From positions 372,001 to 436,000 of the forward strand of contig MKSR01000008.1 in NCBI GenBank assembly GCA_001898145.1: DNA of 64,000 nucleotides. The letters run 5' to 3'. Every line of letters begins with the position of its first letter. Positions within the stretch are counted from its first letter, which is position 1. Below, in pieces: positions 1 to 64,000 of this stretch. The translations under genes were made by a program, and so were the position numbers. Origin of the DNA: Dyadobacter sp. 50-39. GTDB taxonomy: Bacteria; Bacteroidota; Bacteroidia; Cytophagales; Spirosomataceae. Under the pieces are notes generated by a model. It ran no database searches, had not been told where the DNA came from, and saw only the letters and a list, made by a program, of their open reading frames with translations.

Positions 1-1232
1 TCGGGACGCCTGAGAGCGTGGGTATCGACGGTAATTCGCTCAAAAAAATCGATGAAATTGCCAACGCGGCGGTGAATGACCATGTATTTCCCGGCTGCGA
101 GGTGCTGGTAGCCCGACAAGGCAAGATTATTTACGAAAAGCAGTTCGGCGGGCTGAGCTACCGCACCACCGACCGAGTAACGCCTGAAACCATTTACGAC
201 CTGGCCTCACTCACCAAAGTTTCGGCCACATTACAGGCTGTGATGCTCCTTTACGACCGGAAACAGATCAGTCTGGACGAGAAAGCTTCGAAATACCTCC
301 CGGAACTGGCTGGTACCAATAAGCAGAACTTCACCGTCCGCGACTTGCTCCTGCACCGCTCGGGGCTCATTTCTTTCTATCCATCGCTTTGGGACAGGAC
401 CAAAACCAGCGCCGGAGGCCTGCTGCCTGAATATTACAGTTCAAAACAAGACACGGCCTATTATTTACAGGTAGCACCCAAACTTTTTGCCAAACCTGCC
501 TTGCGCGATTCGGTGTGGAAATGGGTGGTGGAATCTCCTATGAACAACCGCCGCGACCGCGCCGGTAACTACGGGTACCTTTACAGCGATCTTGGCTTTC
601 TGACGCTTCAAAAAATAGTTGAAAAAATAACCGGCCAGCCCCTGGATATTTTTGTGGCCGCCAACATTTACGAGCCGCTGGGACTGCCTTATCTCGGCTT
701 CAATCCCCTGCGCCGTTTTCCTGAAAAACAGATTGCGCCTACGGAACAGGATTACCGTTTTCGCGGGCAGTTACTCCAAGGGACCGTGCATGATCAGATG
801 GCGGCCATTGTAGGCGGTGTTTCGGGACATGCGGGGCTTTTCGGTACCGCCCGTGACCTTGCCGTCTTACTGCAGATGAACTTGTGGAAGGGCAATTATG
901 CCGGCAAACGCTATTACGAACAGGCTACCGTGCCATTTTTTTCGCGCTTGTACGACGAATCGCACCACCGCGGATTAGGCTGGGACAAAGCACCCGCAGA
1001 CGGCAACAGTTCCTACGTTTCAGCACAGGCGTCGGTAAACTCATTCGGGCACACCGGCTTTACGGGTACTATGGTGTGGGTGGATCCGGAGGAAGATATT
1101 GTGTTTGTATTTCTTTCCAACCGCGTGAACCCGGATGCCGAAAACACTGCCATTACCACCCAACGTACACGGCGAAAAATCCAGGACGTAGTGTATAGTT
1201 CGTTGATCCAACGGAAAAGCCAGCTTCCATAA
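1..1232 (+). CDS. Serine hydrolase (beta-lactamase-like) domain, 3' part of a longer gene
   Basis: The reading frame is open to the left edge of the window; the GTG at 18 is simply its first possible start codon, so the true start is probably upstream. The visible part is a complete penicillin-binding/beta-lactamase class C-type domain: the catalytic S-x-x-K (Ser codon at 207, Lys at 216, in SLTK), a Y-S-D in place of the usual Y-x-N, and HTG for the KTG motif near the C-terminus. The first visible residues (GTPESVGID) resemble the linker found where this domain follows a GH3 N-acetylglucosaminidase domain in Bacteroidota. I therefore infer a two-domain envelope enzyme acting on cell-wall sugars or peptides. 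The serine-hydrolase fold is firm; the fusion is an inference because the first domain lies outside the window. Confidence 0.85.
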   Translation, partial: GTPESVGIDGNSLKKIDEIANAAVNDHVFPGCEVLVARQGKIIYEKQFGGLSYRTTDRVTPETIYDLASLTKVSATLQAVMLLYDRKQISLDEKASKYLPELAGTNKQNFTVRDLLLHRSGLISFYPSLWDRTKTSAGGLLPEYYSSKQDTAYYLQVAPKLFAKPALRDSVWKWVVESPMNNRRDRAGNYGYLYSDLGFLTLQKIVEKITGQPLDIFVAANIYEPLGLPYLGFNPLRRFPEKQIAPTEQDYRFRGQLLQGTVHDQMAAIVGGVSGHAGLFGTARDLAVLLQMNLWKGNYAGKRYYEQATVPFFSRLYDESHHRGLGWDKAPADGNSSYVSAQASVNSFGHTGFTGTMVWVDPEEDIVFVFLSNRVNPDAENTAITTQRTRRKIQDVVYSSLIQRKSQLP

Positions 1233-1309
1233 ATCACCTTCAGGGTATTTGAAAAATATCTCTAACTTTACCAGTCAAAAGGTTAGCGGAAAGATATTAA
1301 GACAGATAC

Positions 1310-4300
1310 ATGAAAAAAACATTTATTAAAGAGAGTTTCCTTACCATTTTCGCCACGCTATTCAGCCTGGCAGCTTCATTCGGACAGACTACGATTACAC
1401 TAGATCCGATCACTTCTTTATCCTATTGTGCTGGAAGTAATATTACCGTCTCTTTCGCCACTACCGGCACTTTTACGGGCGGAAATACCTTTACAGCCCA
1501 GCTTTCGGATGAGACCGGCTCATTTACTACTCCGAAAGCTACCAAGTCCGGGGCTTCGCCGATTTCAATTACAATACCCGGAAATGCAACTGCGGGAGCA
1601 ACATATAAAGTGCGGGTGGTTGCATCTGCGCCTGCGACCACGAGCAATGAAAGCGGGGCTATTACCGTAGAAGTCGCACCTGGCGCACCAGGTGTTACAA
1701 ATAAAAGCTATAATGTCGGGGACACACCGGTTTCGCTGGCCTTGTCTGTGACAGGCACCAACCTGTTGTGGTATACCGCGGCAGGCGGTGGCACCGGATC
1801 GGCCACAGCTCCTACAATTTCGACTACCTCTCCGGGAACATTCAGCCATTGGGTAACACAATCCACCTCGGGCGGATGTGAAAGTCCAAGAGCCAAAATC
1901 GATGTAATCGTTTCGGCGGCTTGCGTTCCACCACCTGCTCCGGGTGTAACAAATAAAAACTATACAGTGGGTGATACGCCAGTTTCGCTCGCGTTGTCGG
2001 TGACCGGAACTAACCTTTTATGGTATGCAGCGGCAACCGGCGGCACGGGTTCGGCCACAGTTCCCGTAATTTCGACTGCGTCGGCAGGCACTTTCAGCTA
2101 TTGGGTGACACAATCCGATTCGCCAGGATCGTGCGAAAGCCCGAGAGCCAAAATTGACGTCATTGTGACGGCTGCCTGCACGCCACCTCCCGCACCAGCG
2201 GTAACTAATAAAAGCTACACAGTTGGCGACACTCCTGCCTCCCTTACATCATCGGTAACGGGAACTAACCTGCTCTGGTATTCAGCGGCGACAGGGGGTA
2301 CTGGCTCATCAACAATTCCGACCGTTTCAACTGCCTCAGCAGGCACGTTCAGCTTTTGGGTAACACAATCCGCTTCACCCGGATCATGCGAGAGCCCGAG
2401 AGCTAAAATCGATATAGTCGTTTCCAACTGTACCCCATCCCCTGCTCCTGGCGTAGCCGACATTGCATTCTGCTTGAATGGTGCTACTACGAAGTTAACC
2501 GCGACGGGTACAAGCCTGAAATGGTACGACAGCAATGGAAATGCCGTCGGTACTGCTCCGACACCCGCCAATTCTCCGGCAGGCGTCACAAGTTATTTCG
2601 TTACCCAGAAAGTGGGATCGGGTTGCGAAAGCCCCAAGGCGGAAATTAAGGTAACCATCCGCGAGACTCCGGCACCTGCTGCCATATCGCCGGTTGAATA
2701 CTGCCTCAATGAAAAAGCGACTGCGCTCACCGCTACCGGCACTGACCTGAAATGGTATATGTCCTCTACCAACGGGACGGCGCTTACCTCGACCCCGACG
2801 CCCGTCACCACCGCGACAGGAACCACCCGGTATTATGTATCTCAGACCTTGAACGGATGCGAAAGCATTCAGAGAAAAGAAGTGGCCGTGGTTGTTAAAA
2901 ACCCTTCCACTGCACCTACTGTCACCGCTACCGTAAACCTTTGCCAAAATTCCAATGCAGCGCCATTGACAGCAACCGGTTCGGGGCTCAAATGGTACAC
3001 CGCCGCCAGCGGAGGCACAGCGCTGGACGCGGCTCCATCGCCAGTTACAACGGCTGTGGGCACCACCAGCTATTACGTGAGCCAGACCGCCGCAGGATTC
3101 TGCGAAGGGCCGAGGGCTAAAATCGATGTGGTCATTAAAGATACTCCTGCGGCTCCTGCCGTAGTAACGCCTGTCAATTACTGCGTTGGTGCAAAACCTG
3201 TGGCATTGACTCCCTCAGGCGGCGTTTACAAATGGTATACCTCACCCACCGGTGGCACCGGTTCCGGCACGGCGCCCACGCCAAGCGCAACTGCCGCAGG
3301 CACTATATCTTATTACGTAACCCAATCCAATACTTACGGCAGCCTTTCCTGCGAAAGCCCGCGCGCCAAACTGGATGTGGTTATCAATGCGACGCCCGCG
3401 GCTGTGAGCAAATTGGATGCATCTTTCTGCCAGGAACGCACCGACAAAAACTATACATTCCCGACGCAAGCCGAAGCAGGCAACAGTCTGAACTGGTATA
3501 CTGCTGCAACCGGCGGCACTGCCAGCACCACTACGCCTTCCATTAACCTGAAAGACGCGAAAGAAACAGCTTTCTACGTAACACAGGTAACCAGCAAAGG
3601 TTGCGAAAGCACCACCCGCGTTTTGCAAAAAGTACTCGTTAAACCACTTCCCGGTCTGCCAACCATTGCACAATCTTTGATCGAATATTGTCAGTTTATC
3701 CCTGCAAAACCTCTGGAAGCAACTGCCGTTACCAATGCTGCATTGAACTGGTTTGGTACTGACGCGACAGGCGGTACATCAAGCCCAAGCGCCCCCACCC
3801 CATCCACTGCCGAAGGCGGAACGACTTCTTACTACGTCGCGCAGACATTGGCCGGTTGTATCGGCGATCGCGCCAAGATCGACGTGAAAGTGAATACCAC
3901 GCCGAAACCAGCTACCAAAACATACCTCGAATATTGCCAGAACGAAAAAGCCACCGCACTCGACGCTACCGGAACCATTTTGAAATGGTATCGCGAAGCA
4001 GGCGGCACCGACTGGCAGGGCGTTCCTTTTATTCCGTTTACGGAGAAAGTACAGGACTACTCGTTCTACGTGACGCAAACCGGCTCGAACGGCTGCGAAA
4101 GCCCGAAAGAAGAGATTAAAATACATATCAAATCACTTCCTTCCGCGACGATCTCGGGTAACGCTACCATCGATCTCGGACAGTCCGCGAACATCAACAT
4201 CAAGTTTACCGGCGACGGACCATGGATTTACGTCCTTTCGAACGGGGTTACAGACACCACCGATCAGGCCGACCATCAGGTGCAGGTTAAACCGAGCACG

Positions 4301-5215
4301 ACCACCAGCTACCTCGTCACCGAAGTATCCAATGCTTGCGGCAAAGGTATCCCTATCGGCAGCGCGCTGGTGACTGTGAAAGTGCCTACCATCAACTCGG
4401 GCAGCCCGTCCGTTTCGGAAGTTTGCGCAGGCAAGCCATTCACGGTGCCGTTCCAGCAATCGGGCGATTTCCCTGCGGGTAACACCTTCAAATTGCAGGT
4501 AGCCACCCAAAACACCGATGCGCGGTTTTTCACCATACCATCGACGGCCACTGCGAACACGGTAACAGCCACTTTCCCCGATACGACCAAAGGCGGGACG
4601 TTCTTCGTACGCGTGATCAGCTCCGGCGCCAATCCGGAATTTACCGTAAAAGGAAGCGTAAGCTCGATCACCATCAACGCTAGTCCGCTGCCGGTGGCCA
4701 CATTGACGGGCAATCAAACCATTCTTGTAGGCGAAACGGCCGACCTCAAAGCCGATATCACCGGAAAAGGCCCCTGGACCATTACATTGAACAATGGAAC
4801 GAAAGACACGCTGATCACCGCGAATGCCACTCCTTTCACGTTCAAGCTGGCGCCGAGAACTACGACCACCTACGCCATTACCAAAGTGACCAATGGTTGT
4901 GGAAACGGCACGGGTGTGGGTACGGCAAGGGTACAGGTTGACCCGATCCTGGGTGTAGAGCCACCTGCTCCTGCCGACTGGGCGAAGGTTTATCCAACGG
5001 TGATCAACGGCAAATGCACGGTGGAAGTTACAGGCACGATTTCGCCGAAGCAGGCAAAAATCGAAGTGGTAGACCTCAACGGCCGCTCGCGCTCGACCCA
5101 GGCTATCAAACAATCCAAAACAGAGGTTGATTTCGGCAATTATCCTTCGGGACTTTACCTGCTGCGCATTCAGAACGGCAACCTGACCACCGTTCAGCGC
5201 GTGATGAAACCCTGA
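1310..5215 (+). CDS. Large secreted Ig-like repeat protein with T9SS sorting domain
   Basis: A 1301-residue protein with an N-terminal signal peptide ending near SFGQ. After an opening beta-sandwich module come about ten tandem repeats of 75-85 residues. Their common pattern is a central L-x-W-Y, a GGT turn, SYYVTQ or similar, then CESPRAKI, as in Ig-like repeats of Bacteroidota surface proteins. The first three repeats are nearly identical and have lost the early Cys (VGDTP replaces Y-C), suggesting recent duplication. Two further beta-sandwich modules follow. The last 80 residues (VYPTVINGKCTVEV, then a final KP) are a T9SS type A sorting domain, so the protein should be exported through the type IX system and held at the cell surface. 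The ligand is unknown; an adhesin or matrix role is likely. A terminator follows directly. Confidence 0.88.
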   Translation: MKKTFIKESFLTIFATLFSLAASFGQTTITLDPITSLSYCAGSNITVSFATTGTFTGGNTFTAQLSDETGSFTTPKATKSGASPISITIPGNATAGATYKVRVVASAPATTSNESGAITVEVAPGAPGVTNKSYNVGDTPVSLALSVTGTNLLWYTAAGGGTGSATAPTISTTSPGTFSHWVTQSTSGGCESPRAKIDVIVSAACVPPPAPGVTNKNYTVGDTPVSLALSVTGTNLLWYAAATGGTGSATVPVISTASAGTFSYWVTQSDSPGSCESPRAKIDVIVTAACTPPPAPAVTNKSYTVGDTPASLTSSVTGTNLLWYSAATGGTGSSTIPTVSTASAGTFSFWVTQSASPGSCESPRAKIDIVVSNCTPSPAPGVADIAFCLNGATTKLTATGTSLKWYDSNGNAVGTAPTPANSPAGVTSYFVTQKVGSGCESPKAEIKVTIRETPAPAAISPVEYCLNEKATALTATGTDLKWYMSSTNGTALTSTPTPVTTATGTTRYYVSQTLNGCESIQRKEVAVVVKNPSTAPTVTATVNLCQNSNAAPLTATGSGLKWYTAASGGTALDAAPSPVTTAVGTTSYYVSQTAAGFCEGPRAKIDVVIKDTPAAPAVVTPVNYCVGAKPVALTPSGGVYKWYTSPTGGTGSGTAPTPSATAAGTISYYVTQSNTYGSLSCESPRAKLDVVINATPAAVSKLDASFCQERTDKNYTFPTQAEAGNSLNWYTAATGGTASTTTPSINLKDAKETAFYVTQVTSKGCESTTRVLQKVLVKPLPGLPTIAQSLIEYCQFIPAKPLEATAVTNAALNWFGTDATGGTSSPSAPTPSTAEGGTTSYYVAQTLAGCIGDRAKIDVKVNTTPKPATKTYLEYCQNEKATALDATGTILKWYREAGGTDWQGVPFIPFTEKVQDYSFYVTQTGSNGCESPKEEIKIHIKSLPSATISGNATIDLGQSANINIKFTGDGPWIYVLSNGVTDTTDQADHQVQVKPSTTTSYLVTEVSNACGKGIPIGSALVTVKVPTINSGSPSVSEVCAGKPFTVPFQQSGDFPAGNTFKLQVATQNTDARFFTIPSTATANTVTATFPDTTKGGTFFVRVISSGANPEFTVKGSVSSITINASPLPVATLTGNQTILVGETADLKADITGKGPWTITLNNGTKDTLITANATPFTFKLAPRTTTTYAITKVTNGCGNGTGVGTARVQVDPILGVEPPAPADWAKVYPTVINGKCTVEVTGTISPKQAKIEVVDLNGRSRSTQAIKQSKTEVDFGNYPSGLYLLRIQNGNLTTVQRVMKP

Positions 5216-5235
5216 TAACTCGTTTTAGCAATAAC

Positions 5236-5277
5236 ACGGGACATTTGTTGCAATGCAATGAATGTCCCGTTTTCTTT
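5236..5277 (+). terminator. Intrinsic terminator of the Ig-repeat gene
   Basis: Ten-base perfect arms, ACGGGACATT (5236-5245) and AATGTCCCGT (5261-5270), are followed by TTTTCTTT. It sits 20 bases after the stop of the Ig-repeat gene and overlaps the first in-frame ATG of tadA (5262), which argues that tadA starts further downstream. Confidence 0.8.
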
Positions 5278-5285
5278 ACCACCCC

Positions 5286-5738
5286 ATGGATATACAGGCA
5301 GATATTATGGACCATTACTTTATGGAGGAAGCCCTCGGCCTCGCCCATAAGGCATTCGAAGAAGGTGAAATTCCCGTCGGGGCACTCGTGGTCGCCAAAG
5401 ACCGCATTATCGGCAGGGGCTACAACCAGACCGAACGGCTCAACGACGTCACCGCCCACGCCGAAATGATCGCCATTACTGCCGCCGCCGACCACCTTGG
5501 CTCGAAATACCTCACCGACTGCACCCTGTACGTCACCCTGGAACCGTGCGTGATGTGCGCCGGCGCGCTCTACTGGACGCAAATCAAGCGAGTCGTCATC
5601 GGCGCCAGCGATGAGAAGCGCGGATTTTCGAAGGTTGGCCAGCCCCTGCTGCACCCCAAAACCAAGCTCGTAACCGGCATTATGGCCACAGAATCCCAGC
5701 AGTTACTACTCAAATTTTTCAGGGGGTTAAGAACATAA
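5286..5738 (+). CDS. tadA: tRNA-specific adenosine deaminase TadA
   Basis: A 150-residue cytidine deaminase-fold zinc enzyme. It contains the zinc and proton-shuttle motif HAE and the second zinc motif PCVMC, with the usual spacing of TadA. The family converts A34 to inosine in the wobble position of tRNA-Arg(ACG) in the cytoplasm and is usually essential. An in-frame ATG at 5262 lies inside the right arm of the preceding terminator, so I take ATG 5286 (MDIQAD) as the start; ATG 5310 (MDHYF) is also possible. Length and composition are normal for the family. Superoxide dismutase follows 65 bases later on the same strand and is probably transcribed separately. Confidence 0.93.
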   Translation: MDIQADIMDHYFMEEALGLAHKAFEEGEIPVGALVVAKDRIIGRGYNQTERLNDVTAHAEMIAITAAADHLGSKYLTDCTLYVTLEPCVMCAGALYWTQIKRVVIGASDEKRGFSKVGQPLLHPKTKLVTGIMATESQQLLLKFFRGLRT

Positions 5739-5803
5739 AGCGGCATTCTGCTGTTAGCCTATCTGTTGAAACAATTTTTTTAATCATTTAAACTACACTG
5801 AAA

Positions 5804-6412
5804 ATGGCATTTACACTGGATCCCTTACCTTACGCAAACAATGCTCTGGAGCCACACTTCGACGCATTGACCATGGAGATACATCACGACCGTCACCACC
5901 AGGCTTATGTTACCAATTTGAATGCAGCGGTAGCAGGCACTGAGCTGGAAGGCAAAACCATAGAAGAAATCATTGCCAATATCAGCAAAGCGCCGGCACC
6001 CGTACGCAACAACGGCGGCGGTCACTGGAACCACTCATTTTTCTGGAAATCACTTTCATCGAATGGCGGCGGCGAACCAACCGGCAAATTAGGCGAAGCG
6101 ATCACCGCTAAATTCGGCTCATTTGCTGCATTCAAAGACGAGTTCAAAAAAGCTGCTACCGGCCGTTTCGGATCGGGCTGGGCTTGGCTGATCGTGAAAG
6201 AAGGCGGTGAAATCGCTATCACATCCACTCCAAACCAGGATAACCCATTGATGGACATCGCCGAAGTGAAAGGCACGCCCGTAATCGGCCTGGACGTATG
6301 GGAACACGCATACTACCTGAAATACCAAAACAAGCGCCCCGACTACATCGACGCCTACTGGAACGTTGTAGACTGGAAAGCTGCTGACGCACTGTACACT
6401 GCGGCTAAATAA
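5804..6412 (+). CDS. Superoxide dismutase, Fe/Mn family
   Basis: A 202-residue cytosolic Fe/Mn superoxide dismutase that disproportionates superoxide to oxygen and peroxide. The metal ligands are visible: His in the N-terminal HHDRHHQ helix, His in NHSFFW, and Asp and His in DVWEHAYY. The glycines before NHSFFW and the Gln in the NQDNP segment are more typical of Mn-type than Fe-type enzymes, but metal use cannot be settled from sequence; cambialistic enzymes are common in Bacteroidota. The protein begins [11 protein letters not shown] and is full length. There is no signal peptide. It stands alone between tadA and a tRNA gene. Confidence 0.95.
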
Positions 6413-6467
6413 CGAGGCTCAGTCCTCTGAAAGGGTTTGCAGTTTGTAAAAATTTTGTGAAAAAATC

Positions 6468-6497
6468 TTGCACGCTGCAAACCTTTTCCTAATTTTG
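6468..6497 (+). promoter_or_regulatory. Bacteroidetes-type promoter of tRNA-His
   Basis: A -33 TTG (6468-6470) and a -7 TAATTTTG (6490-6497, consensus TAnnTTTG) are separated by 19 bases, the spacing expected for the Bacteroidetes primary sigma factor. Transcription should start near 6503, about 37 bases before the tRNA. Confidence 0.72.
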
Positions 6498-6539
6498 TGT
6501 CCTCGAAACGGGGCAATCCCTCATTCGAGCCTAGTACAC

Positions 6540-6614
6540 GGAGGTTGTAGCTCAGTCGGTTAGAGCGCTAGATTGTGGTTCTAGAGGTCGCGGGTTCGAG
6601 ACCCGTCTCCCTCC
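6540..6614 (+). tRNA. tRNA-His (anticodon GTG)
   Basis: The cloverleaf is clear: D-arm GCTC/GAGC (6550-6553, 6563-6566), anticodon stem CTAGA/TCTAG around loop TTGTGGT with anticodon GTG at 6575-6577, and T-arm GCGGG/CCCGT around TTCGAGA (6595-6601). The histidine hallmark is present: an extra G-1 (6540) opposite C73 (6614). The CCA end is not encoded (CAA follows C73). In the acceptor stem, positions 5-68 and 6-67 read T-C and T-T, two adjacent mismatches. Confidence 0.93.
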
Positions 6615-6618
6615 CAAA

Positions 6619-6646
6619 AGGTCCTGATTTTTCAGGGCCTTTTTTT
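6619..6646 (+). terminator. Intrinsic terminator after tRNA-His
   Basis: A nine-base stem, AGGTCCTGA (6619-6627) with TCAGGGCCT (6632-6640) including one G-T wobble, a four-base T loop and a run of T. It ends the tRNA transcript. Confidence 0.82.
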
Positions 6647-6707
6647 GTGCGTATTCAAATGCGTGGCAAGCCTATTTCACCAGGTTGATAATCATCCATT
6701 CAATCCA

Positions 6708-7124
6708 TCAGAAGTCGTTCTTGTATCTGGCCGACAGGAAGTAAAGCTCTATAACTGCCCCAATACCTACTCCCACGCTATAACAAACCAAATCGCTCCA
6801 AACGAATGTGAATCCAAGTATCAAGGCCCCCAGCGGCGTTTGCCGGATCGCGTCTATCCATGGTGCGTGGTAGATTTGGCTGAGCTCGATGCATGCCGAA
6901 AAGCAAAGCGCGGCCGTTGCTACTTTCCAGGCCGCCCATTTGCGGAAAACAAATGCGAAACCAAAGAACACCATCATCGCCCACAAAACATCGCCGACAT
7001 ACACACGGATGAAAGCATAATGCCCCAACAAGCGGCGCGATAAAAAACCGGCTAGCATTACACCGGCGGTAAGTGAACCGTAAAGCAACCTATTCCTAGG
7101 CCGCACGGGCGAATTGTTGTGCAT
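6708..7124 (-). CDS. DUF2809-type small integral membrane protein (full copy)
   Basis: About 138 residues with four or five hydrophobic segments. The segment around YAFIRVYVGDVLWA and the later IELSQIYHAPWID followed by a hydrophobic helix match my memory of the DUF2809 (VanZ-like) membrane family. Function is unknown. I choose ATG 7124 (MHNNSPV); a TTG two codons upstream is possible. The gene lies 43 bases after the stop of the 95-residue gene on the same strand and is probably in its operon. A truncated second copy of the same gene is at 13070-13270. In this copy an extra G in the stretch upstream shifts the frame relative to the second copy, which removes a longer GTG-initiated version. 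Confidence 0.75.
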   Translation of the reverse strand: MHNNSPVRPRNRLLYGSLTAGVMLAGFLSRRLLGHYAFIRVYVGDVLWAMMVFFGFAFVFRKWAAWKVATAALCFSACIELSQIYHAPWIDAIRQTPLGALILGFTFVWSDLVCYSVGVGIGAVIELYFLSARYKNDF

Positions 7125-7167
7125 AAGCAAAAAACCAAAAAGGGACCGCCACCGCAGTCCCCACTTC

Positions 7168-7455
7168 CTAAACCTTTTCGTCCATCTTTTCGAAGCCCTC
7201 CCAAAGTACTTTCAAATCAAAGAGTGCGGACTTTTCCGCTGCGTCAAACGGAACGTCCGAATGGTAAAGCGCCAGATCGTGGACCATCCTCAGCGAATGC
7301 GCCAGTTCCTTGCAGCCCTGCGATTCGACAAGGTACCAGAATTCGGCTTGTGATTGCGTCAGCGGAATGCTGACGTTGGATGCGTGACGTGCATCATTCG
7401 TGGGGTTGACTGAATGTTCCTTTGAGTCAACACCTTCGCCATTTGACGTTTGCAT
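7168..7455 (-). CDS. Conserved 95-residue protein, copy 1, under a structured leader
   Basis: I do not recognise the family. The protein has a variable Ser/Asn-rich N-terminus (MQTSNGEG) and a helical, acidic C-terminal part containing SQAEFWYLVESQGC and FDLKVLWEGFEKM. No signal peptide or membrane segment is seen, so it is probably cytoplasmic. A paralog at 13313-13600 has the same length and differs at only three of the last 67 residues. The start at 7455 is supported because the ATG falls at the same place in both copies; an upstream in-frame ATG at 7563 lies in the leader and is not conserved. Translation is likely controlled by the leader, whose segment B can pair over this start codon. 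The DUF2809-type gene follows. Confidence 0.72.
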   Translation of the reverse strand: MQTSNGEGVDSKEHSVNPTNDARHASNVSIPLTQSQAEFWYLVESQGCKELAHSLRMVHDLALYHSDVPFDAAEKSALFDLKVLWEGFEKMDEKV

Positions 7456-7612
7456 GGTAAAATGGATTTTAGTAAAAATAAAGGAGAGGTCACTGCAAAC
7501 GTCAGCGATGGAACACATCGACCAGGCTTCGGGACTTTCACCCGTATGCCTCTCCAAGACCATTTTTTCCTGGTTACTATTAATTGTTCCATAATTTTAC
7601 TCTAACGTTTGC
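7456..7612 (-). promoter_or_regulatory. Structured 5' leader with alternative pairing over the start codon, copy 1
   Basis: Read on the minus strand, the leader begins at or near segment A (7602-7612, GCAAACGTTAG). Next comes a core closed by GGAGAGG/CCTCTCC (7555-7549 with 7489-7483). The core holds a hairpin CGGG-TGAAAGT-CCCG (7544-7530), a second hairpin CGATG/CATCG, and segment B (7504-7494, TGACGTTTGCA). After the core comes segment A' (7454-7444, TGCAAACGTCA), which overlaps the AUG. B pairs perfectly with A' over 11 bases and with A over about 11 bases including one wobble. The two pairings exclude each other. The second leader at 13601-13763 has the same architecture with compensated changes. 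I infer a translational switch; the ligand or signal is unknown. Confidence 0.6.
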
Positions 7613-7616
7613 GGGG

Positions 7617-7624
7617 CAAATATA
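7617..7624 (-). promoter_or_regulatory. -7 box of the leader/95-residue gene promoter, copy 1
   Basis: TATATTTG on the minus strand fits TAnnTTTG. Transcription would begin about five bases downstream, at segment A. No clear -33 TTG is visible. The same octamer at the same distance precedes the second copy. Confidence 0.55.
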
Positions 7625-7789
7625 GGGAAATATCCGATGCTTCGAAGACGACATAATCCACAGCTAACACACGCCCGCAGGCTAAAAGCAGTTAAACCGA
7701 CGGACATTGTTAGCGGTATGGATGCCGAGCCATGGATTGATTCCACCCGCCAGAAAACGGATGCGTCTACACGCATTCAGTGGTCACCT

Positions 7790-7849
7790 ACTGCGCTTGA
7801 CATTATCGAGAAACCTTGGCTCTCTGGGCGGTCGAAAGGTAGTAAGTAA
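7790..7849 (+). pseudogene. Remnant of the 3' end of an ABM-domain gene
   Basis: The end of this stretch encodes EKPWLSG then SK and stop, matching LKPWLSG...SK at the end of the intact monooxygenase-like gene at 13821-14357. The similarity continues past the stop: CACCTCAGCGCACCG occurs about 25 bases downstream of the stop in both places. The rest of the gene is absent here. It is the right-hand edge of the duplicated segment. The remainder of 7625-7979 holds no other gene I can support. Confidence 0.6.
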
Positions 7850-7979
7850 GAGCAATGGTAATAAGCTTTTGCACCTCAGCGCACCGAAAGGTACAAAGCA
7901 AAAAGTGACGGATTCAAATCCATTGGGGGCCGCCTAGGCGCTACTTACCGCGGCTGGGTGGTTTAGCATGGGCTGGAAG

Positions 7980-10900
7980 TCACTGTTCCTTTATAAATTT
8001 TGTAACGTAATGAAATGCACCCACTTGCACTTTCACTAGGTATATCCCTGGCGGGTATGAAGTAGCATTGAGCGCAAAAGGATTTGTTGGACTTATCCAG
8101 GTATGTTCTTGATGCATTAAGGCACCGGCAGAATTGACGACCTTGACGTCGCAAAGGCTTTCTCTTGGCAAAGAGGTAGCTAATACAGCCCTGTTTTGTA
8201 CTGGATTTGGATAAATGGTGAATTGGAAAGCATTCGGTATGGCTAGTGCAACTATTCTTGAATATGCGTAACTGTTGTCCCGATCTAGCATTTTTAGTCG
8301 GTAATAGACATTGCCTATACTGAGCTTACTAATGGTAGAATCATTAAAAAAATAGTTGTTTGTTCCACCATTATTGTTTGCGGCTACTTCTCCTACAATT
8401 TCAAAATTCCTTGTGTCCATACTACGTTCAACCTGAAAACTCCGCGTGTTAATTTCGTCGGCTGTTTGCCATGAAAGTTTAACCGTATTTTCAACCAATT
8501 CTCCTTCGAATCGGACAAGGGTCAATGGTAAGGCCGGTATGCTGGAATGAACCAGGAAGTTACTGAAGCCATGTACGTGGAAACTCACTTCCCAACGCAA
8601 CATTTCAGCGTTCCAGAAAATATCGGAATCGTCAGGATCAATGACGATCTCACTGGAAGAAAAACTGGCAGGTAATCCTGAACCATCGCTGCTAGTACCG
8701 GAATACTTTGAAACTCTCAGGTTAGCTTTTCCAGTAGCGTCATCTGGTGCACTCGGGAGATCGGATATGCTTCCCAAGTGAGCATTAAAATTGTCGAATT
8801 CAATTTGTTTAAAATATAAGGTGACGATACCGCTAGCCGCCGAGGCATTCTTTGCTGGCGTCAGCTCATAATGCCGTGCGACAAATGGGGCCTTCCCGAG
8901 TAGCGGAACCGACGGCTCTACCCAGACTTTGGCAGAGATCGAACCTGTTATTGTACTGCCGTCCGGTTCGATGGAAGCGATCATTTTACAGTCGGAATCA
9001 GCCACGAAAGTAATTTTACTACTTCCGTTTACGATTACTTCACTCTCGCTTTCCGATAAAGGCAAATCCAAATGTCCCTCTTTATAGATTGAAACCTTGT
9101 TCTCGGGTGATCGGCCAACGATCAGGTATTTCAAAGCTGCATTATAGCACACAAAAATGGAATTGGCTTGAATTTGCTGATCTCCAAGAAGGCTATTGCA
9201 GGCTGATACATCGCCGGTAATATTTCTCGTGCCGTTACCCAACGTAATGGCTGCTAAAGAGCTTGTCCAGTCAAAGTTTCGCAGGATGTAATTACCATCG
9301 GGCATCGACAGAATATTGTACCCTACACGATCGCCAACATGAGTCCCGACGAGCGAATTCACATTACTTAATACACCGGAAACGCCGCTGGTCGAGCTAC
9401 CCCATGTGACAGCGCCCTTCATGCCGTTGAAGCTCGGAGTTTGTACCAAGTAATTGCCATTTTTCAATACCGTGATTCCATAAGATCCAACCCGATCACT
9501 GACTTCGGCGCCCACCAGAGAATTTGTTTCATTCACAACCCCGCTAGTTCCGGTTGTGCCATTTCCCCATGTAGCTGCACCACGATAACCATTCCAGTCA
9601 ACGGCCACGGTGACGTAATTGCCATTATCAAGGGCAACTATTCCTCCATTAATGGGATAGCCGATTCTATCACCATAATTACTGCCAAAAAGTGCATCGG
9701 CAGGGTTGGCCATGCCGATGGTTTCAATCGAGCCATTTCTCCATAAAAGCGAACCCTTTTCGCCGTAACTGCTGCTAACTAAGTAATTTCCATTTTTCAG
9801 CGGTGTAATTCCCCAATCGCCAAAATTGTTAATGCCGGCCCCGCCCAGCAAGGAGTTCTGATCGCTTATGAGGCCTGTGATACCTGTCTGGCCATTTACC
9901 CAGGTGACAGCACCCTGTCCAGCATTATAGTTTCCGCTGCTAACCACAAAATTTCCGTTTGAAAGTTCGACGATCCCTTCCCGACCAATTTGGTCCCATT
10001 CATAGGCCCCAAGCAACGAATTTGTGATGTTGACTTCTCCTGTAATTCCTGATACTCCGTTAGCCCATGTTACCGAACCAGTGTGGTTATTCCAAAGCAC
10101 ACTTGACACCACATAGTTGCCATTAGCAAGGGGAAGAATACCGGAGTAACCATTACCTAATGAAATACCGTCCTGTGCCCGCGAACCTATGAGTGAATTC
10201 TGAGCCGTGATTTCGCCTGTGATTCCCGTCAATCCGTTTACCCACGTCGCCGCTCCCCGGTCCGAGTTCCAGCGATAACTCGATACAACGAAATTGCCAT
10301 TGGTCAGTTCCACAACTCCGCCAATACCCACCAGATCTCCTTGCTGCTCGCCCACCAGGGAATTGGATTCATTAGGTACCCCGATAATCCCTGTACTACC
10401 ATTCGCGAAGGTCACGGAACCGCGCCCGTCAAGGCAGCCAGAGCACATCACGACATAGTTCCCGTTTTTTAGTGACGTAATGGAGAAGTCGGACGATTCG
10501 TATCTTGAAAACGGCCCGACAAGTGAATTAGCTGTACTAATCTCACCGGCAACACCAGTAGATCCGTCTCCCCATGTAACTGCACCTGAAAGGAATGGGA
10601 GATTGCGACTGTAAACTAAGTAGTTTCCATTATTTAAGATCGTTAGCTCGAAAAGTGGCGCCATTGTAGGAGAGCGTTTCGCAATCAAAGAATTGGCGGC
10701 ACTGATTTCACCACTCGTACCGGTCTCACGATTTACCCATGTAACGGCCCCGCGATGAGTGGAATTTTGCCAAGAAGGGCTCTTTACCAAAAGATTACCA
10801 TTCGGAAGAGTTGTTACACCACCCAAACCAACATAGTCATTCTCCTGTGTCCCCAACAATGAGTTTGATGCAGTAATAGTGCCAACTATTCCGCTATTTC

Positions 10901-11564
10901 CGTTCGCCAACGTAACCGATCCACGGAAATCATGCCATTCACTTCTTATAATGTAGTCGCTATTCGGAAGAGCGATCACCTCCACTCCAACCTGATCGCC
11001 AGAATTGCTGCCTACGAAAGAATTCAGTTCGCTTATCGAACCACTTATTCCAGTCTCAGCATTAACAAACGTAACAGCTCCATGAAACTGACGCCACCTG
11101 CGATTGCTGACCAAAAAATGGCCGTTCGGCAATATCTCAACATCGTTATCTTGACCACCAGTGAGTGAATTATTAATGTCTACGACACCATTAATGCCGG
11201 TTGAGCCATTTACCCAGGTAAGGGCTCCCGTACTGTTATTCCAGGACTCACTTTTAATGAGAAAATTACCGTTAGGCAACGCGACCAGATCTGAACCGAT
11301 GAAGTCGTTAGTATGGCTCCCTTTAATGGTACTTATAAGACTATGATTGTGCCCGTTATATAAATACACGGCACCTACATTATTCAATGCGACATCGTCG
11401 AAAAATGGATCACTGATGACATAATTGCCATTGGTCAAATCGATGATTTTAGTACCAAACGCTCCGCTCCCCGGGGGAGTATCAACATCTATTTTTTGCG
11501 CAAAAATCGCGGAGATGGAAAGAAAATTTAAGAGGATACAGTAAAGTGTTTTCATCAATGTCAA
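7980..11564 (-). CDS. Secreted protein of NGNY-type tandem repeats with T9SS sorting domain
   Basis: A 1194-residue protein with a signal peptide ending ISAIFAQ. Residues about 40-810 are roughly 14 degenerate repeats of 55-65 residues. Each carries L-x-NGNY(or F)-V-V-S, then GAVTWxNGxTG, then xxxNSLVG and a D-x-VG. Such repeats (which I recall as DUF5650) probably form a beta-propeller or beta-solenoid; that is inference. The region around residues 820-990 is beta-rich. Next comes a fibronectin-like segment beginning LPLTLVRFEG and ending in DRDNSYAYSR. The last 80 residues (YPNPVQ ... FIKEQ) form a T9SS type A sorting domain. A surface role is likely, ligand unknown. The gene sits between the two copies of the duplicated operon, so it may have arrived with that rearrangement. 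Confidence 0.87.
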   Translation of the reverse strand: MTLMKTLYCILLNFLSISAIFAQKIDVDTPPGSGAFGTKIIDLTNGNYVISDPFFDDVALNNVGAVYLYNGHNHSLISTIKGSHTNDFIGSDLVALPNGNFLIKSESWNNSTGALTWVNGSTGINGVVDINNSLTGGQDNDVEILPNGHFLVSNRRWRQFHGAVTFVNAETGISGSISELNSFVGSNSGDQVGVEVIALPNSDYIIRSEWHDFRGSVTLANGNSGIVGTITASNSLLGTQENDYVGLGGVTTLPNGNLLVKSPSWQNSTHRGAVTWVNRETGTSGEISAANSLIAKRSPTMAPLFELTILNNGNYLVYSRNLPFLSGAVTWGDGSTGVAGEISTANSLVGPFSRYESSDFSITSLKNGNYVVMCSGCLDGRGSVTFANGSTGIIGVPNESNSLVGEQQGDLVGIGGVVELTNGNFVVSSYRWNSDRGAATWVNGLTGITGEITAQNSLIGSRAQDGISLGNGYSGILPLANGNYVVSSVLWNNHTGSVTWANGVSGITGEVNITNSLLGAYEWDQIGREGIVELSNGNFVVSSGNYNAGQGAVTWVNGQTGITGLISDQNSLLGGAGINNFGDWGITPLKNGNYLVSSSYGEKGSLLWRNGSIETIGMANPADALFGSNYGDRIGYPINGGIVALDNGNYVTVAVDWNGYRGAATWGNGTTGTSGVVNETNSLVGAEVSDRVGSYGITVLKNGNYLVQTPSFNGMKGAVTWGSSTSGVSGVLSNVNSLVGTHVGDRVGYNILSMPDGNYILRNFDWTSSLAAITLGNGTRNITGDVSACNSLLGDQQIQANSIFVCYNAALKYLIVGRSPENKVSIYKEGHLDLPLSESESEVIVNGSSKITFVADSDCKMIASIEPDGSTITGSISAKVWVEPSVPLLGKAPFVARHYELTPAKNASAASGIVTLYFKQIEFDNFNAHLGSISDLPSAPDDATGKANLRVSKYSGTSSDGSGLPASFSSSEIVIDPDDSDIFWNAEMLRWEVSFHVHGFSNFLVHSSIPALPLTLVRFEGELVENTVKLSWQTADEINTRSFQVERSMDTRNFEIVGEVAANNNGGTNNYFFNDSTISKLSIGNVYYRLKMLDRDNSYAYSRIVALAIPNAFQFTIYPNPVQNRAVLATSLPRESLCDVKVVNSAGALMHQEHTWISPTNPFALNATSYPPGIYLVKVQVGAFHYVTKFIKEQ

Positions 11565-11777
11565 AACATATTGTGTTACTGCTATTAAAGTAATAAGTCC
11601 ATACTAATTAACCATGCGTTGCTTTACCTCCCTATCCTAACTTGCAAACTAATTCTGCTATTCGAATACCGCCAAAGTTTAAGGCTACGTGCCTCTATAT
11701 ATACTATGAGTTGATCCAACAGAAATTAGCTACAAAGAGCTATCGATACCCTTAAGAAGAATGGAATAATGACTTTC

Positions 11778-11818
11778 TTCAGTAAGATAATCGGAAAAAA
11801 TCCGATTATCTTACTGAA
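11778..11818. repeat. Perfect 18-bp inverted repeat upstream of the AbiE remnant
   Basis: The arm 11778-11795 (starting TTCAGTAAGATAATCGGA) and its exact complement 11801-11818 are separated by five A. It lies eight bases before the AbiEi start. Few T follow, so it is a poor terminator; AbiEi antitoxins are known to bind inverted repeats at their own promoter, and this may be that operator. The rest of 11565-11777 shows nothing definite. Confidence 0.65.
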
Positions 11819-11825
11819 TTTACAC

Positions 11826-12192
11826 ATGGACTTATCTCAAAGCATACGGAATCTTTCCAGCCAGCCGTTAACGCATCAACTGCTCATCTCGCTGTTGAAA
11901 GACTACAAACGCCCCAACGATAAAATCCTTCGGGATACGGCAAGTCGCGGTTGGGAAAGATCAGAATGCACTTATCGCGTCCCCAGAGAAAGCTTTATTT
12001 GACAAAATAATCAATACAGCAGGCTTAAACCTCCGAAGTAAAATCGCAACCAGCGAATACCTGATCGAAAACCTGAGAATGGAGGAAGATCAATTAAAAC
12101 AGCTGGATGTACAGGCAATGGAGACGTGGCTGAGCGATTCACCAAAACGCGAGAGCCTGACGCAGGTCATTAAATTCATCAACGAACTATGA
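11826..12192 (+). pseudogene. Broken AbiEi-type antitoxin gene
   Basis: The first part encodes an N-terminal helix-turn-helix start (MDLSQSIRNL, PLTHQLLISLLKDYKRPNDK) typical of type IV antitoxin AbiEi proteins. It then breaks, and a different frame from about 11937 to the stop at 12192 encodes the family's C-terminal part (ALIASPEKALFDKII, ending KFINEL). About half of a normal AbiEi, including the middle of the protein, is missing at the junction and the two parts are out of frame. In intact systems AbiEi is a repressor and antitoxin for the adjacent AbiEii nucleotidyltransferase toxin. The stop overlaps the AbiEii start (ATGA). Confidence 0.72.
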
Positions 12193-12672
12193 TCAAGGAA
12201 TGGCTGGCAAGTTACAATCCTGCCAACAAGGATGATGCAACGCAGGCGCTGCGTGAAATTATGCAGGAAGTCGCGTTGGCTGGTCTATATCGGAAAGGCT
12301 TCTTTTTATGTGAAATGTTTCAGCATTTCCGACCTGTTCGCCGGTAAAATGCATGCGCTGCTTTTCAGGAAATGGAAAGACAATGTGAAAGGGCGCGACT
12401 GGTATGATATGGAATGGTATATCCGAAAAGGGGTTGCATTGAACCTCAGGCACTTCGCGCTACGTGCGAATGATAGCGGAGATTGGGATCGAGAGGACAT
12501 CAATGAAATGGAGTTTGGGGATTTATTGAATGCGAAGATAGATTCGGTCAACTTCCGGCGGATCAAGGATGATATTCGGAGATTCATACCGAATACCGAG
12601 GTGTTGGATATCTGGAGCCCGCAGTATTTTCATGATCTGTCTGCGAAATTGAAAATCAACTCAGAGCGATGA
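12189..12672 (+). pseudogene. Broken AbiEii/AbiGii-type nucleotidyltransferase toxin gene
   Basis: ATG 12189 opens MIKEWLASYNP...ALREIMQEVALAGLYRKGFF, the normal beginning of an AbiEii toxin. Immediately after this the frame shifts and the sequence jumps to the C-terminal part (SISDLFAGKMHALL, GRDWYDMEWYI). The nucleotidyltransferase signature (GGTALR and the DLDF-like metal site) that should lie between them is deleted. The product cannot be catalytic. The first frame stops at about 12350; the C-terminal frame runs to 12672 and overlaps the next gene by four bases. With the broken antitoxin this is a dead type IV toxin-antitoxin locus. Confidence 0.75.
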
Positions 12673-13037
12673 AATTCGAAGAGAGCATATTAACAAAGAC
12701 TATTTACTATGTCGACGCTTCCATTTTGGCAACGATTGATGCCGATTTCAATTTTATCGAGGGTGCTGGCTGGTATGAGCTGTATCAATACAACTATGAC
12801 CAAAGCTTTTGGAGATTAGATAGATTTGATAAGCTGAAAGAGCGATTTTTTGTCAAACTTCCTTTCAGGGATGACTGGACTAACTACAATTCGCAGCAGA
12901 TGGAAATCGAGTTATTACGAAAAACGAGAGGTATTACAACATCGCCGTGTGTATGGCAGGAATGTGGAAAACCAAGTCTTATGGGACTTGCCTTTTGCGA
13001 AAGGCACGCATATTTTGAAATGGGAATCAGAAAGTAG
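12669..13037 (+). CDS. Hypothetical protein with C-terminal Cys/His cluster
   Basis: A 122-residue protein overlapping the AbiEii remnant by four bases (ATGA), so it was probably translated with it. The N-terminal two thirds are rich in Tyr, Phe and Asp. The C-terminal 35 residues contain C-x4-C followed by C-x2-H (CVWQEC, then FCERHAYFEMG), likely a small zinc-binding module. I do not recognise the family. A fragment of a related gene is found in inverted orientation at 14431-14469. The truncated DUF2809 copy begins only about 30 bases downstream, on the other strand. Confidence 0.55.
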   Translation: MKFEESILTKTIYYVDASILATIDADFNFIEGAGWYELYQYNYDQSFWRLDRFDKLKERFFVKLPFRDDWTNYNSQQMEIELLRKTRGITTSPCVWQECGKPSLMGLAFCERHAYFEMGIRK

Positions 13038-13069
13038 CTATTGTAATTGAATACACATATAAAAACCAT

Positions 13070-13270
13070 TTTCCAGGCCGGCCATTTGCGGAAAACAAAT
13101 GCGAAACCAAAGAACACCATCATGGCCCACAAAACATCGCCGACATAAACCCGGATGAAAGCATAATGCCCCAGCGAGCGGCGCGATAAAAAACCGGCTA
13201 GCATTACACCGGCGGTAAGTGAACCGTAAAGCAACCTATTCCTAAGCCGCACGGGCGAATTGTTGTGCAT
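13070..13270 (-). pseudogene. Truncated DUF2809-type gene, copy 2
   Basis: From ATG 13270 this encodes MHNNSPVRLRNRLLYG and continues, with few changes, to about FRKWPAWK. Homology to the full copy (6708-7124) then stops abruptly at TTTCCAGGCC (13070 here, 6925 there). The C-terminal half is lost and the frame runs into unrelated sequence. In this copy a GTG at 13309 is in frame because it lacks one G present in copy 1. Confidence 0.75.
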
Positions 13271-13312
13271 AAGCAAAAAACCAAAAAGGACCGCCACCGC
13301 AGTCCCCACTTC

Positions 13313-13600
13313 CTAAACCTTTTCGTCCATCTTCTCGAAGCCCTCCCAAAGTACTTTCAAATCGAAGAGTGCGGACTTTTCCGCTGCGTCAAACGGGATG
13401 TACGAATGGTAAAGCGCCAGATCGTGGACCATCCTCAGCGAATGCGCCAGCTCCTTGCAGCCCTGCGATTCGACAAGATACCAGAATTCGGCTTGTGATT
13501 GCGTCAGCGGAATGCCGACGTTGGATGCGTGACGTACATCATTCGTGGGATTGACTGAATTTACATTTGAGCCAACACCGGGACCATTTGAAGTTCGCAT
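13313..13600 (-). CDS. Conserved 95-residue protein, copy 2, under a structured leader
   Basis: A paralog of the gene at 7168-7455, of identical length, starting MRTSNGPG. The C-terminal two thirds are almost identical (Ser/Gly, Asp/Tyr and Val/Ile are the only changes in the last 67 residues), while the first 28 residues differ more. The second codon is CGA instead of CAA and the third ACT instead of ACG; both changes fall in segment A' and are matched in the leader. Function is unknown. It is followed by a truncated DUF2809 gene, so here the operon partner is broken while this gene stays intact. Confidence 0.72.
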   Translation of the reverse strand: MRTSNGPGVGSNVNSVNPTNDVRHASNVGIPLTQSQAEFWYLVESQGCKELAHSLRMVHDLALYHSYIPFDAAEKSALFDLKVLWEGFEKMDEKV

Positions 13601-13763
13601 ATCCTAAATGGAATAAGGTGATAAAAAATGGAGAGGTCACTGCGAACTTCATCAAAGCTGGCGCTAATGATAGGTCTCGGGACTCTCACCCGTATGCCCC
13701 TCCAAGACGATATTTTAAACCCAAGCTTCTGCATGAGCGCCATAAAAATTAATAAAGTTCGCA
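13601..13763 (-). promoter_or_regulatory. Structured 5' leader with alternative pairing over the start codon, copy 2
   Basis: The layout is the same as in the first copy. Segment A is at 13763-13753 (TGCGAACTTTA). The core is closed by GGAGGGG (13703-13697) with CCTCTCC (13636-13630). Inside are the hairpin CGGG-TGAGAGT-CCCG (13692-13678), a variable hairpin, and segment B (13651-13641, TGAAGTTCGCA). Segment A' is at 13599-13589 (TGCGAACTTCA). B pairs with A' over 11 perfect bases and with A over about 13 with one wobble. Relative to copy 1, two base positions changed in A, A' and B together. Confidence 0.6.
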
Positions 13764-13766
13764 GGG

Positions 13767-13774
13767 CAAATATA
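13767..13774 (-). promoter_or_regulatory. -7 box of the leader/95-residue gene promoter, copy 2
   Basis: TATATTTG on the minus strand, at the same distance from segment A as in copy 1. The predicted start is at the beginning of segment A. Confidence 0.55.
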
Positions 13775-13820
13775 GGAGAATATTAAATTAGCTGCATCCC
13801 ATTTAAACGATCCATCTCCC

Positions 13821-14357
13821 ATGCCCATTCACGTAGCCATCACCCGCAAAGTCCTTCCTGGAAAAGAAGAGGAATTCAAAGAGGCATTACGCCGCTTCCT
13901 GGGTGATTCGTTCCTCCATGGCGGCGTCCACGGCGCGGCGATGATCACGGCGTTGCCAGGTACGGAGAGCCGCGAAGTGGGCATATTAAGAACGTTCGCC
14001 GATCAGGCTGAGCGGGATGCTTTTTACAATTCACAGCTCTTCAAAGATTGGGAAGCCTATGCATCGACCTTGACGGAAGAGCCGGTTTACCGGCAGCTCA
14101 CCGGATTAGAAGCCTGGTTCCGCTCGCCCGTTGCTCCGCCAAGGTGGAAAATGGCGGTGGCGACGCTTTGCGGTGTGTATCCTACCAGTCTGTTTCTGAC
14201 CTATGCCCTTGGCCCGCACATTCAGGGCTTGCATCCTGCATTCAGAACTTTGATTGTGGCTGCGTGTATGGTTGGGCTGCTTACCTGGGTTGTAATGCCG
14301 CAGGTTACGAAGGTGCTGAAACCTTGGCTTTCGGGGCTCTCCAATGTTAGTAAATAA
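13821..14357 (+). CDS. Antibiotic biosynthesis monooxygenase (ABM) domain membrane protein
   Basis: 178 residues. The N-terminal ~95 form a ferredoxin-like ABM domain (MPIHVAITRKVLPGKEEEF, RTFADQAERDAFY). Two hydrophobic segments follow (around VATLCGVYPTSLFLTYAL and LIVAACMVGLLTWVVM), as in the ABM-superfamily proteins with a C-terminal two-helix anchor. The role is probably a small-molecule or quinone-type oxygenase at the membrane; the substrate is unknown. It is transcribed away from the second leader. The 3' end exists a second time as a remnant at 7790-7849, showing that this gene was part of the duplicated segment. Confidence 0.82.
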   Translation: MPIHVAITRKVLPGKEEEFKEALRRFLGDSFLHGGVHGAAMITALPGTESREVGILRTFADQAERDAFYNSQLFKDWEAYASTLTEEPVYRQLTGLEAWFRSPVAPPRWKMAVATLCGVYPTSLFLTYALGPHIQGLHPAFRTLIVAACMVGLLTWVVMPQVTKVLKPWLSGLSNVSK

Positions 14358-14430
14358 GGCCACTGGCAACGTGCTTTACACCTCAGCGCACCGGAAGGCG
14401 CAAAGCAATCGCGCCGAATTGAAAGTGACG

Positions 14431-14469
14431 CCCATTTCGAGATATGCGTGCCTCTCGCAAAAAGCCACG
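14431..14469 (-). pseudogene. Inverted remnant of a Cys/His-cluster gene
   Basis: On the minus strand this encodes AFCERHAYLEMG, matching AFCERHAYFEMG at the end of the gene at 12669-13037, and the surrounding bases match as well. No start or upstream part is seen. It shows that a second copy once existed here in the opposite orientation. Confidence 0.55.
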
Positions 14470-14542
14470 TTAAAAAAACACAGGTGCCGGGCATTTTTGT
14501 GTTACAGACGATGTTAAAATTATAAACATTCTCACTTACAAA

Positions 14543-14791
14543 ATGGACTTACGTACGACATTATCCGTCAACGAGAGCTTTCTCGAAATGTTGACAGATT
14601 GCAAAAATCGCGGCGCAAAAGCGGAAATGATATTGGACATCAACGGGCTCGAACGGGCCGAGGGCATCATAGCGGAGGTCCACGCAGACGATCCGCAACC
14701 TTACATTAAACTGCAAGACGGACGGGTCATTATAGAGAAAACAATCATCGCTCTCAACGGACTTTTCCGGCCTGAATATGCAGGATGCTAA
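14543..14791 (+). CDS. Hypothetical small protein, 82 residues
   Basis: A short protein beginning MDLRTTLSVNESF and ending GLFRPEYAGC. It is predicted to be an alpha/beta fold with a beta hairpin (INGLERAEGII ... YIKLQDGRVIIEKTIIALNGLF), reminiscent of small Sm-like or barrel regulators, but I do not assign it to a family. No signal peptide. It ends 27 bases before the methyltransferase on the same strand and may share its transcript. Confidence 0.6.
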   Translation: MDLRTTLSVNESFLEMLTDCKNRGAKAEMILDINGLERAEGIIAEVHADDPQPYIKLQDGRVIIEKTIIALNGLFRPEYAGC

Positions 14792-14818
14792 CAAAGCACA
14801 GGAATTCAAACAAACCCT

Positions 14819-15406
14819 ATGGGCATAGACAAATCAAACGGCTACGAATCCCACGCAAGCACCTTTTTCCGCTGCCGGTCGAAGGGTGCCGGGGGTGTTG
14901 GCGCACAGTCGGTGCGGAATTGGGCCAGGACATTGCCGGAGGAGGCAACGGTGCTGGATATAGGTTGCGGCGCAGGCGACCCTGTTTCGAAGGCGTTGAT
15001 GGATGAGGGGCTGGCGGTTTACGGGATCGACGCATCGCCTTCACTGGTGCAAATGTTCAGACAAAACTTTCCCGGGACGCCGGTAGCGTGCGAAGCCGTA
15101 GAGGATTCCGCATTTTTCAACCGGCAGTTCGATGCGATCATTGCCTGGGGACTGATGTTCCTTTTGCCGAAGGAAACGCAGGAACTAGTGATTCCCAAAA
15201 TGGCTAATGCATTGTATCCAGGCGGAAAGCTGCTTTTTACGGCTCCATCTCAAAAAATGAAATGGAACGACGCCATTACGGAAATGGAATCGGCGTCGCT
15301 CGGAGCCGAAGGGTACAAAACGTTGCTGGAAGCTTTGGGCCTCTCGCTCGTGGATGAATTTGAGGACGAGGGAGGAAATCACTACTACCACGCGGTCAAA
15401 CTTTAA
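14819..15406 (+). CDS. Class I SAM-dependent methyltransferase
   Basis: A 195-residue Rossmann-fold methyltransferase. Motif I is VLDIGCGAGDP, motif II-like YGIDASPSLV has the acidic residue that binds the SAM ribose, and FDAIIAWGLMFLL is motif IV. Residues 20-45 and the C-terminal VDEFEDEGGNHYYHAVKL fit small-molecule methyltransferases of the Methyltransf_11/25 group. Substrate unknown. The start is ATG 14819 (MGIDKSNGYES). It converges on the Tet(X)-like gene with a 40-base gap. Confidence 0.85.
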   Translation: MGIDKSNGYESHASTFFRCRSKGAGGVGAQSVRNWARTLPEEATVLDIGCGAGDPVSKALMDEGLAVYGIDASPSLVQMFRQNFPGTPVACEAVEDSAFFNRQFDAIIAWGLMFLLPKETQELVIPKMANALYPGGKLLFTAPSQKMKWNDAITEMESASLGAEGYKTLLEALGLSLVDEFEDEGGNHYYHAVKL

Positions 15407-15446
15407 ACAGCTTCCATTATACGCACGCCGGGGGCAACGGCGCCCG

Positions 15447-16595
15447 CTATTCTCCCCCCATCACCGCCAGCATCCCCGGTATCGGATCCGCAGAGTGCAG
15501 CAATTCCGTCATTTCAAGGCTCATTTGCGTGACCTCCGACGCCCTTTGCAGCATCCGGGCCTCATATGCGGCAATTGCGGCGTGCACGTCGGCAAATGTG
15601 GCGGCGGTCAGGCATTCTGCCAGTTCAAACGCGTCCTGCATAGCCATGTTTACGCCCTCGCCCGCATAAGGCGGCATTCTGTGCGCGGCGTCGCCGAGCA
15701 GGGTCAGGTTGGGGAGAGATACCCATTGCTGGTCGGTGGGAAAGTGGTACTGAGGTCGGGGTATGAGGCCCATTTCGCCGCTAGCGAACAGCTCCTGCCA
15801 AACGTCGCTCCATGATCCGAATGCCTCGCGGAACCAGGCAGACACTTCCTCCTTTTCACGAAAGTCCAAACCACTTTCCGTTACCCAGCTCTCCGCAACT
15901 TTACAACCGGTGTAAAACGAAAGGCTTCCCTCGCCTTTGGCGCTGAGGATCAGCGACTGCTCGTCCCCGAAAGCAAAAACCTTCCCGCCTTTAACCAATT
16001 CCCAAAGGCGCGGCGTGTGAATGGCAGCCTGGTAAATATTTCCTTCGACGATCGTCACGCCGGAATATACTGGTGTTATGGCTGTCAAATAGGGCCTTAT
16101 CCTCGAATTTGCCCCGTCGGCGGCGAAGACAACGTCCGCGTAGGCTTCTGTTCCGTTTTTGAAATGCATTAGCCAGCCCGCACCTTGTCGCGTCATCGAA
16201 ACAAACTGACTATCCCAAACGACGGTACCCGCTCGCAGCGATTCGAGCAGCATCTTTCGCAAAGGTGCCCTGTCGATCTCCGGCCGGTCTTCCGCAAATG
16301 TCCTTTCGGCTGCATGGTCGTCCACATGGATACGGGCATGCTTATCGACAATCCTCACACGACCCGCATCAGGCCGGTAATTTTGATAAAATGCATCCAG
16401 CAGCCCGGCACGCCGCAAGGCTTCCAAGCCCGATTCTTCGTGCAGATCGAGCGTAGCACCCTGTACCCGTGCGTCTTTGCTGAAATCCCGCTCGTATACA
16501 TGCACACCCGCTCCGGCTATTTGAAGTAATCTTGCCAATGTCAACCCACCCGGGCCGCCACCGACAATCGCTATTTTCTTATTGTCAAGTATCAT
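15447..16595 (-). CDS. Tet(X)-like FAD-dependent monooxygenase
   Basis: A 382-residue class A flavoprotein monooxygenase. It has the N-terminal GxGxxG dinucleotide site (VGGGPGGLTLARLLQ), the arginine-containing TLDLHEESG segment, EIDRAPLRKMLLESL, the DG motif (ADGANSRIR), and the second FAD motif GDAAHRMPP followed by GEGVNMAMQDA. The order and wording of these segments follow tetracycline-inactivating Tet(X) proteins rather closely, but many Bacteroidota chromosomes carry relatives with other aromatic or polyketide substrates, so tetracycline resistance is not shown. An AraC-type regulator ends 25 bases upstream on the same strand and probably controls it. Confidence 0.87.
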   Translation of the reverse strand: MILDNKKIAIVGGGPGGLTLARLLQIAGAGVHVYERDFSKDARVQGATLDLHEESGLEALRRAGLLDAFYQNYRPDAGRVRIVDKHARIHVDDHAAERTFAEDRPEIDRAPLRKMLLESLRAGTVVWDSQFVSMTRQGAGWLMHFKNGTEAYADVVFAADGANSRIRPYLTAITPVYSGVTIVEGNIYQAAIHTPRLWELVKGGKVFAFGDEQSLILSAKGEGSLSFYTGCKVAESWVTESGLDFREKEEVSAWFREAFGSWSDVWQELFASGEMGLIPRPQYHFPTDQQWVSLPNLTLLGDAAHRMPPYAGEGVNMAMQDAFELAECLTAATFADVHAAIAAYEARMLQRASEVTQMSLEMTELLHSADPIPGMLAVMGGE

Positions 16596-16620
16596 AAATG
16601 CTGTTATTTATGACACAAAA

Positions 16621-17388
16621 CTAGCCTGGCGGTAGAGTTGAAAATTGGATAAATCGGTCGTTTTTGTTCCGCGCAAGCTCCTTGGGGACCACACCGGCGT
16701 ACTTCTTGATTTCCCGGATGAAATGGGACTGGTCGGCATAGTTTTCATCCGGGAACAACCTGCCTGCCCGGATATGCTGAAACGAGGCCCTGAAACGGAT
16801 GATATTGCAATAGGTTTTAAGTGATACGCCGATGGTATCACGGCAATAGCGATTGATCTGCCGGCTCGTCCAGGAAGTTTTTTCGGATAGCTCCCCCACA
16901 CTGACAGCGCCATTTGTAGTATAAATTAATTCAAAAAGCTTCTTCTTACGCTCATCCATGCGCTTGCTTACCATACCGGTAATGTTTTGCGTAAGCCTCG
17001 CGCAAAACTGCTCCATATCCTGGAATTCGTCGAGGGTTATCCCAAAAAAGTCAGCTGGCAGGACTGTCGCGCTGTCAGGCAGGATGGGCAGGAAGTTTTT
17101 GAATAAATAACTTGCTGCTAGCGGCCGGAAACTAATGGTAAAACGGGTAAAATCCGGCGGGATCTCTGCCCGGGAAGGCCCGCTCTCCAAACCTAACAGC
17201 ACAATACTCTGCCTGTCTTCGAATGAGAAAACGGCGTCGATGCGACCGTCCGGTAGCACCGTAACCGGCAGGGGCCTTCCGGATTGGTTGGCCAACATCC
17301 AGAAACTCTCCACTAAATGGCCGATTTCCCCGGCAGGAGGTACAGACCGGTAAGCGATATCGTTCTCCTGATGCAAGGGCGGCTCCAT
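16621..17388 (-). CDS. AraC-family transcriptional regulator
   Basis: 255 residues. The N-terminal ~140 are a small sensor-type beta domain (AGEIGHLVESFWML, TVLPDGRIDAVFSF). The C-terminal ~100 are two helix-turn-helix units: VSVGELSEKTSWTSRQINRY and, for the second, DENYADQSHFIREIKKYAG with the AraC signature spacing. It lies directly upstream of the Tet(X)-like gene and shares its strand, so it likely activates or represses that gene in response to a substrate. Its start is 10 bases after the stop of the beta-helix gene; co-transcription with that gene is possible but the functions look unrelated. Confidence 0.86.
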   Translation of the reverse strand: MEPPLHQENDIAYRSVPPAGEIGHLVESFWMLANQSGRPLPVTVLPDGRIDAVFSFEDRQSIVLLGLESGPSRAEIPPDFTRFTISFRPLAASYLFKNFLPILPDSATVLPADFFGITLDEFQDMEQFCARLTQNITGMVSKRMDERKKKLFELIYTTNGAVSVGELSEKTSWTSRQINRYCRDTIGVSLKTYCNIIRFRASFQHIRAGRLFPDENYADQSHFIREIKKYAGVVPKELARNKNDRFIQFSTLPPG

Positions 17389-17398
17389 TCAAAGGCTG

Positions 17399-18976
17399 TT
17401 ATTTACGCTCGCTATTCACTTTCACATCCTTAAACATAAATACATTATCACTAATTCTGACGGCCTTGCCGCTGGCCGTGGTAACATTTTTCAGCAGCAC
17501 ACTTTTAGTCTTCACATAGGGATACTTTTCCTCGTAGGAGCTGTCGGTCATTTCCGGGTTGAAATTGGCGAATAATGCCGGGCCCTGATAGTTTTCGGGA
17601 TGAGCTGAATCGTCGATGCGCAGGTTTTCGATGGTAATGCGTTCGGGCATGTAGCAAGTGTAGCCAAAATCGTGCTGCCCTGAGTAGGAACCGCTGATGA
17701 GGGATGCATTAACGGGCTTACCGTTCGCCGGAATGAAAACGCAGTTGCGGATGACCACTTCACCCTGCCAGGTACTGCCGTAATCGGGACGGAGGTTGAC
17801 AATACTTCTTCCGCGAATCGTCGAGTTTTCTATCAGTAGCAGCCCGCTGCCGATGGCATTAATGCCCATGTGTCCGAGTGTCGAGTTGCGGATGGTAGCA
17901 TTCGCCACGCCCTGGTGTGCATCGAAACGCGAGAGGGTACAATGGTCGTAAAGCATATTCTTGCAGAAATTCGAGCCAAGTATGCCCCAATAAGTATTGT
18001 CGTTGATGTCGTTGGTCTGGGTACAGTGCACAAACGATACGTTGAGGGCGCGATTAGCCAAAAGGTCGTAAGTACCCATCGTAACGGGTTTACCCGCAGC
18101 TCCGATGGTACTGTAAGTCTTGTGGCCGGTCAATACTGCATTTTTCACCGTCACATAAGAGCAGTCGCCGATATTGATAAAGCCGCCGTAAGGCGCACCA
18201 TGGTCCTCTTCGCCGGTAATGCGGTGTTCCAGTCCCTCCACCACCACATTGGACCGCCGGATCGCGATGTTACGGCTGTAATAGGTGTATTTTGATTCCG
18301 CCTTGTTGGCTATGGTGGTGAAACGGCCGCCAGTGATTTTCAGCGGTTTTTCGTCAATAGGAAGGGCGGTGATTTCCGTGATCTGGTCAAAGTCCCAGAT
18401 GATCGGCGCCTGCATATCCACCTTTCCGTTTTTATCGACCACGAAAATGTCCGTTTGTGCAGACCCATTGTTCTGGTTTAGCCCGAACCGGATGTATTGT
18501 TTCACGTGGGCATTGGTGACGGTAATCAGGCAGGGGCCGGGCAGCACCGCGTCAATTTTCTGCTGATTCCGTTTGAGGGAAACGATGTTGTCCAGTTTAA
18601 ATGGTTTCAGGTCCGAACTAACCATAAACACCGATGCATTATGGTTTTCCACTTCCGTATCGTCGATGATGAATGCCGCCTTGCCGAAATCGGTGTCGGT
18701 ACGGATGTCCACGGTACGTTCTTTACCGCTGATATAATAAGTAGCCCCGTCGTCAGCTTTGACCCGCAACCCATGCAGGTTGGCAAATGCATGGGTTGCG
18801 GCGATGGCGCCTATATCATCCGCCTTACCGTCACCGATAGCCCCGAAATCGCGGTAGCGGACCACCCCGGCAGCTTTGTATTTACGGACTGCACTTTCAC
18901 CCGGGCCTTTGTCCTGGCCTTGTGTCACGAAGGGACTGGTGAAGAAAAGAAACATCAGGAACGCGTACTTAGCCAT
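17399..18976 (-). CDS. Secreted right-handed beta-helix protein
   Basis: 525 residues with signal peptide MAKYAFLMFLFFTSPFVTQGQ. The segment VVRYRDFGAIGDGKADDIGAI is the start of the pectate-lyase-3-type beta-helix superfamily (D-F-GA-GDG-DD). Later coils include IRNSTLGHMGINAIGSG, IENSTIRGRSIVNLRP and VVIRNCVFIP. It is probably periplasmic or extracellular, acting on or binding polysaccharide; no catalytic triad can be assigned. The gene is monocistronic upstream. Its 3' end abuts the AraC regulator. Confidence 0.82.
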   Translation of the reverse strand: MAKYAFLMFLFFTSPFVTQGQDKGPGESAVRKYKAAGVVRYRDFGAIGDGKADDIGAIAATHAFANLHGLRVKADDGATYYISGKERTVDIRTDTDFGKAAFIIDDTEVENHNASVFMVSSDLKPFKLDNIVSLKRNQQKIDAVLPGPCLITVTNAHVKQYIRFGLNQNNGSAQTDIFVVDKNGKVDMQAPIIWDFDQITEITALPIDEKPLKITGGRFTTIANKAESKYTYYSRNIAIRRSNVVVEGLEHRITGEEDHGAPYGGFINIGDCSYVTVKNAVLTGHKTYSTIGAAGKPVTMGTYDLLANRALNVSFVHCTQTNDINDNTYWGILGSNFCKNMLYDHCTLSRFDAHQGVANATIRNSTLGHMGINAIGSGLLLIENSTIRGRSIVNLRPDYGSTWQGEVVIRNCVFIPANGKPVNASLISGSYSGQHDFGYTCYMPERITIENLRIDDSAHPENYQGPALFANFNPEMTDSSYEEKYPYVKTKSVLLKNVTTASGKAVRISDNVFMFKDVKVNSERK

Positions 18977-19068
18977 AAGGGTCGGTTTAGTCTTCTATCA
19001 GTTTCAAAAGACGACTTCCGAAAAAAATACTTTGGTACGCCGGCCATTGCAATGCCAGCGCGCGCCCA

Positions 19069-20136
19069 TCAGTATTTCAAATCCTTGATTTTCCGGACAA
19101 CCCTGTTGGCTACGATCTGATAACCGAAGTTGTTGAGGTGGATTTCATCCGTATTGTTGGCAGCCCGCATGCGGCGCGGAAAATTTCCTTTTTCAATATC
19201 TTCCAGATCCTCGGTGCTGGGTGTAAATCCGATCGCATTCATCTCCGAGTCGGTCGGTGGTGTCATCGGCACATACGAATCACGGTATAGCATCGCCAGG
19301 TCGTCGTTGAATGCCGTAACTTTGGCATAACGCTCGGTACCCTTGTTTTCGGTGGATGCGGGCAGAATGCCCAGCACCAGGTAGCGCCGTGGTTCGGCAA
19401 TGTACGCCACAGAGCTCTTGATAGCGGATAAGATATTGTCCGTGGGCTGGCCCCAGGTCATATCGTTGCGTCCGTACCAGAGGATTTGCGTAGCGGTCCG
19501 CAGACGTACCGCATCTTCCAGCTCAAAAACGGAATCGTCGGGGACGGGAATGTCGGGCTGCGTCTCGGACAGGGGCTTGTTGGCGGTGTCGGTTTCTGCT
19601 GCCTTGGTAACAGGCTGTACTGTGTAGCGCTCCCCCACATCCGGTAACGCCTTGCGTGTGATGGTGCATTTCACGCCGGCGAGGGTACCGGTTTTGCTGT
19701 AAACGTTCGAATTCAGCGGGGTTGAAAGAAACTCGTTATTGAGCTTCGTAACGGCTACCGGGTTGGTACCGTCGAATTTTCCGCCTGCTACCGACAAGGT
19801 GAGAGGTACTCCGCCCTGCCGGATCGCGATCGACAATGCGATTTGCCCGTTGATACCGTCGGTAAAAGTCGGTCGCCCCGAAAAAGCATCTCCTACCCAA
19901 TCTCCCAGCGACCGGGTACCTCCCGTTCCGATGGTAAGGCTGTCACCAAAGAAAGCGAGGGTTTTGTCGCGGTCGTCCTTTTTGGAGGGGACGATTTTGT
20001 CGAGGAGATTGTCGCAGGATGTTAGGAAAATTGTGGACAGGGCGGCAGCCCCAGTTTGACGAAAAAAACGTCTGCGGCTCATGCCCGCTTGGGCGCTCCG
20101 GCCGGGATTAGTGTGTTGAAATGGCTTCATTTTCAT
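19069..20136 (-). CDS. SGNH/GDSL-type hydrolase lipoprotein
   Basis: About 355 residues. The N-terminus carries a twin-arginine-like motif SRRRFFRQ, then a hydrophobic stretch ending in lipobox FLTSC, so a Tat-exported lipoprotein is likely. Catalytic block I is FFGDSLTIGTG (nucleophile Ser in GDS). Block III is YGRNDMTWGQ, and block V is DEIHLNNFGYQ, which supplies the Asp and His. These make it an SGNH esterase or lipase-type hydrolase; the substrate is unknown, perhaps acetylated polysaccharide. An insertion of about 120 residues separates blocks I and III. Start choice is uncertain: ATG 20154, 20136 and one before SRRRFF are all in frame. Confidence 0.8.
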   Translation of the reverse strand: MKMKPFQHTNPGRSAQAGMSRRRFFRQTGAAALSTIFLTSCDNLLDKIVPSKKDDRDKTLAFFGDSLTIGTGGTRSLGDWVGDAFSGRPTFTDGINGQIALSIAIRQGGVPLTLSVAGGKFDGTNPVAVTKLNNEFLSTPLNSNVYSKTGTLAGVKCTITRKALPDVGERYTVQPVTKAAETDTANKPLSETQPDIPVPDDSVFELEDAVRLRTATQILWYGRNDMTWGQPTDNILSAIKSSVAYIAEPRRYLVLGILPASTENKGTERYAKVTAFNDDLAMLYRDSYVPMTPPTDSEMNAIGFTPSTEDLEDIEKGNFPRRMRAANNTDEIHLNNFGYQIVANRVVRKIKDLKY

Positions 20137-20369
20137 GTTGGAACGTTGTGTCAAGGTGCTTACGGGTACGCGCTATACGCGTACATACCATAATGTCAAT
20201 AATCGTTCCAAAATGCCCCCGGATTACCGGCCTGCTTTGTCAGGATATTTCGACAAGCGTTCCATTCAAAATTACATGGATAGATTCCATTTTTGTGGAT
20301 TTATTCCATTATCTTTGACTATCCAATAATGCCATACATAAATTGGGTTTTAGGGTTGTATAATGATCA

Positions 20370-20396
20370 CATTCCGGAGGTTCTGCTTCCGGAATG
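20370..20396. terminator. Hairpin CATTCCGGA/TCCGGAATG
   Basis: Nine-base perfect arms with a nine-base loop, followed by TTTGTTTT on the plus strand. No plus-strand gene precedes it. It lies just after the ABC-permease remnant and may be a leftover of that locus. Confidence 0.45.
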
Positions 20397-20419
20397 TTTG
20401 TTTTGAACGGGGCACTGCT

Positions 20420-20512
20420 TCACTTCGACCGAAGGCTTTTCACCGGATTTACCAGCGCCGCCTTGATGCCCTGGAAGCTGATCGTGCCCAATGCTACCCC
20501 TAATTGTTGGGA
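20420..20512 (-). pseudogene. 3' remnant of a MacB/FtsX-type ABC transporter permease gene
   Basis: The stretch encodes the typical end of these permeases: VALGTISFQGIKAALVNPVK followed by SLRSK and stop. The ~750 residues that should precede it are missing; upstream lies the terminator of the sugar dehydrogenase gene. The region 20137-20652 holds no other gene apart from this remnant and two hairpins. Confidence 0.65.
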
Positions 20513-20542
20513 AACACTTTGAAGAGCTTCTGTTACCTGCCA

Positions 20543-20571
20543 AGAAAAAGAGGCCGTCAAAAACGGCCTCC
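20543..20571 (-). terminator. Intrinsic terminator of the sugar dehydrogenase gene
   Basis: On the minus strand GAGGCCGT, loop TTTTG, ACGGCCTC, then TTTTTCTT. It is about 80 bases after the stop at 20653. Confidence 0.82.
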
Positions 20572-20652
20572 ATGCACTGGTTTCGAAGAAATTTAAAAAC
20601 CAGGCTGTTCGCAAGCGGACAAAATCCGTTCAGCACTGGACAGCCTGAAACA

Positions 20653-22368
20653 TTACCTCAAAACCAAAACCTTTTGCTGAACCACTCTGTCGTGCCCAGC
20701 CATGCGCACCACGTAAATGCCCGACGCCGTATTGCCGAGCGGGATGTTGACAGCCCCGCTCCTGCCGCCGATCTTTTCCGTCAGCACTATCTTTCCTCCT
20801 GCATTCACTATTTCCACGGTCTGAAAAGGCTCTTCCACCAACAGGTTCAGTTCACTGGTACTGATCAGCGACGGCCTTACAAACAGCTCGTCCCGCCCCT
20901 CCCCGCCGCGGTTGACCGTGATCATTCTGGAATACCTGAAACTCTCGTCCGTATCCGTCATTTTCAGACGGTAATACAGGTTACCGCTTTCGGAAGTGCT
21001 GTGCGTAAAGGCATACCGGTTTCCGGCGGGCACATTTGCCCCTCCTACCGAACCGATTTGTTCGAACCGGCGGGCATCACGGCTGTACTCTACCTCAAAC
21101 GATCTGAAATCCTTTTCCATGGCAGTTCGCCATGCCAGTCGCACTCCCTCCACGCTGGATGCTCCCGAAAAATCGACCAGTGTTACGGGCAGCGGGTTCT
21201 CTGCCTCAATGCGGTACACGGCGGTGGCGGTCACTGCGTAAATTTCTCCTGCCTGATCTTCCCCGATATCCCGTACCCCTGTTACCGTCGACGTCTGGTA
21301 CTGCTTCACCGACCCATCCGAATTGATTTTATGAATATCCCCCGAAGCATAATCCATTCCGATGTAGTAGCCTTTCATCACCGCCCAGTTATTTCCGCGG
21401 TACACCACCCCGCCGATCACGGACGACCCTCTCGCGGTGCGCGTCCGGTAGGTATAAACCGGTTTGGTAAAACTGGCGGAATCGGGGCATTCACCGATTG
21501 CGATACCGGGTGTATACCCATTGCCCTCGAAACAGCGCCATCCGAAGTTCGCACCCGATGCATTGCCTGCCTTGATGTGGTTGACCTCTTCCCACGTGTC
21601 CTGGCCTACGTCGCCGATCCAAAGGTCAAAGTTTTCCCGGTCGAAACTCCACCGGAACGGGTTGCGCAATCCCCTGATGAAGATTTCATTTCCGAACGGG
21701 TTGCTGGGCGGTATGGTGTACGGAAGGCCCGAGCCCAGCGGCGTATCGACATTCAACCGCAATATTTTCCCCAACAGGCTGGTGGTACTCTGGCCATTCA
21801 TATTGGGGTCGTAGCCCGAGCCGCCATCGCCGGTAGACAGGTACAGGTAGCCATCTTCATAGCCAAAATGCATTTCGCCACCGTTATGGTTGGTATTCAC
21901 CGGGTGCGGGATTTTGAGGATTTCAACCCGTGAGCTGGCCGGGACAAAGTTTCCCAACGGATTGGCGGACGTGTACCGAGCCAGCACCAGGTCTCCGTTC
22001 GTGTCGGTGTAGTAGGTGTAAACAAATCCGTTTGTATTGAAATTGGGGTGAAATGCGATGCTTAGCAGGCCACCTTCTCCCGCCGTGCTGACTACCTGTC
22101 CGCCGCTGTTCATATTCAGGAATTCGATGGGCGTCGCCAGGGCTCCTGGATTGTACGCCCGGATGATACCCGAACGTTCGGCAATGAAAATCCGGTTGGA
22201 ATTATCGCCGGCATGCACAAGCTGCATAGCCGATGTCAGCCCGCTGATCACGGGTGTCGGGTTGATGTTCACATCGGGGATTTGCGCGCGTATGTGCATC
22301 GTGGCGATAACAAAGCAGAGTACCAGGATGTTACTCCGCAGTATTGGATGACAGTTGAAATGTTTCAT
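20653..22368 (-). CDS. PQQ-type glucose/sorbosone dehydrogenase with T9SS sorting domain
   Basis: 571 residues with a signal peptide (MKHFNCHP ... MHIRAQ). Residues about 30-390 form the six-bladed propeller of the soluble glucose/sorbosone dehydrogenase family: AGEGGLLSIAFHPNF, then NHNGGEMHFGYEDGYLYLSTG with GDGG, then RGLRNPFRWSFD, and GDVGQDTWEEVN. A fibronectin-like linker begins LPVTLVDFSG, and a T9SS type A domain ends the protein. The family oxidises aldoses using PQQ at the cell surface. Whether this strain makes PQQ is not visible. The same linker wording occurs in the 1194-residue protein at 7980-11564. Confidence 0.88.
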   Translation of the reverse strand: MKHFNCHPILRSNILVLCFVIATMHIRAQIPDVNINPTPVISGLTSAMQLVHAGDNSNRIFIAERSGIIRAYNPGALATPIEFLNMNSGGQVVSTAGEGGLLSIAFHPNFNTNGFVYTYYTDTNGDLVLARYTSANPLGNFVPASSRVEILKIPHPVNTNHNGGEMHFGYEDGYLYLSTGDGGSGYDPNMNGQSTTSLLGKILRLNVDTPLGSGLPYTIPPSNPFGNEIFIRGLRNPFRWSFDRENFDLWIGDVGQDTWEEVNHIKAGNASGANFGWRCFEGNGYTPGIAIGECPDSASFTKPVYTYRTRTARGSSVIGGVVYRGNNWAVMKGYYIGMDYASGDIHKINSDGSVKQYQTSTVTGVRDIGEDQAGEIYAVTATAVYRIEAENPLPVTLVDFSGASSVEGVRLAWRTAMEKDFRSFEVEYSRDARRFEQIGSVGGANVPAGNRYAFTHSTSESGNLYYRLKMTDTDESFRYSRMITVNRGGEGRDELFVRPSLISTSELNLLVEEPFQTVEIVNAGGKIVLTEKIGGRSGAVNIPLGNTASGIYVVRMAGHDRVVQQKVLVLR

Positions 22369-22462
22369 ACGTAACGTGGTTAAAAAATAACAATACTTCT
22401 ACCTTTCGTTACGAAATCTTACTACAATTGTCATGCCCGGCGGTCATCCAAAGTTCAGGCAA

Positions 22463-22497
22463 ATAAAAAGCCTCCGGAAAGTTAACTTCCGGAGGCT
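22463..22497 (-). terminator. Intrinsic terminator of purM
   Basis: On the minus strand AGCCTCCGGAA, a short loop, TTCCGGAGGCT and TTTTTATTT. It lies 17 bases after the purM stop. Confidence 0.85.
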
Positions 22498-22513
22498 CAA
22501 TATATTGAACCGA

Positions 22514-23692
22514 TCACGAATTCGCTCGGTAATAGAATGTGCCGTATTCGCTGCTGATCGTAAGCTTTTTCTCTTCCGAAGCTTCCACACGGCCGATCAC
22601 CTGCGCGTCGATCCCGAACGACTTCGAGATTTCGATTACCCGGGCCGCATGGCTTTCGGGGAGGTAAATTTCCAGTCTGTGCCCCATATTGAACACCTTG
22701 TACATTTCCTGCCAGCTTGTTCCGCTTTCTTCCTGGATGAGCTTGAACAGTGGTGGCACAGGAAGCAGGTTGTCTTTGATAATGTGAAGGTTATCAACAA
22801 AATGTAGAATTTTTGTCTGAGCCCCGCCGCTGCAGTGTACCATGCCATGGATTTGCGGCCGCATTTCGTCCAGCAATGCCTTCGCTACGGGTGCGTATGT
22901 ACGTGTAGGTGAGAGGATAAGCTTACCTACATTCAAAGGCGCTCCTTCTACTTCGTCGGTCAGTTTTTTGCTGCCGCTGTAAACGAGCTCCTCGCTCACT
23001 TCGGGGTCGAAGCTCTCGGTATATTTGGAAAGGTATTTGCCCAGAATGTCGTGTCTTGCAGAGGTTAGGCCATTGCTTCCCATTCCGCCGTTGTATTCGT
23101 TTTCGTATGTCGACTGCCCATAAGAAGCGAGGCCCACGATCACATCACCGGCCTGAATATTGGCATTATCCACCACTTCCGATCGTTTCATCCGGGCGAT
23201 CACCGTGCTGTTCACGGTCACGGTACGAACCAGGTCGCCCACGTCAGCGGTTTCTCCGCCTGTGCTGTAAATCTCCACGCCATAGCTGCGAAGCATGTCC
23301 AGCACTTCTTCCGCGCCGTTGATTACCTCGGCGATTACTTCGCCAGGAATGCGGTTTTTGTTCCGGTCGATCGTCGATGAATAGAGCATCGGCCCGGTGG
23401 CACCCACGCACAGCAGATCGTCGGTGTTCATCACGATCGCGTCTTGCGCAATGCCTTTCCAAACGGAAATATCACCGGTTTCTTTCCAGTACAAATACGC
23501 CAGGGAAGTTTTGGTACCGGCTCCGTCGGCGTGCATGATCGTGCAGTAGTCGGGATCGCCGGCGAGGGTATCGGGTACTATTTTGCAAAAAGCCTTGGGA
23601 AAAAGCCCTTTATCGATCTTTTCGATCGCCTTATGCACATCTTCCTTTGATGCCGATACACCGCGCTGGAGATAACGGTCGGTAGTTTTCAT
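22514..23692 (-). CDS. purM: Phosphoribosylformylglycinamidine cyclo-ligase (AIR synthase)
   Basis: A 392-residue cytoplasmic enzyme of purine synthesis that makes aminoimidazole ribotide from FGAM using ATP. Diagnostic segments: DGAGTKTSLA (DGxGTK), DDLLCVGATGP, IYSTGGETADVGD (GGETA), VIVGLASYGQS, and HCSGGAQTK. The protein is somewhat longer than the E. coli enzyme (~345 residues), as usual for the Bacteroidota form. It is transcribed alone, with its own terminator. Confidence 0.95.
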   Translation of the reverse strand: MKTTDRYLQRGVSASKEDVHKAIEKIDKGLFPKAFCKIVPDTLAGDPDYCTIMHADGAGTKTSLAYLYWKETGDISVWKGIAQDAIVMNTDDLLCVGATGPMLYSSTIDRNKNRIPGEVIAEVINGAEEVLDMLRSYGVEIYSTGGETADVGDLVRTVTVNSTVIARMKRSEVVDNANIQAGDVIVGLASYGQSTYENEYNGGMGSNGLTSARHDILGKYLSKYTESFDPEVSEELVYSGSKKLTDEVEGAPLNVGKLILSPTRTYAPVAKALLDEMRPQIHGMVHCSGGAQTKILHFVDNLHIIKDNLLPVPPLFKLIQEESGTSWQEMYKVFNMGHRLEIYLPESHAARVIEISKSFGIDAQVIGRVEASEEKKLTISSEYGTFYYRANS

Positions 23693-23948
23693 CTGAGCGT
23701 ATTAATTAGTAAGCTATCCTGATTCCGCCACAAAAGTAGGCAAAAAGGGGGCTTAAACCTTTACTTTAATGAAAGTACTCCTAAAACTGGCAAATCAGTG
23801 ATTTACAAAATATTGCAAAAATTAACGATTTCTTAAAATAAGACAAATGCAAAAAACTCGTTAACTTTACAAATGTGCGGTTTGCATTGACAAAAACCGT
23901 AGAATCTCTTGTTTGACCATTTTAAGTCCTGAACCTACTTTCAATTTC

Positions 23949-24455
23949 ATGCATTTTCCGATTCGCCTGTTCGTTTTAATAATCCTATTTTTTGCAGCCA
24001 ATACCCTCAGTAACCCTTCATACGCCAAAGCGCCCGGCCCACCAACAGCCGCGGCCGACAGCCTGAATCCGATCCAATCGCTGGTCAACTTCGCGACCCA
24101 GCATCTGAATATCCCTTACCGTTCCGGCGGTTCATCCAAAAGAGGTTTCGATTGCTCCGGCTTTGTACGGTATTGTTTCAATCATTGGAACATCACCCTT
24201 CCGCATTCCAGCGCCGCACAGGCCCAGCACGGCGAGGCGGTGGAGCTGGGCGATGCCAAACCCGGCGACCTGATCTTTTTCAAAGGCAACAGCACGCGGA
24301 GTCAGCGCATCGGGCATGTCGGCATTATCACCGAGGTCGCCCCCGGCTATGTGAAGTTCATCCATTCGGCCTGGAAAGGCGGCATCCGATATGATATGCT
24401 GAATGCAGCTTATTACAGCAAGCGGTTTGTGGCTATTAAGAGGATGATTGATTGA
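23949..24455 (+). CDS. NlpC/P60 (C40) family peptidase
   Basis: About 168 residues with a signal peptide (MHFPIRLFVLIILFFAANTL ... SYAKA). The catalytic Cys is in FDCSGFVRYC, the His in IGHVGIITE and the polar third residue in FIHSAWKGG. The family cleaves gamma-D-Glu-diamino acid bonds of peptidoglycan in the periplasm. No binding domain is attached. I use ATG 23949 because it starts the signal peptide; an upstream in-frame ATG at 23913 would bury it. The gene is divergent from purM. Confidence 0.9.
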   Translation: MHFPIRLFVLIILFFAANTLSNPSYAKAPGPPTAAADSLNPIQSLVNFATQHLNIPYRSGGSSKRGFDCSGFVRYCFNHWNITLPHSSAAQAQHGEAVELGDAKPGDLIFFKGNSTRSQRIGHVGIITEVAPGYVKFIHSAWKGGIRYDMLNAAYYSKRFVAIKRMID

Positions 24456-24559
24456 TTGCTGATTAATCAATCAGTGAATTCTCTCTTTTTTTCCTTATCT
24501 CTCTCTGTTCTCTTTTTTTCTTTCTTTCTCCTTTTTCAATTATCCTCTTCCTCTCCTTT

Positions 24560-24693
24560 ATCCGTCGACTTAAGTCGACGGCAAGATGATGCTTTTTTGC
24601 CTGTTGCTTATTACCGGGATGCCTGTTTTCAGGCTTAGAGCCAAAATTTCCTTTTCATATCATCCCACTTGCCGTCGACTTAAGTCGACGGAT
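24560..24693. repeat. Inverted pair of REP-like palindromes
   Basis: Two copies of the perfect palindrome CCGTCGACTTAAGTCGACGG stand at 24562-24581 and 24672-24691. With their flanks they form a 26-base inverted repeat (24560-24585 and 24668-24693). A third related hairpin lies at 25358-25377 on the other side of the transposase gene. Confidence 0.8.
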
Positions 24694-24710
24694 CTCAGAG
24701 CTTAGAGCTT

Positions 24711-24788
24711 AGCAATTGATTTTAGAGATTTCAGAATCAGATCCTAGCAATTGATTTTAGGGCTAGATTTCTCAGCAATTGATTTCAG
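24711..24788 (+). repeat. Three spaced copies of AGCAATTGATTTTAG
   Basis: Copies at 24711-24725, 24746-24760 and 24774-24788 (the last with TTTCAG). Spacers differ in length. They fill the space between the palindromes and the transposase gene; the whole 24456-24820 gap holds no coding sequence I can support. Confidence 0.7.
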
Positions 24789-24820
24789 AGAGAAGATCCT
24801 AGCCTTACCAAACAAACAGA

Positions 24821-25258
24821 TCAGCTCTTATTCGAGTTTGTCCAACCATATTTGATCATAAATCTGTTGATCTCTGTGTCAAAAGTTTTGGCCTTGTGAT
24901 GCTCTTCCTGCTTCGAGATGTAACGCCGAACATGGGTTACATGCCGTTCACTGACGCTGACAGCCCAATAGTCGTCCTGCCAGACAAACTTGGCCGCTGT
25001 CAAATTGTATTTATTGATCCAATGTGCTGACTCACCCTTGATGATCTTCATCACATCCGCAAGCGTTTGCTGACGGTTGAGGCATATCAGGCAGTGTGCA
25101 TGATCAACATATCCGTTGATCATATCCAGTTCAATCCCCTTCGACATCGCATATTCCCGGATATGCACAAACACTTTCTTCCGAATCTCGTCCCGCAGGA
25201 CAGGCACACGGTACTTCGTGGCAAAAACGACATGAATCCAAATCCGGGTCCAGCTCAT
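24821..25258 (-). CDS. Y1 (HUH) transposase, IS200/IS605 TnpA or RAYT type
   Basis: 145 residues from ATG 25258 (MSWTRIWIHVVFATKYR). The HUH metal-binding motif is seen as DHAHCLI, and the nucleophile is the Tyr in VRRYISKQEEHH, with VWQDDYWAVSVSE before it. This is the single-domain Y1 transposase group, which nicks and joins single-stranded DNA at hairpins. No tnpB is present. Palindromes of one sequence family flank the gene on both sides, which is what is expected of REP-associated transposases (RAYTs) or of a minimal IS200-like element. Confidence 0.85.
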   Translation of the reverse strand: MSWTRIWIHVVFATKYRVPVLRDEIRKKVFVHIREYAMSKGIELDMINGYVDHAHCLICLNRQQTLADVMKIIKGESAHWINKYNLTAAKFVWQDDYWAVSVSERHVTHVRRYISKQEEHHKAKTFDTEINRFMIKYGWTNSNKS

Positions 25259-25357
25259 ACAAAAGGTGTTTAAAGCGTAAAACAATAGTCCACAACAGTC
25301 TCATTGATACGCCACACCTCGCATTTGGTAACACCGGAAACCAAAAAAATCCAATGG

Positions 25358-25377
25358 CCGTCATCTTCAGATGACGG
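25358..25377. repeat. REP-like hairpin upstream of the transposase
   Basis: CCGTCATC-TTCA-GATGACGG, eight-base arms and a TTCA loop. It fits the pattern CCGTCnnCTTnAGnnGACGG shared with the two palindromes at 24562 and 24672. Confidence 0.75.
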
Positions 25378-25405
25378 AAAAAGGTTAGGAATGAGCTAAT
25401 GGTGT

Positions 25406-25413
25406 TAAATTTG
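25406..25413 (+). promoter_or_regulatory. -7 box of argH promoter
   Basis: TAAATTTG fits TAnnTTTG. The start would be near 25419, giving a leader of about 36 bases. No good -33 TTG is seen. Confidence 0.5.
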
Positions 25414-25455
25414 CAGTAATGTTTCATTCAATAATTTTTTCTAATCCCCTGCATT

Positions 25456-26790
25456 TTGAAACTCTGGCAAAAGGAAAATACAGTCACTTCTGAGAAAATA
25501 GAACGCTTCACGGTCGGGCGCGACCGCGAGATGGATTTACATCTGGCCGAATTCGACGTGCTGGGCAACATCGCCCACGCTACCATGCTCGAAACGATCG
25601 GCCTGCTCACGGCCGACGATCTGGCCGCGCTGAAAACTGAACTCAAAGTCATTTACGAGCAAATCCAGGCAGGTGAATTCGTCATTGAGGAAGGCATTGA
25701 GGATGTGCATTCACAGGTGGAACTGTTGCTGACGCGGAAACTCGGCGATACCGGCAAAAAAATCCATTCGGGCCGCTCCCGCAACGACCAGGTGCTGGTA
25801 GACATGAAGCTCTACACCCGCGCGAGGCTTTTCGAAGTGGTGCAGGCTACCGAAAAGCTTTTCAACGTACTGACCCGTAAATCAGAACAACATAAAAACG
25901 ACCTCCTCCCCGGCTACACGCATTTGCAGATTGCCATGCCGTCCTCGTTCGGTCTCTGGTTCGGCGCCTATGCCGAAGGCCTTATCGACGACATGATCCA
26001 GCTGAATGCAGCCTATCGTCTCGCCAACCGCAACCCGCTGGGCTCCGGGGCCGGATACGGCTCGTCGTTCCCGCTGAACCGACAGCTCACGACCGAGCTG
26101 CTGGGTTTCGAAGGTATGCATCACAATGTGGTGTACGCGCAGATGAGCCGCGGGCGCACGGAACAAGCCGCATTGAGCGCCATTGCGTCGCTGGCAGCCA
26201 CCGTTTCGAGGCTTGCTATGGACGTATGCCTTTACAACAGCCAGAATTTCGGGTTCATTGTATTGCCCGACGACCTCACTACCGGCAGCAGCATTATGCC
26301 ACATAAGAAGAACCCCGACGTGGCTGAACTCCTCCGTGCGAAAACCAACCGCATGAAGGCCTTACCGATGGAGGTGACAATGGTGCTCAGCAACCTGCCG
26401 TCGGGCTACCATCGCGACATGCAGCTGCTGAAAGAAATCCTGATGCCTGCATTCGACGAGATCCTCGACTGCCTCGACATCGCCGCATTCATGCTGGAAC
26501 ATGTGAAAGTGAAGCAAAACCTGCTCGACGACCCGAAATACGACCTGCTGTTCAGCGTCGAGCGCGTGAATGAGCTCGTGATCGCCGGCGTACCTTTCCG
26601 CGACGCCTACAAGCAGGTAGGTGCAGAAATAGGCGATGGCACCTATAACGCGCCGCGTGAGCTGAAACACAGCCATGAAGGCAGTATTGGCAATCTACAA
26701 ACAGACGCTATTCGCGCCAGAATGGGCCGCGAAGTGGAGGCATTTCGGTATGATAAGATAACTGCCGCCCTGGAAGCACTACTCAAATAA
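25456..26790 (+). CDS. argH: Argininosuccinate lyase
   Basis: A 444-residue fumarase-superfamily enzyme that splits argininosuccinate into arginine and fumarate, the last step of arginine synthesis. Key segments: DVHSQVELLLT, HSGRSRNDQV, PGYTHLQIAMP and the superfamily signature GSSIMPHKKNP. The N-terminus MKLWQKENT is normal for the family. argB lies 13 kb away on the other strand, so the arginine genes are not one operon here. A thioredoxin-fold gene follows after four bases and is probably co-transcribed. Confidence 0.96.
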   Translation: MKLWQKENTVTSEKIERFTVGRDREMDLHLAEFDVLGNIAHATMLETIGLLTADDLAALKTELKVIYEQIQAGEFVIEEGIEDVHSQVELLLTRKLGDTGKKIHSGRSRNDQVLVDMKLYTRARLFEVVQATEKLFNVLTRKSEQHKNDLLPGYTHLQIAMPSSFGLWFGAYAEGLIDDMIQLNAAYRLANRNPLGSGAGYGSSFPLNRQLTTELLGFEGMHHNVVYAQMSRGRTEQAALSAIASLAATVSRLAMDVCLYNSQNFGFIVLPDDLTTGSSIMPHKKNPDVAELLRAKTNRMKALPMEVTMVLSNLPSGYHRDMQLLKEILMPAFDEILDCLDIAAFMLEHVKVKQNLLDDPKYDLLFSVERVNELVIAGVPFRDAYKQVGAEIGDGTYNAPRELKHSHEGSIGNLQTDAIRARMGREVEAFRYDKITAALEALLK

Positions 26791-26794
26791 TATC

Positions 26795-27328
26795 ATGAGA
26801 ACCCGGTCCGCCATCGTCTGTCTATTGTGCTGCATTGGTTTGAGTCTGATGGCCACCACCAGCGCATTTCCCTACGGCCATGCCGGACCGGGCAACCTCA
26901 AAGTGATCTTCTTCCTTGATCCCGAATGCCCGGTCTCGAACGCATACATGCGCGAGATCAAGAGCATTCATTCCGACTATTCTAAAAAAGGCGTCGCATT
27001 CGAAGCCGTGTTCCCCGTCCCGACCGTCAAGAGGGACGATATCAAACAATTTTTAAGCAAGTACCAGGCCGCCATCCCCGGTTACCAGGACCCTGGCCTG
27101 CAAAAAGTGAAGCGCTACCAGGCCACCGTCATGCCCGAAGCCGTGCTCGTCAATGCCAGCGGAGAAATCCTCTACCGCGGCGCGATCGATAACTGGTATT
27201 ATGCTTTGGGAAAAAACAGGGCGAAAGCCACCGAGTTGTTTTTAAGGAATGCTCTTGAAGCTGTTTTGAATGGAGAAATGGTAGTTAAAAGCCGGACTGA
27301 GGCGATCGGATGTGTAATTAACCAGTAA
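26795..27328 (+). CDS. Secreted redoxin-like (thioredoxin-fold) protein
   Basis: 177 residues with a signal peptide ending near TTSAFP. The fold start is LKVIFFLDPECPVSNAYMREI, with one Cys in the position of the CxxC N-terminal Cys and Ser-Asn where the second would be. ATVMPEAVLVNASGEILYRGAID is the cis-Pro side of a thioredoxin-like domain. A second Cys occurs near the end in EAIGCVIN. The arrangement recalls AhpC/TSA-like domains associated with cytochrome c and copper-monooxygenase proteins, such as the one at 38123-39454. Role inferred: periplasmic thiol or metal handling. It follows argH by four bases. Confidence 0.75.
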   Translation: MRTRSAIVCLLCCIGLSLMATTSAFPYGHAGPGNLKVIFFLDPECPVSNAYMREIKSIHSDYSKKGVAFEAVFPVPTVKRDDIKQFLSKYQAAIPGYQDPGLQKVKRYQATVMPEAVLVNASGEILYRGAIDNWYYALGKNRAKATELFLRNALEAVLNGEMVVKSRTEAIGCVINQ

Positions 27329-27340
27329 GCGATTTTTTTC

Positions 27341-27943
27341 TCAAACCGACTTTTGAAGTGTGTACGTACCGTCACGTTTGAAAGTGATAATCGTTTGATT
27401 CTTCGCATTTCCTAACATTATCCACATACCCCGCCGTTTCATTTTGGGTATACCTGGTTTTTCCCATATTACTTTTCCTGCTGGTGTATAGGCAACCGAG
27501 ACATCATCACTGCGATCATTTCGCTGGTACAACCGACTACCCACGATCTTTTCAAGGCATTTATTCCTCTCCTGCCGTACCAGACTATCTGTTGAAAATG
27601 TAGTAGCCGATCTGTCTGTGATCAATATCAGCATGTGCCCCATCATGCTGTATTTGTTGATCGGTAAATCCCTATACCGATCATCGATTTCAATGTACAG
27701 GTCCCAAACTTCCTCGCCATCTTTATTTCTTGTGATTTCCATCATGGCCACACCTTTCTGATTTGGGAAAAAGTTCAGCTTCATTGACTCCGCCTCGTAG
27801 GACATTAGGATTCGCACCCGATCACCTTGCGGTATTTCCATAAAGTCGGGACAGTTTTCCTGTGCTTGCACATTCATCTTGCATGTGCAAGTAAATATTA
27901 AAACAAAAGGTATAACAAGCTGAACCAATGCCCCGATATACAT
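27341..27943 (-). CDS. Hypothetical secreted protein, 200 residues
   Basis: A signal-type hydrophobic N-terminus (LVQLVIPFVLIFTCTCKMNVQAQ) precedes a beta-rich domain with two Cys (ENCPDF and NKCLEK). The C-terminus (MWIMLGNAKNQTIITFKRDGTYTL) resembles lipocalin-like or META-type beta strands, but I make no family call. It converges with the redoxin-like gene, with 12 bases between the stops. No partner gene is evident. Confidence 0.6.
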   Translation of the reverse strand: MYIGALVQLVIPFVLIFTCTCKMNVQAQENCPDFMEIPQGDRVRILMSYEAESMKLNFFPNQKGVAMMEITRNKDGEEVWDLYIEIDDRYRDLPINKYSMMGHMLILITDRSATTFSTDSLVRQERNKCLEKIVGSRLYQRNDRSDDVSVAYTPAGKVIWEKPGIPKMKRRGMWIMLGNAKNQTIITFKRDGTYTLQKSV

Positions 27944-28140
27944 AAAAGAATGGATTAAAAAGTGAAGTCAACAACAACAGGTACTTTCAAGCAAATATCG
28001 CGGTGACTGACTAATAACAAAAGATGGAATAAATTACCGGGATTCAAAAAGTATTTGCAAAGTATGCTGATTAAGTGGGCTGATGGATGCAAATCCTGGA
28101 TTTCATCTATTGAAAACTAGCTAAATTGTACCCAAATACA

Positions 28141-28168
28141 AAAAGGCAGGCCAATCGGCCTGCCTTTT
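28141..28168 (-). terminator. Intrinsic terminator of the SusC/SusD operon
   Basis: GGCAGGCC (28145-28152) and GGCCTGCC (28157-28164) with a four-base loop, flanked by A and T runs. It lies about 30 bases after the SusD stop and could work in both directions. Confidence 0.82.
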
Positions 28169-28198
28169 GCGTTCTTTAACTAAATCTATATTAATAAA

Positions 28199-29878
28199 TC
28201 AAGGCTTGTCCCACCATACGCGGCCGGCTGCATCCTGCGGGTTGCTTCCGAAGCCCGGAATCGCTGCCATTGCTGCGTAAGCCGCCTTTTTGTTGGTCAC
28301 GTTAGGGTCAGAATCGTTGATCAGGCCCAGCGGAGCACGACGTGGGATCACCAGCGTAGCGCCCAGGTTTTTCACGGATGGCAAAGGCACAACAGAAGTC
28401 GTGTTAGGATATCCTGTACGCTTCCACAATGCCCAACCTTCCTGAGGCTGCTTGAAGAAGTTCAGATAGCTTTGGCTGGCGATCTGCTCCAATGCTTTTG
28501 CGTTGTCGAACGCGATGCCCGGCATAGCCAGGTACGCTGCGATTTCCGCATCGGTTACCGCAGTGTAGTCAGGAGCCTGAGAACCTTTCGCGATTTCATC
28601 ATACCACATGATAGAAGCCTTCACACCTTCTTCGTACCAGGCCTTTGCAGTTCCGGTTCCGAGCGACTTCGTAGCCAGTTCCGCACGCATGAAGCAGAAT
28701 TCAGCATAAGTAATCACAGGAAGGTAAGAGAACCCTCTCTTGTTGTTGATACCAGCACTCCAAAGGTTTGGTTGCAGGTATGACAGCGTATCGATGGATG
28801 TTCCGTCTACCACTTTGGCGGTATAATACTGCTGCTGGATAGCCGATTGTCTCGACACATCAGGATCGGTGAAGCTACCTACGTAACGGCGGGCCGGAAC
28901 CGGAGTTCCTGCCGGCAATTTACCAGCCTTAACCAGCAATGCAATGTTGGTTGCATTGTAGCCGTTCGGCGAGAAAAATGCATCGATACGGGGATCTTTC
29001 TTCTCCCACATGAAATCAACGATCGGCTTCGGAGCGCGAAGGGTCGTGGGGTTCCAGTTGGAGTTGGCATCGCTTCCGGTGAAGGAATAGATTGCTTTGA
29101 AAACCCATCCGTCTTCGTTGGAGCTCATCAGCTCGGCCGCAGGTGAAGCCAGTACTTCGTTGATGATCGGTGTTGCAGCGGCTGCATCCACTTTCAATAC
29201 ACGCATGGCGATACGCAAACGAAGCGCGTTGGCAGCTTTAATCCATTTGCTCACATCGTTTTTGTAGTATTGATCGTAGTTGCCAAGGCTGATCTGCGCT
29301 ACGGTCGGTGTTTGTTTCAGAGAAGCGATTGCCGCCTTCAATTCCACATCCAATCTTGCGAAAACCTCTTGCTGCGAATCGTATTTCGGCTGCAAAGTGC
29401 CGCCGTAACGGCCCTGGAATGCCTCCGAGTAAGGAATGCTTCCGTAGATATCCGAAACATAGAAAGTGTAGTAAGCTTTCAGCACGTGCGCGATCTGAAC
29501 CATCTGGCTGTAACGTGGCTGCGTTTCCGCATCCATTTTCAATACCAGCTGTTCCAGGTCGTACAGCCTGTCGCCCACGCCATTGTACTGGCGGCCGTAA
29601 CGCTGCGAGAAGTTATCAACGTTCTGGGTAAATGCACCCTGGTTACCGTTGACATCCGTAGTGTATTGCATCCACGGCATGATACGACGGTAAACATCGT
29701 AATAGTACTCGAAATCCTGGCCGTGAATACCGGTAGTGGCATTCAGGAACTGGTTTTCAGGCGGAATCGAGTTCAACGCGTCCGGGTTGTTGTTGATATC
29801 TACAAAATCTTGCTTGTCGCAGGAAAACAGAAGTCCTACGGCAGCTAATGCTAAGATTTTACCTTTTATGAATTTCAT
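28199..29878 (-). CDS. SusD/RagB-family outer-membrane nutrient-binding lipoprotein
   Basis: 559 residues. The N-terminal MKFIKGKILALAAVGLLFSC is a lipoprotein signal with the cleaved Cys, followed by DKQDFVDINNNPDAL, the usual opening of SusD-like-2 proteins. The rest is tetratricopeptide-like helical, with ANALRLRIAMRV and AELATKSLG typical of the group. Such proteins sit on their SusC partner at the cell surface and capture a glycan or peptide. The substrate cannot be read from the sequence; no glycoside hydrolase or sulfatase gene adjoins. The SusC gene ends 30 bases upstream. Confidence 0.93.
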   Translation of the reverse strand: MKFIKGKILALAAVGLLFSCDKQDFVDINNNPDALNSIPPENQFLNATTGIHGQDFEYYYDVYRRIMPWMQYTTDVNGNQGAFTQNVDNFSQRYGRQYNGVGDRLYDLEQLVLKMDAETQPRYSQMVQIAHVLKAYYTFYVSDIYGSIPYSEAFQGRYGGTLQPKYDSQQEVFARLDVELKAAIASLKQTPTVAQISLGNYDQYYKNDVSKWIKAANALRLRIAMRVLKVDAAAATPIINEVLASPAAELMSSNEDGWVFKAIYSFTGSDANSNWNPTTLRAPKPIVDFMWEKKDPRIDAFFSPNGYNATNIALLVKAGKLPAGTPVPARRYVGSFTDPDVSRQSAIQQQYYTAKVVDGTSIDTLSYLQPNLWSAGINNKRGFSYLPVITYAEFCFMRAELATKSLGTGTAKAWYEEGVKASIMWYDEIAKGSQAPDYTAVTDAEIAAYLAMPGIAFDNAKALEQIASQSYLNFFKQPQEGWALWKRTGYPNTTSVVPLPSVKNLGATLVIPRRAPLGLINDSDPNVTNKKAAYAAMAAIPGFGSNPQDAAGRVWWDKP

Positions 29879-29907
29879 TTCAATGCTATTTTAACAATTC
29901 TGATTGA

Positions 29908-32900
29908 TTAGAGACCAATACTTACAGATACACCCAGGTTGCGTGAGAATGGCAGACCTCCGTATTCCATGAACTCACCGGCTTTGTTGCTATACAAACC
30001 TTCGGGGTTGATACCGTCTTTCGCAGTTTTGTACAGGTACCCGAGGTTACGGCCCACGAGGCTCACGCGCAGCGACTGGATTTTCGCTTTGCTGATCAAT
30101 GCAGCAGGTACGTTATATCCGATCGATACTTCACGCAATGCTACCCATGAGTTTTCGAATGTAGAGTACTCGCGGATACCTGATCCCCATTGGGTAAGGT
30201 TCAGATAGTATTGGTAAGCAGGGATTGGTTTTACATATCCGGCAGTCACCGCATCGGCGTAGCTCATACCGCCCAGGTCTTTTTGCTGACCATCCACCAA
30301 TACTTTGAAACCGTTGGCCAAAACACCCTCTGGGATGATACCGTCATTGCGCACGTTTCCGCTTGCATCGGTGAAGGTTACACCACCCAGCTCAGTGTTA
30401 CGTCCTGGAAGTGTGAATGCGAATGCACCGTAAGAAGAACCGTACTGGTGTGTGGCAGAAGCCATCATACCACCGATTTTGGCATCAGCCTGAACGGTTG
30501 CAGTGAAGTTTCCATAACGGAACGAGTTCACGTTGCTCGCCAGGAATTTCTCCATTACACTACCCAGTTCTTTGGTGCCCTGTCCGTAAGCACCGCTTCT
30601 CAGGTAAGCGATACCGCCTTCCGCGGAGCTGTTTGCACCAATTACTTTCTGGCCGTTCAAAGCAGGATTGTCGCTTTCGTAGCGGGCAAATGCGTAAGAA
30701 GTAAGGATTGTTCCGTAGTCTTTGCCTACACGTGCCACTGATGACATATCAGCACCGAAGCCCAATGAAAGCGTGTAAGTATCTGTTCCTTCTACGAGTT
30801 CAAGAACCTTGTTACGGTTGCGTGAGAAGTTTACGCTGGTATTCCACTCGAATTTGCTGGTTTTTACCGGTGTAGCGGTCAACAAGATCTCAACCCCTTT
30901 GTTCTGGATACGGCCCGCGTTTACGATTCTGCTTCCTACACCCGACTCGCTGGTCGTGTTAAGGCTCAGGATCTCGTTTTTAGTGATTTTGTTGTAAACA
31001 GTCGCGTCGATTCCCAAACGGTTGTTGAAGAAACGGATGTCAGCACCGAATTCCAATTCGCGGGCAAGACGGTTTTTCAAGCCATAGTTTGGCAAAGTGT
31101 TGTCTTTGAAACCTGAAAGGTTAACGAATGAACCATCAGCCTGGGTAAATGTTCCGTTAGGACCGTATTTACCGGTATTGTTGGTAGACCATGCATCGGT
31201 ATCACCACCTGTGTAACCCAAGCTCGCACGAAGTTTACCGAATGACAACCATGAAGGAAGGTTTTTCAATGATTCGGTCGCGATCCAGGAAACACCTACG
31301 GAAGGATAAGAATAAGTATAGTCACCGCTTCCATCTGCGTAAGTCAATGTAGAAGACCAGTCATTACGGAAGCTAGCGCTCAATGTTAACGCGTCTTTGA
31401 AAGTCAGGTCACCATAAGCGTACAACGCGTCGATTCTTTTGGAAGCTCCCGGCGTGTTGGTGTAGTTCAGGGTATTCACGGTGTTACTCAATGAATACAC
31501 ATCCGGCACACGCAAACCACCATTGGTAGCACCACGGAAATAACGGCCGCCATTCAGGCGGTTGGTTTCACCACCGAAGTTGAATGACAGGTTAAACTTG
31601 TCGTTCAGCTGCCTGTTGATCATCACCAAACCCTGGAAACGGCTTTGGCTCTTGTTTTCGGTATATTCTCCGTACTCACCACCGCTGAAACCTACACCGG
31701 CACCTCTGTTCTGGTTGTTACCAGCGTAAAGTTCGGTTTGAACGTTACCACGAACCAGGAAGCTCAACCAGTCGGTGATGTTTCCGTTCAGGTCGATGTT
31801 GCTGCGGAATACTTTCTCGTTACGCACCTGCTTGTATTCGAATGTCTCGAACATGAACTGGCTGATACCGTACGGATCGGTTACACCACCTGTTTTACGT
31901 CCGCCGTTTACCAGGTCGATGTAGTTTTTAGACCAGTAATCGATATCCAGGTTACGTGGGCGACCGTATACGAAACGGAATACAGGGTTGTAGTTACCAC
32001 CCTGACGGATCGGGTTCACCATGTCGTTGTCGGTGTAGTCAGCGCTTACGTCAAGGCTGAAAATCTTGCCGATTTTCTGTGTACCGCGAATGTTGAAGTT
32101 ATTTCTTTTCAGCTCTGTACCAGCCACCATGATAGATGTGTTTTTCAGAGAAGAGAAAGAAGCACGGAATGAGCTGCGATCGTTACCACCTTCGATAGCC
32201 ACGTTGTGGTTGATATACTTACCAGTCTGGAAGAAGCTCAACGGGTCGTTTGCTTTCCATTGAACCATGCGGCCATCCAGGTCGCGTACGGTTTGTCCTT
32301 TGAATTCAGGACCGAAAGAGAAAGGATAGTTTGCACGGTCAACTTCGTCCACGCCATCAGCTCCTTTGGCAAATGTAGGGCTGATACCCGCACCGAACCG
32401 GTCTTGCAGGTCAAGGAATTTGTAGGCAGTTTCGAATGTAGAAGTATGGTTGTAAGTCACACCAAGGCCTTTGTCGGTACGGCCTTTTTTGGTCTGGATT
32501 ACCACTACCCCGTTCAAAGCCTCAGAACCATACAGTGAGCTTGCTGCAGAACCTTTCAGAACTGTCATCGACTCCACGTTGTCCGGGTTGAGGTTTTTCA
32601 TGATGTTACCGAAATCCTGTGCAGCACCCCAAGAGTCGGCACCGGTTGTTCCCGGGCGGATCAAAACACCGTCCACTACGAAAAGCGGCTGAGTGTTAGG
32701 GCTCAAAGATGCGTTACCGCGGATACGGATACGTGAAGACGACATCGGACCACCTGTTCCCTGGTTGATCATCACACCGGCTACTTTACCCTGCAATGCA
32801 TTCACCATGTTGGCATTTGCTGTGCGGGTAATGTCCTGGCCCTGAACCGACTGAACAGAATAAGAAAGCTTTCTGGCTTCGGTTGACATACCAAAGCCGG

Positions 32901-33240
32901 TGATGACTACTTCATTAAGCGTTTTGTTGTCCTCGTCGAGGTTGACGGTCAACTGGGTGGCGTTACCCACCGGTACTTCTTTGGTTACAAATCCAATTGA
33001 TGAAAAAACAAGCACTGCTGAACTGGAAGGCACATTCACACTGAACTTTCCGTTGGCGTCTGTTGCGCCGCCGGTGTTGCTTCCCTTAACAAGGTAGGAC
33101 ACACCAGGCAAAGGATTTTGATCCTTGTCGAGCACCGTTCCATTGACGGTCTTTCTGTCTTGGGCCATACTCCAGGTACTTCCAGTGAGGAGGAGGAGCA
33201 ATGTTACCAGACGTGTTAAAGTAGTACACTTTTGTCTCAT
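29908..33240 (-). CDS. SusC/RagA-family TonB-linked outer-membrane receptor
   Basis: 1110 residues. After a signal peptide ending SMAQ there is a carboxypeptidase-regulatory-like domain (TVNGTVLDKDQNPLPGVSY). The TonB box/plug region follows (LNEVVITGFGM, then the plug around VNALQGKVAGVMI and NPDNVESMTVLKGSAASSLY). The rest is a 22-strand-type barrel ending FSRNLGVSVSIGL. It transports the ligand gathered by SusD across the outer membrane with TonB energy. It is the first gene of the pair; a 200-base AT-rich gap separates it from the haloperoxidase gene upstream. No ECF sigma or anti-sigma gene is next to it. Confidence 0.95.
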   Translation of the reverse strand: MRQKCTTLTRLVTLLLLLTGSTWSMAQDRKTVNGTVLDKDQNPLPGVSYLVKGSNTGGATDANGKFSVNVPSSSAVLVFSSIGFVTKEVPVGNATQLTVNLDEDNKTLNEVVITGFGMSTEARKLSYSVQSVQGQDITRTANANMVNALQGKVAGVMINQGTGGPMSSSRIRIRGNASLSPNTQPLFVVDGVLIRPGTTGADSWGAAQDFGNIMKNLNPDNVESMTVLKGSAASSLYGSEALNGVVVIQTKKGRTDKGLGVTYNHTSTFETAYKFLDLQDRFGAGISPTFAKGADGVDEVDRANYPFSFGPEFKGQTVRDLDGRMVQWKANDPLSFFQTGKYINHNVAIEGGNDRSSFRASFSSLKNTSIMVAGTELKRNNFNIRGTQKIGKIFSLDVSADYTDNDMVNPIRQGGNYNPVFRFVYGRPRNLDIDYWSKNYIDLVNGGRKTGGVTDPYGISQFMFETFEYKQVRNEKVFRSNIDLNGNITDWLSFLVRGNVQTELYAGNNQNRGAGVGFSGGEYGEYTENKSQSRFQGLVMINRQLNDKFNLSFNFGGETNRLNGGRYFRGATNGGLRVPDVYSLSNTVNTLNYTNTPGASKRIDALYAYGDLTFKDALTLSASFRNDWSSTLTYADGSGDYTYSYPSVGVSWIATESLKNLPSWLSFGKLRASLGYTGGDTDAWSTNNTGKYGPNGTFTQADGSFVNLSGFKDNTLPNYGLKNRLARELEFGADIRFFNNRLGIDATVYNKITKNEILSLNTTSESGVGSRIVNAGRIQNKGVEILLTATPVKTSKFEWNTSVNFSRNRNKVLELVEGTDTYTLSLGFGADMSSVARVGKDYGTILTSYAFARYESDNPALNGQKVIGANSSAEGGIAYLRSGAYGQGTKELGSVMEKFLASNVNSFRYGNFTATVQADAKIGGMMASATHQYGSSYGAFAFTLPGRNTELGGVTFTDASGNVRNDGIIPEGVLANGFKVLVDGQQKDLGGMSYADAVTAGYVKPIPAYQYYLNLTQWGSGIREYSTFENSWVALREVSIGYNVPAALISKAKIQSLRVSLVGRNLGYLYKTAKDGINPEGLYSNKAGEFMEYGGLPFSRNLGVSVSIGL

Positions 33241-33438
33241 GGTAAACTTGGTAAATTGAAATTTTAGGTGGTTTAAGTGAACTGGACTACATACTCTGAT
33301 CCGAAGACCGGCAATCAGCCGACGCTGATTCCCATTTTACACATCAAAAGCATTGTAATGTCAAAAATAAATATTTTTGTTAATAAAAATATAACATTTA
33401 TTAAAAAATATTAATAAATAACATACAATTATGATAGA

Positions 33439-34767
33439 CTATTTGCCGATACCCTCTTTTAGCCGTATTTTCTGAATCACCTGTAAACCAACACCTATGC
33501 CTTGTGTTTGGCCGTTGGTAATGGCTGACCGATAGTGAATTCCGCCGTATAACCTGCTGATCCCGGCTTCTTCCGCCGCGGCCGTGAATGAGGCAAAATG
33601 CCTTACCGGTAATCCGTAGGGCGTTTCCGTGTCGTCGTCGAATGCAAAACCTTTCCCCAGTTCCTTTTCCAGCACCTGGGCGGTGGCTGCCGATATCACG
33701 CTATGCCCGCTGGTATATTCCGGGAACGGCGGCGTTTGCAGCAGCGGTCTCCACTTTTCATCCAGATAGGCATTGATGACCGTTTCCGGCCTGATGAACT
33801 GGCTGCGGTATTTCTCATCCCAGCAGCTGATAAAACCGTCGAACAATGCAATAGAGGTGAGCAGGTACACCGACGACGATTCGATCCAGTTTTTGCCGGA
33901 CCGTTGCGTGGCCTGCCCCGCGATGGAAATCCAGTGGCCGCCGGGTGACAATTTCTTTGTTGCAAAATTCAAATGTCCCTGCGTGTTGAGGTAAAACGGG
34001 TTGCAATCCCAGAAACTCGCAACCAGAATTTCTTCCTTGCTGAGGGCTCGGGTTTTGTCATAAACCTCTTTTACCTCCTTCATAAAAACACTGCCGGCCT
34101 CCGTGCTGAATGCCGGCGGCGGCAACGGCTTGAACTGCGCAGCGGAATCAAGCGCGACGGGGCGAATCTGACTCCAGTAAGGCTCCACGGCATCGATATA
34201 GCCGGGGGGCGTCGGCGTCCATTTTCCTTTTTCCTTACTATATGTGTACCGGCGTTTTTTCCGGGTAGCGGCATAATTATCCCGCGCCGACCAAGCCAGA
34301 ATGCTGTCGCTCACCATTTCGCCCAGGCGTAAAGATTTTTGGTAAACCGCTTCGTCCTGTTCGCCTACGGCCGCCAGAATGCTTTCGGCGCTGTCTTTGA
34401 GCATCGGCTCCGAAAAGACAAGCCTCCCGCCGGTCCGGAAAAACGCATACAATGCGGCGAGTTTATAATTAATATCACCCGGCCCGGCTTCTTCTTTTCC
34501 AACCGCAGCCACGATCCTGGGAAATCCATTGGCCTGGCCGTACAGACTTTGGTAGCCTTCATGACCAAGCACGAGCGTTTCGTAAGCTGCGGCGTTGGCA
34601 TATAAATAAATGCGGCTTGCCACTGGGGGCGAGAATATGTCATGCACGATCACCCGCGTAAGGTTTTGCTCTGCACGGTGCAGTAATGCCGTTCCCGGCT
34701 GCGCGAACGCAGCCCCTGCGAGCATGCACAATACACACGCGAACCATAATCGGGCCCTATTTCGCAT
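33439..34767 (-). CDS. Vanadium-dependent haloperoxidase / PAP2-superfamily secreted protein
   Basis: About 442 residues with signal peptide MRNRARLWFACVLCMLAGAAFAQ. The PAP2/haloperoxidase signatures are in the C-terminal half: PEYTSGHSVISAA (motif with the phosphate/vanadate-binding Ser-Gly-His) and SRLYGGIHYRSA (with the second His). An upstream Arg/Lys-rich RSQFIRPETVINAYLDEKW segment supplies the first motif. In Bacteroidota these proteins usually occur with ASPIC/UnbV genes, as here. The start at 34767 shares one base with the stop of the preceding gene (TGATG), so translation is coupled. Halogenation, phosphatase or another activity cannot be told apart by sequence. Confidence 0.86.
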   Translation of the reverse strand: MRNRARLWFACVLCMLAGAAFAQPGTALLHRAEQNLTRVIVHDIFSPPVASRIYLYANAAAYETLVLGHEGYQSLYGQANGFPRIVAAVGKEEAGPGDINYKLAALYAFFRTGGRLVFSEPMLKDSAESILAAVGEQDEAVYQKSLRLGEMVSDSILAWSARDNYAATRKKRRYTYSKEKGKWTPTPPGYIDAVEPYWSQIRPVALDSAAQFKPLPPPAFSTEAGSVFMKEVKEVYDKTRALSKEEILVASFWDCNPFYLNTQGHLNFATKKLSPGGHWISIAGQATQRSGKNWIESSSVYLLTSIALFDGFISCWDEKYRSQFIRPETVINAYLDEKWRPLLQTPPFPEYTSGHSVISAATAQVLEKELGKGFAFDDDTETPYGLPVRHFASFTAAAEEAGISRLYGGIHYRSAITNGQTQGIGVGLQVIQKIRLKEGIGK

Positions 34768-37700
34768 CACTTTTTCCATTCGAGCAGGACAGGCTGGTCG
34801 TCATTAACGGTAAATAATATACGCTTTTTATTCAGCAAAACCGCGCTGCGAATGTCACCACCGGCCCACACACCCGTCTCGGAAGGCGGTAACGCTTCGA
34901 ACCGAAATGGCGCAACCTGCTTCAACACCGCACCGACCGAAGCATCACACGGACCAAGCTGGACTCGGTAGGGCGAAAAGTTGCCCAGCAGGACGAGGTC
35001 CGTTTTGGCATCGCCATTGAGATCCTGGGCGATTATGCCGCTCGTTCGGGAGAACTGCGCGACGTCGGGAAGCGCATGCCGCTTGAATCCGAAATCCCCC
35101 AGGTTTTCCAGCACCATGCTCCTCAGCTCTTTGCAATACACTTTCCGGCTCTTCTCAACAGCATCCTTGCCGAAAACGTCTTCGATCGTGGCATCCGAAT
35201 AACCCGCATAGCTCGTGTATTTCCTTTTGAGGGCGGTCATCTGATCCAGCATTTCATCACGCGAAAACATCGGATAACTCTTTTCCCCGATGTAGTAGGT
35301 GCAAATGGGATCGACGACACCGTTTCCGTCGAAATCGTCGTAGTAAACCGTTACCGGCCGATCCTGGGTAGGTTTGTATTGACTGTTCAAACCTGCATTA
35401 CCGAGAATGAAGTCAGCATCCCCATCACCGTCCAGGTCCGCAGCTTCGATCGTGGCCCACATTCCGTCGGAGTCTTTGAGCACGTCCACCGACTGGTTTT
35501 CAAACGTAGTACCTGTATTTTTAAATGTCGTCACAGGCATCCAGTCGCCTGCCAGCAATAAGTCGGGCTTTTTATCCGCATTTAAATCTGTAAAAATGGC
35601 GGCGGTCACCATTCCGGGGTTCAGCAAGGCTGGCACACCGGCAGTAATATCCGTAAATTTCACCTGCGCTCCCTGGGAGTCATTTCTCAGCAGATAGCTC
35701 CTGGCCGGCATCGGAAACGAGCCGGGCACCGCGCGGCCACCCACGAAAAGGTCGAGGTCCCCGTCGCCGTCTACGTCCGCAGCGGTAATGCATTGTTTCG
35801 GATTTCGCATGGATGGCAGCGCCAGAACTTCCTCACGGAACGCGCCTTTGCCGTCGTTCAGATACAAATGGTCGCGGTATTCGGGCGCGTTTTCATCAAA
35901 CTCGTTACCGCCGCTCACGACGTACAAATCCAGGTCGCCATCCCGGTCAGCATCGAAGAACAGTGCATTTACTTCCTCACAAACGACATTTTGCCGCCAG
36001 GGCTGGGCAGCGGCACCTTCAAACGTACCATCCTGCTTTTGAATATACAGCACACCAAACTGGTGCGATGCTCCACCGAGGTACACATCGTCGAGCCCGT
36101 CGCCGTTGACGTCTCCTTTCGCCAATGCAGGCCCGAGCCGCGAAAGCTGGTAGGGAAGCAGAACTTCCACTTTGAAATCGACAAAATCATTCTCCTTATG
36201 CACAAAATCGATACCCGCTTCCTGTGCGGCCGCCTGGCGGAACCAGGGCATTGGCGCAGGTGTATGCGGCTGGGAACCTTTCCCTTCCGCCTCTTTCAGC
36301 AATACCAGCCCGGGCGTGACATTGGTCAGGGCGGTGGTTTTACCCGAAGGCCACTCGATCATTACAGAATCGGCTGTTCCTGCCTGCCCCAGCCCGAAAT
36401 GCAGGTCTGTAGTAACCGTCGACTGGTAGCCGCGCACCGGATAAAGCTCCGCGTATTGCATGGCTCCTCCCGCATACACCCGCGCCTTCGCGCCGAATGC
36501 CTGCGAATTGCCATTGATCCCCTGCAAGCGCAGCGTAAGGCCCTTTTTGCCGGTTTGATTCTGGTAAATGGAAACCGGGTCGTTGATATGCGAAATGACC
36601 ATATCCAGGTCGCCGTCACCGTCGAAATCCGCAAAAGCGGCCGCATTCGAAACTGCTAGCTCATTCATCCCCCATTTCTCGGAAACATCCTCAAAACCAA
36701 AGCTTCCGGGGGCACCTGTATTCCGGAAGAGATAGTTTCTGAGCTTATTGGACGGCATTTTCTGAACCAGATCATAAGTCTTGAAATTCAGGTTTCCTTT
36801 CCCGGCTTCCTTCATCTGCTCATCGGCTACGGTGTATTTCAGGAAATCCATGTTGGTGAAATCTCGCAGGTAGCCATTGGTAATGAGCAGATCCTTCCAG
36901 CCGTCGTTATCGAGGTCGGCCATCAGGCCCGCCCAGCTCCAATCGGTATTGCTGATGCCGGCCAGTTGCCCTATTTCACTGAAACGGACATTGCCGGCAC
37001 CGTCGACACCGCGGTTCAGGTGGAGCATATTGCGCATATTCTGGTGGTAATATCCGCTGTCGAGCAGCAAATGGTACTGGTCGTACATATCCGGGCCTTT
37101 CAGCAGTTTCTGCCGGTGGTTATCTTCCGGCAGCATGTCGAGCGTGAGGACGTCAGGCAGGCCGTCGTTGTTGAAATCGGCCACATCGGCACCCATGGAA
37201 AACCGGGAAACGTGCGTAAACGATTTGCGCAGCGACTCGGTGAATGTCCCGTTGCGGTTATTGACATAGTAGCAATCCACTTCGGTATAATCGCTGGTGG
37301 TGTAAAGATCCGGCCAGCCGTCCTGGTTAATGTCCGCCACCACCACGCTCAGCCCGAAATTCAGTGCATTGTTGATAATGCCTGCCTTTTGGGTCACATC
37401 CTGGAATTTCAGCTTGCCCTTACCCCCTACATTCTCGAAAAGCCGGTTGCCGAAATAGGGATTCGGCGTGGCGCGCATTTCTCTGGTATTCAGGAACGGA
37501 TTAACCGTATGGTTGGAATGGTTGAGCAGGAACATGTCCAGGTCGCCATCCTTATCATAGTCAAAAAAGGCAGCCTGAGTCGATTGAGATCCGATCGCAT
37601 TCAGGCCCGCGTCCACCGCCATTTCCTTGAAAACCGGCACACCGCCCTTCACGCCCTGGTTGATGAACAGCTCGTTGTTTTTATCAGACAGTTTTCGGTA

Positions 37701-38096
37701 AAACCCTGAATGGCAAACGTAGATATCGGGCAGGCCATCGCCATTCACGTCCGCCACGCTCACGCCCGTGGCCCATTTGCCATTGCCTTCGAGCTTGGCC
37801 TTGTGGGTCACATCTTCGAATGCAATGCTGCTTTCCTGCGAGCGGTTGAGGTACAGCTTGTTGGGAACGGTGTTACCGGAAATAAACAGGTCGGGCTTGC
37901 CGTCCGCATTGAAATCGCCTATACCGATCCCGTTTCCGTTGTAGAGATATTCATACCGGAAAATGTGCAGCGAATCGTTCTCCTCGATCCGGTTTATGAA
38001 ACTCACCCCGGTCTCTTTCGGGGGCAACTTTCTGAAAACAGGCTGGGAGAAAACGGAAAATGGCAGCAAAAACAACAGATAGTAGAGTTTACCCAT
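34767..38096 (-). CDS. CRTAC1-like VCBS-repeat protein with ASPIC/UnbV domain
   Basis: About 1109 residues from ATG 38096 (MGKLYYLLFLLPFSVFSQ signal peptide). It contains many FG-GAP/VCBS calcium-binding repeats of the form D-x-NxDGxPDL, e.g. GDFNADGKPDLFISG and ADLDGDGDADFILG, making two propellers. Between them an ASPIC/UnbV module is seen around TVTTDLHFGLGQA and VMIEWPSGKTT. These proteins are surface or periplasmic and usually neighbour SusC/SusD and haloperoxidase genes; their biochemical role is not established. It lies 26 bases downstream of the cytochrome c gene and is translationally coupled to the haloperoxidase gene. Confidence 0.92.
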   Translation of the reverse strand: MGKLYYLLFLLPFSVFSQPVFRKLPPKETGVSFINRIEENDSLHIFRYEYLYNGNGIGIGDFNADGKPDLFISGNTVPNKLYLNRSQESSIAFEDVTHKAKLEGNGKWATGVSVADVNGDGLPDIYVCHSGFYRKLSDKNNELFINQGVKGGVPVFKEMAVDAGLNAIGSQSTQAAFFDYDKDGDLDMFLLNHSNHTVNPFLNTREMRATPNPYFGNRLFENVGGKGKLKFQDVTQKAGIINNALNFGLSVVVADINQDGWPDLYTTSDYTEVDCYYVNNRNGTFTESLRKSFTHVSRFSMGADVADFNNDGLPDVLTLDMLPEDNHRQKLLKGPDMYDQYHLLLDSGYYHQNMRNMLHLNRGVDGAGNVRFSEIGQLAGISNTDWSWAGLMADLDNDGWKDLLITNGYLRDFTNMDFLKYTVADEQMKEAGKGNLNFKTYDLVQKMPSNKLRNYLFRNTGAPGSFGFEDVSEKWGMNELAVSNAAAFADFDGDGDLDMVISHINDPVSIYQNQTGKKGLTLRLQGINGNSQAFGAKARVYAGGAMQYAELYPVRGYQSTVTTDLHFGLGQAGTADSVMIEWPSGKTTALTNVTPGLVLLKEAEGKGSQPHTPAPMPWFRQAAAQEAGIDFVHKENDFVDFKVEVLLPYQLSRLGPALAKGDVNGDGLDDVYLGGASHQFGVLYIQKQDGTFEGAAAQPWRQNVVCEEVNALFFDADRDGDLDLYVVSGGNEFDENAPEYRDHLYLNDGKGAFREEVLALPSMRNPKQCITAADVDGDGDLDLFVGGRAVPGSFPMPARSYLLRNDSQGAQVKFTDITAGVPALLNPGMVTAAIFTDLNADKKPDLLLAGDWMPVTTFKNTGTTFENQSVDVLKDSDGMWATIEAADLDGDGDADFILGNAGLNSQYKPTQDRPVTVYYDDFDGNGVVDPICTYYIGEKSYPMFSRDEMLDQMTALKRKYTSYAGYSDATIEDVFGKDAVEKSRKVYCKELRSMVLENLGDFGFKRHALPDVAQFSRTSGIIAQDLNGDAKTDLVLLGNFSPYRVQLGPCDASVGAVLKQVAPFRFEALPPSETGVWAGGDIRSAVLLNKKRILFTVNDDQPVLLEWKK

Positions 38097-38122
38097 GCAA
38101 CACCGTTTATGAACCAATCAAA

Positions 38123-39454
38123 TCAATTCCACTTGAAAACAAGCCCGTCGTCGCCAGGCTCCCTGTCGACATACATCAGGATGAGCGTCATCATCTCCTG
38201 ATCGCTCCGCATGTTGCCCGTCGACATGACCAGCTGAGGTGGGTTATGCGGGTTAGCGGGGTTACTTGCCGTATTATCGTAAGTCGCTTCCACCGTCACC
38301 ACAGCCCCTTTCGGCAGTAGCACCGGCTTTTTGTATTTGTAAATCTCCTGCCAGCGAAAATCCCAGGCTGGCACATGCACCAGGCGGATCGTATCGCCGG
38401 AAGCCAGCGTGGCGTAGGCCCTGAACTCCTTGCCCAGGTAATGCATATGCGGCCACGCATACAGGAGCGAAATGTCCGGCTGGTTATTGGCAATGCGCAG
38501 TTTGAAACTGCTCACCTCATTGGCGAAGATCATCAGCGGCGGAGTGATCTCCTTTTCGCCGATCCCACCGGATCCCAGGCTGATAACCTTAACCTTACGC
38601 ATAATGGGTGTCTTTTTGAAGAAAACATTCAGTCCGTCGATACTTTGCGCATCCACCGAGCTCGGGCCGAAATGCACTGTCAGCAGTACCACGCCCCGTT
38701 TGGGCATGACCCAGCCCATGTCTTCGGGGTAGGCCTCTACTGTCGTGCCCGGTATCCAGCCGCCGTAATAGGTCATTTCCTTTTTGTATTTGACCCATTC
38801 ATAATATTTGTCGCCTTCCGGCCCGCTCAGGTCCACAAAATCCACTGTGTTGTGCAGGTCCACCGACGCGTCGGGCACAGGATGGATTGCAAAATTGGCG
38901 TGGTGGATGAGCTTTTTGTTGTTCGAAGTAAACTCGATCGCCTCCACATTGGCCTCCTGCGCCATCTCAAACGGAATTTTGAACATGACGAAGCGCTCCT
39001 TGGTGTCGCCTTTCAGCGTGAACGCTTCTTTCATGCTCAGTTTGAGGTCGGGTTTACGCTTATAAGCCGTACCGGCGTCGAGGCGGGCCTGCAACTCCTG
39101 CTCGGCTTTGGTATTGACCTTGCCCTTCGGAGTACCGGCGTCGATCCATCCGACGATCGTTTTGATATCTTTTTCGCTCAGCGAGCGGTCATTGGCGAAG
39201 GAATTGTAGTGGTTGTCGGCCTTCCAGGGCGGCATATACCGCGAGCTGACCACCTGCTTGATGAATTTGGAACGCTTGGAAACATCCTCGAATGTTACCA
39301 GCGCAAAAGGTGCAGCTTCGCCCGTGCGGTGGCACGGCACGCAATTGGCATGGATAATCGGTTGTACATCCTTATAAAACTCGGGAGCCTGGCCTGCACA
39401 CCAATCACACAACAACAGCAAAAAAACCAAAAGTAGGCCTTTTCGAAACAGCAT
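38123..39454 (-). CDS. Cytochrome c fused to a copper type II monooxygenase-like domain
   Basis: About 443 residues, signal peptide MLFRKGLLLVFLLLLCDWCAGQ. Residues 25-110 are a class I cytochrome c with NCVPCHRTGE (CxxCH) and the distal ligand probably Met in YMPPWK. The remainder resembles the peptidylglycine/dopamine monooxygenase fold: IHHANFAIHP with its adjacent His pair, and AWPHMHYLGKEF (HxH-like copper site). The final Met ligand may be in LVMSTGNMR. Exported, probably periplasmic redox enzyme; substrate unknown. It is the first gene of a three-gene operon with the ASPIC/UnbV and haloperoxidase genes. The start 39454 is chosen for the signal peptide. Confidence 0.86.
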   Translation of the reverse strand: MLFRKGLLLVFLLLLCDWCAGQAPEFYKDVQPIIHANCVPCHRTGEAAPFALVTFEDVSKRSKFIKQVVSSRYMPPWKADNHYNSFANDRSLSEKDIKTIVGWIDAGTPKGKVNTKAEQELQARLDAGTAYKRKPDLKLSMKEAFTLKGDTKERFVMFKIPFEMAQEANVEAIEFTSNNKKLIHHANFAIHPVPDASVDLHNTVDFVDLSGPEGDKYYEWVKYKKEMTYYGGWIPGTTVEAYPEDMGWVMPKRGVVLLTVHFGPSSVDAQSIDGLNVFFKKTPIMRKVKVISLGSGGIGEKEITPPLMIFANEVSSFKLRIANNQPDISLLYAWPHMHYLGKEFRAYATLASGDTIRLVHVPAWDFRWQEIYKYKKPVLLPKGAVVTVEATYDNTASNPANPHNPPQLVMSTGNMRSDQEMMTLILMYVDREPGDDGLVFKWN

Positions 39455-39570
39455 GGTAATGAGTGGGTTTAACTCATGCAATTTAAGAACTTTAAATTAA
39501 ATTTTAAGAAAATTTAATAATTAGGCTACAAAACTGACTGAAATTGATATGTAACCCATCAGATACAACA

Positions 39571-39611
39571 AACGTGTAAATTTGGGAATTGGATTCCTAA
39601 ATTTACACGTT
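39571..39611 (-). terminator. Long hairpin after argB
   Basis: Nineteen-base arms (39571-39589 and 39593-39611) pair throughout with one G-T wobble, around a three-base loop. On the minus strand TTTGTTGT follows. It lies 43 bases after the argB stop, so terminator is the simplest reading, but the stem is unusually long. Confidence 0.6.
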
Positions 39612-39653
39612 TCAATGTAATACGCTAAAAGTCAGCCAGATTTTAACAGCCAT

Positions 39654-40439
39654 TCAGAGCACAATCGCCGTACCGGCTCCGCCCGAAACGGCATTCGCCA
39701 GTTCATCGGCATGGCAAATCGTTACCTGCTTCACACCGGCATTCAATGCGGCGAAGGCATTGTCCAGTTTTGGGATCATGCCTTTGTTAATGGCGCCGGT
39801 GGACTTGTATTCCACGTAAGTAGCCGGCACGAGTTTACTGATCACGGCATCGTCGTCATCCGGATCGGAAAGCACACCTTTTTTCTCGAAACAATAAATC
39901 AAATTCACTTCAAATGCCTGCGACATCGCTACGGCGGTGCCGCAGGCCATGGTGTCGGCGTTGGTGTTGAGCAGCAGACCTTCGGCGCTGTATGTCAAGG
40001 GCGCGATGACCGGTGTGAGACTGCTGGACAGGATCGCGTTGATTTGATCGCCATTAACTGCTACAATGTCCCCTACAAATCCGTAATCGATCGTTTTCAC
40101 GGGGCGCTTTACGGAGCGGATAATGCCCCCGTCGGCGCCGGTGAGGCCTATGGCATTACAACCGGAAGCTTGCAGCCGGGCGACCAGGTTTTTGTTCACC
40201 AGCCCTCCGTACACCATCGTCACCACGTCCAGCATCGGCTGGTCGGTAATGCGGCGGCCGTCGACCATCTGCGTTTCGATCTGCAATTTCGCGGCGATCT
40301 GCGTGGCCACTTTCCCGCCGCCATGGACGAGGATTTTAGGGGCATCGAGTTGCGCAAAGGCTTTCAGGAAACGGGCAGAGGCATCGGGATTGTCGATCAC
40401 ATTACCGCCGATCTTGACTACGTATAAGGCTTGGGACAT
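39654..40439 (-). CDS. argB: Acetylglutamate kinase
   Basis: A 261-residue amino-acid kinase-fold enzyme phosphorylating N-acetylglutamate (or N-succinylglutamate, used by some Bacteroidota) in arginine synthesis. Visible motifs: VVKIGGNV at the N-terminus, LVHGGGKVAT (nucleotide/substrate glycine loop), NAIGLTGADGGII, and LNTNADTMACGTA. Lys in AINKGMIPKLDNAF is the usual active-site Lys. Cytoplasmic. No other arg gene adjoins; argH is at 25456. Confidence 0.92.
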   Translation of the reverse strand: MSQALYVVKIGGNVIDNPDASARFLKAFAQLDAPKILVHGGGKVATQIAAKLQIETQMVDGRRITDQPMLDVVTMVYGGLVNKNLVARLQASGCNAIGLTGADGGIIRSVKRPVKTIDYGFVGDIVAVNGDQINAILSSSLTPVIAPLTYSAEGLLLNTNADTMACGTAVAMSQAFEVNLIYCFEKKGVLSDPDDDDAVISKLVPATYVEYKSTGAINKGMIPKLDNAFAALNAGVKQVTICHADELANAVSGGAGTAIVL

Positions 40440-40634
40440 GTTAATAACTGTTAACTTGGCTGGATTTGAGCCGACAAAGGTAGCAGAAACGCGAATCGGG
40501 GAAAAGGGAATTTCAATTGATGAATTTTTTTGTGAAAATTACGTTCGTTAAGAAAGCTCTATCAAAATTATAGATTGATCGCCGGGCAGTTCACGCACAG
40601 CCGACCGATAAAAGCATTACCCCAAAAAATCGAC

Positions 40635-42752
40635 ATGAAACGCGGTATCATATTCATTCTCAGCATTTGTCTTTTCGTAACCGGCTTCGTGCAGGCACAG
40701 GTGCAAAAACCCAAAGCCCGCTGGACCTACACTTTCTCTAAGCCGGAAGTCAAAAAAGGCGAGACTGTCGACTTGGTTTTTACCGCGACCATCGACAAGG
40801 ACTGGTATATGTACTCTTCCGACTTCGACCCGGACCTAGGACCCATGCTGACCACTTTTACGTTTGAAAAGAACAATACTTTCGAGACCGTCGGCAAGCT
40901 GAAACCGCAGAACCCGAAGACGAAATTTGAGGAAGTGTGGCAGGGTAATGTGCGATATTTTGAAGGGAAAGGTGTTTTTAAACAAACTGTCAAAATCCTG
41001 GCCGACAATCCGGTCATTAAAGGAACCTCCGAATACCAGACGTGCAGCCACGTTTCAGGCCTCTGTATTCCAGGCGGCGAAGATTTTGAATTTAAAGGTT
41101 TGAAAGTTGCCGCCGCTGCCAATGCGAGCGAGCACCACACAGTGGGCGCTACCACACCAGCCGACAAACCGGGCACCGCACCGACCACCGAACCAGCCGC
41201 ACCAGCTACTTCTAACGACACTGCCATAGCCGTTTCGGCGGGCGACATTCCCTCTGCCACCGACACATCGGCTGCTGCCGCAACCACCATTGAGGCAACA
41301 CAAAAAGCCACTTCCGAATCTGCCGGTGGCGGTTCCTTGTTAGGTTTCGCCTTGGCCGCCTTCCTGTCGGGGCTGGTCGCATTACTTACCCCCTGCGTTT
41401 TCCCGATCATCCCTATGACCGTGAGTTTTTTCACGAACCAGGAAAAGGGCAAATTCAAGGCATTTGTTTATGGTATTTCAATTATCCTGATCTATACATT
41501 GATAGGTACCGTCGTGTCGCGCCTGAATGGCCCCGCATTTGCGAACTTCCTCAGCACGCACTGGTTGCCCAACCTGCTCTTTTTCGCCATTTTCATCACA
41601 TTCGGCTTGTCGTTCCTCGGTCTTTTCGAGATCGTGCTGCCGAGTGGCTTTGTGAATAAAATGGACCAGAAAGCGGACCAGGGCGGTTATGCGGGCGTTT
41701 TCTTCATGGCATTTACATTGGTACTCGTTTCATTCTCCTGCACCGGCCCCATCGTCGGCAGCTTGCTCGTGGCATCCGCGGGTGGGGAAGTGGTGAAACC
41801 GATCGTGGGTATGGCTGCATTTTCGGCGGCATTTGCCATTCCATTCACTTCATTCGCATTGTTCCCTCAATGGCTGAAATCGCTGCCCAAATCCGGAGGC
41901 TGGCTGAATACAGTGAAAGTAGTACTCGGCTTCCTGGAACTTGCATTGGCATTGAAATTTTTCAGCATTGCCGATCAGGTTTACCACTGGCATTTGCTGG
42001 ACCGTGAGATTTACCTGGCATTCTGGATCGTCATTTTCGCATTACTCGGCTTCTATTTGCTCGGCAAAATCCGCACACCGCATGATTCGCCGATCGAAAA
42101 AGTAAGCGTTCCGAGACTCCTCCTTTCCATTATTACATTCACCTTCGTCGTGTATATGCTCCCGGGCATGTGGGGCGCGCCGCTCAAAGCGTTGGCCGGT
42201 TACCTGCCTCCGCAATCCACGCTGGATTTCGACCTGAATAAAAGGAGCGCGGCAGCTGCAACGCCATCGGCACTTTCCGGCGAAGCACGCAAGTATTCCG
42301 AGCTGTTTCATTTGCCGCACGAGCTGGAAGGTTTCTTCGATTACCAGGAGGCATTGGCTTATGCCAAAAAGGTCAACAAACCCGTTTTCATCGATTTCAC
42401 CGGCCACGGCTGCGTGAACTGCCGCGAAATGGAAGCCCGCGTGTGGGTCGACCCTGCGGTATTGCAGCGGCTGAACAACGACTACGTAATCGTCGCCCTT
42501 TACGTCGACGACAAAACCGAGCTACCCGAAGCGCAATGGTACACTTCGAAATACGATAACAAAGTGAAGAAAACCATCGGTGCGCAGAATGCCGACCTGC
42601 AAATTGTAAAGTATAACAACAACGCCCAGCCGCATTACTGCCTGGTGGATCACGAGGGCAACCTGCTGGTTCAACCTAAAAATTACGATCTGGACCCTGC
42701 GAAGTTTGCTTCGTTTCTGGATAGCGGGAAGGCAGCGTTTTTGAAGAAATAA
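40635..42752 (+). CDS. dsbD: Thiol:disulfide interchange protein DsbD
   Basis: About 705 residues. Signal peptide MKRGIIFILSICLFVTGFVQA, then an N-terminal DsbD alpha-like domain with TCSHVSGLCIP as the two redox Cys. An Ala/Thr/Pro-rich linker follows, then an eight-helix membrane domain with TPCVFPIIPMTV and SFSCTGPIVGSLL carrying the two transmembrane Cys. The C-terminal thioredoxin domain has GHGCVNCREME. It carries electrons from cytoplasmic thioredoxin to the periplasm. The start at 40635 is chosen because it begins the signal peptide. A terminator follows. Confidence 0.93.
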   Translation: MKRGIIFILSICLFVTGFVQAQVQKPKARWTYTFSKPEVKKGETVDLVFTATIDKDWYMYSSDFDPDLGPMLTTFTFEKNNTFETVGKLKPQNPKTKFEEVWQGNVRYFEGKGVFKQTVKILADNPVIKGTSEYQTCSHVSGLCIPGGEDFEFKGLKVAAAANASEHHTVGATTPADKPGTAPTTEPAAPATSNDTAIAVSAGDIPSATDTSAAAATTIEATQKATSESAGGGSLLGFALAAFLSGLVALLTPCVFPIIPMTVSFFTNQEKGKFKAFVYGISIILIYTLIGTVVSRLNGPAFANFLSTHWLPNLLFFAIFITFGLSFLGLFEIVLPSGFVNKMDQKADQGGYAGVFFMAFTLVLVSFSCTGPIVGSLLVASAGGEVVKPIVGMAAFSAAFAIPFTSFALFPQWLKSLPKSGGWLNTVKVVLGFLELALALKFFSIADQVYHWHLLDREIYLAFWIVIFALLGFYLLGKIRTPHDSPIEKVSVPRLLLSIITFTFVVYMLPGMWGAPLKALAGYLPPQSTLDFDLNKRSAAAATPSALSGEARKYSELFHLPHELEGFFDYQEALAYAKKVNKPVFIDFTGHGCVNCREMEARVWVDPAVLQRLNNDYVIVALYVDDKTELPEAQWYTSKYDNKVKKTIGAQNADLQIVKYNNNAQPHYCLVDHEGNLLVQPKNYDLDPAKFASFLDSGKAAFLKK

Positions 42753-42777
42753 GTGTCGGAGTGGTCACTATTGAATT

Positions 42778-42804
42778 AATCCCCTATCATTACGGGGATT
42801 TTTC
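42778..42804 (+). terminator. Intrinsic terminator of dsbD
   Basis: AATCCCC (42778-42784) pairs with GGGGATT (42794-42800), nine-base loop, then TTTT. It lies 25 bases after the stop. Confidence 0.78.
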
Positions 42805-42851
42805 ATATCCGGGACTTAACTCCCGGCCTAACCACAAAACCGACCGAAACT

Positions 42852-45335
42852 ATGCTCAAACGCTGGCTAACCGCGCTGACGCTACTCACCACCTCAACGA
42901 TTTTTGCCCAATCCATCCGACCGCCGGCTACCCCGCTGGTGAGCATCGATCCCTACACCAGCGTATGGTCTTTCGGCGACCAGTTAGCAGGCTCCATGAC
43001 CAAACATTGGACCGGCAAACCGCACCCGATGGACGGCCTGATCCGCGTCGATGGCAAAGCTTACCGCTTCATGGGCGCCGCTACGCCCGAGATGAAAACC
43101 ATCCTGCCAACCGCCAAACAGGAGGCCTACACCGCCAAGTTCACTACCATTAAGCCCGATCCTAAATGGTGGTTTAAAGACGGCTACAATATCAGCACCT
43201 GGAAACAGGGCCCCGCGCCATTCGGCACGCACGAGCGCAACGACGCCATGCTCAAAGGCGGCACTGAATTCCCGCAGGAACTTTGGTATCGTCGCGATTT
43301 CAACCTGACCAATGTCGATTTTGAAAAGCCTGTATTGAATATCTTCCACGACGACGATGTGCAGGTGTTCATCAACGGTGTGCCCGCATTCGACTGCGCT
43401 CCTTGTTTTACAGGCGATTATGAATTCAAACCGATCAGTCCCGCGGCTGCGAAAGCATTGAAAAAAGGCAAAAACACATTGGCTGCCTATGTAAAAAATG
43501 GTGCCGGGCCGGGCTATATCGACATCGGCCTGGCCGACGAAATTGCTCCAAAAGGTGCCGACGCGGTGGACCAGGCAAAGCAGACCGGCTTTGAAATGAC
43601 GGCTACGCAATCCATTTACCATTTCGAAGCGGGCCCCGTTCAGCTCACGGTCCAGTTTGTGGCGCCGCTGATCATGAAAGATCTGGACCTGATTTCGCGA
43701 CCGGTCAATTACATTGTTTATGAAGTGAAGTCTGCCGATGGCAAGCAGCACGATGTGAGTATTACGAATGCGGTTTCGGGCCTTTGGGCTACGCATGATA
43801 ACACTCAGTCGGTCACCGGCAAAGAGACGACCCAGGATGGTCTGACGACATTATCCCTGGCAAACACCGTGCAAAACCTCCTGGCCAGAAAGGGCGACGA
43901 TGTTCGTATTGACTGGGGCCAGGCTTACCTTGCGGCTCCGCAAGGACTGGTGAAAAGCTCTGCTATCGGCATTCCGACCGATATGATCAAAGAATTTGCG
44001 TCAAAAGGCACAATGAGTGTCGATCAGGCAGGCGAAGCGCCTGCGGACGCGAGGTCAATGGGTTTGGTGCTGAATGCGGGAAAAGTGGGCGCCGAAAGCA
44101 AGTCGCTGCACGCGTTACTGGCTTATGACGATGGCTATTCGGTACAATATTTTGGCCAAAACCTCCGACCATGGTGGAACAGGGATGGCAGCAAGACCAT
44201 TGCAGGCGAATTGAAAAGCGCCGAAACCGATTTTACCAAAATCCTCCTGGCCTGCGAAGAGACTGACAAAACCGTTTACGACGACGCATTCAAAGCCGGC
44301 GGCAAGCAATATGCCGAACTTTGCGTGCTCGCTTACCGTCAGGCGATTTCGGCCCACAAACTCGTCGCGGACCCGTCCGGCACGCCATTGTTTTTCAGCA
44401 AAGAAAATTTCAGCAATGGCTCCATTGGAACGGTTGACATCACTTATCCGTCGGCGCCACTGTTTCTGCTCTACAACCCTACCCTGCTCAAAGGCATGAT
44501 GGAACCGATCTTCTATTATTCGGAAAGCGGCAAATGGACCAAACCTTTCGCTGCGCACGACGTAGGCACGTACCCGCTCGCGAACGGCCAGACCTACGGC
44601 GAAGACATGCCCGTGGAAGAATCCGGTAACATGCTCATTCTGGCCTACGCTATTGCCAAAGCAGAGGGCAATGCAGATTATGCCCAAAAACACTGGAAAG
44701 TTCTCAGCACCTGGGCCAGTTATTTGAAGAAAGAGGGCTTCGATCCGGCCAACCAGCTCTGCACCGATGACTTCGCAGGCCACCTCGCCCGCAACACCAA
44801 CCTCTCCATCAAAGCCATTATGGGCCTTGCCTCCTACGCCAAACTCGCCGAGCAGCTCGGCGACACCCAGGAAGCTACCGAAGTGAGTGCATTGACCAAA
44901 GGCTTCGCCCAGAAATGGATGCAAATGGCCGCCGACGGCGATCACTACGCATTAACGTTCGATAAAAAGGGTACATGGAGCCAGAAATACAACCTCGTTT
45001 GGGACAAACTCCTCGGCCTGAACGTATTCCCGGCGACCGTCGCACAGAAAGAAATCGCCTATTACCTTACCAAACAGCAACCTTTCGGGCTCCCGCTGGA
45101 CAGCCGCAAAACCTATACGAAATCTGACTGGATTGTATGGACGGCCACATTAGCCGAGAAGCCGGAGGATTTCCAGGCATTGATCGCGCCTGTTTATAAG
45201 TATGCGAACGGCACTTCGGATCGCATTCCATTGTCAGACTGGCATGAGACTACGAATGGCAAGTCCGTTGGTTTCCGTGCACGGTCTGTGGTTGGGGGGT
45301 ATTGGATGAAGGTGCTGGGAGAGAAGTGGAAATAG
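42852..45335 (+). CDS. Glutaminase A-type secreted protein (DUF4964/5127/4965/1793)
   Basis: 827 residues with signal peptide MLKRWLTALTLLTTSTIFAQ. The opening SIRPPATPLVSIDPYTSVWS is the DUF4964 hallmark. A galactose-binding-like insertion (ELWYRRDFNLTNVDFEKPVL, DDVQVFINGV) follows; DUF5127 comes next, and then the helical DUF4965/DUF1793 part (YPLANGQTYGEDMPVEESGN and LDSRKTYTKSDWIVW). This is the layout of fungal/Bacteroidota glutaminase A. The jelly-roll insertion suggests a polysaccharide context, and activity on glycans is also possible. Periplasmic or extracellular. Monocistronic. Confidence 0.87.
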   Translation: MLKRWLTALTLLTTSTIFAQSIRPPATPLVSIDPYTSVWSFGDQLAGSMTKHWTGKPHPMDGLIRVDGKAYRFMGAATPEMKTILPTAKQEAYTAKFTTIKPDPKWWFKDGYNISTWKQGPAPFGTHERNDAMLKGGTEFPQELWYRRDFNLTNVDFEKPVLNIFHDDDVQVFINGVPAFDCAPCFTGDYEFKPISPAAAKALKKGKNTLAAYVKNGAGPGYIDIGLADEIAPKGADAVDQAKQTGFEMTATQSIYHFEAGPVQLTVQFVAPLIMKDLDLISRPVNYIVYEVKSADGKQHDVSITNAVSGLWATHDNTQSVTGKETTQDGLTTLSLANTVQNLLARKGDDVRIDWGQAYLAAPQGLVKSSAIGIPTDMIKEFASKGTMSVDQAGEAPADARSMGLVLNAGKVGAESKSLHALLAYDDGYSVQYFGQNLRPWWNRDGSKTIAGELKSAETDFTKILLACEETDKTVYDDAFKAGGKQYAELCVLAYRQAISAHKLVADPSGTPLFFSKENFSNGSIGTVDITYPSAPLFLLYNPTLLKGMMEPIFYYSESGKWTKPFAAHDVGTYPLANGQTYGEDMPVEESGNMLILAYAIAKAEGNADYAQKHWKVLSTWASYLKKEGFDPANQLCTDDFAGHLARNTNLSIKAIMGLASYAKLAEQLGDTQEATEVSALTKGFAQKWMQMAADGDHYALTFDKKGTWSQKYNLVWDKLLGLNVFPATVAQKEIAYYLTKQQPFGLPLDSRKTYTKSDWIVWTATLAEKPEDFQALIAPVYKYANGTSDRIPLSDWHETTNGKSVGFRARSVVGGYWMKVLGEKWK

Positions 45336-45409
45336 GGCGCTTCGCTTAGTCATTAAGTCAAGAAGTCATCGGGTCAGGAGTTGTCAGGTTTTGGCGGCTT
45401 CTGGCCCTT

Positions 45410-46189
45410 TTAAAAATCATAAGTAACCCCATCCGGAAGCGCCTCCACAGCGACTTTCATCCACTTCCCTTTGATTTTGATCACTACGATGTCGCGGTCT
45501 TTATCGTAAAAGATCGTCCCATCCCCTCCGTTTTTCAGCTCTTTGTAGTTAACATATTTGGCATCTTTCTCCGCATTCTGTTCATCGTCACCATTGGGCT
45601 TTGTGGCCAAAACATCTTCCTTTCCGATAGCACCGAGCGTTAATGCGTTGGTCAGTTTGAGCGAGCCGTAGAACAGCGCCTTGTCCCGCCCGAACATAAA
45701 TGAATGCTGCCGAACGTCGGACCCGATTTTAAACCAGTTATAGGCCGTCTCGTCGTGGTTATAGACCGTGGAGTAATAGTAAAGCTCTGCCACCGGCCGC
45801 TCCGCCTCCACATGTTTGTTCACGAGCATAGTAATGCGTGATTTATCATCTTTGGCATACCCCTCGAATACATGATAACCCCAGCGCTTTTTGTTCCGCT
45901 CTTCCGCATTACCGCGTACTTGAATCATGTACGGCGTGCTCAGGATGCCGTCAACGGTCGTGTACATTGGTGTTTTAGCAGGTACAAATCCAAAGCTATA
46001 CCCTCGTTCTTTCCAGCGGAACCAGGTCGTATCGATATCTGAACGCAGTTCTATCCTGCGAAAGTCCGATTGTTCGCTTCCCTTCATGAGTTGCATGTAG
46101 CGATTTTGCAAACCTACGTCCGACACCTGTTGCGCGCGGACGGCGAGAGAAGAAACGGCCATCAGGCCTAAGAATAAGTATGCTTTCAT
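45410..46189 (-). CDS. Hypothetical secreted protein, 259 residues
   Basis: From ATG 46189 the N-terminus MKAYLFLGLMAVSSLAVRAQ is a signal peptide. The mature part is beta-rich, with many aromatic residues (TAYNWFKIGSDVRQHSFMFG, LFYGSLKLTNAL) and a C-terminal GTIFYDKDRDIVVIKIKGKW. I do not recognise the family; similar short secreted proteins of Bacteroidota are unassigned. It converges with the glutaminase gene. A longer in-frame start at 46276 exists but would precede the signal peptide by 29 charged residues. Confidence 0.62.
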   Translation of the reverse strand: MKAYLFLGLMAVSSLAVRAQQVSDVGLQNRYMQLMKGSEQSDFRRIELRSDIDTTWFRWKERGYSFGFVPAKTPMYTTVDGILSTPYMIQVRGNAEERNKKRWGYHVFEGYAKDDKSRITMLVNKHVEAERPVAELYYYSTVYNHDETAYNWFKIGSDVRQHSFMFGRDKALFYGSLKLTNALTLGAIGKEDVLATKPNGDDEQNAEKDAKYVNYKELKNGGDGTIFYDKDRDIVVIKIKGKWMKVAVEALPDGVTYDF

Positions 46190-46453
46190 GTTCAGTATAT
46201 ATCGTAAATAAACTCTCGCCATTGCTTGTTTTACGCGCAGCTCCCGCCTTTGGGCTGGCTGGTCAACGTTTTTCATCCTTGTAAATTTAACGCAGGATGT
46301 TAAATCTGCAAGGTTGATTCCTTTCGTTTAGTCATATATACCTTGCACTCATTGCTAACCTCAACAAGGTTAAATCGATTCACTAAGGATACTTTTTGCT
46401 GAAACAAGTCTAGTGCCAGGCAGATTGAAGTTTTCAATCCGCTCAAAACCTAC

Positions 46454-46600
46454 ATGGAAGAAAACAATCTGACTCAAAAGCAGATTGCTGAGAAGCTAAA
46501 TGTCTCCCCTTCCTATGTATCTCAGATCTCTAATGGAAATTTTATTCAAAAAAGCTCGGACTTTTTATCAAAATTTCTATCTTTCGTAACAATTCACTAA
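46454..46600 (+). CDS. Small XRE-type helix-turn-helix protein (48 residues), possibly truncated
   Basis: From ATG 46454 the frame encodes MEENNLTQKQIAEKLNVSPS, then YVSQISNGNF and KFLSFV. This is a near-complete helix-turn-helix of the Cro/CI type (Q-x-x-A as recognition start). The frame is open upstream through IEVFNPLKTY to a TGA about 17 codons back without another ATG, so the 5' end may be lost or use a rare start. It lies 49 bases before the XRE-ImmA-like gene, and could be part of its regulation. Confidence 0.5.
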   Translation: MEENNLTQKQIAEKLNVSPSYVSQISNGNFIQKSSDFLSKFLSFVTIH

Positions 46601-46649
46601 CTTAACGGCACAGAAGCGCAGGAACAACGCCTGCCTTCACTACTCAACC

Positions 46650-47747
46650 ATGGACTCGCCGTTCCCCTACCGATTGACCTCCGCCCGAAAAATGAAGGGA
46701 TTGTCATTAAAAAAATTGGCGATTATGCTAGGGAGACCATTTAACAAACAACTGCTGCATAGGCTGGAAAACGGCAGCCAGCTGCCTCATGGCGATCAGT
46801 TGATCAGGCTGGGTAACGCGCTTGACCAACCATTAGACTATTTTCTGAAACCCACTTTGGCAAAGGTTACGGGTGTGGATTTGACAAAAGTCCGGAAGGT
46901 GGGCAAAAAGGCGGGAGAAAGCATCATCGAATTGGCAAATGATTACTTCGAACGATATCTGGAACTGGAAGATTTACTCGGTGGCCAGCAAAAAGCGAAA
47001 TGGCCATTGCACATTCAAAAACTAGCGTCAGACGATTACAATGCAATAGATGAAGCGGCAATGTATGTTCGACAGAAAATATGGATGCTAGGTTTTGGGC
47101 CGTTACACAACATAGCCAACGTTCTGGATGCCAGCGGACTGAAAGTCTTCTTGGCTGCTCAATCCCATGAGCGATTTCCGGAAACCGGATTTGATGGGTT
47201 TTCTACCATCATCAATAGTGAAAATGGGTGCATTGTAGCTAATGGCAACCCGGATATTCCACTTGTTAGAAAGCGGTTTACATTGCTTCGTGAATTTGCA
47301 AACCTATACCTTAATCTTTCAGAGCTGAAACCTAGGGAAGCAAGGGGCGTTTGTGACACTTTTGCCGGAGCGTTATTAGCACCAAGATTGTCGCTCATCG
47401 AAGCCTTTGGAGAATATCGAACTTCGATTCATATTACCGAACTGCTACTTTTCCAGCGCATTCATGGCGCTCCGATCTCCGTGATTTTGTCAGCACTGCG
47501 GCAGAATGGGATCATTTCCCAATCTCAATTCACCAAACAAATGGTTGAATATAATGCAGGGTTGAAAGCCAACGATGGCGGCTACTTTGCCGGAATTGAG
47601 GAACCATACCGATTCCAGCAACTTCTTCTCCGGGCACTGGCTTGTGGAATTATCTCCGAAAGCAAAGCCGCTTCGCTGATGAACATGAAAGCGGCAGAAT
47701 TCAGGGAATATTTAGACAATATGGTGGATGAGAATAGCGGTTACTGA
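46650..47747 (+). CDS. XRE regulator with ImmA/IrrE-like domain lacking the HExxH site
   Basis: 365 residues. The N-terminal 65 are an XRE helix-turn-helix (RLTSARKMKGLSLKKLAIML, then LLHRLENGSQLP). The middle matches ImmA/IrrE (COG2856) proteins, including GFSTIINSENGCIVANGN and RKRFTLLREFANLYLNL. In active members the last segment reads HExxH; here it is REFAN (codons 47289-47303), so both zinc-binding His are replaced and protease activity is unlikely. The next gene, a PIN-domain protein, starts 20 bases before this stop. I infer that this is the antitoxin and repressor of a toxin-antitoxin pair. Confidence 0.82.
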   Translation: MDSPFPYRLTSARKMKGLSLKKLAIMLGRPFNKQLLHRLENGSQLPHGDQLIRLGNALDQPLDYFLKPTLAKVTGVDLTKVRKVGKKAGESIIELANDYFERYLELEDLLGGQQKAKWPLHIQKLASDDYNAIDEAAMYVRQKIWMLGFGPLHNIANVLDASGLKVFLAAQSHERFPETGFDGFSTIINSENGCIVANGNPDIPLVRKRFTLLREFANLYLNLSELKPREARGVCDTFAGALLAPRLSLIEAFGEYRTSIHITELLLFQRIHGAPISVILSALRQNGIISQSQFTKQMVEYNAGLKANDGGYFAGIEEPYRFQQLLLRALACGIISESKAASLMNMKAAEFREYLDNMVDENSGY

Positions 47748-48228
47748 CACTAACATTTTCATCGACCTCATCAAAACCAACCTTCTCATCAACCTTTTCA
47801 AAATCGGGGTCAGCGTAACGACGACCGAAGAAGTTATCAACGAACTGCTGGAATATCAACAAGCTGTTTTGTCGCCATTCATTGAAAGCGGCAATCTGAT
47901 TGTTTCCAGTTTGTCCGCTGACGACACCAGGCTGATCGAAAGTTGGCCGATTCCCCGCGGGCTGTCCGTGGTTGACGCGGGTTTGGTTTTGTTTGCCAAA
48001 ACTGGCGAAGATTATTTGATTCTCACAAACGACCAACTCTTGCGTAGCACGTGTCAACATTACCACATTGAAGTGCATGGAATACTTTGGTTGATGGACT
48101 TGTTTTTCGAGCAAGGCCTATCGACAGGATTGGAACTGTGCGAAGCGTTAAGCCAGCTCATGAAAGGTTTTCATCGGCTGCCCATCTTAGAATGCGGGAT
48201 TAGGCTTACCGAATGGTCAGCTTGTTAA
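47728..48228 (+). CDS. PIN-domain protein, likely toxin ribonuclease
   Basis: 166 residues. PIN-domain acidic residues are visible in order: Asp in VTDTNIFIDL, Glu in TTTEEVINELL, Asp in SVVDAGLVLFAK and Asp in ILTNDQLLR. PIN proteins of this length are Mg-dependent ribonucleases, often toxins. The start overlaps the XRE-ImmA-like gene by 20 bases, giving translational coupling, the usual arrangement for a regulator-toxin pair. The C-terminal 60 residues are helical and without a recognised motif. Confidence 0.8.
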   Translation: MRIAVTDTNIFIDLIKTNLLINLFKIGVSVTTTEEVINELLEYQQAVLSPFIESGNLIVSSLSADDTRLIESWPIPRGLSVVDAGLVLFAKTGEDYLILTNDQLLRSTCQHYHIEVHGILWLMDLFFEQGLSTGLELCEALSQLMKGFHRLPILECGIRLTEWSAC

Positions 48229-48349
48229 TGCGTCAAGCCATTCCTGACCGCAGGAAAACTGACGTTGAAATTACTTGCATTTCTTCCTTCGGGTACCAAA
48301 CTTACACTCACCTAAAAATTTGTAACACAATGAAGAATCTTGCTAGCAT

Positions 48350-48424
48350 TGCCCTGCGATGGTGTGGGTGTGGCGAAAGCCCCCCGGACGTAGTTACATA
48401 CGTTAGGTCACCTTAGGCAGGGCA
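48350..48424 (+). ncRNA. Compact multi-stem element, possible leader RNA
   Basis: Outer stem GCCCTGC/GCAGGGC (48351-48357, 48417-48423) continues inward with GGTG/CACC (48361-48364, 48409-48412). Inside are a GGC-GAAA-GCC hairpin with a GNRA tetraloop (48372-48381) and a hairpin ACGTA-GTTACA-TACGT (48388-48403). It is flanked by two near-identical sequences, CCTAAAAATTTGTAACA and CCTAAAAATTGTAAAG, each followed by ATGAA. A 28-codon frame (48330-48416) runs through it. It precedes the 80-residue gene at 48454; a cis-regulatory RNA is one reading. Confidence 0.45.
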
Positions 48425-48453
48425 TTATTTATCAACCTAAAAATTGTAAAGTA

Positions 48454-48696
48454 ATGAAACCTTCATCACACACTACCGACTCCGAGGATTCGGTATGCCT
48501 CGCTTACGGCAGGCAGGTAAAAGAACTTTTAAATGCAGGCAGTCCTAGCGAAATGCTGGATCACCTTTGGTCCATTTACAGCGATGCCATGGCATTTCAG
48601 CAGGAAGCAGGCTACAACCCGCGTGTTAGTGACATTTTCATGACGTTTAGAGAGCTGGTATTTTTCATCCAGCGCCTTGAAAGTGTGAAAGTGTAA
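48454..48696 (+). CDS. Hypothetical small protein, 80 residues
   Basis: MKPSSHTTDSEDSVCLAYGR opens the protein; the rest is helical (MLDHLWSIYSDAMAFQ, DIFMTFRELVFFIQRLESV). No signal peptide or known motif. Its start context repeats one found 125 bases upstream. It might be regulated by the structured element before it. A long hairpin follows. Confidence 0.55.
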   Translation: MKPSSHTTDSEDSVCLAYGRQVKELLNAGSPSEMLDHLWSIYSDAMAFQQEAGYNPRVSDIFMTFRELVFFIQRLESVKV

Positions 48697-48702
48697 ATGA
48701 AC

Positions 48703-48816
48703 GACGCCCCTGTCATCCTGAGCGGACCGGGCCGCCGGGCGGTCGAAGGATAATTGCACGATGCTCATTGGCATCTCGCATTGCACTTCGACTCCGCTCA
48801 GTGTGACAGGGGCGTC
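48703..48816. repeat. Long-arm hairpin repeat between convergent genes
   Basis: GACGCCCCTGTCA (48703-48715) pairs with TGACAGGGGCGTC (48804-48816), and TGAGCGGA (48719-48726) with TCCGCTCA (48793-48800), around a 66-base loop. The TGTCATCCTGAGCGGA wording is a repeat I associate with many Bacteroidota genomes, so this is probably a small dispersed MITE-like element that also serves as a two-way terminator. Confidence 0.65.
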
Positions 48817-48841
48817 TTATCTGTATAACCCGTCGAGACTT

Positions 48842-51800
48842 CTAAGCCTCCAAAACCATCTCCTCTTTATTCTTCCGCATCTTCCGCTTCGCAAGCCGCT
48901 CCTTAATCCGATCCACCACGTAGTAAGCACTAGGCACGAGGAACAAAGTCAGCAGCAATGAACTGGTGAGGCCACCGATGATTACCCAGGCCATGCCATT
49001 CTTCACCTCAGCACCGTCGCCGGAGGCCAATGCGATCGGGAGCATACCGGCTATCATCGCGATGGTGGTCATCAGGATCGGGCGGAGACGTTCTTTACCC
49101 GCCTCGATGAGGGCTTCTTTCAATGCATAACCTTCTTCTTTCAGCTGGTTAGCGAAGTCGACGATGAGAATCGCGTTCTTGGCTACCAAACCGAGGAGCA
49201 TGATCATACCGACGATCGAGAAGATTGTGAGGCTCTCCATGGTCAAAGCCAGGGCGGTGAGTGCGCCGACGAGGGCTACCGGGATCGAGAAGAGTACCAC
49301 AAACGGGTAGATGGTACTTTCGTAGAGCGCCACCATGATGAGGTAGATGAGCACGATACCGAGTAGCAATGCCACTCCAAGGCTGCCGAATGCGTCGGCC
49401 TGGTTTTTAAGGTCCCCGCGGTACTCGATGCTGATGCCTTCGGGGAGCTTCACTTTCGCCATTTTGGCCTGGATGTCGGCACCGATGGATCCGGACGGGC
49501 GGCCTACTACCTGCGAGTTGATGGTGATAGACGACAGACGGTCGATGCGCTGCAGCACGCTTTCACCCATGCCTTCGCGGATGGTCGCGAATTGCGAGAG
49601 TTCGAAAGTCTGGCCCTGGCTGTTCACGAACGTCAAGTGACGGATGTCGTCGGCCTTGGACCGGTCGAACTGATCGAGGTTGACCATAATGTCGTACTCC
49701 TTGCCATTCTGCTTGAATTTCGAACGGTCGTCGCCGCGGAATGCGGTTTGTAATGTGGCTCCCACCTCGGCTGCATTGATGCCAAGCTGCGCCATTTTCT
49801 CGCGGTCGAGGGTTACGCCTACTTCTGGTTTCGGGTCGTCCACCGAGTAATCGACGTTGGAAGTTCCGGGTACGGAAGCGACAATATCTTTCACTTGCGC
49901 CGCGGTTTTGCGGATCACGGCCATATCGGTACCTTTTACGGCTACCTGGATCGGCGCCTGGTTGGCATTACCGGTGATCGAAGTCGGCGCGACGGTCACT
50001 TTGACACCCGGGATTTGGAGGATTTCCTTCTGCACATTCTGGCCGAATTCTTCGGATGAAACGGTACGATCCTTTTTATCAACCAATTGAACTGTCAAAT
50101 CGGCAATGTTGCTGTTGGAAGTGGTTCCCAAACCGGTGCTGCTGTAACCGACGTTGGTAAACACCCTGGTAACCTCCGGCTTGCCGAGCAGAATCTTTTC
50201 CACACGCTGCGCTACCTGATTGGTTTGGTATACCGACGCGGTCGGCGCCAGTTCAATGGATACGTTCAGCTCGCCGCGGTCGCTTTGCTGCATGAATGCC
50301 GCTCCCACAAATCCGCCCGGTACCAATGCAATGGAACCGACGATGAGGAATATCGAAAGCAGGAAAATATAGCGTTTATGACCTAAGACCCAGGTCAGGA
50401 TACGACCGTATTCTTCTTTTACATTATCCAAAAATCGCTCGAAACCGAGGTTCAAACGTCCCCAAAGCGTGTTTTTATCCAAAACTTCCACCTTACCGAA
50501 ACGGGAGGCGAGCAGCGGGGTCAATGTAAATGACACGAGCAAGCTCATCAGGGTCGAGAACACGACCACGAGCGAGAACTCGCGCAGAATGTTACCGATC
50601 AGCCCCTGCGTCAATGCCAGCGGCACGAATACTACCACGTCCACGAGGGTGATTGCCAAGGCGGTGAAACCGATCTCCGCCCGACCGTCCAATGCAGCCT
50701 GCCAGCGACTTTTGCCCATTTCCATGTGGCGGTTAATGTTTTCCAACACCACAATGGAGTCATCGACAAGGATACCCACCACGAGCGAGAGCGCCATGAG
50801 TGTCATCAGGTTCAGCGAAAAGCCCATCAGGCTCATCAGAATGAACGTCGGGATCATGGAGGAAGGCAATGCCACGAGGATGAACATCGAGCTGCGGAAA
50901 CTGTGCAGGAACAGAAGCATTACCACGGATACGATCAATACCGCCAGCCCGAGGTCGAACACCACCGCATTTGCCGAAGCCAATGTGTAAATGGATTGGT
51001 CGGAAGCGATGTTGAACTTCAAACCCTGCGCTTCATACTGTTTTTCAAGGTTCGTCAAACGCTCGCGGGTGAGCTTGCTCACATCCACCGCATTGGCGTC
51101 CGACTGTTTCTGGATTTGCAACGCCACCGACGGACGCCCGTTGATGTGGTTCACCGCCGTAGCATCGGCCACGCCATCGTACACCTCGGCAATGTCACGG
51201 AGGAAAATTTGACCCCCATTCGAAGATTTACCTACAATCACATTTCTGAGGTTGGCCACGGTAGTCAGTTTCGCATCGAACCGGATGGAAAGCTGGTCTT
51301 CCTGGGTTTTCACCTGGCCGGCCGGGTAAGATGTATTCGCGTTGTTGATCGCAGCCGAAACCTGACTGATCGACAAATGGTAGGCCTTCAATTTATCCTG
51401 GCTGATATTCACCTGGATCTGGCGCTCGGTACCACCGATAATGGTCACCTGGCCCACGCCGGTCACGTTCGAGAGCTGCGGTTTCAGTTTGTCATCGATC
51501 AGATCATAGAGTTCGGATGGCGAAAGGTTCGCCGTTACGCCCATTCTCAAAACCGGGATTTCGTCTGTCGAGAACTTGTTGATCACCGGACGGTCGGCAT
51601 CGTCGGGCAAAAGCGAAATTGCCTGCTCCACTTTGCGCTGGGCTTCCTGCTGTGCCAGGTCGACGCTTACGCCTTGTTTCAGCTGGATAATGACCGATGA
51701 TACCCCTTCCTGCGAGGTCGAGTTGATCTGGTCCAGACCTTCAATGGCGGACACGGCATCCTCGATGTGCTTTGTTACGTTCGTTTCGACTTCATCCGCA

Positions 51801-51964
51801 GAAGCTCCACGGTAAGTCGTCATCACACTCACAACATTGGCCTCAAATTTCGGCAGCAAGTTGTAAGACAATTGGTTGTAGCTGATCAAACCGAATAGTA
51901 CCAGTACGACGAATACTACGGTTATGAAGAGCGGTCTCTTTACGGCTACTTCGGTAATTGACAT
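48842..51964 (-). CDS. RND efflux pump inner-membrane permease (HAE1 type)
   Basis: 1040 residues, twelve transmembrane helices with two large periplasmic loops. MSITEVAVKRPLFITVVFVV opens helix 1. LVVGILVDDSIVVLENINRHM contains the paired Asp of helix 4 that carry the proton, and LGLVAKNAILIVDFANQL is the helix 10-11 region. It belongs to the AcrB/MexB group that exports drugs, dyes or bile-type compounds. It is the last gene of the marR-tolC-adaptor-permease set, 25 bases after the adaptor. Confidence 0.95.
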   Translation of the reverse strand: MSITEVAVKRPLFITVVFVVLVLFGLISYNQLSYNLLPKFEANVVSVMTTYRGASADEVETNVTKHIEDAVSAIEGLDQINSTSQEGVSSVIIQLKQGVSVDLAQQEAQRKVEQAISLLPDDADRPVINKFSTDEIPVLRMGVTANLSPSELYDLIDDKLKPQLSNVTGVGQVTIIGGTERQIQVNISQDKLKAYHLSISQVSAAINNANTSYPAGQVKTQEDQLSIRFDAKLTTVANLRNVIVGKSSNGGQIFLRDIAEVYDGVADATAVNHINGRPSVALQIQKQSDANAVDVSKLTRERLTNLEKQYEAQGLKFNIASDQSIYTLASANAVVFDLGLAVLIVSVVMLLFLHSFRSSMFILVALPSSMIPTFILMSLMGFSLNLMTLMALSLVVGILVDDSIVVLENINRHMEMGKSRWQAALDGRAEIGFTALAITLVDVVVFVPLALTQGLIGNILREFSLVVVFSTLMSLLVSFTLTPLLASRFGKVEVLDKNTLWGRLNLGFERFLDNVKEEYGRILTWVLGHKRYIFLLSIFLIVGSIALVPGGFVGAAFMQQSDRGELNVSIELAPTASVYQTNQVAQRVEKILLGKPEVTRVFTNVGYSSTGLGTTSNSNIADLTVQLVDKKDRTVSSEEFGQNVQKEILQIPGVKVTVAPTSITGNANQAPIQVAVKGTDMAVIRKTAAQVKDIVASVPGTSNVDYSVDDPKPEVGVTLDREKMAQLGINAAEVGATLQTAFRGDDRSKFKQNGKEYDIMVNLDQFDRSKADDIRHLTFVNSQGQTFELSQFATIREGMGESVLQRIDRLSSITINSQVVGRPSGSIGADIQAKMAKVKLPEGISIEYRGDLKNQADAFGSLGVALLLGIVLIYLIMVALYESTIYPFVVLFSIPVALVGALTALALTMESLTIFSIVGMIMLLGLVAKNAILIVDFANQLKEEGYALKEALIEAGKERLRPILMTTIAMIAGMLPIALASGDGAEVKNGMAWVIIGGLTSSLLLTLFLVPSAYYVVDRIKERLAKRKMRKNKEEMVLEA

Positions 51965-51989
51965 AATTCTTTCAGTTTGCTGATGAACC

Positions 51990-53042
51990 TTATTTTGTAA
52001 TGGTAACCGCCGCGCCTTCGCTCAGGTTGATCTGTCCGGTCGTAACAACTGTCTCGCCCGCTTTCAGGCCCGCCAACACTTCCACATTGTCGCCTACTTC
52101 GCGGCCCACTTCAATTTTGCGCTGTTTCGCCACGCCACCGTCCACCACGTACACATACGGGTTACGCACGCTTTCCACGAGCGCGCTGCGCGGGATCAGG
52201 AGCGACTGCGTGCTGCTTTTCTGCTGAAACGTCACCGTCACGAATGTACCGGCTTTCAGGCCCGAGGAATTCTTTACGGTAATTTCCACCGGATAGTTGT
52301 GGGATTCGTCTCCCTGCGGTGCCACGTAGGAAATCACACCGTCGATTTGCTTGCCAGGGAAAATGCTCGTACCCACTTGTACGTGCTGGCCTTCTTTGAG
52401 CTTGTAAACGTCGTTTTCATTGATCATCACCTGCACTTTCAGGCGCGATACGTCCAGGATCGTTCCCAACGAAGTACCTACATTCACAAACTCGCCCGGC
52501 TCGATGTTTTTCTTCACAACGCGGCCGCTGATCGGCGCCTGGATAGACGCGTCGCTGATCTGCTGCTTGATCTGCTCGGCCTGGTTCAATGCGTTTTCAT
52601 AATTGTATTTGGTGTCGTTCACCTGAATTTCAGTGGCCGCATTGCCCGCCAGCAATTTGGAATAGCGGTCGGTATCCTTTTTCAGTTTGTTAATATTCAG
52701 CTCGGTAGCTTCGAGCGACAGCTCTTTCAATTTACTATCCACCTTCACGATCGTAGCGCCTTGCGACACTTGCGAGCCGAGTTCGTACTTAACAGCTAAC
52801 ACTTTACCCGCAGCCGTCGCCATGATCTCCGCCTCTTTAAAAGGGATCAGGCTACCTGTGCGGACGAGTTGCTGGTCGGCGCTCCCTTCCTGCACGGCCA
52901 CCGCCGTTACCGGAATCGTCACATTTTTGTTGTCGGGCATTTTCTTCTTTTCGTCGATCTTCGCTTTGTTGGCAACAAGTCGCAAGCCGATCAGGACGCC
53001 GATGGTGGCAATGGAGCCTATGATGATGAGTTTTCTTTTCAT
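51990..53042 (-). CDS. RND efflux periplasmic adaptor (membrane fusion protein)
   Basis: 350 residues. An N-terminal membrane anchor (LIIIGSIATIGVLIGLRLV) is followed by the barrel-sandwich lipoyl-like halves (AGKVLAVKYELGSQVSQGAT and QAPISGRVVKKNIEPGEFV). An alpha-hairpin lies between them, then the beta-barrel and membrane-proximal domains (VEVLAGLKAGETVVTTGQI). It lacks the lipobox Cys seen in some members. It links the permease to the TolC-type channel. Four bases separate it from the TolC gene, so the two are cotranscribed. Confidence 0.93.
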   Translation of the reverse strand: MKRKLIIIGSIATIGVLIGLRLVANKAKIDEKKKMPDNKNVTIPVTAVAVQEGSADQQLVRTGSLIPFKEAEIMATAAGKVLAVKYELGSQVSQGATIVKVDSKLKELSLEATELNINKLKKDTDRYSKLLAGNAATEIQVNDTKYNYENALNQAEQIKQQISDASIQAPISGRVVKKNIEPGEFVNVGTSLGTILDVSRLKVQVMINENDVYKLKEGQHVQVGTSIFPGKQIDGVISYVAPQGDESHNYPVEITVKNSSGLKAGTFVTVTFQQKSSTQSLLIPRSALVESVRNPYVYVVDGGVAKQRKIEVGREVGDNVEVLAGLKAGETVVTTGQINLSEGAAVTITK

Positions 53043-53046
53043 GGTA

Positions 53047-54378
53047 TTAAGGTAATGCGGTGTAAAAATTGTTAAGACTTCCTTGCGACTGCTCCAATCC
53101 GAGTTTGGCCTGGTAGTAGCTCAGCATGGAGTTGATATAGTTGCTTTGCGACTCTTTATAAGAAGTTTCGGCATTCAGCAGGTCTGTCAGCGGCACGGTA
53201 CCTTCGCGGTATTGAAGCGTGGTCACGTCGTACACCTCTTTGGCGAGGGCCACGTTGTTTTCATCGCTCGCGAGGTTGGATTTCGCTTTTTGCAGTTGGG
53301 TCAATGCGTTGGTATTCTGCAACTCGTAGTTCTGTACGTTCAGTTTCAACTGCTCCTTCTGCGTCATCAGATTCAGATCGGCCTGTTTAAATTGCGCATC
53401 ACGCCGGAAGCTGTCGAAAATAGGAATGCTCAATTTCAAACCGATGGCGCCGTAGCTGAACCAGTTGCCCCAGGAAGTACCAAGGTCGTTGCCCAGTGCC
53501 TGCACGCCGTAGCGCCCGTAAACCGACACTTTGGGCAAATAGCCTGCCTTAATGCGCGCTTTTTCCAGTTGCTGCAAGTCCATATTCAGGTTCTGGATTT
53601 TAAAATCCGTCAGGTTCGAAGCGTCGAACTGACCGGGCTCAACGAGTTTGAAGGGCTGGTTCAGTGGATTATCTGCCAAAACCAGCTGCTCTGTCAGCGG
53701 CATACCCATCTGGAATTTCAGCTGGTTTTCGGAAAGCGTCAGGTTGCTCTCAGCCAATGTCAATTGCGATTTGATATTGTTCAGATTCACCTGTGTGCGG
53801 TCGTAGTCCACTTTCTTGATCACGCCATTGTCGAGCTGCAATTTCAATGTGCTCAGGATCTGGCTTGTTTTGTCCAGATTGTCCTTCAAAAGCGCGATCT
53901 GCTGCTGGGTCACAAATACCTGGTAGTAGGCATTCGCTACATTGTAAATGATCGTCTCCTTCGTCTTCCGCGAGTTCAGTGTCGCGTTTTCCTGGTTCGG
54001 CTTGTTGGCTTTGATGCCCACGAGCAGCGACTGGTCGAAAATCACCTGATCGACCTGCGCCGACGCATTGCTCTGGTACTTGGTACCCAATGCCACACGG
54101 CGGTCCTCCCCGCCGAAAAGCGCGCCCGGAAGCACCGTCGATTGCAGTTTCAGGTTATCGTCGAGCGACGCATTACCCGCCACCTGCGGCAGGTAGCCCG
54201 CCAGCGCCTCACGTCCCTGCTGCACTGCCGTACTTTCCTTGTACTGCGCTATTTTGACATTCCCGTTATTCTTGATTCCATAGGCAATGCAATCTTTCAG
54301 CGTCAGGCTCGTCTGAGCCCAGCCCGACGCCGCTGAAGCGACCACTGCGATGATTGCGGCTATCCATTTACTTTTCAT
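53047..54378 (-). CDS. TolC-family outer-membrane efflux channel
   Basis: 443 residues with signal peptide MKSKWIAAIIAVVASAASGWAQ. Two repeats of long coiled helices contain the typical SLTLKDCIAYGIKNN start, YYQVFVTQQQIALLKDNL, and, in the second half, YREGTVPLTDLLNAETSYKE with YYQAKLGLEQSQG. It forms the trimeric outer-membrane exit duct. It is the first pump gene after the regulator; the 83-base gap upstream holds an inverted repeat that looks like a MarR site. Confidence 0.94.
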   Translation of the reverse strand: MKSKWIAAIIAVVASAASGWAQTSLTLKDCIAYGIKNNGNVKIAQYKESTAVQQGREALAGYLPQVAGNASLDDNLKLQSTVLPGALFGGEDRRVALGTKYQSNASAQVDQVIFDQSLLVGIKANKPNQENATLNSRKTKETIIYNVANAYYQVFVTQQQIALLKDNLDKTSQILSTLKLQLDNGVIKKVDYDRTQVNLNNIKSQLTLAESNLTLSENQLKFQMGMPLTEQLVLADNPLNQPFKLVEPGQFDASNLTDFKIQNLNMDLQQLEKARIKAGYLPKVSVYGRYGVQALGNDLGTSWGNWFSYGAIGLKLSIPIFDSFRRDAQFKQADLNLMTQKEQLKLNVQNYELQNTNALTQLQKAKSNLASDENNVALAKEVYDVTTLQYREGTVPLTDLLNAETSYKESQSNYINSMLSYYQAKLGLEQSQGSLNNFYTALP

Positions 54379-54412
54379 TGGACCTGTTGTTGATATTGGT
54401 GGCTAATAACAG

Positions 54413-54447
54413 ATAGTTGATAGCTCTACTGGTGATATATCAACTAT
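54413..54447. promoter_or_regulatory. Inverted repeat ATAGTTGATA/TATCAACTAT before tolC
   Basis: Perfect ten-base arms at 54413-54422 and 54438-54447, 15 bases apart. The half-site GTTGATA is the same as in the palindrome at the marR promoter. It lies in the marR-tolC gap and may be a second MarR operator. Confidence 0.55.
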
Positions 54448-54461
54448 TAATTTAAAAAAAT

Positions 54462-54929
54462 TTATTTGTCTACTACTTTGACGACCCGATCCAGATATCC
54501 CAGGAACGTCGTCCATTCCTGCTCTGTAAAATGCTCCATAATCTGGTTATTGAATGCGATCGCCAGCGACTGAATGCGCTCGCAGACAAACTTACCACTC
54601 GGTGTAAGCGATATCAGGTTCTTTCTTTTATCCTCAATATCACTTTCAATTTTCAGGAACCCGTCCTTGTGCAAAGTCTGCACAGAGCGTTGGATTCCCG
54701 CTTTATCTTTTTGTAAAATGTTGGCAATGTCCTGCTGCGTCCGCGCCTGTTCCTGGAAATATACAACCATCAGGATAGGCAGCTGCTCGGCGAGCACGGG
54801 AATACCTTCATTGACGAGCTCCGCATTCATTTTCTTGAAAACCGTCTTTGTAACGGCGCCCAATTTGAATTGTAACGAGTTCTTCAATTCTTCCCTCAGG
54901 TTCTGCCAGCTATCTATGTTCGCGCTCAT
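54462..54929 (-). CDS. MarR-family transcriptional regulator
   Basis: 155 residues. The winged helix is seen as RTQQDIANILQKDKAGIQRS (recognition helix) and the wing as IESDIEDKRKNLISLTPSGK, the MarR signature with D-x-R. Flanking helices provide the dimer. It is the first gene of the efflux set and probably represses itself and the pump until a drug-like ligand binds. The promoter's -7 box ends only eight bases upstream of ATG, so the mRNA would have almost no leader. Confidence 0.92.
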   Translation of the reverse strand: MSANIDSWQNLREELKNSLQFKLGAVTKTVFKKMNAELVNEGIPVLAEQLPILMVVYFQEQARTQQDIANILQKDKAGIQRSVQTLHKDGFLKIESDIEDKRKNLISLTPSGKFVCERIQSLAIAFNNQIMEHFTEQEWTTFLGYLDRVVKVVDK

Positions 54930-54936
54930 GATGATA

Positions 54937-54964
54937 CAAAGGTAAAATGCGTTGATATGTCAAC
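54937..54964 (-). promoter_or_regulatory. marR promoter with palindromic operator
   Basis: On the minus strand TACCTTTG (54944-54937) is the -7 box. The palindrome GTTGACATATCAAC (54964-54951) lies directly upstream, between it and a TTG about 20 bases upstream of the -7 box. A repressor bound there would block RNA polymerase. The palindrome half-site matches the arms at 54413-54447. Confidence 0.62.
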
Positions 54965-55030
54965 CAAATTTTACAATAAAAAGTTTTGGGAGTCAGGACT
55001 AATGGTAAAATGCCCTGGATGAACGGCGAA

Positions 55031-55068
55031 CAAAAAAGAGCGGCAACATGGATCATGCCGCCGCTCTT
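55031..55068 (-). terminator. Intrinsic terminator of the M48 protease gene
   Basis: AAGAGCGGC (55036-55044) pairs with GCCGCTCTT (55060-55068); on the minus strand a run of T follows. It lies about 20 bases after the stop at 55089. Confidence 0.82.
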
Positions 55069-55088
55069 CTATTTTTCGAAGTATTGCC

Positions 55089-56558
55089 TTACTTACCGAG
55101 CGTCTTGAAAAGCATGCCTTTCGATACTTTATCGTTCAGAGCCATGCCATTGATGATGGCCAGCTCATCGAGTCTGCCATCCGGCTGGTTATTGTCTTTC
55201 AGCAGGTCGCGCAGTGTCGCATCGCGCTGTGCTGTTTTAATGCGGATCCGTTCCGGCTGGCGACTGAGGATATTCTGGTCTGAAACCGATTTGAAACCCT
55301 GCGCAACCGAACGGAACTGGCTTGCATTCGCCGCGAAGTTGCCCGCGGCTGCCACGCCGTGGATTGCATAAATGTTACCGCCATACTGGATCAGCCAGGT
55401 ACCCACCTGAATGGTGTTCGCTGTTGCCGCAGCCGCCTGGCCATTAGCGCCCTGCTCCACCTGCTGCGATACCATCACCACAGCCGGATTGCCATTGATT
55501 GTGGCTTTCTCATTCTCAATTACTTTCAGACCGTAATTTTTCACCACAGCCTGCGCCGCCTCTTCCAGTGATTTGCCTTCCGCGAGGGTGAACAGCATCA
55601 TGGACTTTCCGTCTTTTGCAGCCATCTGGAACTGGGCGGGAGAGTTTTCATACTGCCAGCCGCTGGGCACCGGGAATTGGAATTTCAGCGATGGATGATA
55701 AAATGTATTGTTTTCTACAAACCCCTGCTGCGGATCATTGCCATAGATAATGCCGTCGATCTTCCGCAGATACGCATCGCGGTTCACATTGTATTTACCC
55801 GGATGCTCCGCCTGGTATTGCGCCGCCAGTTTTCCTACTTTCGTCATACGGTCGCCCGGATCGGGGTGAGTAGACTGGAAGGTCGGTATCGACTGTCCGG
55901 CTTTTTCCGAGATCCTTTTGAGCGTACCAAAAAAATCAGCCATTTCTTTGGCATCATACCCGATTTTACTCGAATAATCTACCCCTATTTTATCGGATTC
56001 AGTCTCATGGTCGCGGCTGTAACTCAAAAAGAGCAGCCCCAATGCCTGCTGCGCCTGCTCACCCATCGCGCGTACCTGCGGGGAGAGGATCATACCTGCG
56101 GCAAGGCCTACCTGACCAAATATCTGCGAAGTCTGCTGCCGCGCCGAGTGGCGGGCCGTAATGTGGCCGATTTCGTGACCCAATACACCAGCAAATTCGG
56201 CTTCATTATTGAAATGCGCCATAATTCCCCGTGTGAAGTATACGTAACCACCGGGCACTGCAAAAGCATTCACCACCGGGGAGTCCACAATAAAGAATTT
56301 GTAGGGTAATTCGGGCCGGTGCGAGATCTTCGCCATGGCCATACCCTTCTCATTGATGAAGGATTGCAGGTTCTTATCGTCGTAAATCCCCATTGTGGCC
56401 ACAATAGACGGGTGTGACTCGGCTCCGAGCGCTTTTTCCTTTTCTTCCGACATCAGGATAATTTCTTTCTTGCCTGTCACCGGATTTTTAGAACAGCCTG
56501 TGAGCATCCCAACCGCCACAACTGCCGGCAGAATGCGAAATGCGTATTTCATTTTCAT
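55089..56558 (-). CDS. M48-family metalloprotease lipoprotein with C-terminal domain
   Basis: About 489 residues from ATG 56558. MKMKYAFRILPAVVAVGMLTGC is a lipoprotein signal. The zinc site is VLGHEIGHITARHSARQ (HExxH) with the third ligand Glu in SYSRDHETESDKIG. After the ~270-residue protease domain, an additional ~200 residues (FQFPVPSGWQYENSPAQFQM, LKVIENEKATINGNPAVVM) form a PsbP/profilin-like domain seen in BepA-like relatives. Likely role: outer-membrane protein quality control at the periplasmic face. Monocistronic, with a terminator. Confidence 0.9.
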   Translation of the reverse strand: MKMKYAFRILPAVVAVGMLTGCSKNPVTGKKEIILMSEEKEKALGAESHPSIVATMGIYDDKNLQSFINEKGMAMAKISHRPELPYKFFIVDSPVVNAFAVPGGYVYFTRGIMAHFNNEAEFAGVLGHEIGHITARHSARQQTSQIFGQVGLAAGMILSPQVRAMGEQAQQALGLLFLSYSRDHETESDKIGVDYSSKIGYDAKEMADFFGTLKRISEKAGQSIPTFQSTHPDPGDRMTKVGKLAAQYQAEHPGKYNVNRDAYLRKIDGIIYGNDPQQGFVENNTFYHPSLKFQFPVPSGWQYENSPAQFQMAAKDGKSMMLFTLAEGKSLEEAAQAVVKNYGLKVIENEKATINGNPAVVMVSQQVEQGANGQAAAATANTIQVGTWLIQYGGNIYAIHGVAAAGNFAANASQFRSVAQGFKSVSDQNILSRQPERIRIKTAQRDATLRDLLKDNNQPDGRLDELAIINGMALNDKVSKGMLFKTLGK

Positions 56559-56831
56559 ATTTGGTGTGAAAAATGACTTGTTAGAAGGAGTTGCCAAAAT
56601 TAAACGTTGTTGTCAACTTTATGCAAAGAATCATGCCAATTCCTGCATTGAGCCGCCGGTAGCCATCTTTTATCCATTGGCAATCAACAACCGCCCGCCC
56701 AATGCCATTCAAAAATATTTTCGATTCCCAAGCCAGATTCTATAAATTACGCCTTAGTCCGACCTCGGGGCGGAACGAAAGTTTTACCCAAACCCGACCT
56801 GACGCCGATACATGCCCCATTTTACAGCACT

Positions 56832-57641
56832 ATGAGTTTTAAAAAAATCACATATAGCGCGCTTCCTTCCTGGCTTGCCCGACTGGATTTTCTTGGGCTG
56901 TTCGAGAAGGACCCTTTTGGCAACTTTCTCGTTATTAAACGATTACTGATCTTCATACTGGGCTGGTTTACCTATTACCGGTACACGGCCGTCAATAAAA
57001 TCCGCATTACCGGCACCGAAAACCTGATGGACCTCCCCGACCAGGGCGTCCTTTTCCTATCGAACCACCAGACCTATTTCGCAGACGTTATCGCGTTCTT
57101 CCATATCTTTTGCGCCGTCAAGTGGGGCTATAAAGACACCATGTCCCCGCCGTTTTACCTGCTCTCGCCCCGGGCCAGAATGTATTACGTAGCCGCTGCC
57201 GAAACCATGAGAGGCGGTTTTTTACCCAAAGTGTTCAGTATGGGGGGTGCTATTACCATTGAACGGTCCTGGCGGGCCAATGGGGAGGACGTAAAACGCC
57301 AGCTCGACACATCCGCCCAGGACCGCATTGGGATGGGTTTGCAGCATGGCTGGGTAGTGAGCTTTCCGCAAGGCACCACCAAACCGTACGCCCCTGTACG
57401 CAAAGGCACCGCGCATTTGATCAACGACCACCATCCGATCGTCATACCCGTGGTCATCAACGGGTTCCGGCGGGCATTTGACAAGAAAGGACTGCGTTTC
57501 AAAAAACGGAACACCCGGCTGACCGTCCAGTTCAAGCCGCCGATGCATTTCCGGCCCGACGAATCGGTAGAAGAAATGGTTGCACGCGTTACGCGGGCGA
57601 TTGAACAGGAGGGCGACGCCTCGCATCAGACCGAAAATTAA
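56832..57641 (+). CDS. Lysophospholipid acyltransferase-family (PlsC-like) protein
   Basis: 269 residues. The acyltransferase HxxxxD motif is seen as SNHQTYFADVIAF (H-Q-T-Y-F-A-D, H to D spacing one longer than canonical). The substrate motif reads FPQGTTKPY in place of FPEGTR, and IVIPVVINGFRRAF is the later block. The amino-terminal half has a membrane-associated helix. It probably acylates a glycerol phosphate or lipid in the inner membrane. The odd wording of the first two motifs suggests a divergent member. The epimerase gene starts 29 bases downstream. Confidence 0.83.
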   Translation: MSFKKITYSALPSWLARLDFLGLFEKDPFGNFLVIKRLLIFILGWFTYYRYTAVNKIRITGTENLMDLPDQGVLFLSNHQTYFADVIAFFHIFCAVKWGYKDTMSPPFYLLSPRARMYYVAAAETMRGGFLPKVFSMGGAITIERSWRANGEDVKRQLDTSAQDRIGMGLQHGWVVSFPQGTTKPYAPVRKGTAHLINDHHPIVIPVVINGFRRAFDKKGLRFKKRNTRLTVQFKPPMHFRPDESVEEMVARVTRAIEQEGDASHQTEN

Positions 57642-57670
57642 CGTGGTATGCTTTTTTCGAACCGGCATTT

Positions 57671-58582
57671 ATGGGAAAGAAAGTACTGATCACCGGCGGC
57701 ACCGGCCTGATAGGCAAACGGCTGACGCAATTGCTGCTCGACAAGGGCTATGAAGTCGCGCTCCTGAGCCGCAAAAAGGCGGACATTCCATCCGTTCAGG
57801 TTTTTGAATGGGATATTCAAAAGAACTATATCGAAGAAGGTGCACTCGACAACCTGCATTTCCTTGTGCATTTGGCTGGTACCAATGTAGCTGAGGGCCG
57901 CTGGACCGAGGAGCGCAAAAAGTCGATCCTCGAAAGCCGTACGGAATCAATTCGCCTTATCGCGCGAAAGCTCGCTGAAAAGCAAATCAAACCGGCCGCA
58001 TTCGTGTCGGCATCGGGTATCAGCTACTATGGCCAGGATACGGGCGACCTCCGGAATACCGAATCCACACCCGCAGGGAATGATTTCCTCGCCCACGTAA
58101 GCATCGAATGGGAAAAAGCCGCAGATGAAATTGCCGCATTGAACGTCCGTACGGTCAAGCTCCGCACCGGCATCGTTATCAGCAAGCACGGCGGTGCGAT
58201 CCCCAAAATGGCGCTGCCCGCCCGCTTCGGGGTCGGTGCACCGCTAGGGTCGGGTAAGCAATGGATATCATGGATTCACCTGGACGATATGTGCAGAATG
58301 TATATCGAGGCACTTGAAAACGAAAGCTGGCAAGGGGCTTACAACGCTGTCGCCTCACCGCCGGTAACCAATGAAGGGCTGACAAATGCCATTTGCAAAG
58401 TCCTTCACCGCCCGCAATGGTTCCCGAATGTACCTGCATTTGCATTGAAAATGGTTTTCGGTGAAATGTCAGCGGTAGTGCTGGGAGGGAATTATGTCAT
58501 TAATGAAAGAATGGAACGCGAAACCGGGTTTCAATACCGTTACGGGGAGCTGGAAGCGGCATTGAAGGCAGAATTGGGGTGA
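57671..58582 (+). CDS. TIGR01777-family NAD(P)-binding epimerase-like protein
   Basis: 303 residues. The N-terminal Rossmann site is MGKKVLITGGTGLIGKRLTQ; later HLAGTNVAEGRWTEERKKSI and SASGISYYGQDTG are the characteristic wording of this family. The C-terminus is the DUF1731 tail (VPAFALKMVFGEMSAVVLGG). Cytoplasmic; the substrate of this family is not known. It probably shares a transcript with the acyltransferase gene. Confidence 0.9.
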   Translation: MGKKVLITGGTGLIGKRLTQLLLDKGYEVALLSRKKADIPSVQVFEWDIQKNYIEEGALDNLHFLVHLAGTNVAEGRWTEERKKSILESRTESIRLIARKLAEKQIKPAAFVSASGISYYGQDTGDLRNTESTPAGNDFLAHVSIEWEKAADEIAALNVRTVKLRTGIVISKHGGAIPKMALPARFGVGAPLGSGKQWISWIHLDDMCRMYIEALENESWQGAYNAVASPPVTNEGLTNAICKVLHRPQWFPNVPAFALKMVFGEMSAVVLGGNYVINERMERETGFQYRYGELEAALKAELG

Positions 58583-58586
58583 TGTC

Positions 58587-58668
58587 GGCTGTCGGCAATC
58601 GGCTGTCGGCAATCGGCTGTCGGCTGTCTAGCATATCGCAAGGCCGAGAGCCGAAGGCCGATTGCCGA
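58587..58668. repeat. Tandem 14-mers and complementary hairpin
   Basis: GGCTGTCGGCAATC occurs at 58587-58600 and 58601-58614, with a variant GGCTGTCGGCTGTC at 58615-58628. GGCCGATTGCCG at 58657-58668 is complementary to the centre of the unit, so a hairpin can form. It fills the gap between two convergent genes and may act as a terminator. Confidence 0.65.
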
Positions 58669-58675
58669 AGTACAC

Positions 58676-60169
58676 TCACTCCTCCTCATCGCTTTCCAGT
58701 TCCTCCTCTTCTACCGTCAGCACCTGTGCTGTTTCGAGCCATTTTTCACGCTGTACCTGAGCCTTAAAATCATCCAGCACATTCAGTTGTACATTTCCAT
58801 TGCTGAAAACCGACATTTGCAATCCTACAAATGCCAGGGCTTCATTCAACCGGTCTTCGAGCGGCGTAGCGGTAAAAATGCACTCCTGCCAGTACCACTC
58901 CATCGATTCGCCCGCGACCTCCTCCACAATGCCGATATAATCTTCTAGCGTGTAGCCGATGAACGGCTTGCCGAAACGCACCCATAGCAAACGCATCACA
59001 TCGTCCAGCGACTGGGCATGATTGGTTTTCTTCCTTAAATACAGATCCAGAATGAGTGCTACCAATGCGCCTTTGTGATAAACCGACACTTTCCGGTTCG
59101 GAATACCCTTTTCATAACCATCCAGCCACAAGTCAAACGACGATTCCGCCAGCGATTGCGCCGCGTGAGCGCTGCTTTCGAAATGGCGTTTCATGTACAC
59201 CTGTAATTCCTTGACGTACGTTTCGTCGTTGAAAACACCGGCCCGTCTCAGGAAAAGATCGCCGTAGTAGGTCGTACAGCCTTCTGCGACGAAGCAGGTC
59301 TGGAAGTAGTTTTCTTTGGTAAAATCATAAGGTAAAAGCTCTGCGGGGCGAATGCGGATGATATTCCAGGTGTGGAAAAGCTCGTGAGAGCTCACACCCA
59401 GGAGGTCGGAGTACAGGCCTTCACCCTCGTCGTCCGGGCCGAGCACGATCATCGTGGAATTCTGGTGCTCCACGCCGTGGTAGAATGCCGTAGGTAAAAT
59501 CAGGTTCAGGAAATGGTAATCCTTTTCCGGAAACTCTTCCATCATCGCAATCTGCTCCCGCGAGAACCGGCGAAAATCGCGCTCAATGCGCCGCCAATTG
59601 GGTTTCAGGTTACCATGCATCCATATTTTGAACTGAATACCCCGCACTTCGTATTCGCATTTCTGCAAGGTTTCCGAGGCAAGCATCGGACTGTCCACCA
59701 ATTGATAAAAATCTCTTGCCGATAATGCATTCTTGCCAGCCGATGGCAATCCGCACGCAATCTGGTACCCATCTGGTAAGTCCAATTCCACGCGATACGG
59801 TTCGGTAATCCGCCCCTCGGTGTACATGCAGAAGTTGATGAAGTTCAGATACCACAATTCCTCGTCTACGTAGCTGCTGCCCGCATTCTGAATGGAAGCA
59901 TAATAGGTATAACGAATACGTACCTCCCTTTCGCCCCCCGTTCCAACCCGCCAGCGGTCTTTGGTTACCTTATGCAAGGGCAGTTTGTGACCCGCGGAAG
60001 AGCTTGCTTCGATAAATTGAATATTTTTGGCGAAGTTTTGAAGCTCGTACCGGCCCGGGCGCCATGCCGGCAACTGGATCTCGATGTGTTCACTATTGAT
60101 TTCGGGGATGGTGTAGGTAATGTCAAGAAAACGGCTTTGTGGGTCAGGTACCGAAATGTGATAGAGCAT
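58676..60169 (-). CDS. M61-family (glycyl aminopeptidase-like) metallopeptidase
   Basis: 497 residues. An N-terminal beta domain opens MLYHISVPDPQSRFLDITYT. The zinc site is SSHELFHTWNIIRIRPAEL (HExxH), followed by AEGCTTYYGDLFLRRAG with the third ligand Glu. Helical domain residues YHKGALVALILDLYLRKKTN are typical of M61. Most relatives are about 600 residues with a C-terminal PDZ domain; here the protein ends soon after the helical part in an acidic tail (VEEEELESDEEE), so the PDZ domain appears absent. No signal peptide is seen. Divergent from the 60277 gene. Confidence 0.87.
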   Translation of the reverse strand: MLYHISVPDPQSRFLDITYTIPEINSEHIEIQLPAWRPGRYELQNFAKNIQFIEASSSAGHKLPLHKVTKDRWRVGTGGEREVRIRYTYYASIQNAGSSYVDEELWYLNFINFCMYTEGRITEPYRVELDLPDGYQIACGLPSAGKNALSARDFYQLVDSPMLASETLQKCEYEVRGIQFKIWMHGNLKPNWRRIERDFRRFSREQIAMMEEFPEKDYHFLNLILPTAFYHGVEHQNSTMIVLGPDDEGEGLYSDLLGVSSHELFHTWNIIRIRPAELLPYDFTKENYFQTCFVAEGCTTYYGDLFLRRAGVFNDETYVKELQVYMKRHFESSAHAAQSLAESSFDLWLDGYEKGIPNRKVSVYHKGALVALILDLYLRKKTNHAQSLDDVMRLLWVRFGKPFIGYTLEDYIGIVEEVAGESMEWYWQECIFTATPLEDRLNEALAFVGLQMSVFSNGNVQLNVLDDFKAQVQREKWLETAQVLTVEEEELESDEEE

Positions 60170-60276
60170 ATACGAAACGCGTGGTGTTAAGAGGGGCCGG
60201 AAGCGCAGTTGCGGTAGACAAAAATCAGATAGTCCTACGTTACCAGTTACAACATTATAAAATAAACGATTTTAAG

Positions 60277-60963
60277 ATGAAAAGTAAAATTCTCCTGCCA
60301 TTCCTGTTCATCCTGGCGGTTTTGCTCAGTCCTTCGCTTATGGCGCAGAACGACGAATACTACCGCCCCGACTCGCTTCGGAAGGACCAGCCGGAAAGGA
60401 AGGAAACACCTCCCGTGGAAAGAAAACCGCAAGATCAGAAACCCGTTCTGGCGGAGAAGAAGAAGCTTGACGATTTCAAGAACAGGAAGTTCATCGACCG
60501 TCTCCGCCTTGGCGGCAGCTTCGGGGTAAGCCTGGGAACTTTGACCAATATTAATGTATCGCCCATGGCCGGTTATGAGCTGACAGAATCCCTCGTCGGT
60601 GGCGTAGGCGTGACGGCCATGTATTTCAAATCGAAATGGGCCGGTGTGGACGCGCTGTATTATGGCGGCAGAGCCTTCCTGATGTATTCCTTTATCCCCG
60701 AGTTCCATGCGATCGGCGAAGTGGAGACGATGAATGTGGAAGCGGATACCTACCAGAAATACAATGCCCGAAAGTGGATCACCTCGCCGATGTTGGGTTT
60801 AGGATATAGCCAGCCCATAGGCGGCCGCTTCATCAAGGCAATGCATTTACAGGCATTATACAATTTCAATTACAATAACCAGCTGGACGACTACGGGAAC
60901 AATATCAACCCCAACGGCCTCTTCCTCGGGCAGCCGATCGTGATCCGTCTGACATTCCTGTAA
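60277..60963 (+). CDS. Putative outer-membrane beta-barrel protein, 228 residues
   Basis: Start ATG 60277 (MKSKILLPFLFILAVLLSPS ... LMAQ), a signal peptide. A charged Pro/Lys-rich linker (RKDQPERKETPPVERKPQDQ) follows, then about 150 residues of alternating beta strands ending with LFLGQPIVIRLTFL, whose terminal Phe-Leu fits an outer-membrane barrel. Family not recognised; many Bacteroidota have such short barrel proteins of unknown role. An extended frame to 60139 exists but lacks a signal peptide at its start. Confidence 0.72.
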   Translation: MKSKILLPFLFILAVLLSPSLMAQNDEYYRPDSLRKDQPERKETPPVERKPQDQKPVLAEKKKLDDFKNRKFIDRLRLGGSFGVSLGTLTNINVSPMAGYELTESLVGGVGVTAMYFKSKWAGVDALYYGGRAFLMYSFIPEFHAIGEVETMNVEADTYQKYNARKWITSPMLGLGYSQPIGGRFIKAMHLQALYNFNYNNQLDDYGNNINPNGLFLGQPIVIRLTFL

Positions 60964-61088
60964 CAACATTTACAGCCCCTGTCCATTCGCCTTCGTTGAA
61001 TGGGGCAATTTTGCAGGACTCAATTTTTTAGTCTTCATTTGAACTAACCATTCGAATGAAGACTTTTTATTCGATAACAACGTCAATT

Positions 61089-61721
61089 ATGGAAAACCCC
61101 GTATTAATCTTCGGTGCCGGTGACCTCGGGATGCAGGCACTCGATATTTTCAGAAGGAACAATGTCCTCGTCTATGGCTTTCTCGACGACCATGCAGAGC
61201 TGCACGGCCGGGAGTTCGGCGAGGTGAGCGTGCTCGGGAACACCGACGATACCAGTTTCCTCAATATAATCGGTAGCAAATGCGAGGCATTCATCGCTAT
61301 CGGCGAGCGGTCGGTGCGCGAACGGCTCGTAGAATCATTGAATGAGGAGTACAAGAATATGCCCGTCAATGCGATCCACGACAGCGCCGTGATTTCAGGT
61401 ATGGCAACCATCGGTCATGGCAATCTCATTGCGGCCCGTGCCACCATCGGCGCCCGTACGGTGATCGGGCAACACTGCCTGGTTCAAACCGGAGCCATTA
61501 TCGATACATCGGCCATTGTGGGCGATTTCGTGACCATCGGCGCAGGTGCTATCATCAACGACCGCGTGACCCTCAGCGACGGGGTGTTCATCGGATCGGG
61601 TGCGGTGATTGTAGCGGGTATCCAGGTCGGTAAAAATGCCCGGATCGGGGCAGGCTCCGTGGTGGTAGAGAATGTACCGGCGGGAGCGACCTATTTCGGC
61701 AATCCGGCAAGGAAAATCTGA
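61089..61721 (+). CDS. NeuD-type hexapeptide-repeat acyltransferase
   Basis: 210 residues from ATG 61089 (MENPVLIFGAGDLGMQAL). The N-terminal ~75 residues form a Rossmann-like PglD/NeuD domain. The rest is a left-handed beta-helix of hexapeptide repeats (ATIGHGNLIAARATIGARTV, GAIINDRVTLSDGVFIG) ending in VVENVPAGATYFGNPARKI. The group acetylates amino sugars or sialic acids used in surface polysaccharides. It stands alone, upstream of the yceD block. Confidence 0.87.
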   Translation: MENPVLIFGAGDLGMQALDIFRRNNVLVYGFLDDHAELHGREFGEVSVLGNTDDTSFLNIIGSKCEAFIAIGERSVRERLVESLNEEYKNMPVNAIHDSAVISGMATIGHGNLIAARATIGARTVIGQHCLVQTGAIIDTSAIVGDFVTIGAGAIINDRVTLSDGVFIGSGAVIVAGIQVGKNARIGAGSVVVENVPAGATYFGNPARKI

Positions 61722-61792
61722 CGAAGTACCGCATTAGAGCCGGAACGTTAACAATTTTCCGGCTCAATGTTTTTTATTAAACTGAAACACAT

Positions 61793-61800
61793 TACCTTTG
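61793..61800 (+). promoter_or_regulatory. -7 box of yceD-like gene
   Basis: TACCTTTG fits TAnnTTTG. The start would be near 61806, downstream of the ATG at 61767. It therefore decides between two start codons for the next gene. Confidence 0.55.
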
Positions 61801-61820
61801 CACTCCTTTTGACAGAAAAA

Positions 61821-62372
61821 GTGAAAGAGCTAAGTAAATACAACATAGACATTTACGGTTTGGAAGACAAACAGTATGACTATGATATGGAATCCGGCGA
61901 CGCTTTTTTTGAGGAAATGGAGCAGGATCTGATCGAGCACGGGCACTTCAAAACGCACGTGGTTCTGAACAAATCGGCGACGATGATCCAGCTTCGTTTT
62001 CAAACAACAGGAAGCGTTACCCTGACTTGCGACCGCAGCCTGGAAACTTTCGAAGAACCGATTGATTCCGACGAACGCATTATATTGAAGTTCGGCGATC
62101 ACAACGAGGAATTGACGGAGGAGATCGAGATCATCAGCCGTAACACCAACAGGATCAACGTCGCCCGATACGTTTTCGATTTCATCGCGTTGTCGTTACC
62201 GGTCAAAAAGCTCCACCCGAGCCTGCGTACGGAAGAAGACGATTTTGATCTCGAAGATGATGAGGAAGAAGGAACGCTGGTGTACACCTCAGGAGGACAG
62301 GAAGGGGACGAAAGGGAGGAAGAGGAGAAAATCGATCCTCGCTGGGAAGCATTGAAAAATTTGAAAAAATAA
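61821..62372 (+). CDS. YceD/DUF177-family protein
   Basis: About 183 residues from GTG 61821 (VKELSKYNIDIYGLED). The segment LTCDRSLETFEEPIDSDERI and the acidic C-terminus (DDFDLEDDEEEG, WEALKNLKK) fit the YceD/DUF177 proteins that accompany rpmF and support 23S rRNA accumulation. The -7 box at 61793 lies after the upstream ATG 61767, so the ATG would not be in the mRNA; GTG 61821 is my choice. It is followed by rpmF, plsX and fabH, a conserved order. Confidence 0.83.
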   Translation: MKELSKYNIDIYGLEDKQYDYDMESGDAFFEEMEQDLIEHGHFKTHVVLNKSATMIQLRFQTTGSVTLTCDRSLETFEEPIDSDERIILKFGDHNEELTEEIEIISRNTNRINVARYVFDFIALSLPVKKLHPSLRTEEDDFDLEDDEEEGTLVYTSGGQEGDEREEEEKIDPRWEALKNLKK

Positions 62373-62375
62373 GCT

Positions 62376-62460
62376 TTCTCTCTGGATCAGTTGATTAAAA
62401 TCAACTGCAACAGATTGAGAGAGAACAAAAAAGAATCATTTGCAGTCAGTTTCAACTGAC
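62376..62460 (+). promoter_or_regulatory. Structured intergenic leader before rpmF
   Basis: TTCTCTCT (62376-62383) pairs with AGAGAGAA (62418-62425) and encloses CAGTTGATT/AATCAACTG (62388-62407). A second hairpin GTCAGT-TTCA-ACTGAC is at 62445-62460. No T-run follows, so they are not simple terminators. They may regulate L32 expression. Confidence 0.45.
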
Positions 62461-62505
62461 CGATATAGATTATAAAATAGTAAATAACAATAGACCAAAA
62501 ATATC

Positions 62506-62700
62506 ATGGCACATCCTAAGCGGAGACATTCCAGCACCCGTCGCGATTCACGCAGAGCGCACGATTTCCTTACCGGAAAGCAGTTGGGAACTGATGCTAC
62601 AACCGGAGAGATCCACCAATTGCACCGTGCACACGTTCACGAAGGCAATCTGGTTTACAGAGGTAAAGTTGTAGTAGAGAACTATACTAAAACAGTTTAG
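62506..62700 (+). CDS. rpmF: 50S ribosomal protein L32
   Basis: 64 residues, MAHPKRRHSSTRRDSRRAHD, rich in Arg and His. This is the usual L32 start, and the form without zinc-binding Cys pairs found in Bacteroidota. It sits between the yceD-like gene and plsX as in many bacteria. A strong terminator follows, so plsX must have its own promoter. Confidence 0.95.
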   Translation: MAHPKRRHSSTRRDSRRAHDFLTGKQLGTDATTGEIHQLHRAHVHEGNLVYRGKVVVENYTKTV

Positions 62701-62720
62701 TTTCAGTCGATGAGCAATTC

Positions 62721-62766
62721 AATTTCGCAGCAGCCCTATAAAAGTTGTTGCGAAATTCTTTTTTAC
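62721..62766 (+). terminator. Intrinsic terminator after rpmF
   Basis: AATTTCGCAGCAG (62721-62733) pairs with TTGTTGCGAAATT (62745-62757), with two G-T wobbles, followed by CTTTTTTTT. It lies 20 bases after the rpmF stop. Confidence 0.85.
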
Positions 62767-62831
62767 TGCGGCACATCTGCTAAATTTACACCTTCGGTTT
62801 CTAACTTATTAGTCAAAATAACAGCGTGTAA

Positions 62832-63770
62832 ATGAAAATTGCGGTAGATGCTATGGGGGGAGATTTAGCTCCGCAAGCAATTGTTGAAGGGGTGATCCAA
62901 GCCTCTTCTGAGCTACCATCCGAGGCGAGAATCGTTTTAATTGGCCGTGAAAACGTGATCTGGGAGATTTTCAACCAGCACAGCTTCACTCCTACTAATG
63001 TTGACGTCGTTCACGCAGAAGATGTAATCGAGATGGGGGAACATCCTACCAAAGCCCTTTCTCAAAAGCCCAATTCCAGCATTGGCGTGGGTTTCAAGCT
63101 TCTGAAAGAAAAAGAGGTAGACATATTCTGCAGTGCAGGAAATACAGGTGCCATGCACGTGGGCGCCCTTTTCAGCATTAAAGCCATTGAAGGTATTCTT
63201 CGCCCTGCCATCGCAGGCCTCGTTCCACAGGTTGGCGGCGGTTATGCGGTAATGCTCGACATCGGTGCCAACGCCGATTGCAAACCGGAAGTCCTCTCAC
63301 AGTTCGGTGAAATCGGCTCGATCTTCGCCCAGCATACTTTCCAGCTCGATAAGCCGCGGGTTGCGCTGATGAACATCGGAGAAGAAGAGCAGAAAGGCTC
63401 CCTTACTTCGCAGGCCACCTACCCCCTGCTGAAACAAAATAAGCGCATCAATTTTATCGGAAATATTGAAGGGAAAGATCTCTTCACCAACAAGGCCGAC
63501 GTGATCGTAACGGACGGCTTCACCGGCAATATTTTGTTCAAACTCGGAGAATCTCTTTACGAAATTTCAAAGAAGAGAGGTTTCCAGGACGATTTTATCG
63601 ATCAAACGAACTACGAGTCCATCGGAGGCAGTCCCATTATCGGGGTGAATGGAAATGTGATGATCGCACACGGGGTATCAACTCCTCTGGCCATCAAAAA
63701 TATGGTTGACTGGGCTTACAAGCAGGTGAAATCCAAAGCGTACCTGCACATCGCCCAGGCATTGAGCTAA
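62832..63770 (+). CDS. plsX: Phosphate acyltransferase PlsX
   Basis: 312 residues. MKIAVDAMGGDLAPQAIVEG is the family N-terminus; SAGNTGAMHVGAL, MLDIGANADCKPE and VTDGFTGNILFK are later signatures. The enzyme converts acyl-ACP to acyl phosphate for phospholipid synthesis, at the membrane face. fabH follows after 88 bases. Confidence 0.95.
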   Translation: MKIAVDAMGGDLAPQAIVEGVIQASSELPSEARIVLIGRENVIWEIFNQHSFTPTNVDVVHAEDVIEMGEHPTKALSQKPNSSIGVGFKLLKEKEVDIFCSAGNTGAMHVGALFSIKAIEGILRPAIAGLVPQVGGGYAVMLDIGANADCKPEVLSQFGEIGSIFAQHTFQLDKPRVALMNIGEEEQKGSLTSQATYPLLKQNKRINFIGNIEGKDLFTNKADVIVTDGFTGNILFKLGESLYEISKKRGFQDDFIDQTNYESIGGSPIIGVNGNVMIAHGVSTPLAIKNMVDWAYKQVKSKAYLHIAQALS

Positions 63771-63858
63771 CGACGGATGCTGACAACCACATGACTATGA
63801 AAAAACTGAAACTGTCCCTTTTTACCAAATCTATTCGGATTTTGAATAGTTGATTTAT

Positions 63859-64000
63859 CATGACCCATATTAAAGCCTCTATAACAGGAATACAAGGTTA
63901 TGTGCCTGATTATGTGTTGACTAATGCAGAATTGGAAACAATGGTCGCGACGAACGATGAATGGATCGTTAGCCGCACAGGTATCAAAGAAAGACGTATT
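63859..64000 (+). CDS. fabH: Beta-ketoacyl-ACP synthase III (5' part, cut by the window)
   Basis: The first 47 codons, [20 protein letters not shown], then [16 protein letters not shown], and RTGIKERRI, which is the conserved FabH opening. It would condense acetyl-CoA with malonyl-ACP to begin fatty acid synthesis. The rest lies beyond the window. Confidence 0.92.

Follow-up and report, generated by a model that had tools for sequence, protein, structure and literature searches.

Leaders in Dyadobacter and other Bacteroidota that share the layout of the phage P1 C4 antisense RNA

We analyzed a 64,000-nucleotide stretch of the genome of Dyadobacter sp. 50-39 (here called the window; contig MKSR01000008.1, positions 372,001 to 436,000) that contains two leaders in front of genes for 95-residue proteins. 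In each leader, an internal segment (B) can pair either with a segment at the 5' end (A) or with a segment at the start codon (A'). The three matching segments are real, and they are part of a structured RNA that recurs in many other Bacteroidota. Judged by analogy, this RNA is one that would work like C4, with the same layout but on a separate branch outside Rfam families RF01695, RF03163, and RF02944. We consider it likely that a C4-type antisense RNA is processed from each leader, that its target is the gene behind it, and that the freed antisense strand (a') blocks the start codon. The anatomy of the leaders, their covariation, their spread, and the match of their layout with the P1 record were observed directly and are described below.

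Two copies of the leader in the window

All A, B, and A' segments were re-read and placed exactly in the window. In both copies they lie on the minus strand, as do all of the other features described in this section. Copy 1 opens with a promoter -7 element, TATATTTG (positions 7617 to 7624), assigned from its sequence and from the spacing of TTTG across instances, which we take to be of the Bacteroidota TAnnTTTG type. It is followed by A (a1, the 5' copy of the target sequence; GCAAACGTT; 7604 to 7612), recognized by pairing and covariation; by b1 (ATGGAACA; 7585 to 7592), the partner of b' in a complementarity test; and by c1 (CCAGG; 7569 to 7573), which forms a helix with c' (CCTGG; 7522 to 7526) in an alignment of 33 leaders. 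Alignment and sequence delimit a C4-like antisense RNA of 73 nt (7483 to 7555), which runs from the GGA of stem S1 to the S1 3' strand. Within it lie the S1 5' strand (GGAGAGG; 7549 to 7555), paired with the 3' strand (CCTCTCC; 7483 to 7489) on the basis of covariation and sequence; hairpin S2 (CGGG-UGAAAGU-CCCG, with a GNRA-like loop; 7530 to 7544), seen in the alignments; hairpin S3 (CGATG..CATCG; 7506 to 7520), with b' (7508 to 7515) in its loop region, from alignment and complementarity; B (a'; GACGTTTGC; 7495 to 7503), the partner common to A and A' by pairing and covariation; and a GTGA (7490 to 7493), conserved in the alignment of leaders, between a' and S1. A' (a2; GCAAACGTC; 7445 to 7453), identified in the same way as A, extends from the G of the AUG (7453 to 7455) into codon 4 of the 95-aa open reading frame (ORF; 7168 to 7455). 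A G+C hairpin followed by T5 (7137 to 7162) resembles a terminator, judged by sequence alone.

Copy 2 has the same TATATTTG element (13767 to 13774), together with A (GCGAACTTT; 13754 to 13762), B (GAAGTTCGC; 13642 to 13650), and A' (GCGAACTTC; 13590 to 13598), which were placed by pairing. It also has complementary b1 (TGGCGCT; 13736 to 13742) and b' (AGCGCCA; 13659 to 13665) strands and a C4-like antisense RNA of 74 nt (13630 to 13703), delimited by comparison of sequence and structure. Its 95-aa ORF (13313 to 13600) is 89% identical to that of copy 1. A first-pass annotation of the window, in which the three-segment arrangement had been proposed, described the copy 2 segments correctly but gave them coordinates that were one base too long at each end.

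In both copies, 4 nt separate the end of TATATTTG from the start of A, and TTTG stands 4 to 6 nt upstream of a1 in 40 of the 49 instances of a wider set (see below). From the position of the promoter element, A is predicted to be the 5' end of the transcript, in agreement with the first-pass annotation.

A gene for a DUF2809, VanZ-like protein lies 3' of copy 1 (6708 to 7130), and only its 5' part lies 3' of copy 2 (12884 to 13309), indicating that both copies belong to a duplicated stretch whose end lies within this gene.

Covariation of the three segments

Two bases differ between copies 1 and 2, and each difference is matched in A, B, and A'. B:A' comprises 11 perfect pairs in both copies, including the U and G of the AUG, while A:B, which includes a U.G wobble, comprises 11 pairs in copy 1 and 13 or more in copy 2; the sequence confirmed the earlier description of both pairings (11 perfect pairs and about 11 to 13 pairs with a wobble, respectively). 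When the leaders were folded alone, copy 1 did not stand out from shuffles (z score of -1.55; 15 of 200 were as good) and had a minimum containing B:A', and copy 2 had a z score of -2.62 (1 of 200 shuffles) and a minimum containing A:B.

A motif search yielded 53 distinct Dyadobacter leader cores. Position-wise pairing was assessed in 49 of these, leaving out three with a failed promoter or A' pattern and one relic. At each of nine core positions, A:B was paired in 96 to 100% and A':B in 92 to 100% of the 49 leaders; these values are partly imposed at the first six positions, part of which is fixed by the search patterns for the promoter, A, B, and A'. These patterns leave free the A/G alternation at the third core position and the T/G/A and T/C changes at the seventh to ninth positions. 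Truncated second copies 3' of the ORF (in L030, L029, and L041) are relics and were excluded from the pairing count.

Several types of sequence, or tags, occupy A, B, and A' in the Dyadobacter leaders (GCAAACTT, GCGAACTT, GCAAACGT, GCAAACAT, and GCAAACTC). In four leaders (L030, L051, L055, and L067), A' was complementary in its first six bases only. Leader L043 is a chimera: its 5' half (a1 and b1) comes from one tag type, and its antisense RNA and start codon come from a different one. Its A does not fully match B, and the fit is full for a':a2 only.

An independent MAFFT alignment of 33 leaders (25 from Dyadobacter and 8 from other Bacteroidota) showed A:B paired in 98.0% of cells, with five of nine pairs changed on both sides, and B:A' paired in 96.3%, with six of nine pairs changed on both sides. 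The covariation score of A:B or B:A' was reached by none of 500 shuffles, and the count of further pair types for B:A' was reached by 49 of 500. The proposal of three segments with matched changes, B being common to A and A', was borne out in the 49 Dyadobacter leaders and in the 33 aligned leaders.

Structure of the core RNA

In the 33-leader alignment, closing stem S1 was 99.6% paired (six of seven pairs changed on both sides), S2 was 98.5% paired (no pair changed on both sides), and c1:c' (helix 2) was 80.6% paired (four of five pairs changed on both sides). S3, with 69 to 85% of cells paired, had less support than S1 and S2. The whole structure was 93.1% paired, and none of five measures was reached by any of 500 shuffles. 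S1 crosses A:B and c1:c'; the precursor would therefore be a pseudoknot. The S3 loop and the leader were complementary (b1:b') at p ≤ 0.05 in 43 of 54 leaders and at p ≤ 0.01 in 30, and this further covarying pair, as far as its sequence tells, fits b1:b' of C4. Neither b1:b' nor closing stem S1, which crosses A:B, had been noticed in the first-pass annotation, and the Rfam c4-2 RNA in the same window (see below) had likewise been missed.

Conserved, unpaired CAUA and GUGA adjoin S1, and the loop of S2 is a GNRA loop. GG was present at the S1 5' end in 32 of the 33 leaders of the alignment (A5) and, among the 49 wider instances, at the corresponding alignment position in just 20. A core model (R2) was prepared from 23 diverse sequences and comprises S1 and S2, which were 98.0% paired in these sequences, with 10 of 11 pairs changed on both sides.

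Conservation due to an upstream reading frame was considered and rejected. Only 31 of 49 leaders have an ATG 3' of A that opens a frame running through the RNA, and in L027 this frame contains a stop; the changes in the stems are better explained by pairing than by such a frame.

Comparison with the C4 RNA of phage P1

The closest known system is the C4 antisense RNA of phage P1, a textbook example. In the P1 record, the order is a1 (48255 to 48261), b1 (48269 to 48276), c4 (48343 to 48419), a2 (48423 to 48429), b2 (48452 to 48459), and icd (from 48470), and its note on a2/b2 refers to repression of icd ant translation. In P1 C4, a' (nucleotides 51 to 57) is unpaired and lies between the third and the closing stem, and b' (nucleotides 37 to 44) is in loop 3. 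One report describes C4 as an RNA of about 77 nt with three stem-loops that RNase P cuts at a GGW, where the 5' strand of stem P1 begins; its b' targets the ribosome-binding site and its a' confers specificity (PMC5320573); its role over ant is outlined in another (PMC8198154).

Like the C4 RNA of P1/P7 (RF01695; a1/b1, RF03163), the Dyadobacter RNA lies upstream of, and in the same predicted transcript as, its putative target gene, and the order is the same, i.e., a 5' target copy, the antisense RNA, and a target copy at the gene start. A corresponds to a1, B to a' (between stem 3 and the closing stem), A' to a2, and the S3 loop to b'. Both RNAs have three stems (a closing stem plus two hairpins), with a length of 73 to 74 nt in Dyadobacter and 77 nt in P1, and S1 of the Dyadobacter-type RNA often starts with GG, like the processing mark of P1. 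The first-pass annotation had recognized no known riboswitch or thermometer class in the leader and had let the enclosed structured core decide between the two pairings. Neither a lack of resemblance to any known RNA nor a core that senses and decides was supported; the core has the three-stem layout of P1 C4, B is at the place of a', and A and A' are at the places of a1 and a2 in the P1 record. The two RNAs also differ. The Dyadobacter a2 lies on the AUG itself, whereas the P1 b2 lies just before icd; the Dyadobacter leader has the extra c1:c' pairing and the CGGG-GNRA-CCCG form of S2; and a general b2, looked for near the start of the gene, was not found.

Rfam gave no match in the window from 7350 to 7660 at E values up to 10, and the Rfam models C4, c4-a1b1, and c4-2 gave none to the Bacteroidota leaders at E values up to 10 or at the gathering threshold. 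As a positive control, P1 matched C4 at 68.8 bits and c4-a1b1 at 51.0 bits. Comparison of R2 with P1 C4 and with the c4-2 RNA of the window produced nothing above chance.

The Bacteroidota RNA is mostly chromosomal and has several copies with different tags, whereas the table of Weinberg 2010 lists C4 in Proteobacteria and phages (PMC2864571). C4-derived sRNAs of Acinetobacter baumannii are described as likewise having many chromosomal copies that differ mainly in the specificity loop and as carrying the GGW mark; unlike the Bacteroidota RNA, they are recognized by Rfam as C4 (PMC5320573). Titles, the starts of abstracts, and counts in the literature revealed no listing of the Bacteroidota leader RNA.

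Distribution and tag sequences

Nine loci with the 95-aa family were found in other Bacteroidota, and the whole leader was present at eight of these (L126 being the one without it). The first-pass annotation had looked to further copies covarying before a homologous 95-residue protein, and such copies exist in Dyadobacter and as the eight leaders outside it. New tags with the pairing kept include TCAACACA (L114) and GCGAAACG (L125). The upstream flanks of L114 and L116, from two unrelated genera, contain a similar inverted-repeat-like sequence (AACGGTTT...GTTATCGGC), which is perhaps an array or insertion site.

The genome searches covered samples, with strict filters above 40 genomes. Model R1 had matches in 3 of 395 genomes of the phylum and 22 of 390 genomes of the order, and some of the leaders stood before different proteins. 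R2 had matches (E ≤ 0.01) in 12 of 395 genomes of the class and 40 of 222 genomes of the family (the genome sets overlap), with up to nine in one genome; from one set of 40 hits, two (L232 and L233) were dropped as false by eye. A scan of IMG/VR by the core motif identified three contigs, and a longer pattern had no match there.

The A, B, and A' sequences were quite different in the R2-found members of the phylum. We chose 49 instances by motif pattern (36 divergent instances, 7 from other Bacteroidota with the 95-aa family, and 6 from Dyadobacter). Within this motif-selected set, the best pairing of a 22-nt stretch around B exceeded that of shuffles at p ≤ 0.01 upstream in 39 instances and downstream in 30. 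That a1 and a2 match B despite differing sequences indicates turnover of tags with the pairing kept. By our tally, the downstream match reached p ≤ 0.05 in 35 of the 39 instances outside what we term group 2 (L179 and L223 to L231) and in 1 of 10 within it, away from the start codon. In group 2, S1 is longer, the ORF starts 5 to 18 nt 3' of it, and the core and A:B are retained; a2 at the start codon is absent in this group (10 of the 49 chosen instances).

Within genomes, identical 10-nt tags were present in 2 of 63 pairs, compared with 6.9 expected from shuffles (0.024). The corresponding values for other tag lengths were 0.045 (11 nt) and 0.34, 0.20, and 0.067 (8, 9, and 12 nt), all in a test of 61 instances only, including two relics. 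A lower frequency of identical tags among same-genome copies than among shuffled ones would be expected if tags act in trans, for which these counts are weak and indirect support.

Degraded second C4-like cores were observed directly 3' of the ORF in two species (L030, at 1086 to 1271 of L147; and L146, at 1916 to 2096). Neither of these cores has a recognizable A'.

Genes downstream of the RNA

The 95-aa protein had two matches in its own genome and was present in 28 of 222 family genomes, all of which belong to 1 of 36 genera (Dyadobacter). There were up to eight matches per genome, many of them fragments; on one contig (C3 of G071, 486786 to 566292), at least five matches to the gene, some of them fragments, lie within about 80 kb. 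The predicted structure (mean pLDDT, 72.9) has a three-helix bundle and 28 disordered residues at its start, and a median dN/dS of 0.112 (673 pairs; 41 sequences) indicates purifying selection. The protein had no Pfam family above the cut-off, only weak hits in NCBIfam, PHROGs, and PADLOC, and weak hits among PDB sequences, and its predicted fold had no PDB match at E ≤ 0.001. No relative was found in phage and plasmid records or in IMG/VR, and no likeness to P1 Icd was detectable.

Two of ten scanned proteins downstream of the RNA had a Pfam family above the cut-off, namely, Phage_pRha (L175) and Bro-N (L215); the remaining eight had none. Rha and Bro-N proteins are products of antirepressor-type phage genes, like P1 ant, which favors the C4-type reading. 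The leader-plus-Bro-N stretch was searched for in phages and was not found. Profile comparison revealed no relation among the 95-aa, group 2, and c4-2 ORF families, and no homology of the downstream proteins to one another was found. In L150 and L163, a 107-aa ORF is followed by a reading frame whose product, by eye, resembles a LAGLIDADG protein.

Proposed mechanism and alternative explanations

If the leader is a C4-type precursor, the transcript would start at or near a1, and the 73- to 74-nt RNA (S1, GNRA hairpin S2, and S3) would lie between a1-b1 and the start-codon copy a2. The a' strand could pair with a1 or a2, and b' in the S3 loop could pair with b1. In the precursor, a1-b1 (with c1) would mask a'-b' and leave the start codon free. 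A cut at the 5' side of S1, like that made by RNase P for P1 C4, would free a', which would then pair with a2, either in cis or on any further transcript that carries this tag, and block initiation at the AUG itself. The first-pass annotation had also taken B:A' as the blocking state, which seems the natural reading of the segments. We infer the processing, the action in trans, and the repression and its direction by analogy with P1.

The predicted a1-b1 duplex was stronger than a':a2 in 48 of 49 leaders, a comparison in which the longer stretch is favored by its length, but at an equal length of 12 nt, a2 paired with a' more strongly than a1 did in 37 of 49 leaders. This combination is consistent with a1-b1 acting as a mask in the precursor whose removal would release a'. 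A scarcity of Shine-Dalgarno sequences, which Bacteroidota are reported mostly to lack (PMC3155529), would explain why the AUG itself is the target. Several observations count against the C4-type reading: group 2 has no a2 at the start codon, no general b2 was found, the models of Rfam and R2 do not link the RNA to C4 or c4-2, GG at the S1 5' end is infrequent in the wider set, and the 95-aa protein does not resemble P1 Icd.

The mutually exclusive pairings within one leader could instead constitute a cis-only three-strand riboswitch or thermometer, in which a ligand or condition favors A:B (ON) or lets B:A' form (OFF). The conserved unpaired CAUA and GUGA at S1, the GNRA loop, and the opposite states into which copies 1 and 2 fold alone are in keeping with such a switch. 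We nevertheless regard it as unlikely because the layout is that of C4, the downstream genes have no common pathway, the tags vary freely from copy to copy (a ligand switch would have no need of this), and group 2 retains the core and A:B without A'. The riboswitch families of Rfam had no match to the window or the leader. Still less probable is autoregulation, with the ORF protein binding its own leader core and shifting the balance; the leader and the 95-aa family do occur together in Dyadobacter and at eight of the nine outside loci, but the same RNA also stands before unrelated proteins, with three downstream families unrelated by profile. We give equally little weight to a type I toxin-antitoxin-like gene silenced by its own leader until processing. 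The small ORFs, the many copies and fragments per genome, and an internal antisense strand that masks the start codon would suit it; however, the 95-aa protein is not predicted to be a membrane peptide, and PADLOC returned one weak match in 1 of 20 members (Csf1; 0.0056).

The first-pass annotation had itself named target-site duplication as a reading that would overturn its proposal. With A and A' as such duplications or as remains of recombination, and B as a chance inverted repeat, one could account for the repetition of the unit within genomes and for the L043 chimera, with its A unmatched to B. This explanation is refuted in the main by the triple covariation over many distinct tags, in which A and A' change together with B, and by the two further covarying stems; we consider it highly improbable.

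The C4-type reading, if true, would place the C4 trick in another phylum, largely on chromosomes, and in control of at least four protein types unrelated by profile or family searches. The natural tag variants would allow direct tests of the pairing rules and of what a1-b1, the long-unexplained 5' copy, does, and the RNA would offer the first regulatory handle on a 95-residue family unrecognized by the protein libraries used. A broader version of the C4-type reading, which we put forward only tentatively and hold to be rather doubtful, is a widespread, mostly chromosomal silencing system of Bacteroidota. Each gene copy would carry a private tag three times (at the 5' end, in the antisense strand, and at the start codon), the 5' copy serving as an anti-antisense within the RNA. 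Copies within one genome would be kept orthogonal by cross-silencing, like phage immunity groups, and an arriving element whose tag is already known there would be silenced at once.

A c4-2 RNA in the same window

The window also contains an Rfam c4-2 RNA (RF02944; 48350 to 48426, plus strand), identified by an Rfam match, and an 80-aa ORF after it (48454 to 48696, plus strand). c4-2 was present in 15 of 39 relatives, with four matches in this genome, and an ORF family of about 80 aa followed most of the c4-2 copies examined in Dyadobacter. Like the Dyadobacter leader RNA, and in the same genus, c4-2 is a three-stem sRNA (of the C4 Rfam clan) followed by a small ORF; unlike it, c4-2 is unmatched by R2, and the ORF families are unrelated by profile. 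In a test for 5' and 3' target copies, both sides reached p ≤ 0.05 in 1 of 21 c4-2 instances, one of the 21 (L251) not having been extracted; this weak outcome is not counted as support. On one contig (C30 of G076, 255986 to 256657), three c4-2 RNAs stand in tandem about 300 nt apart.
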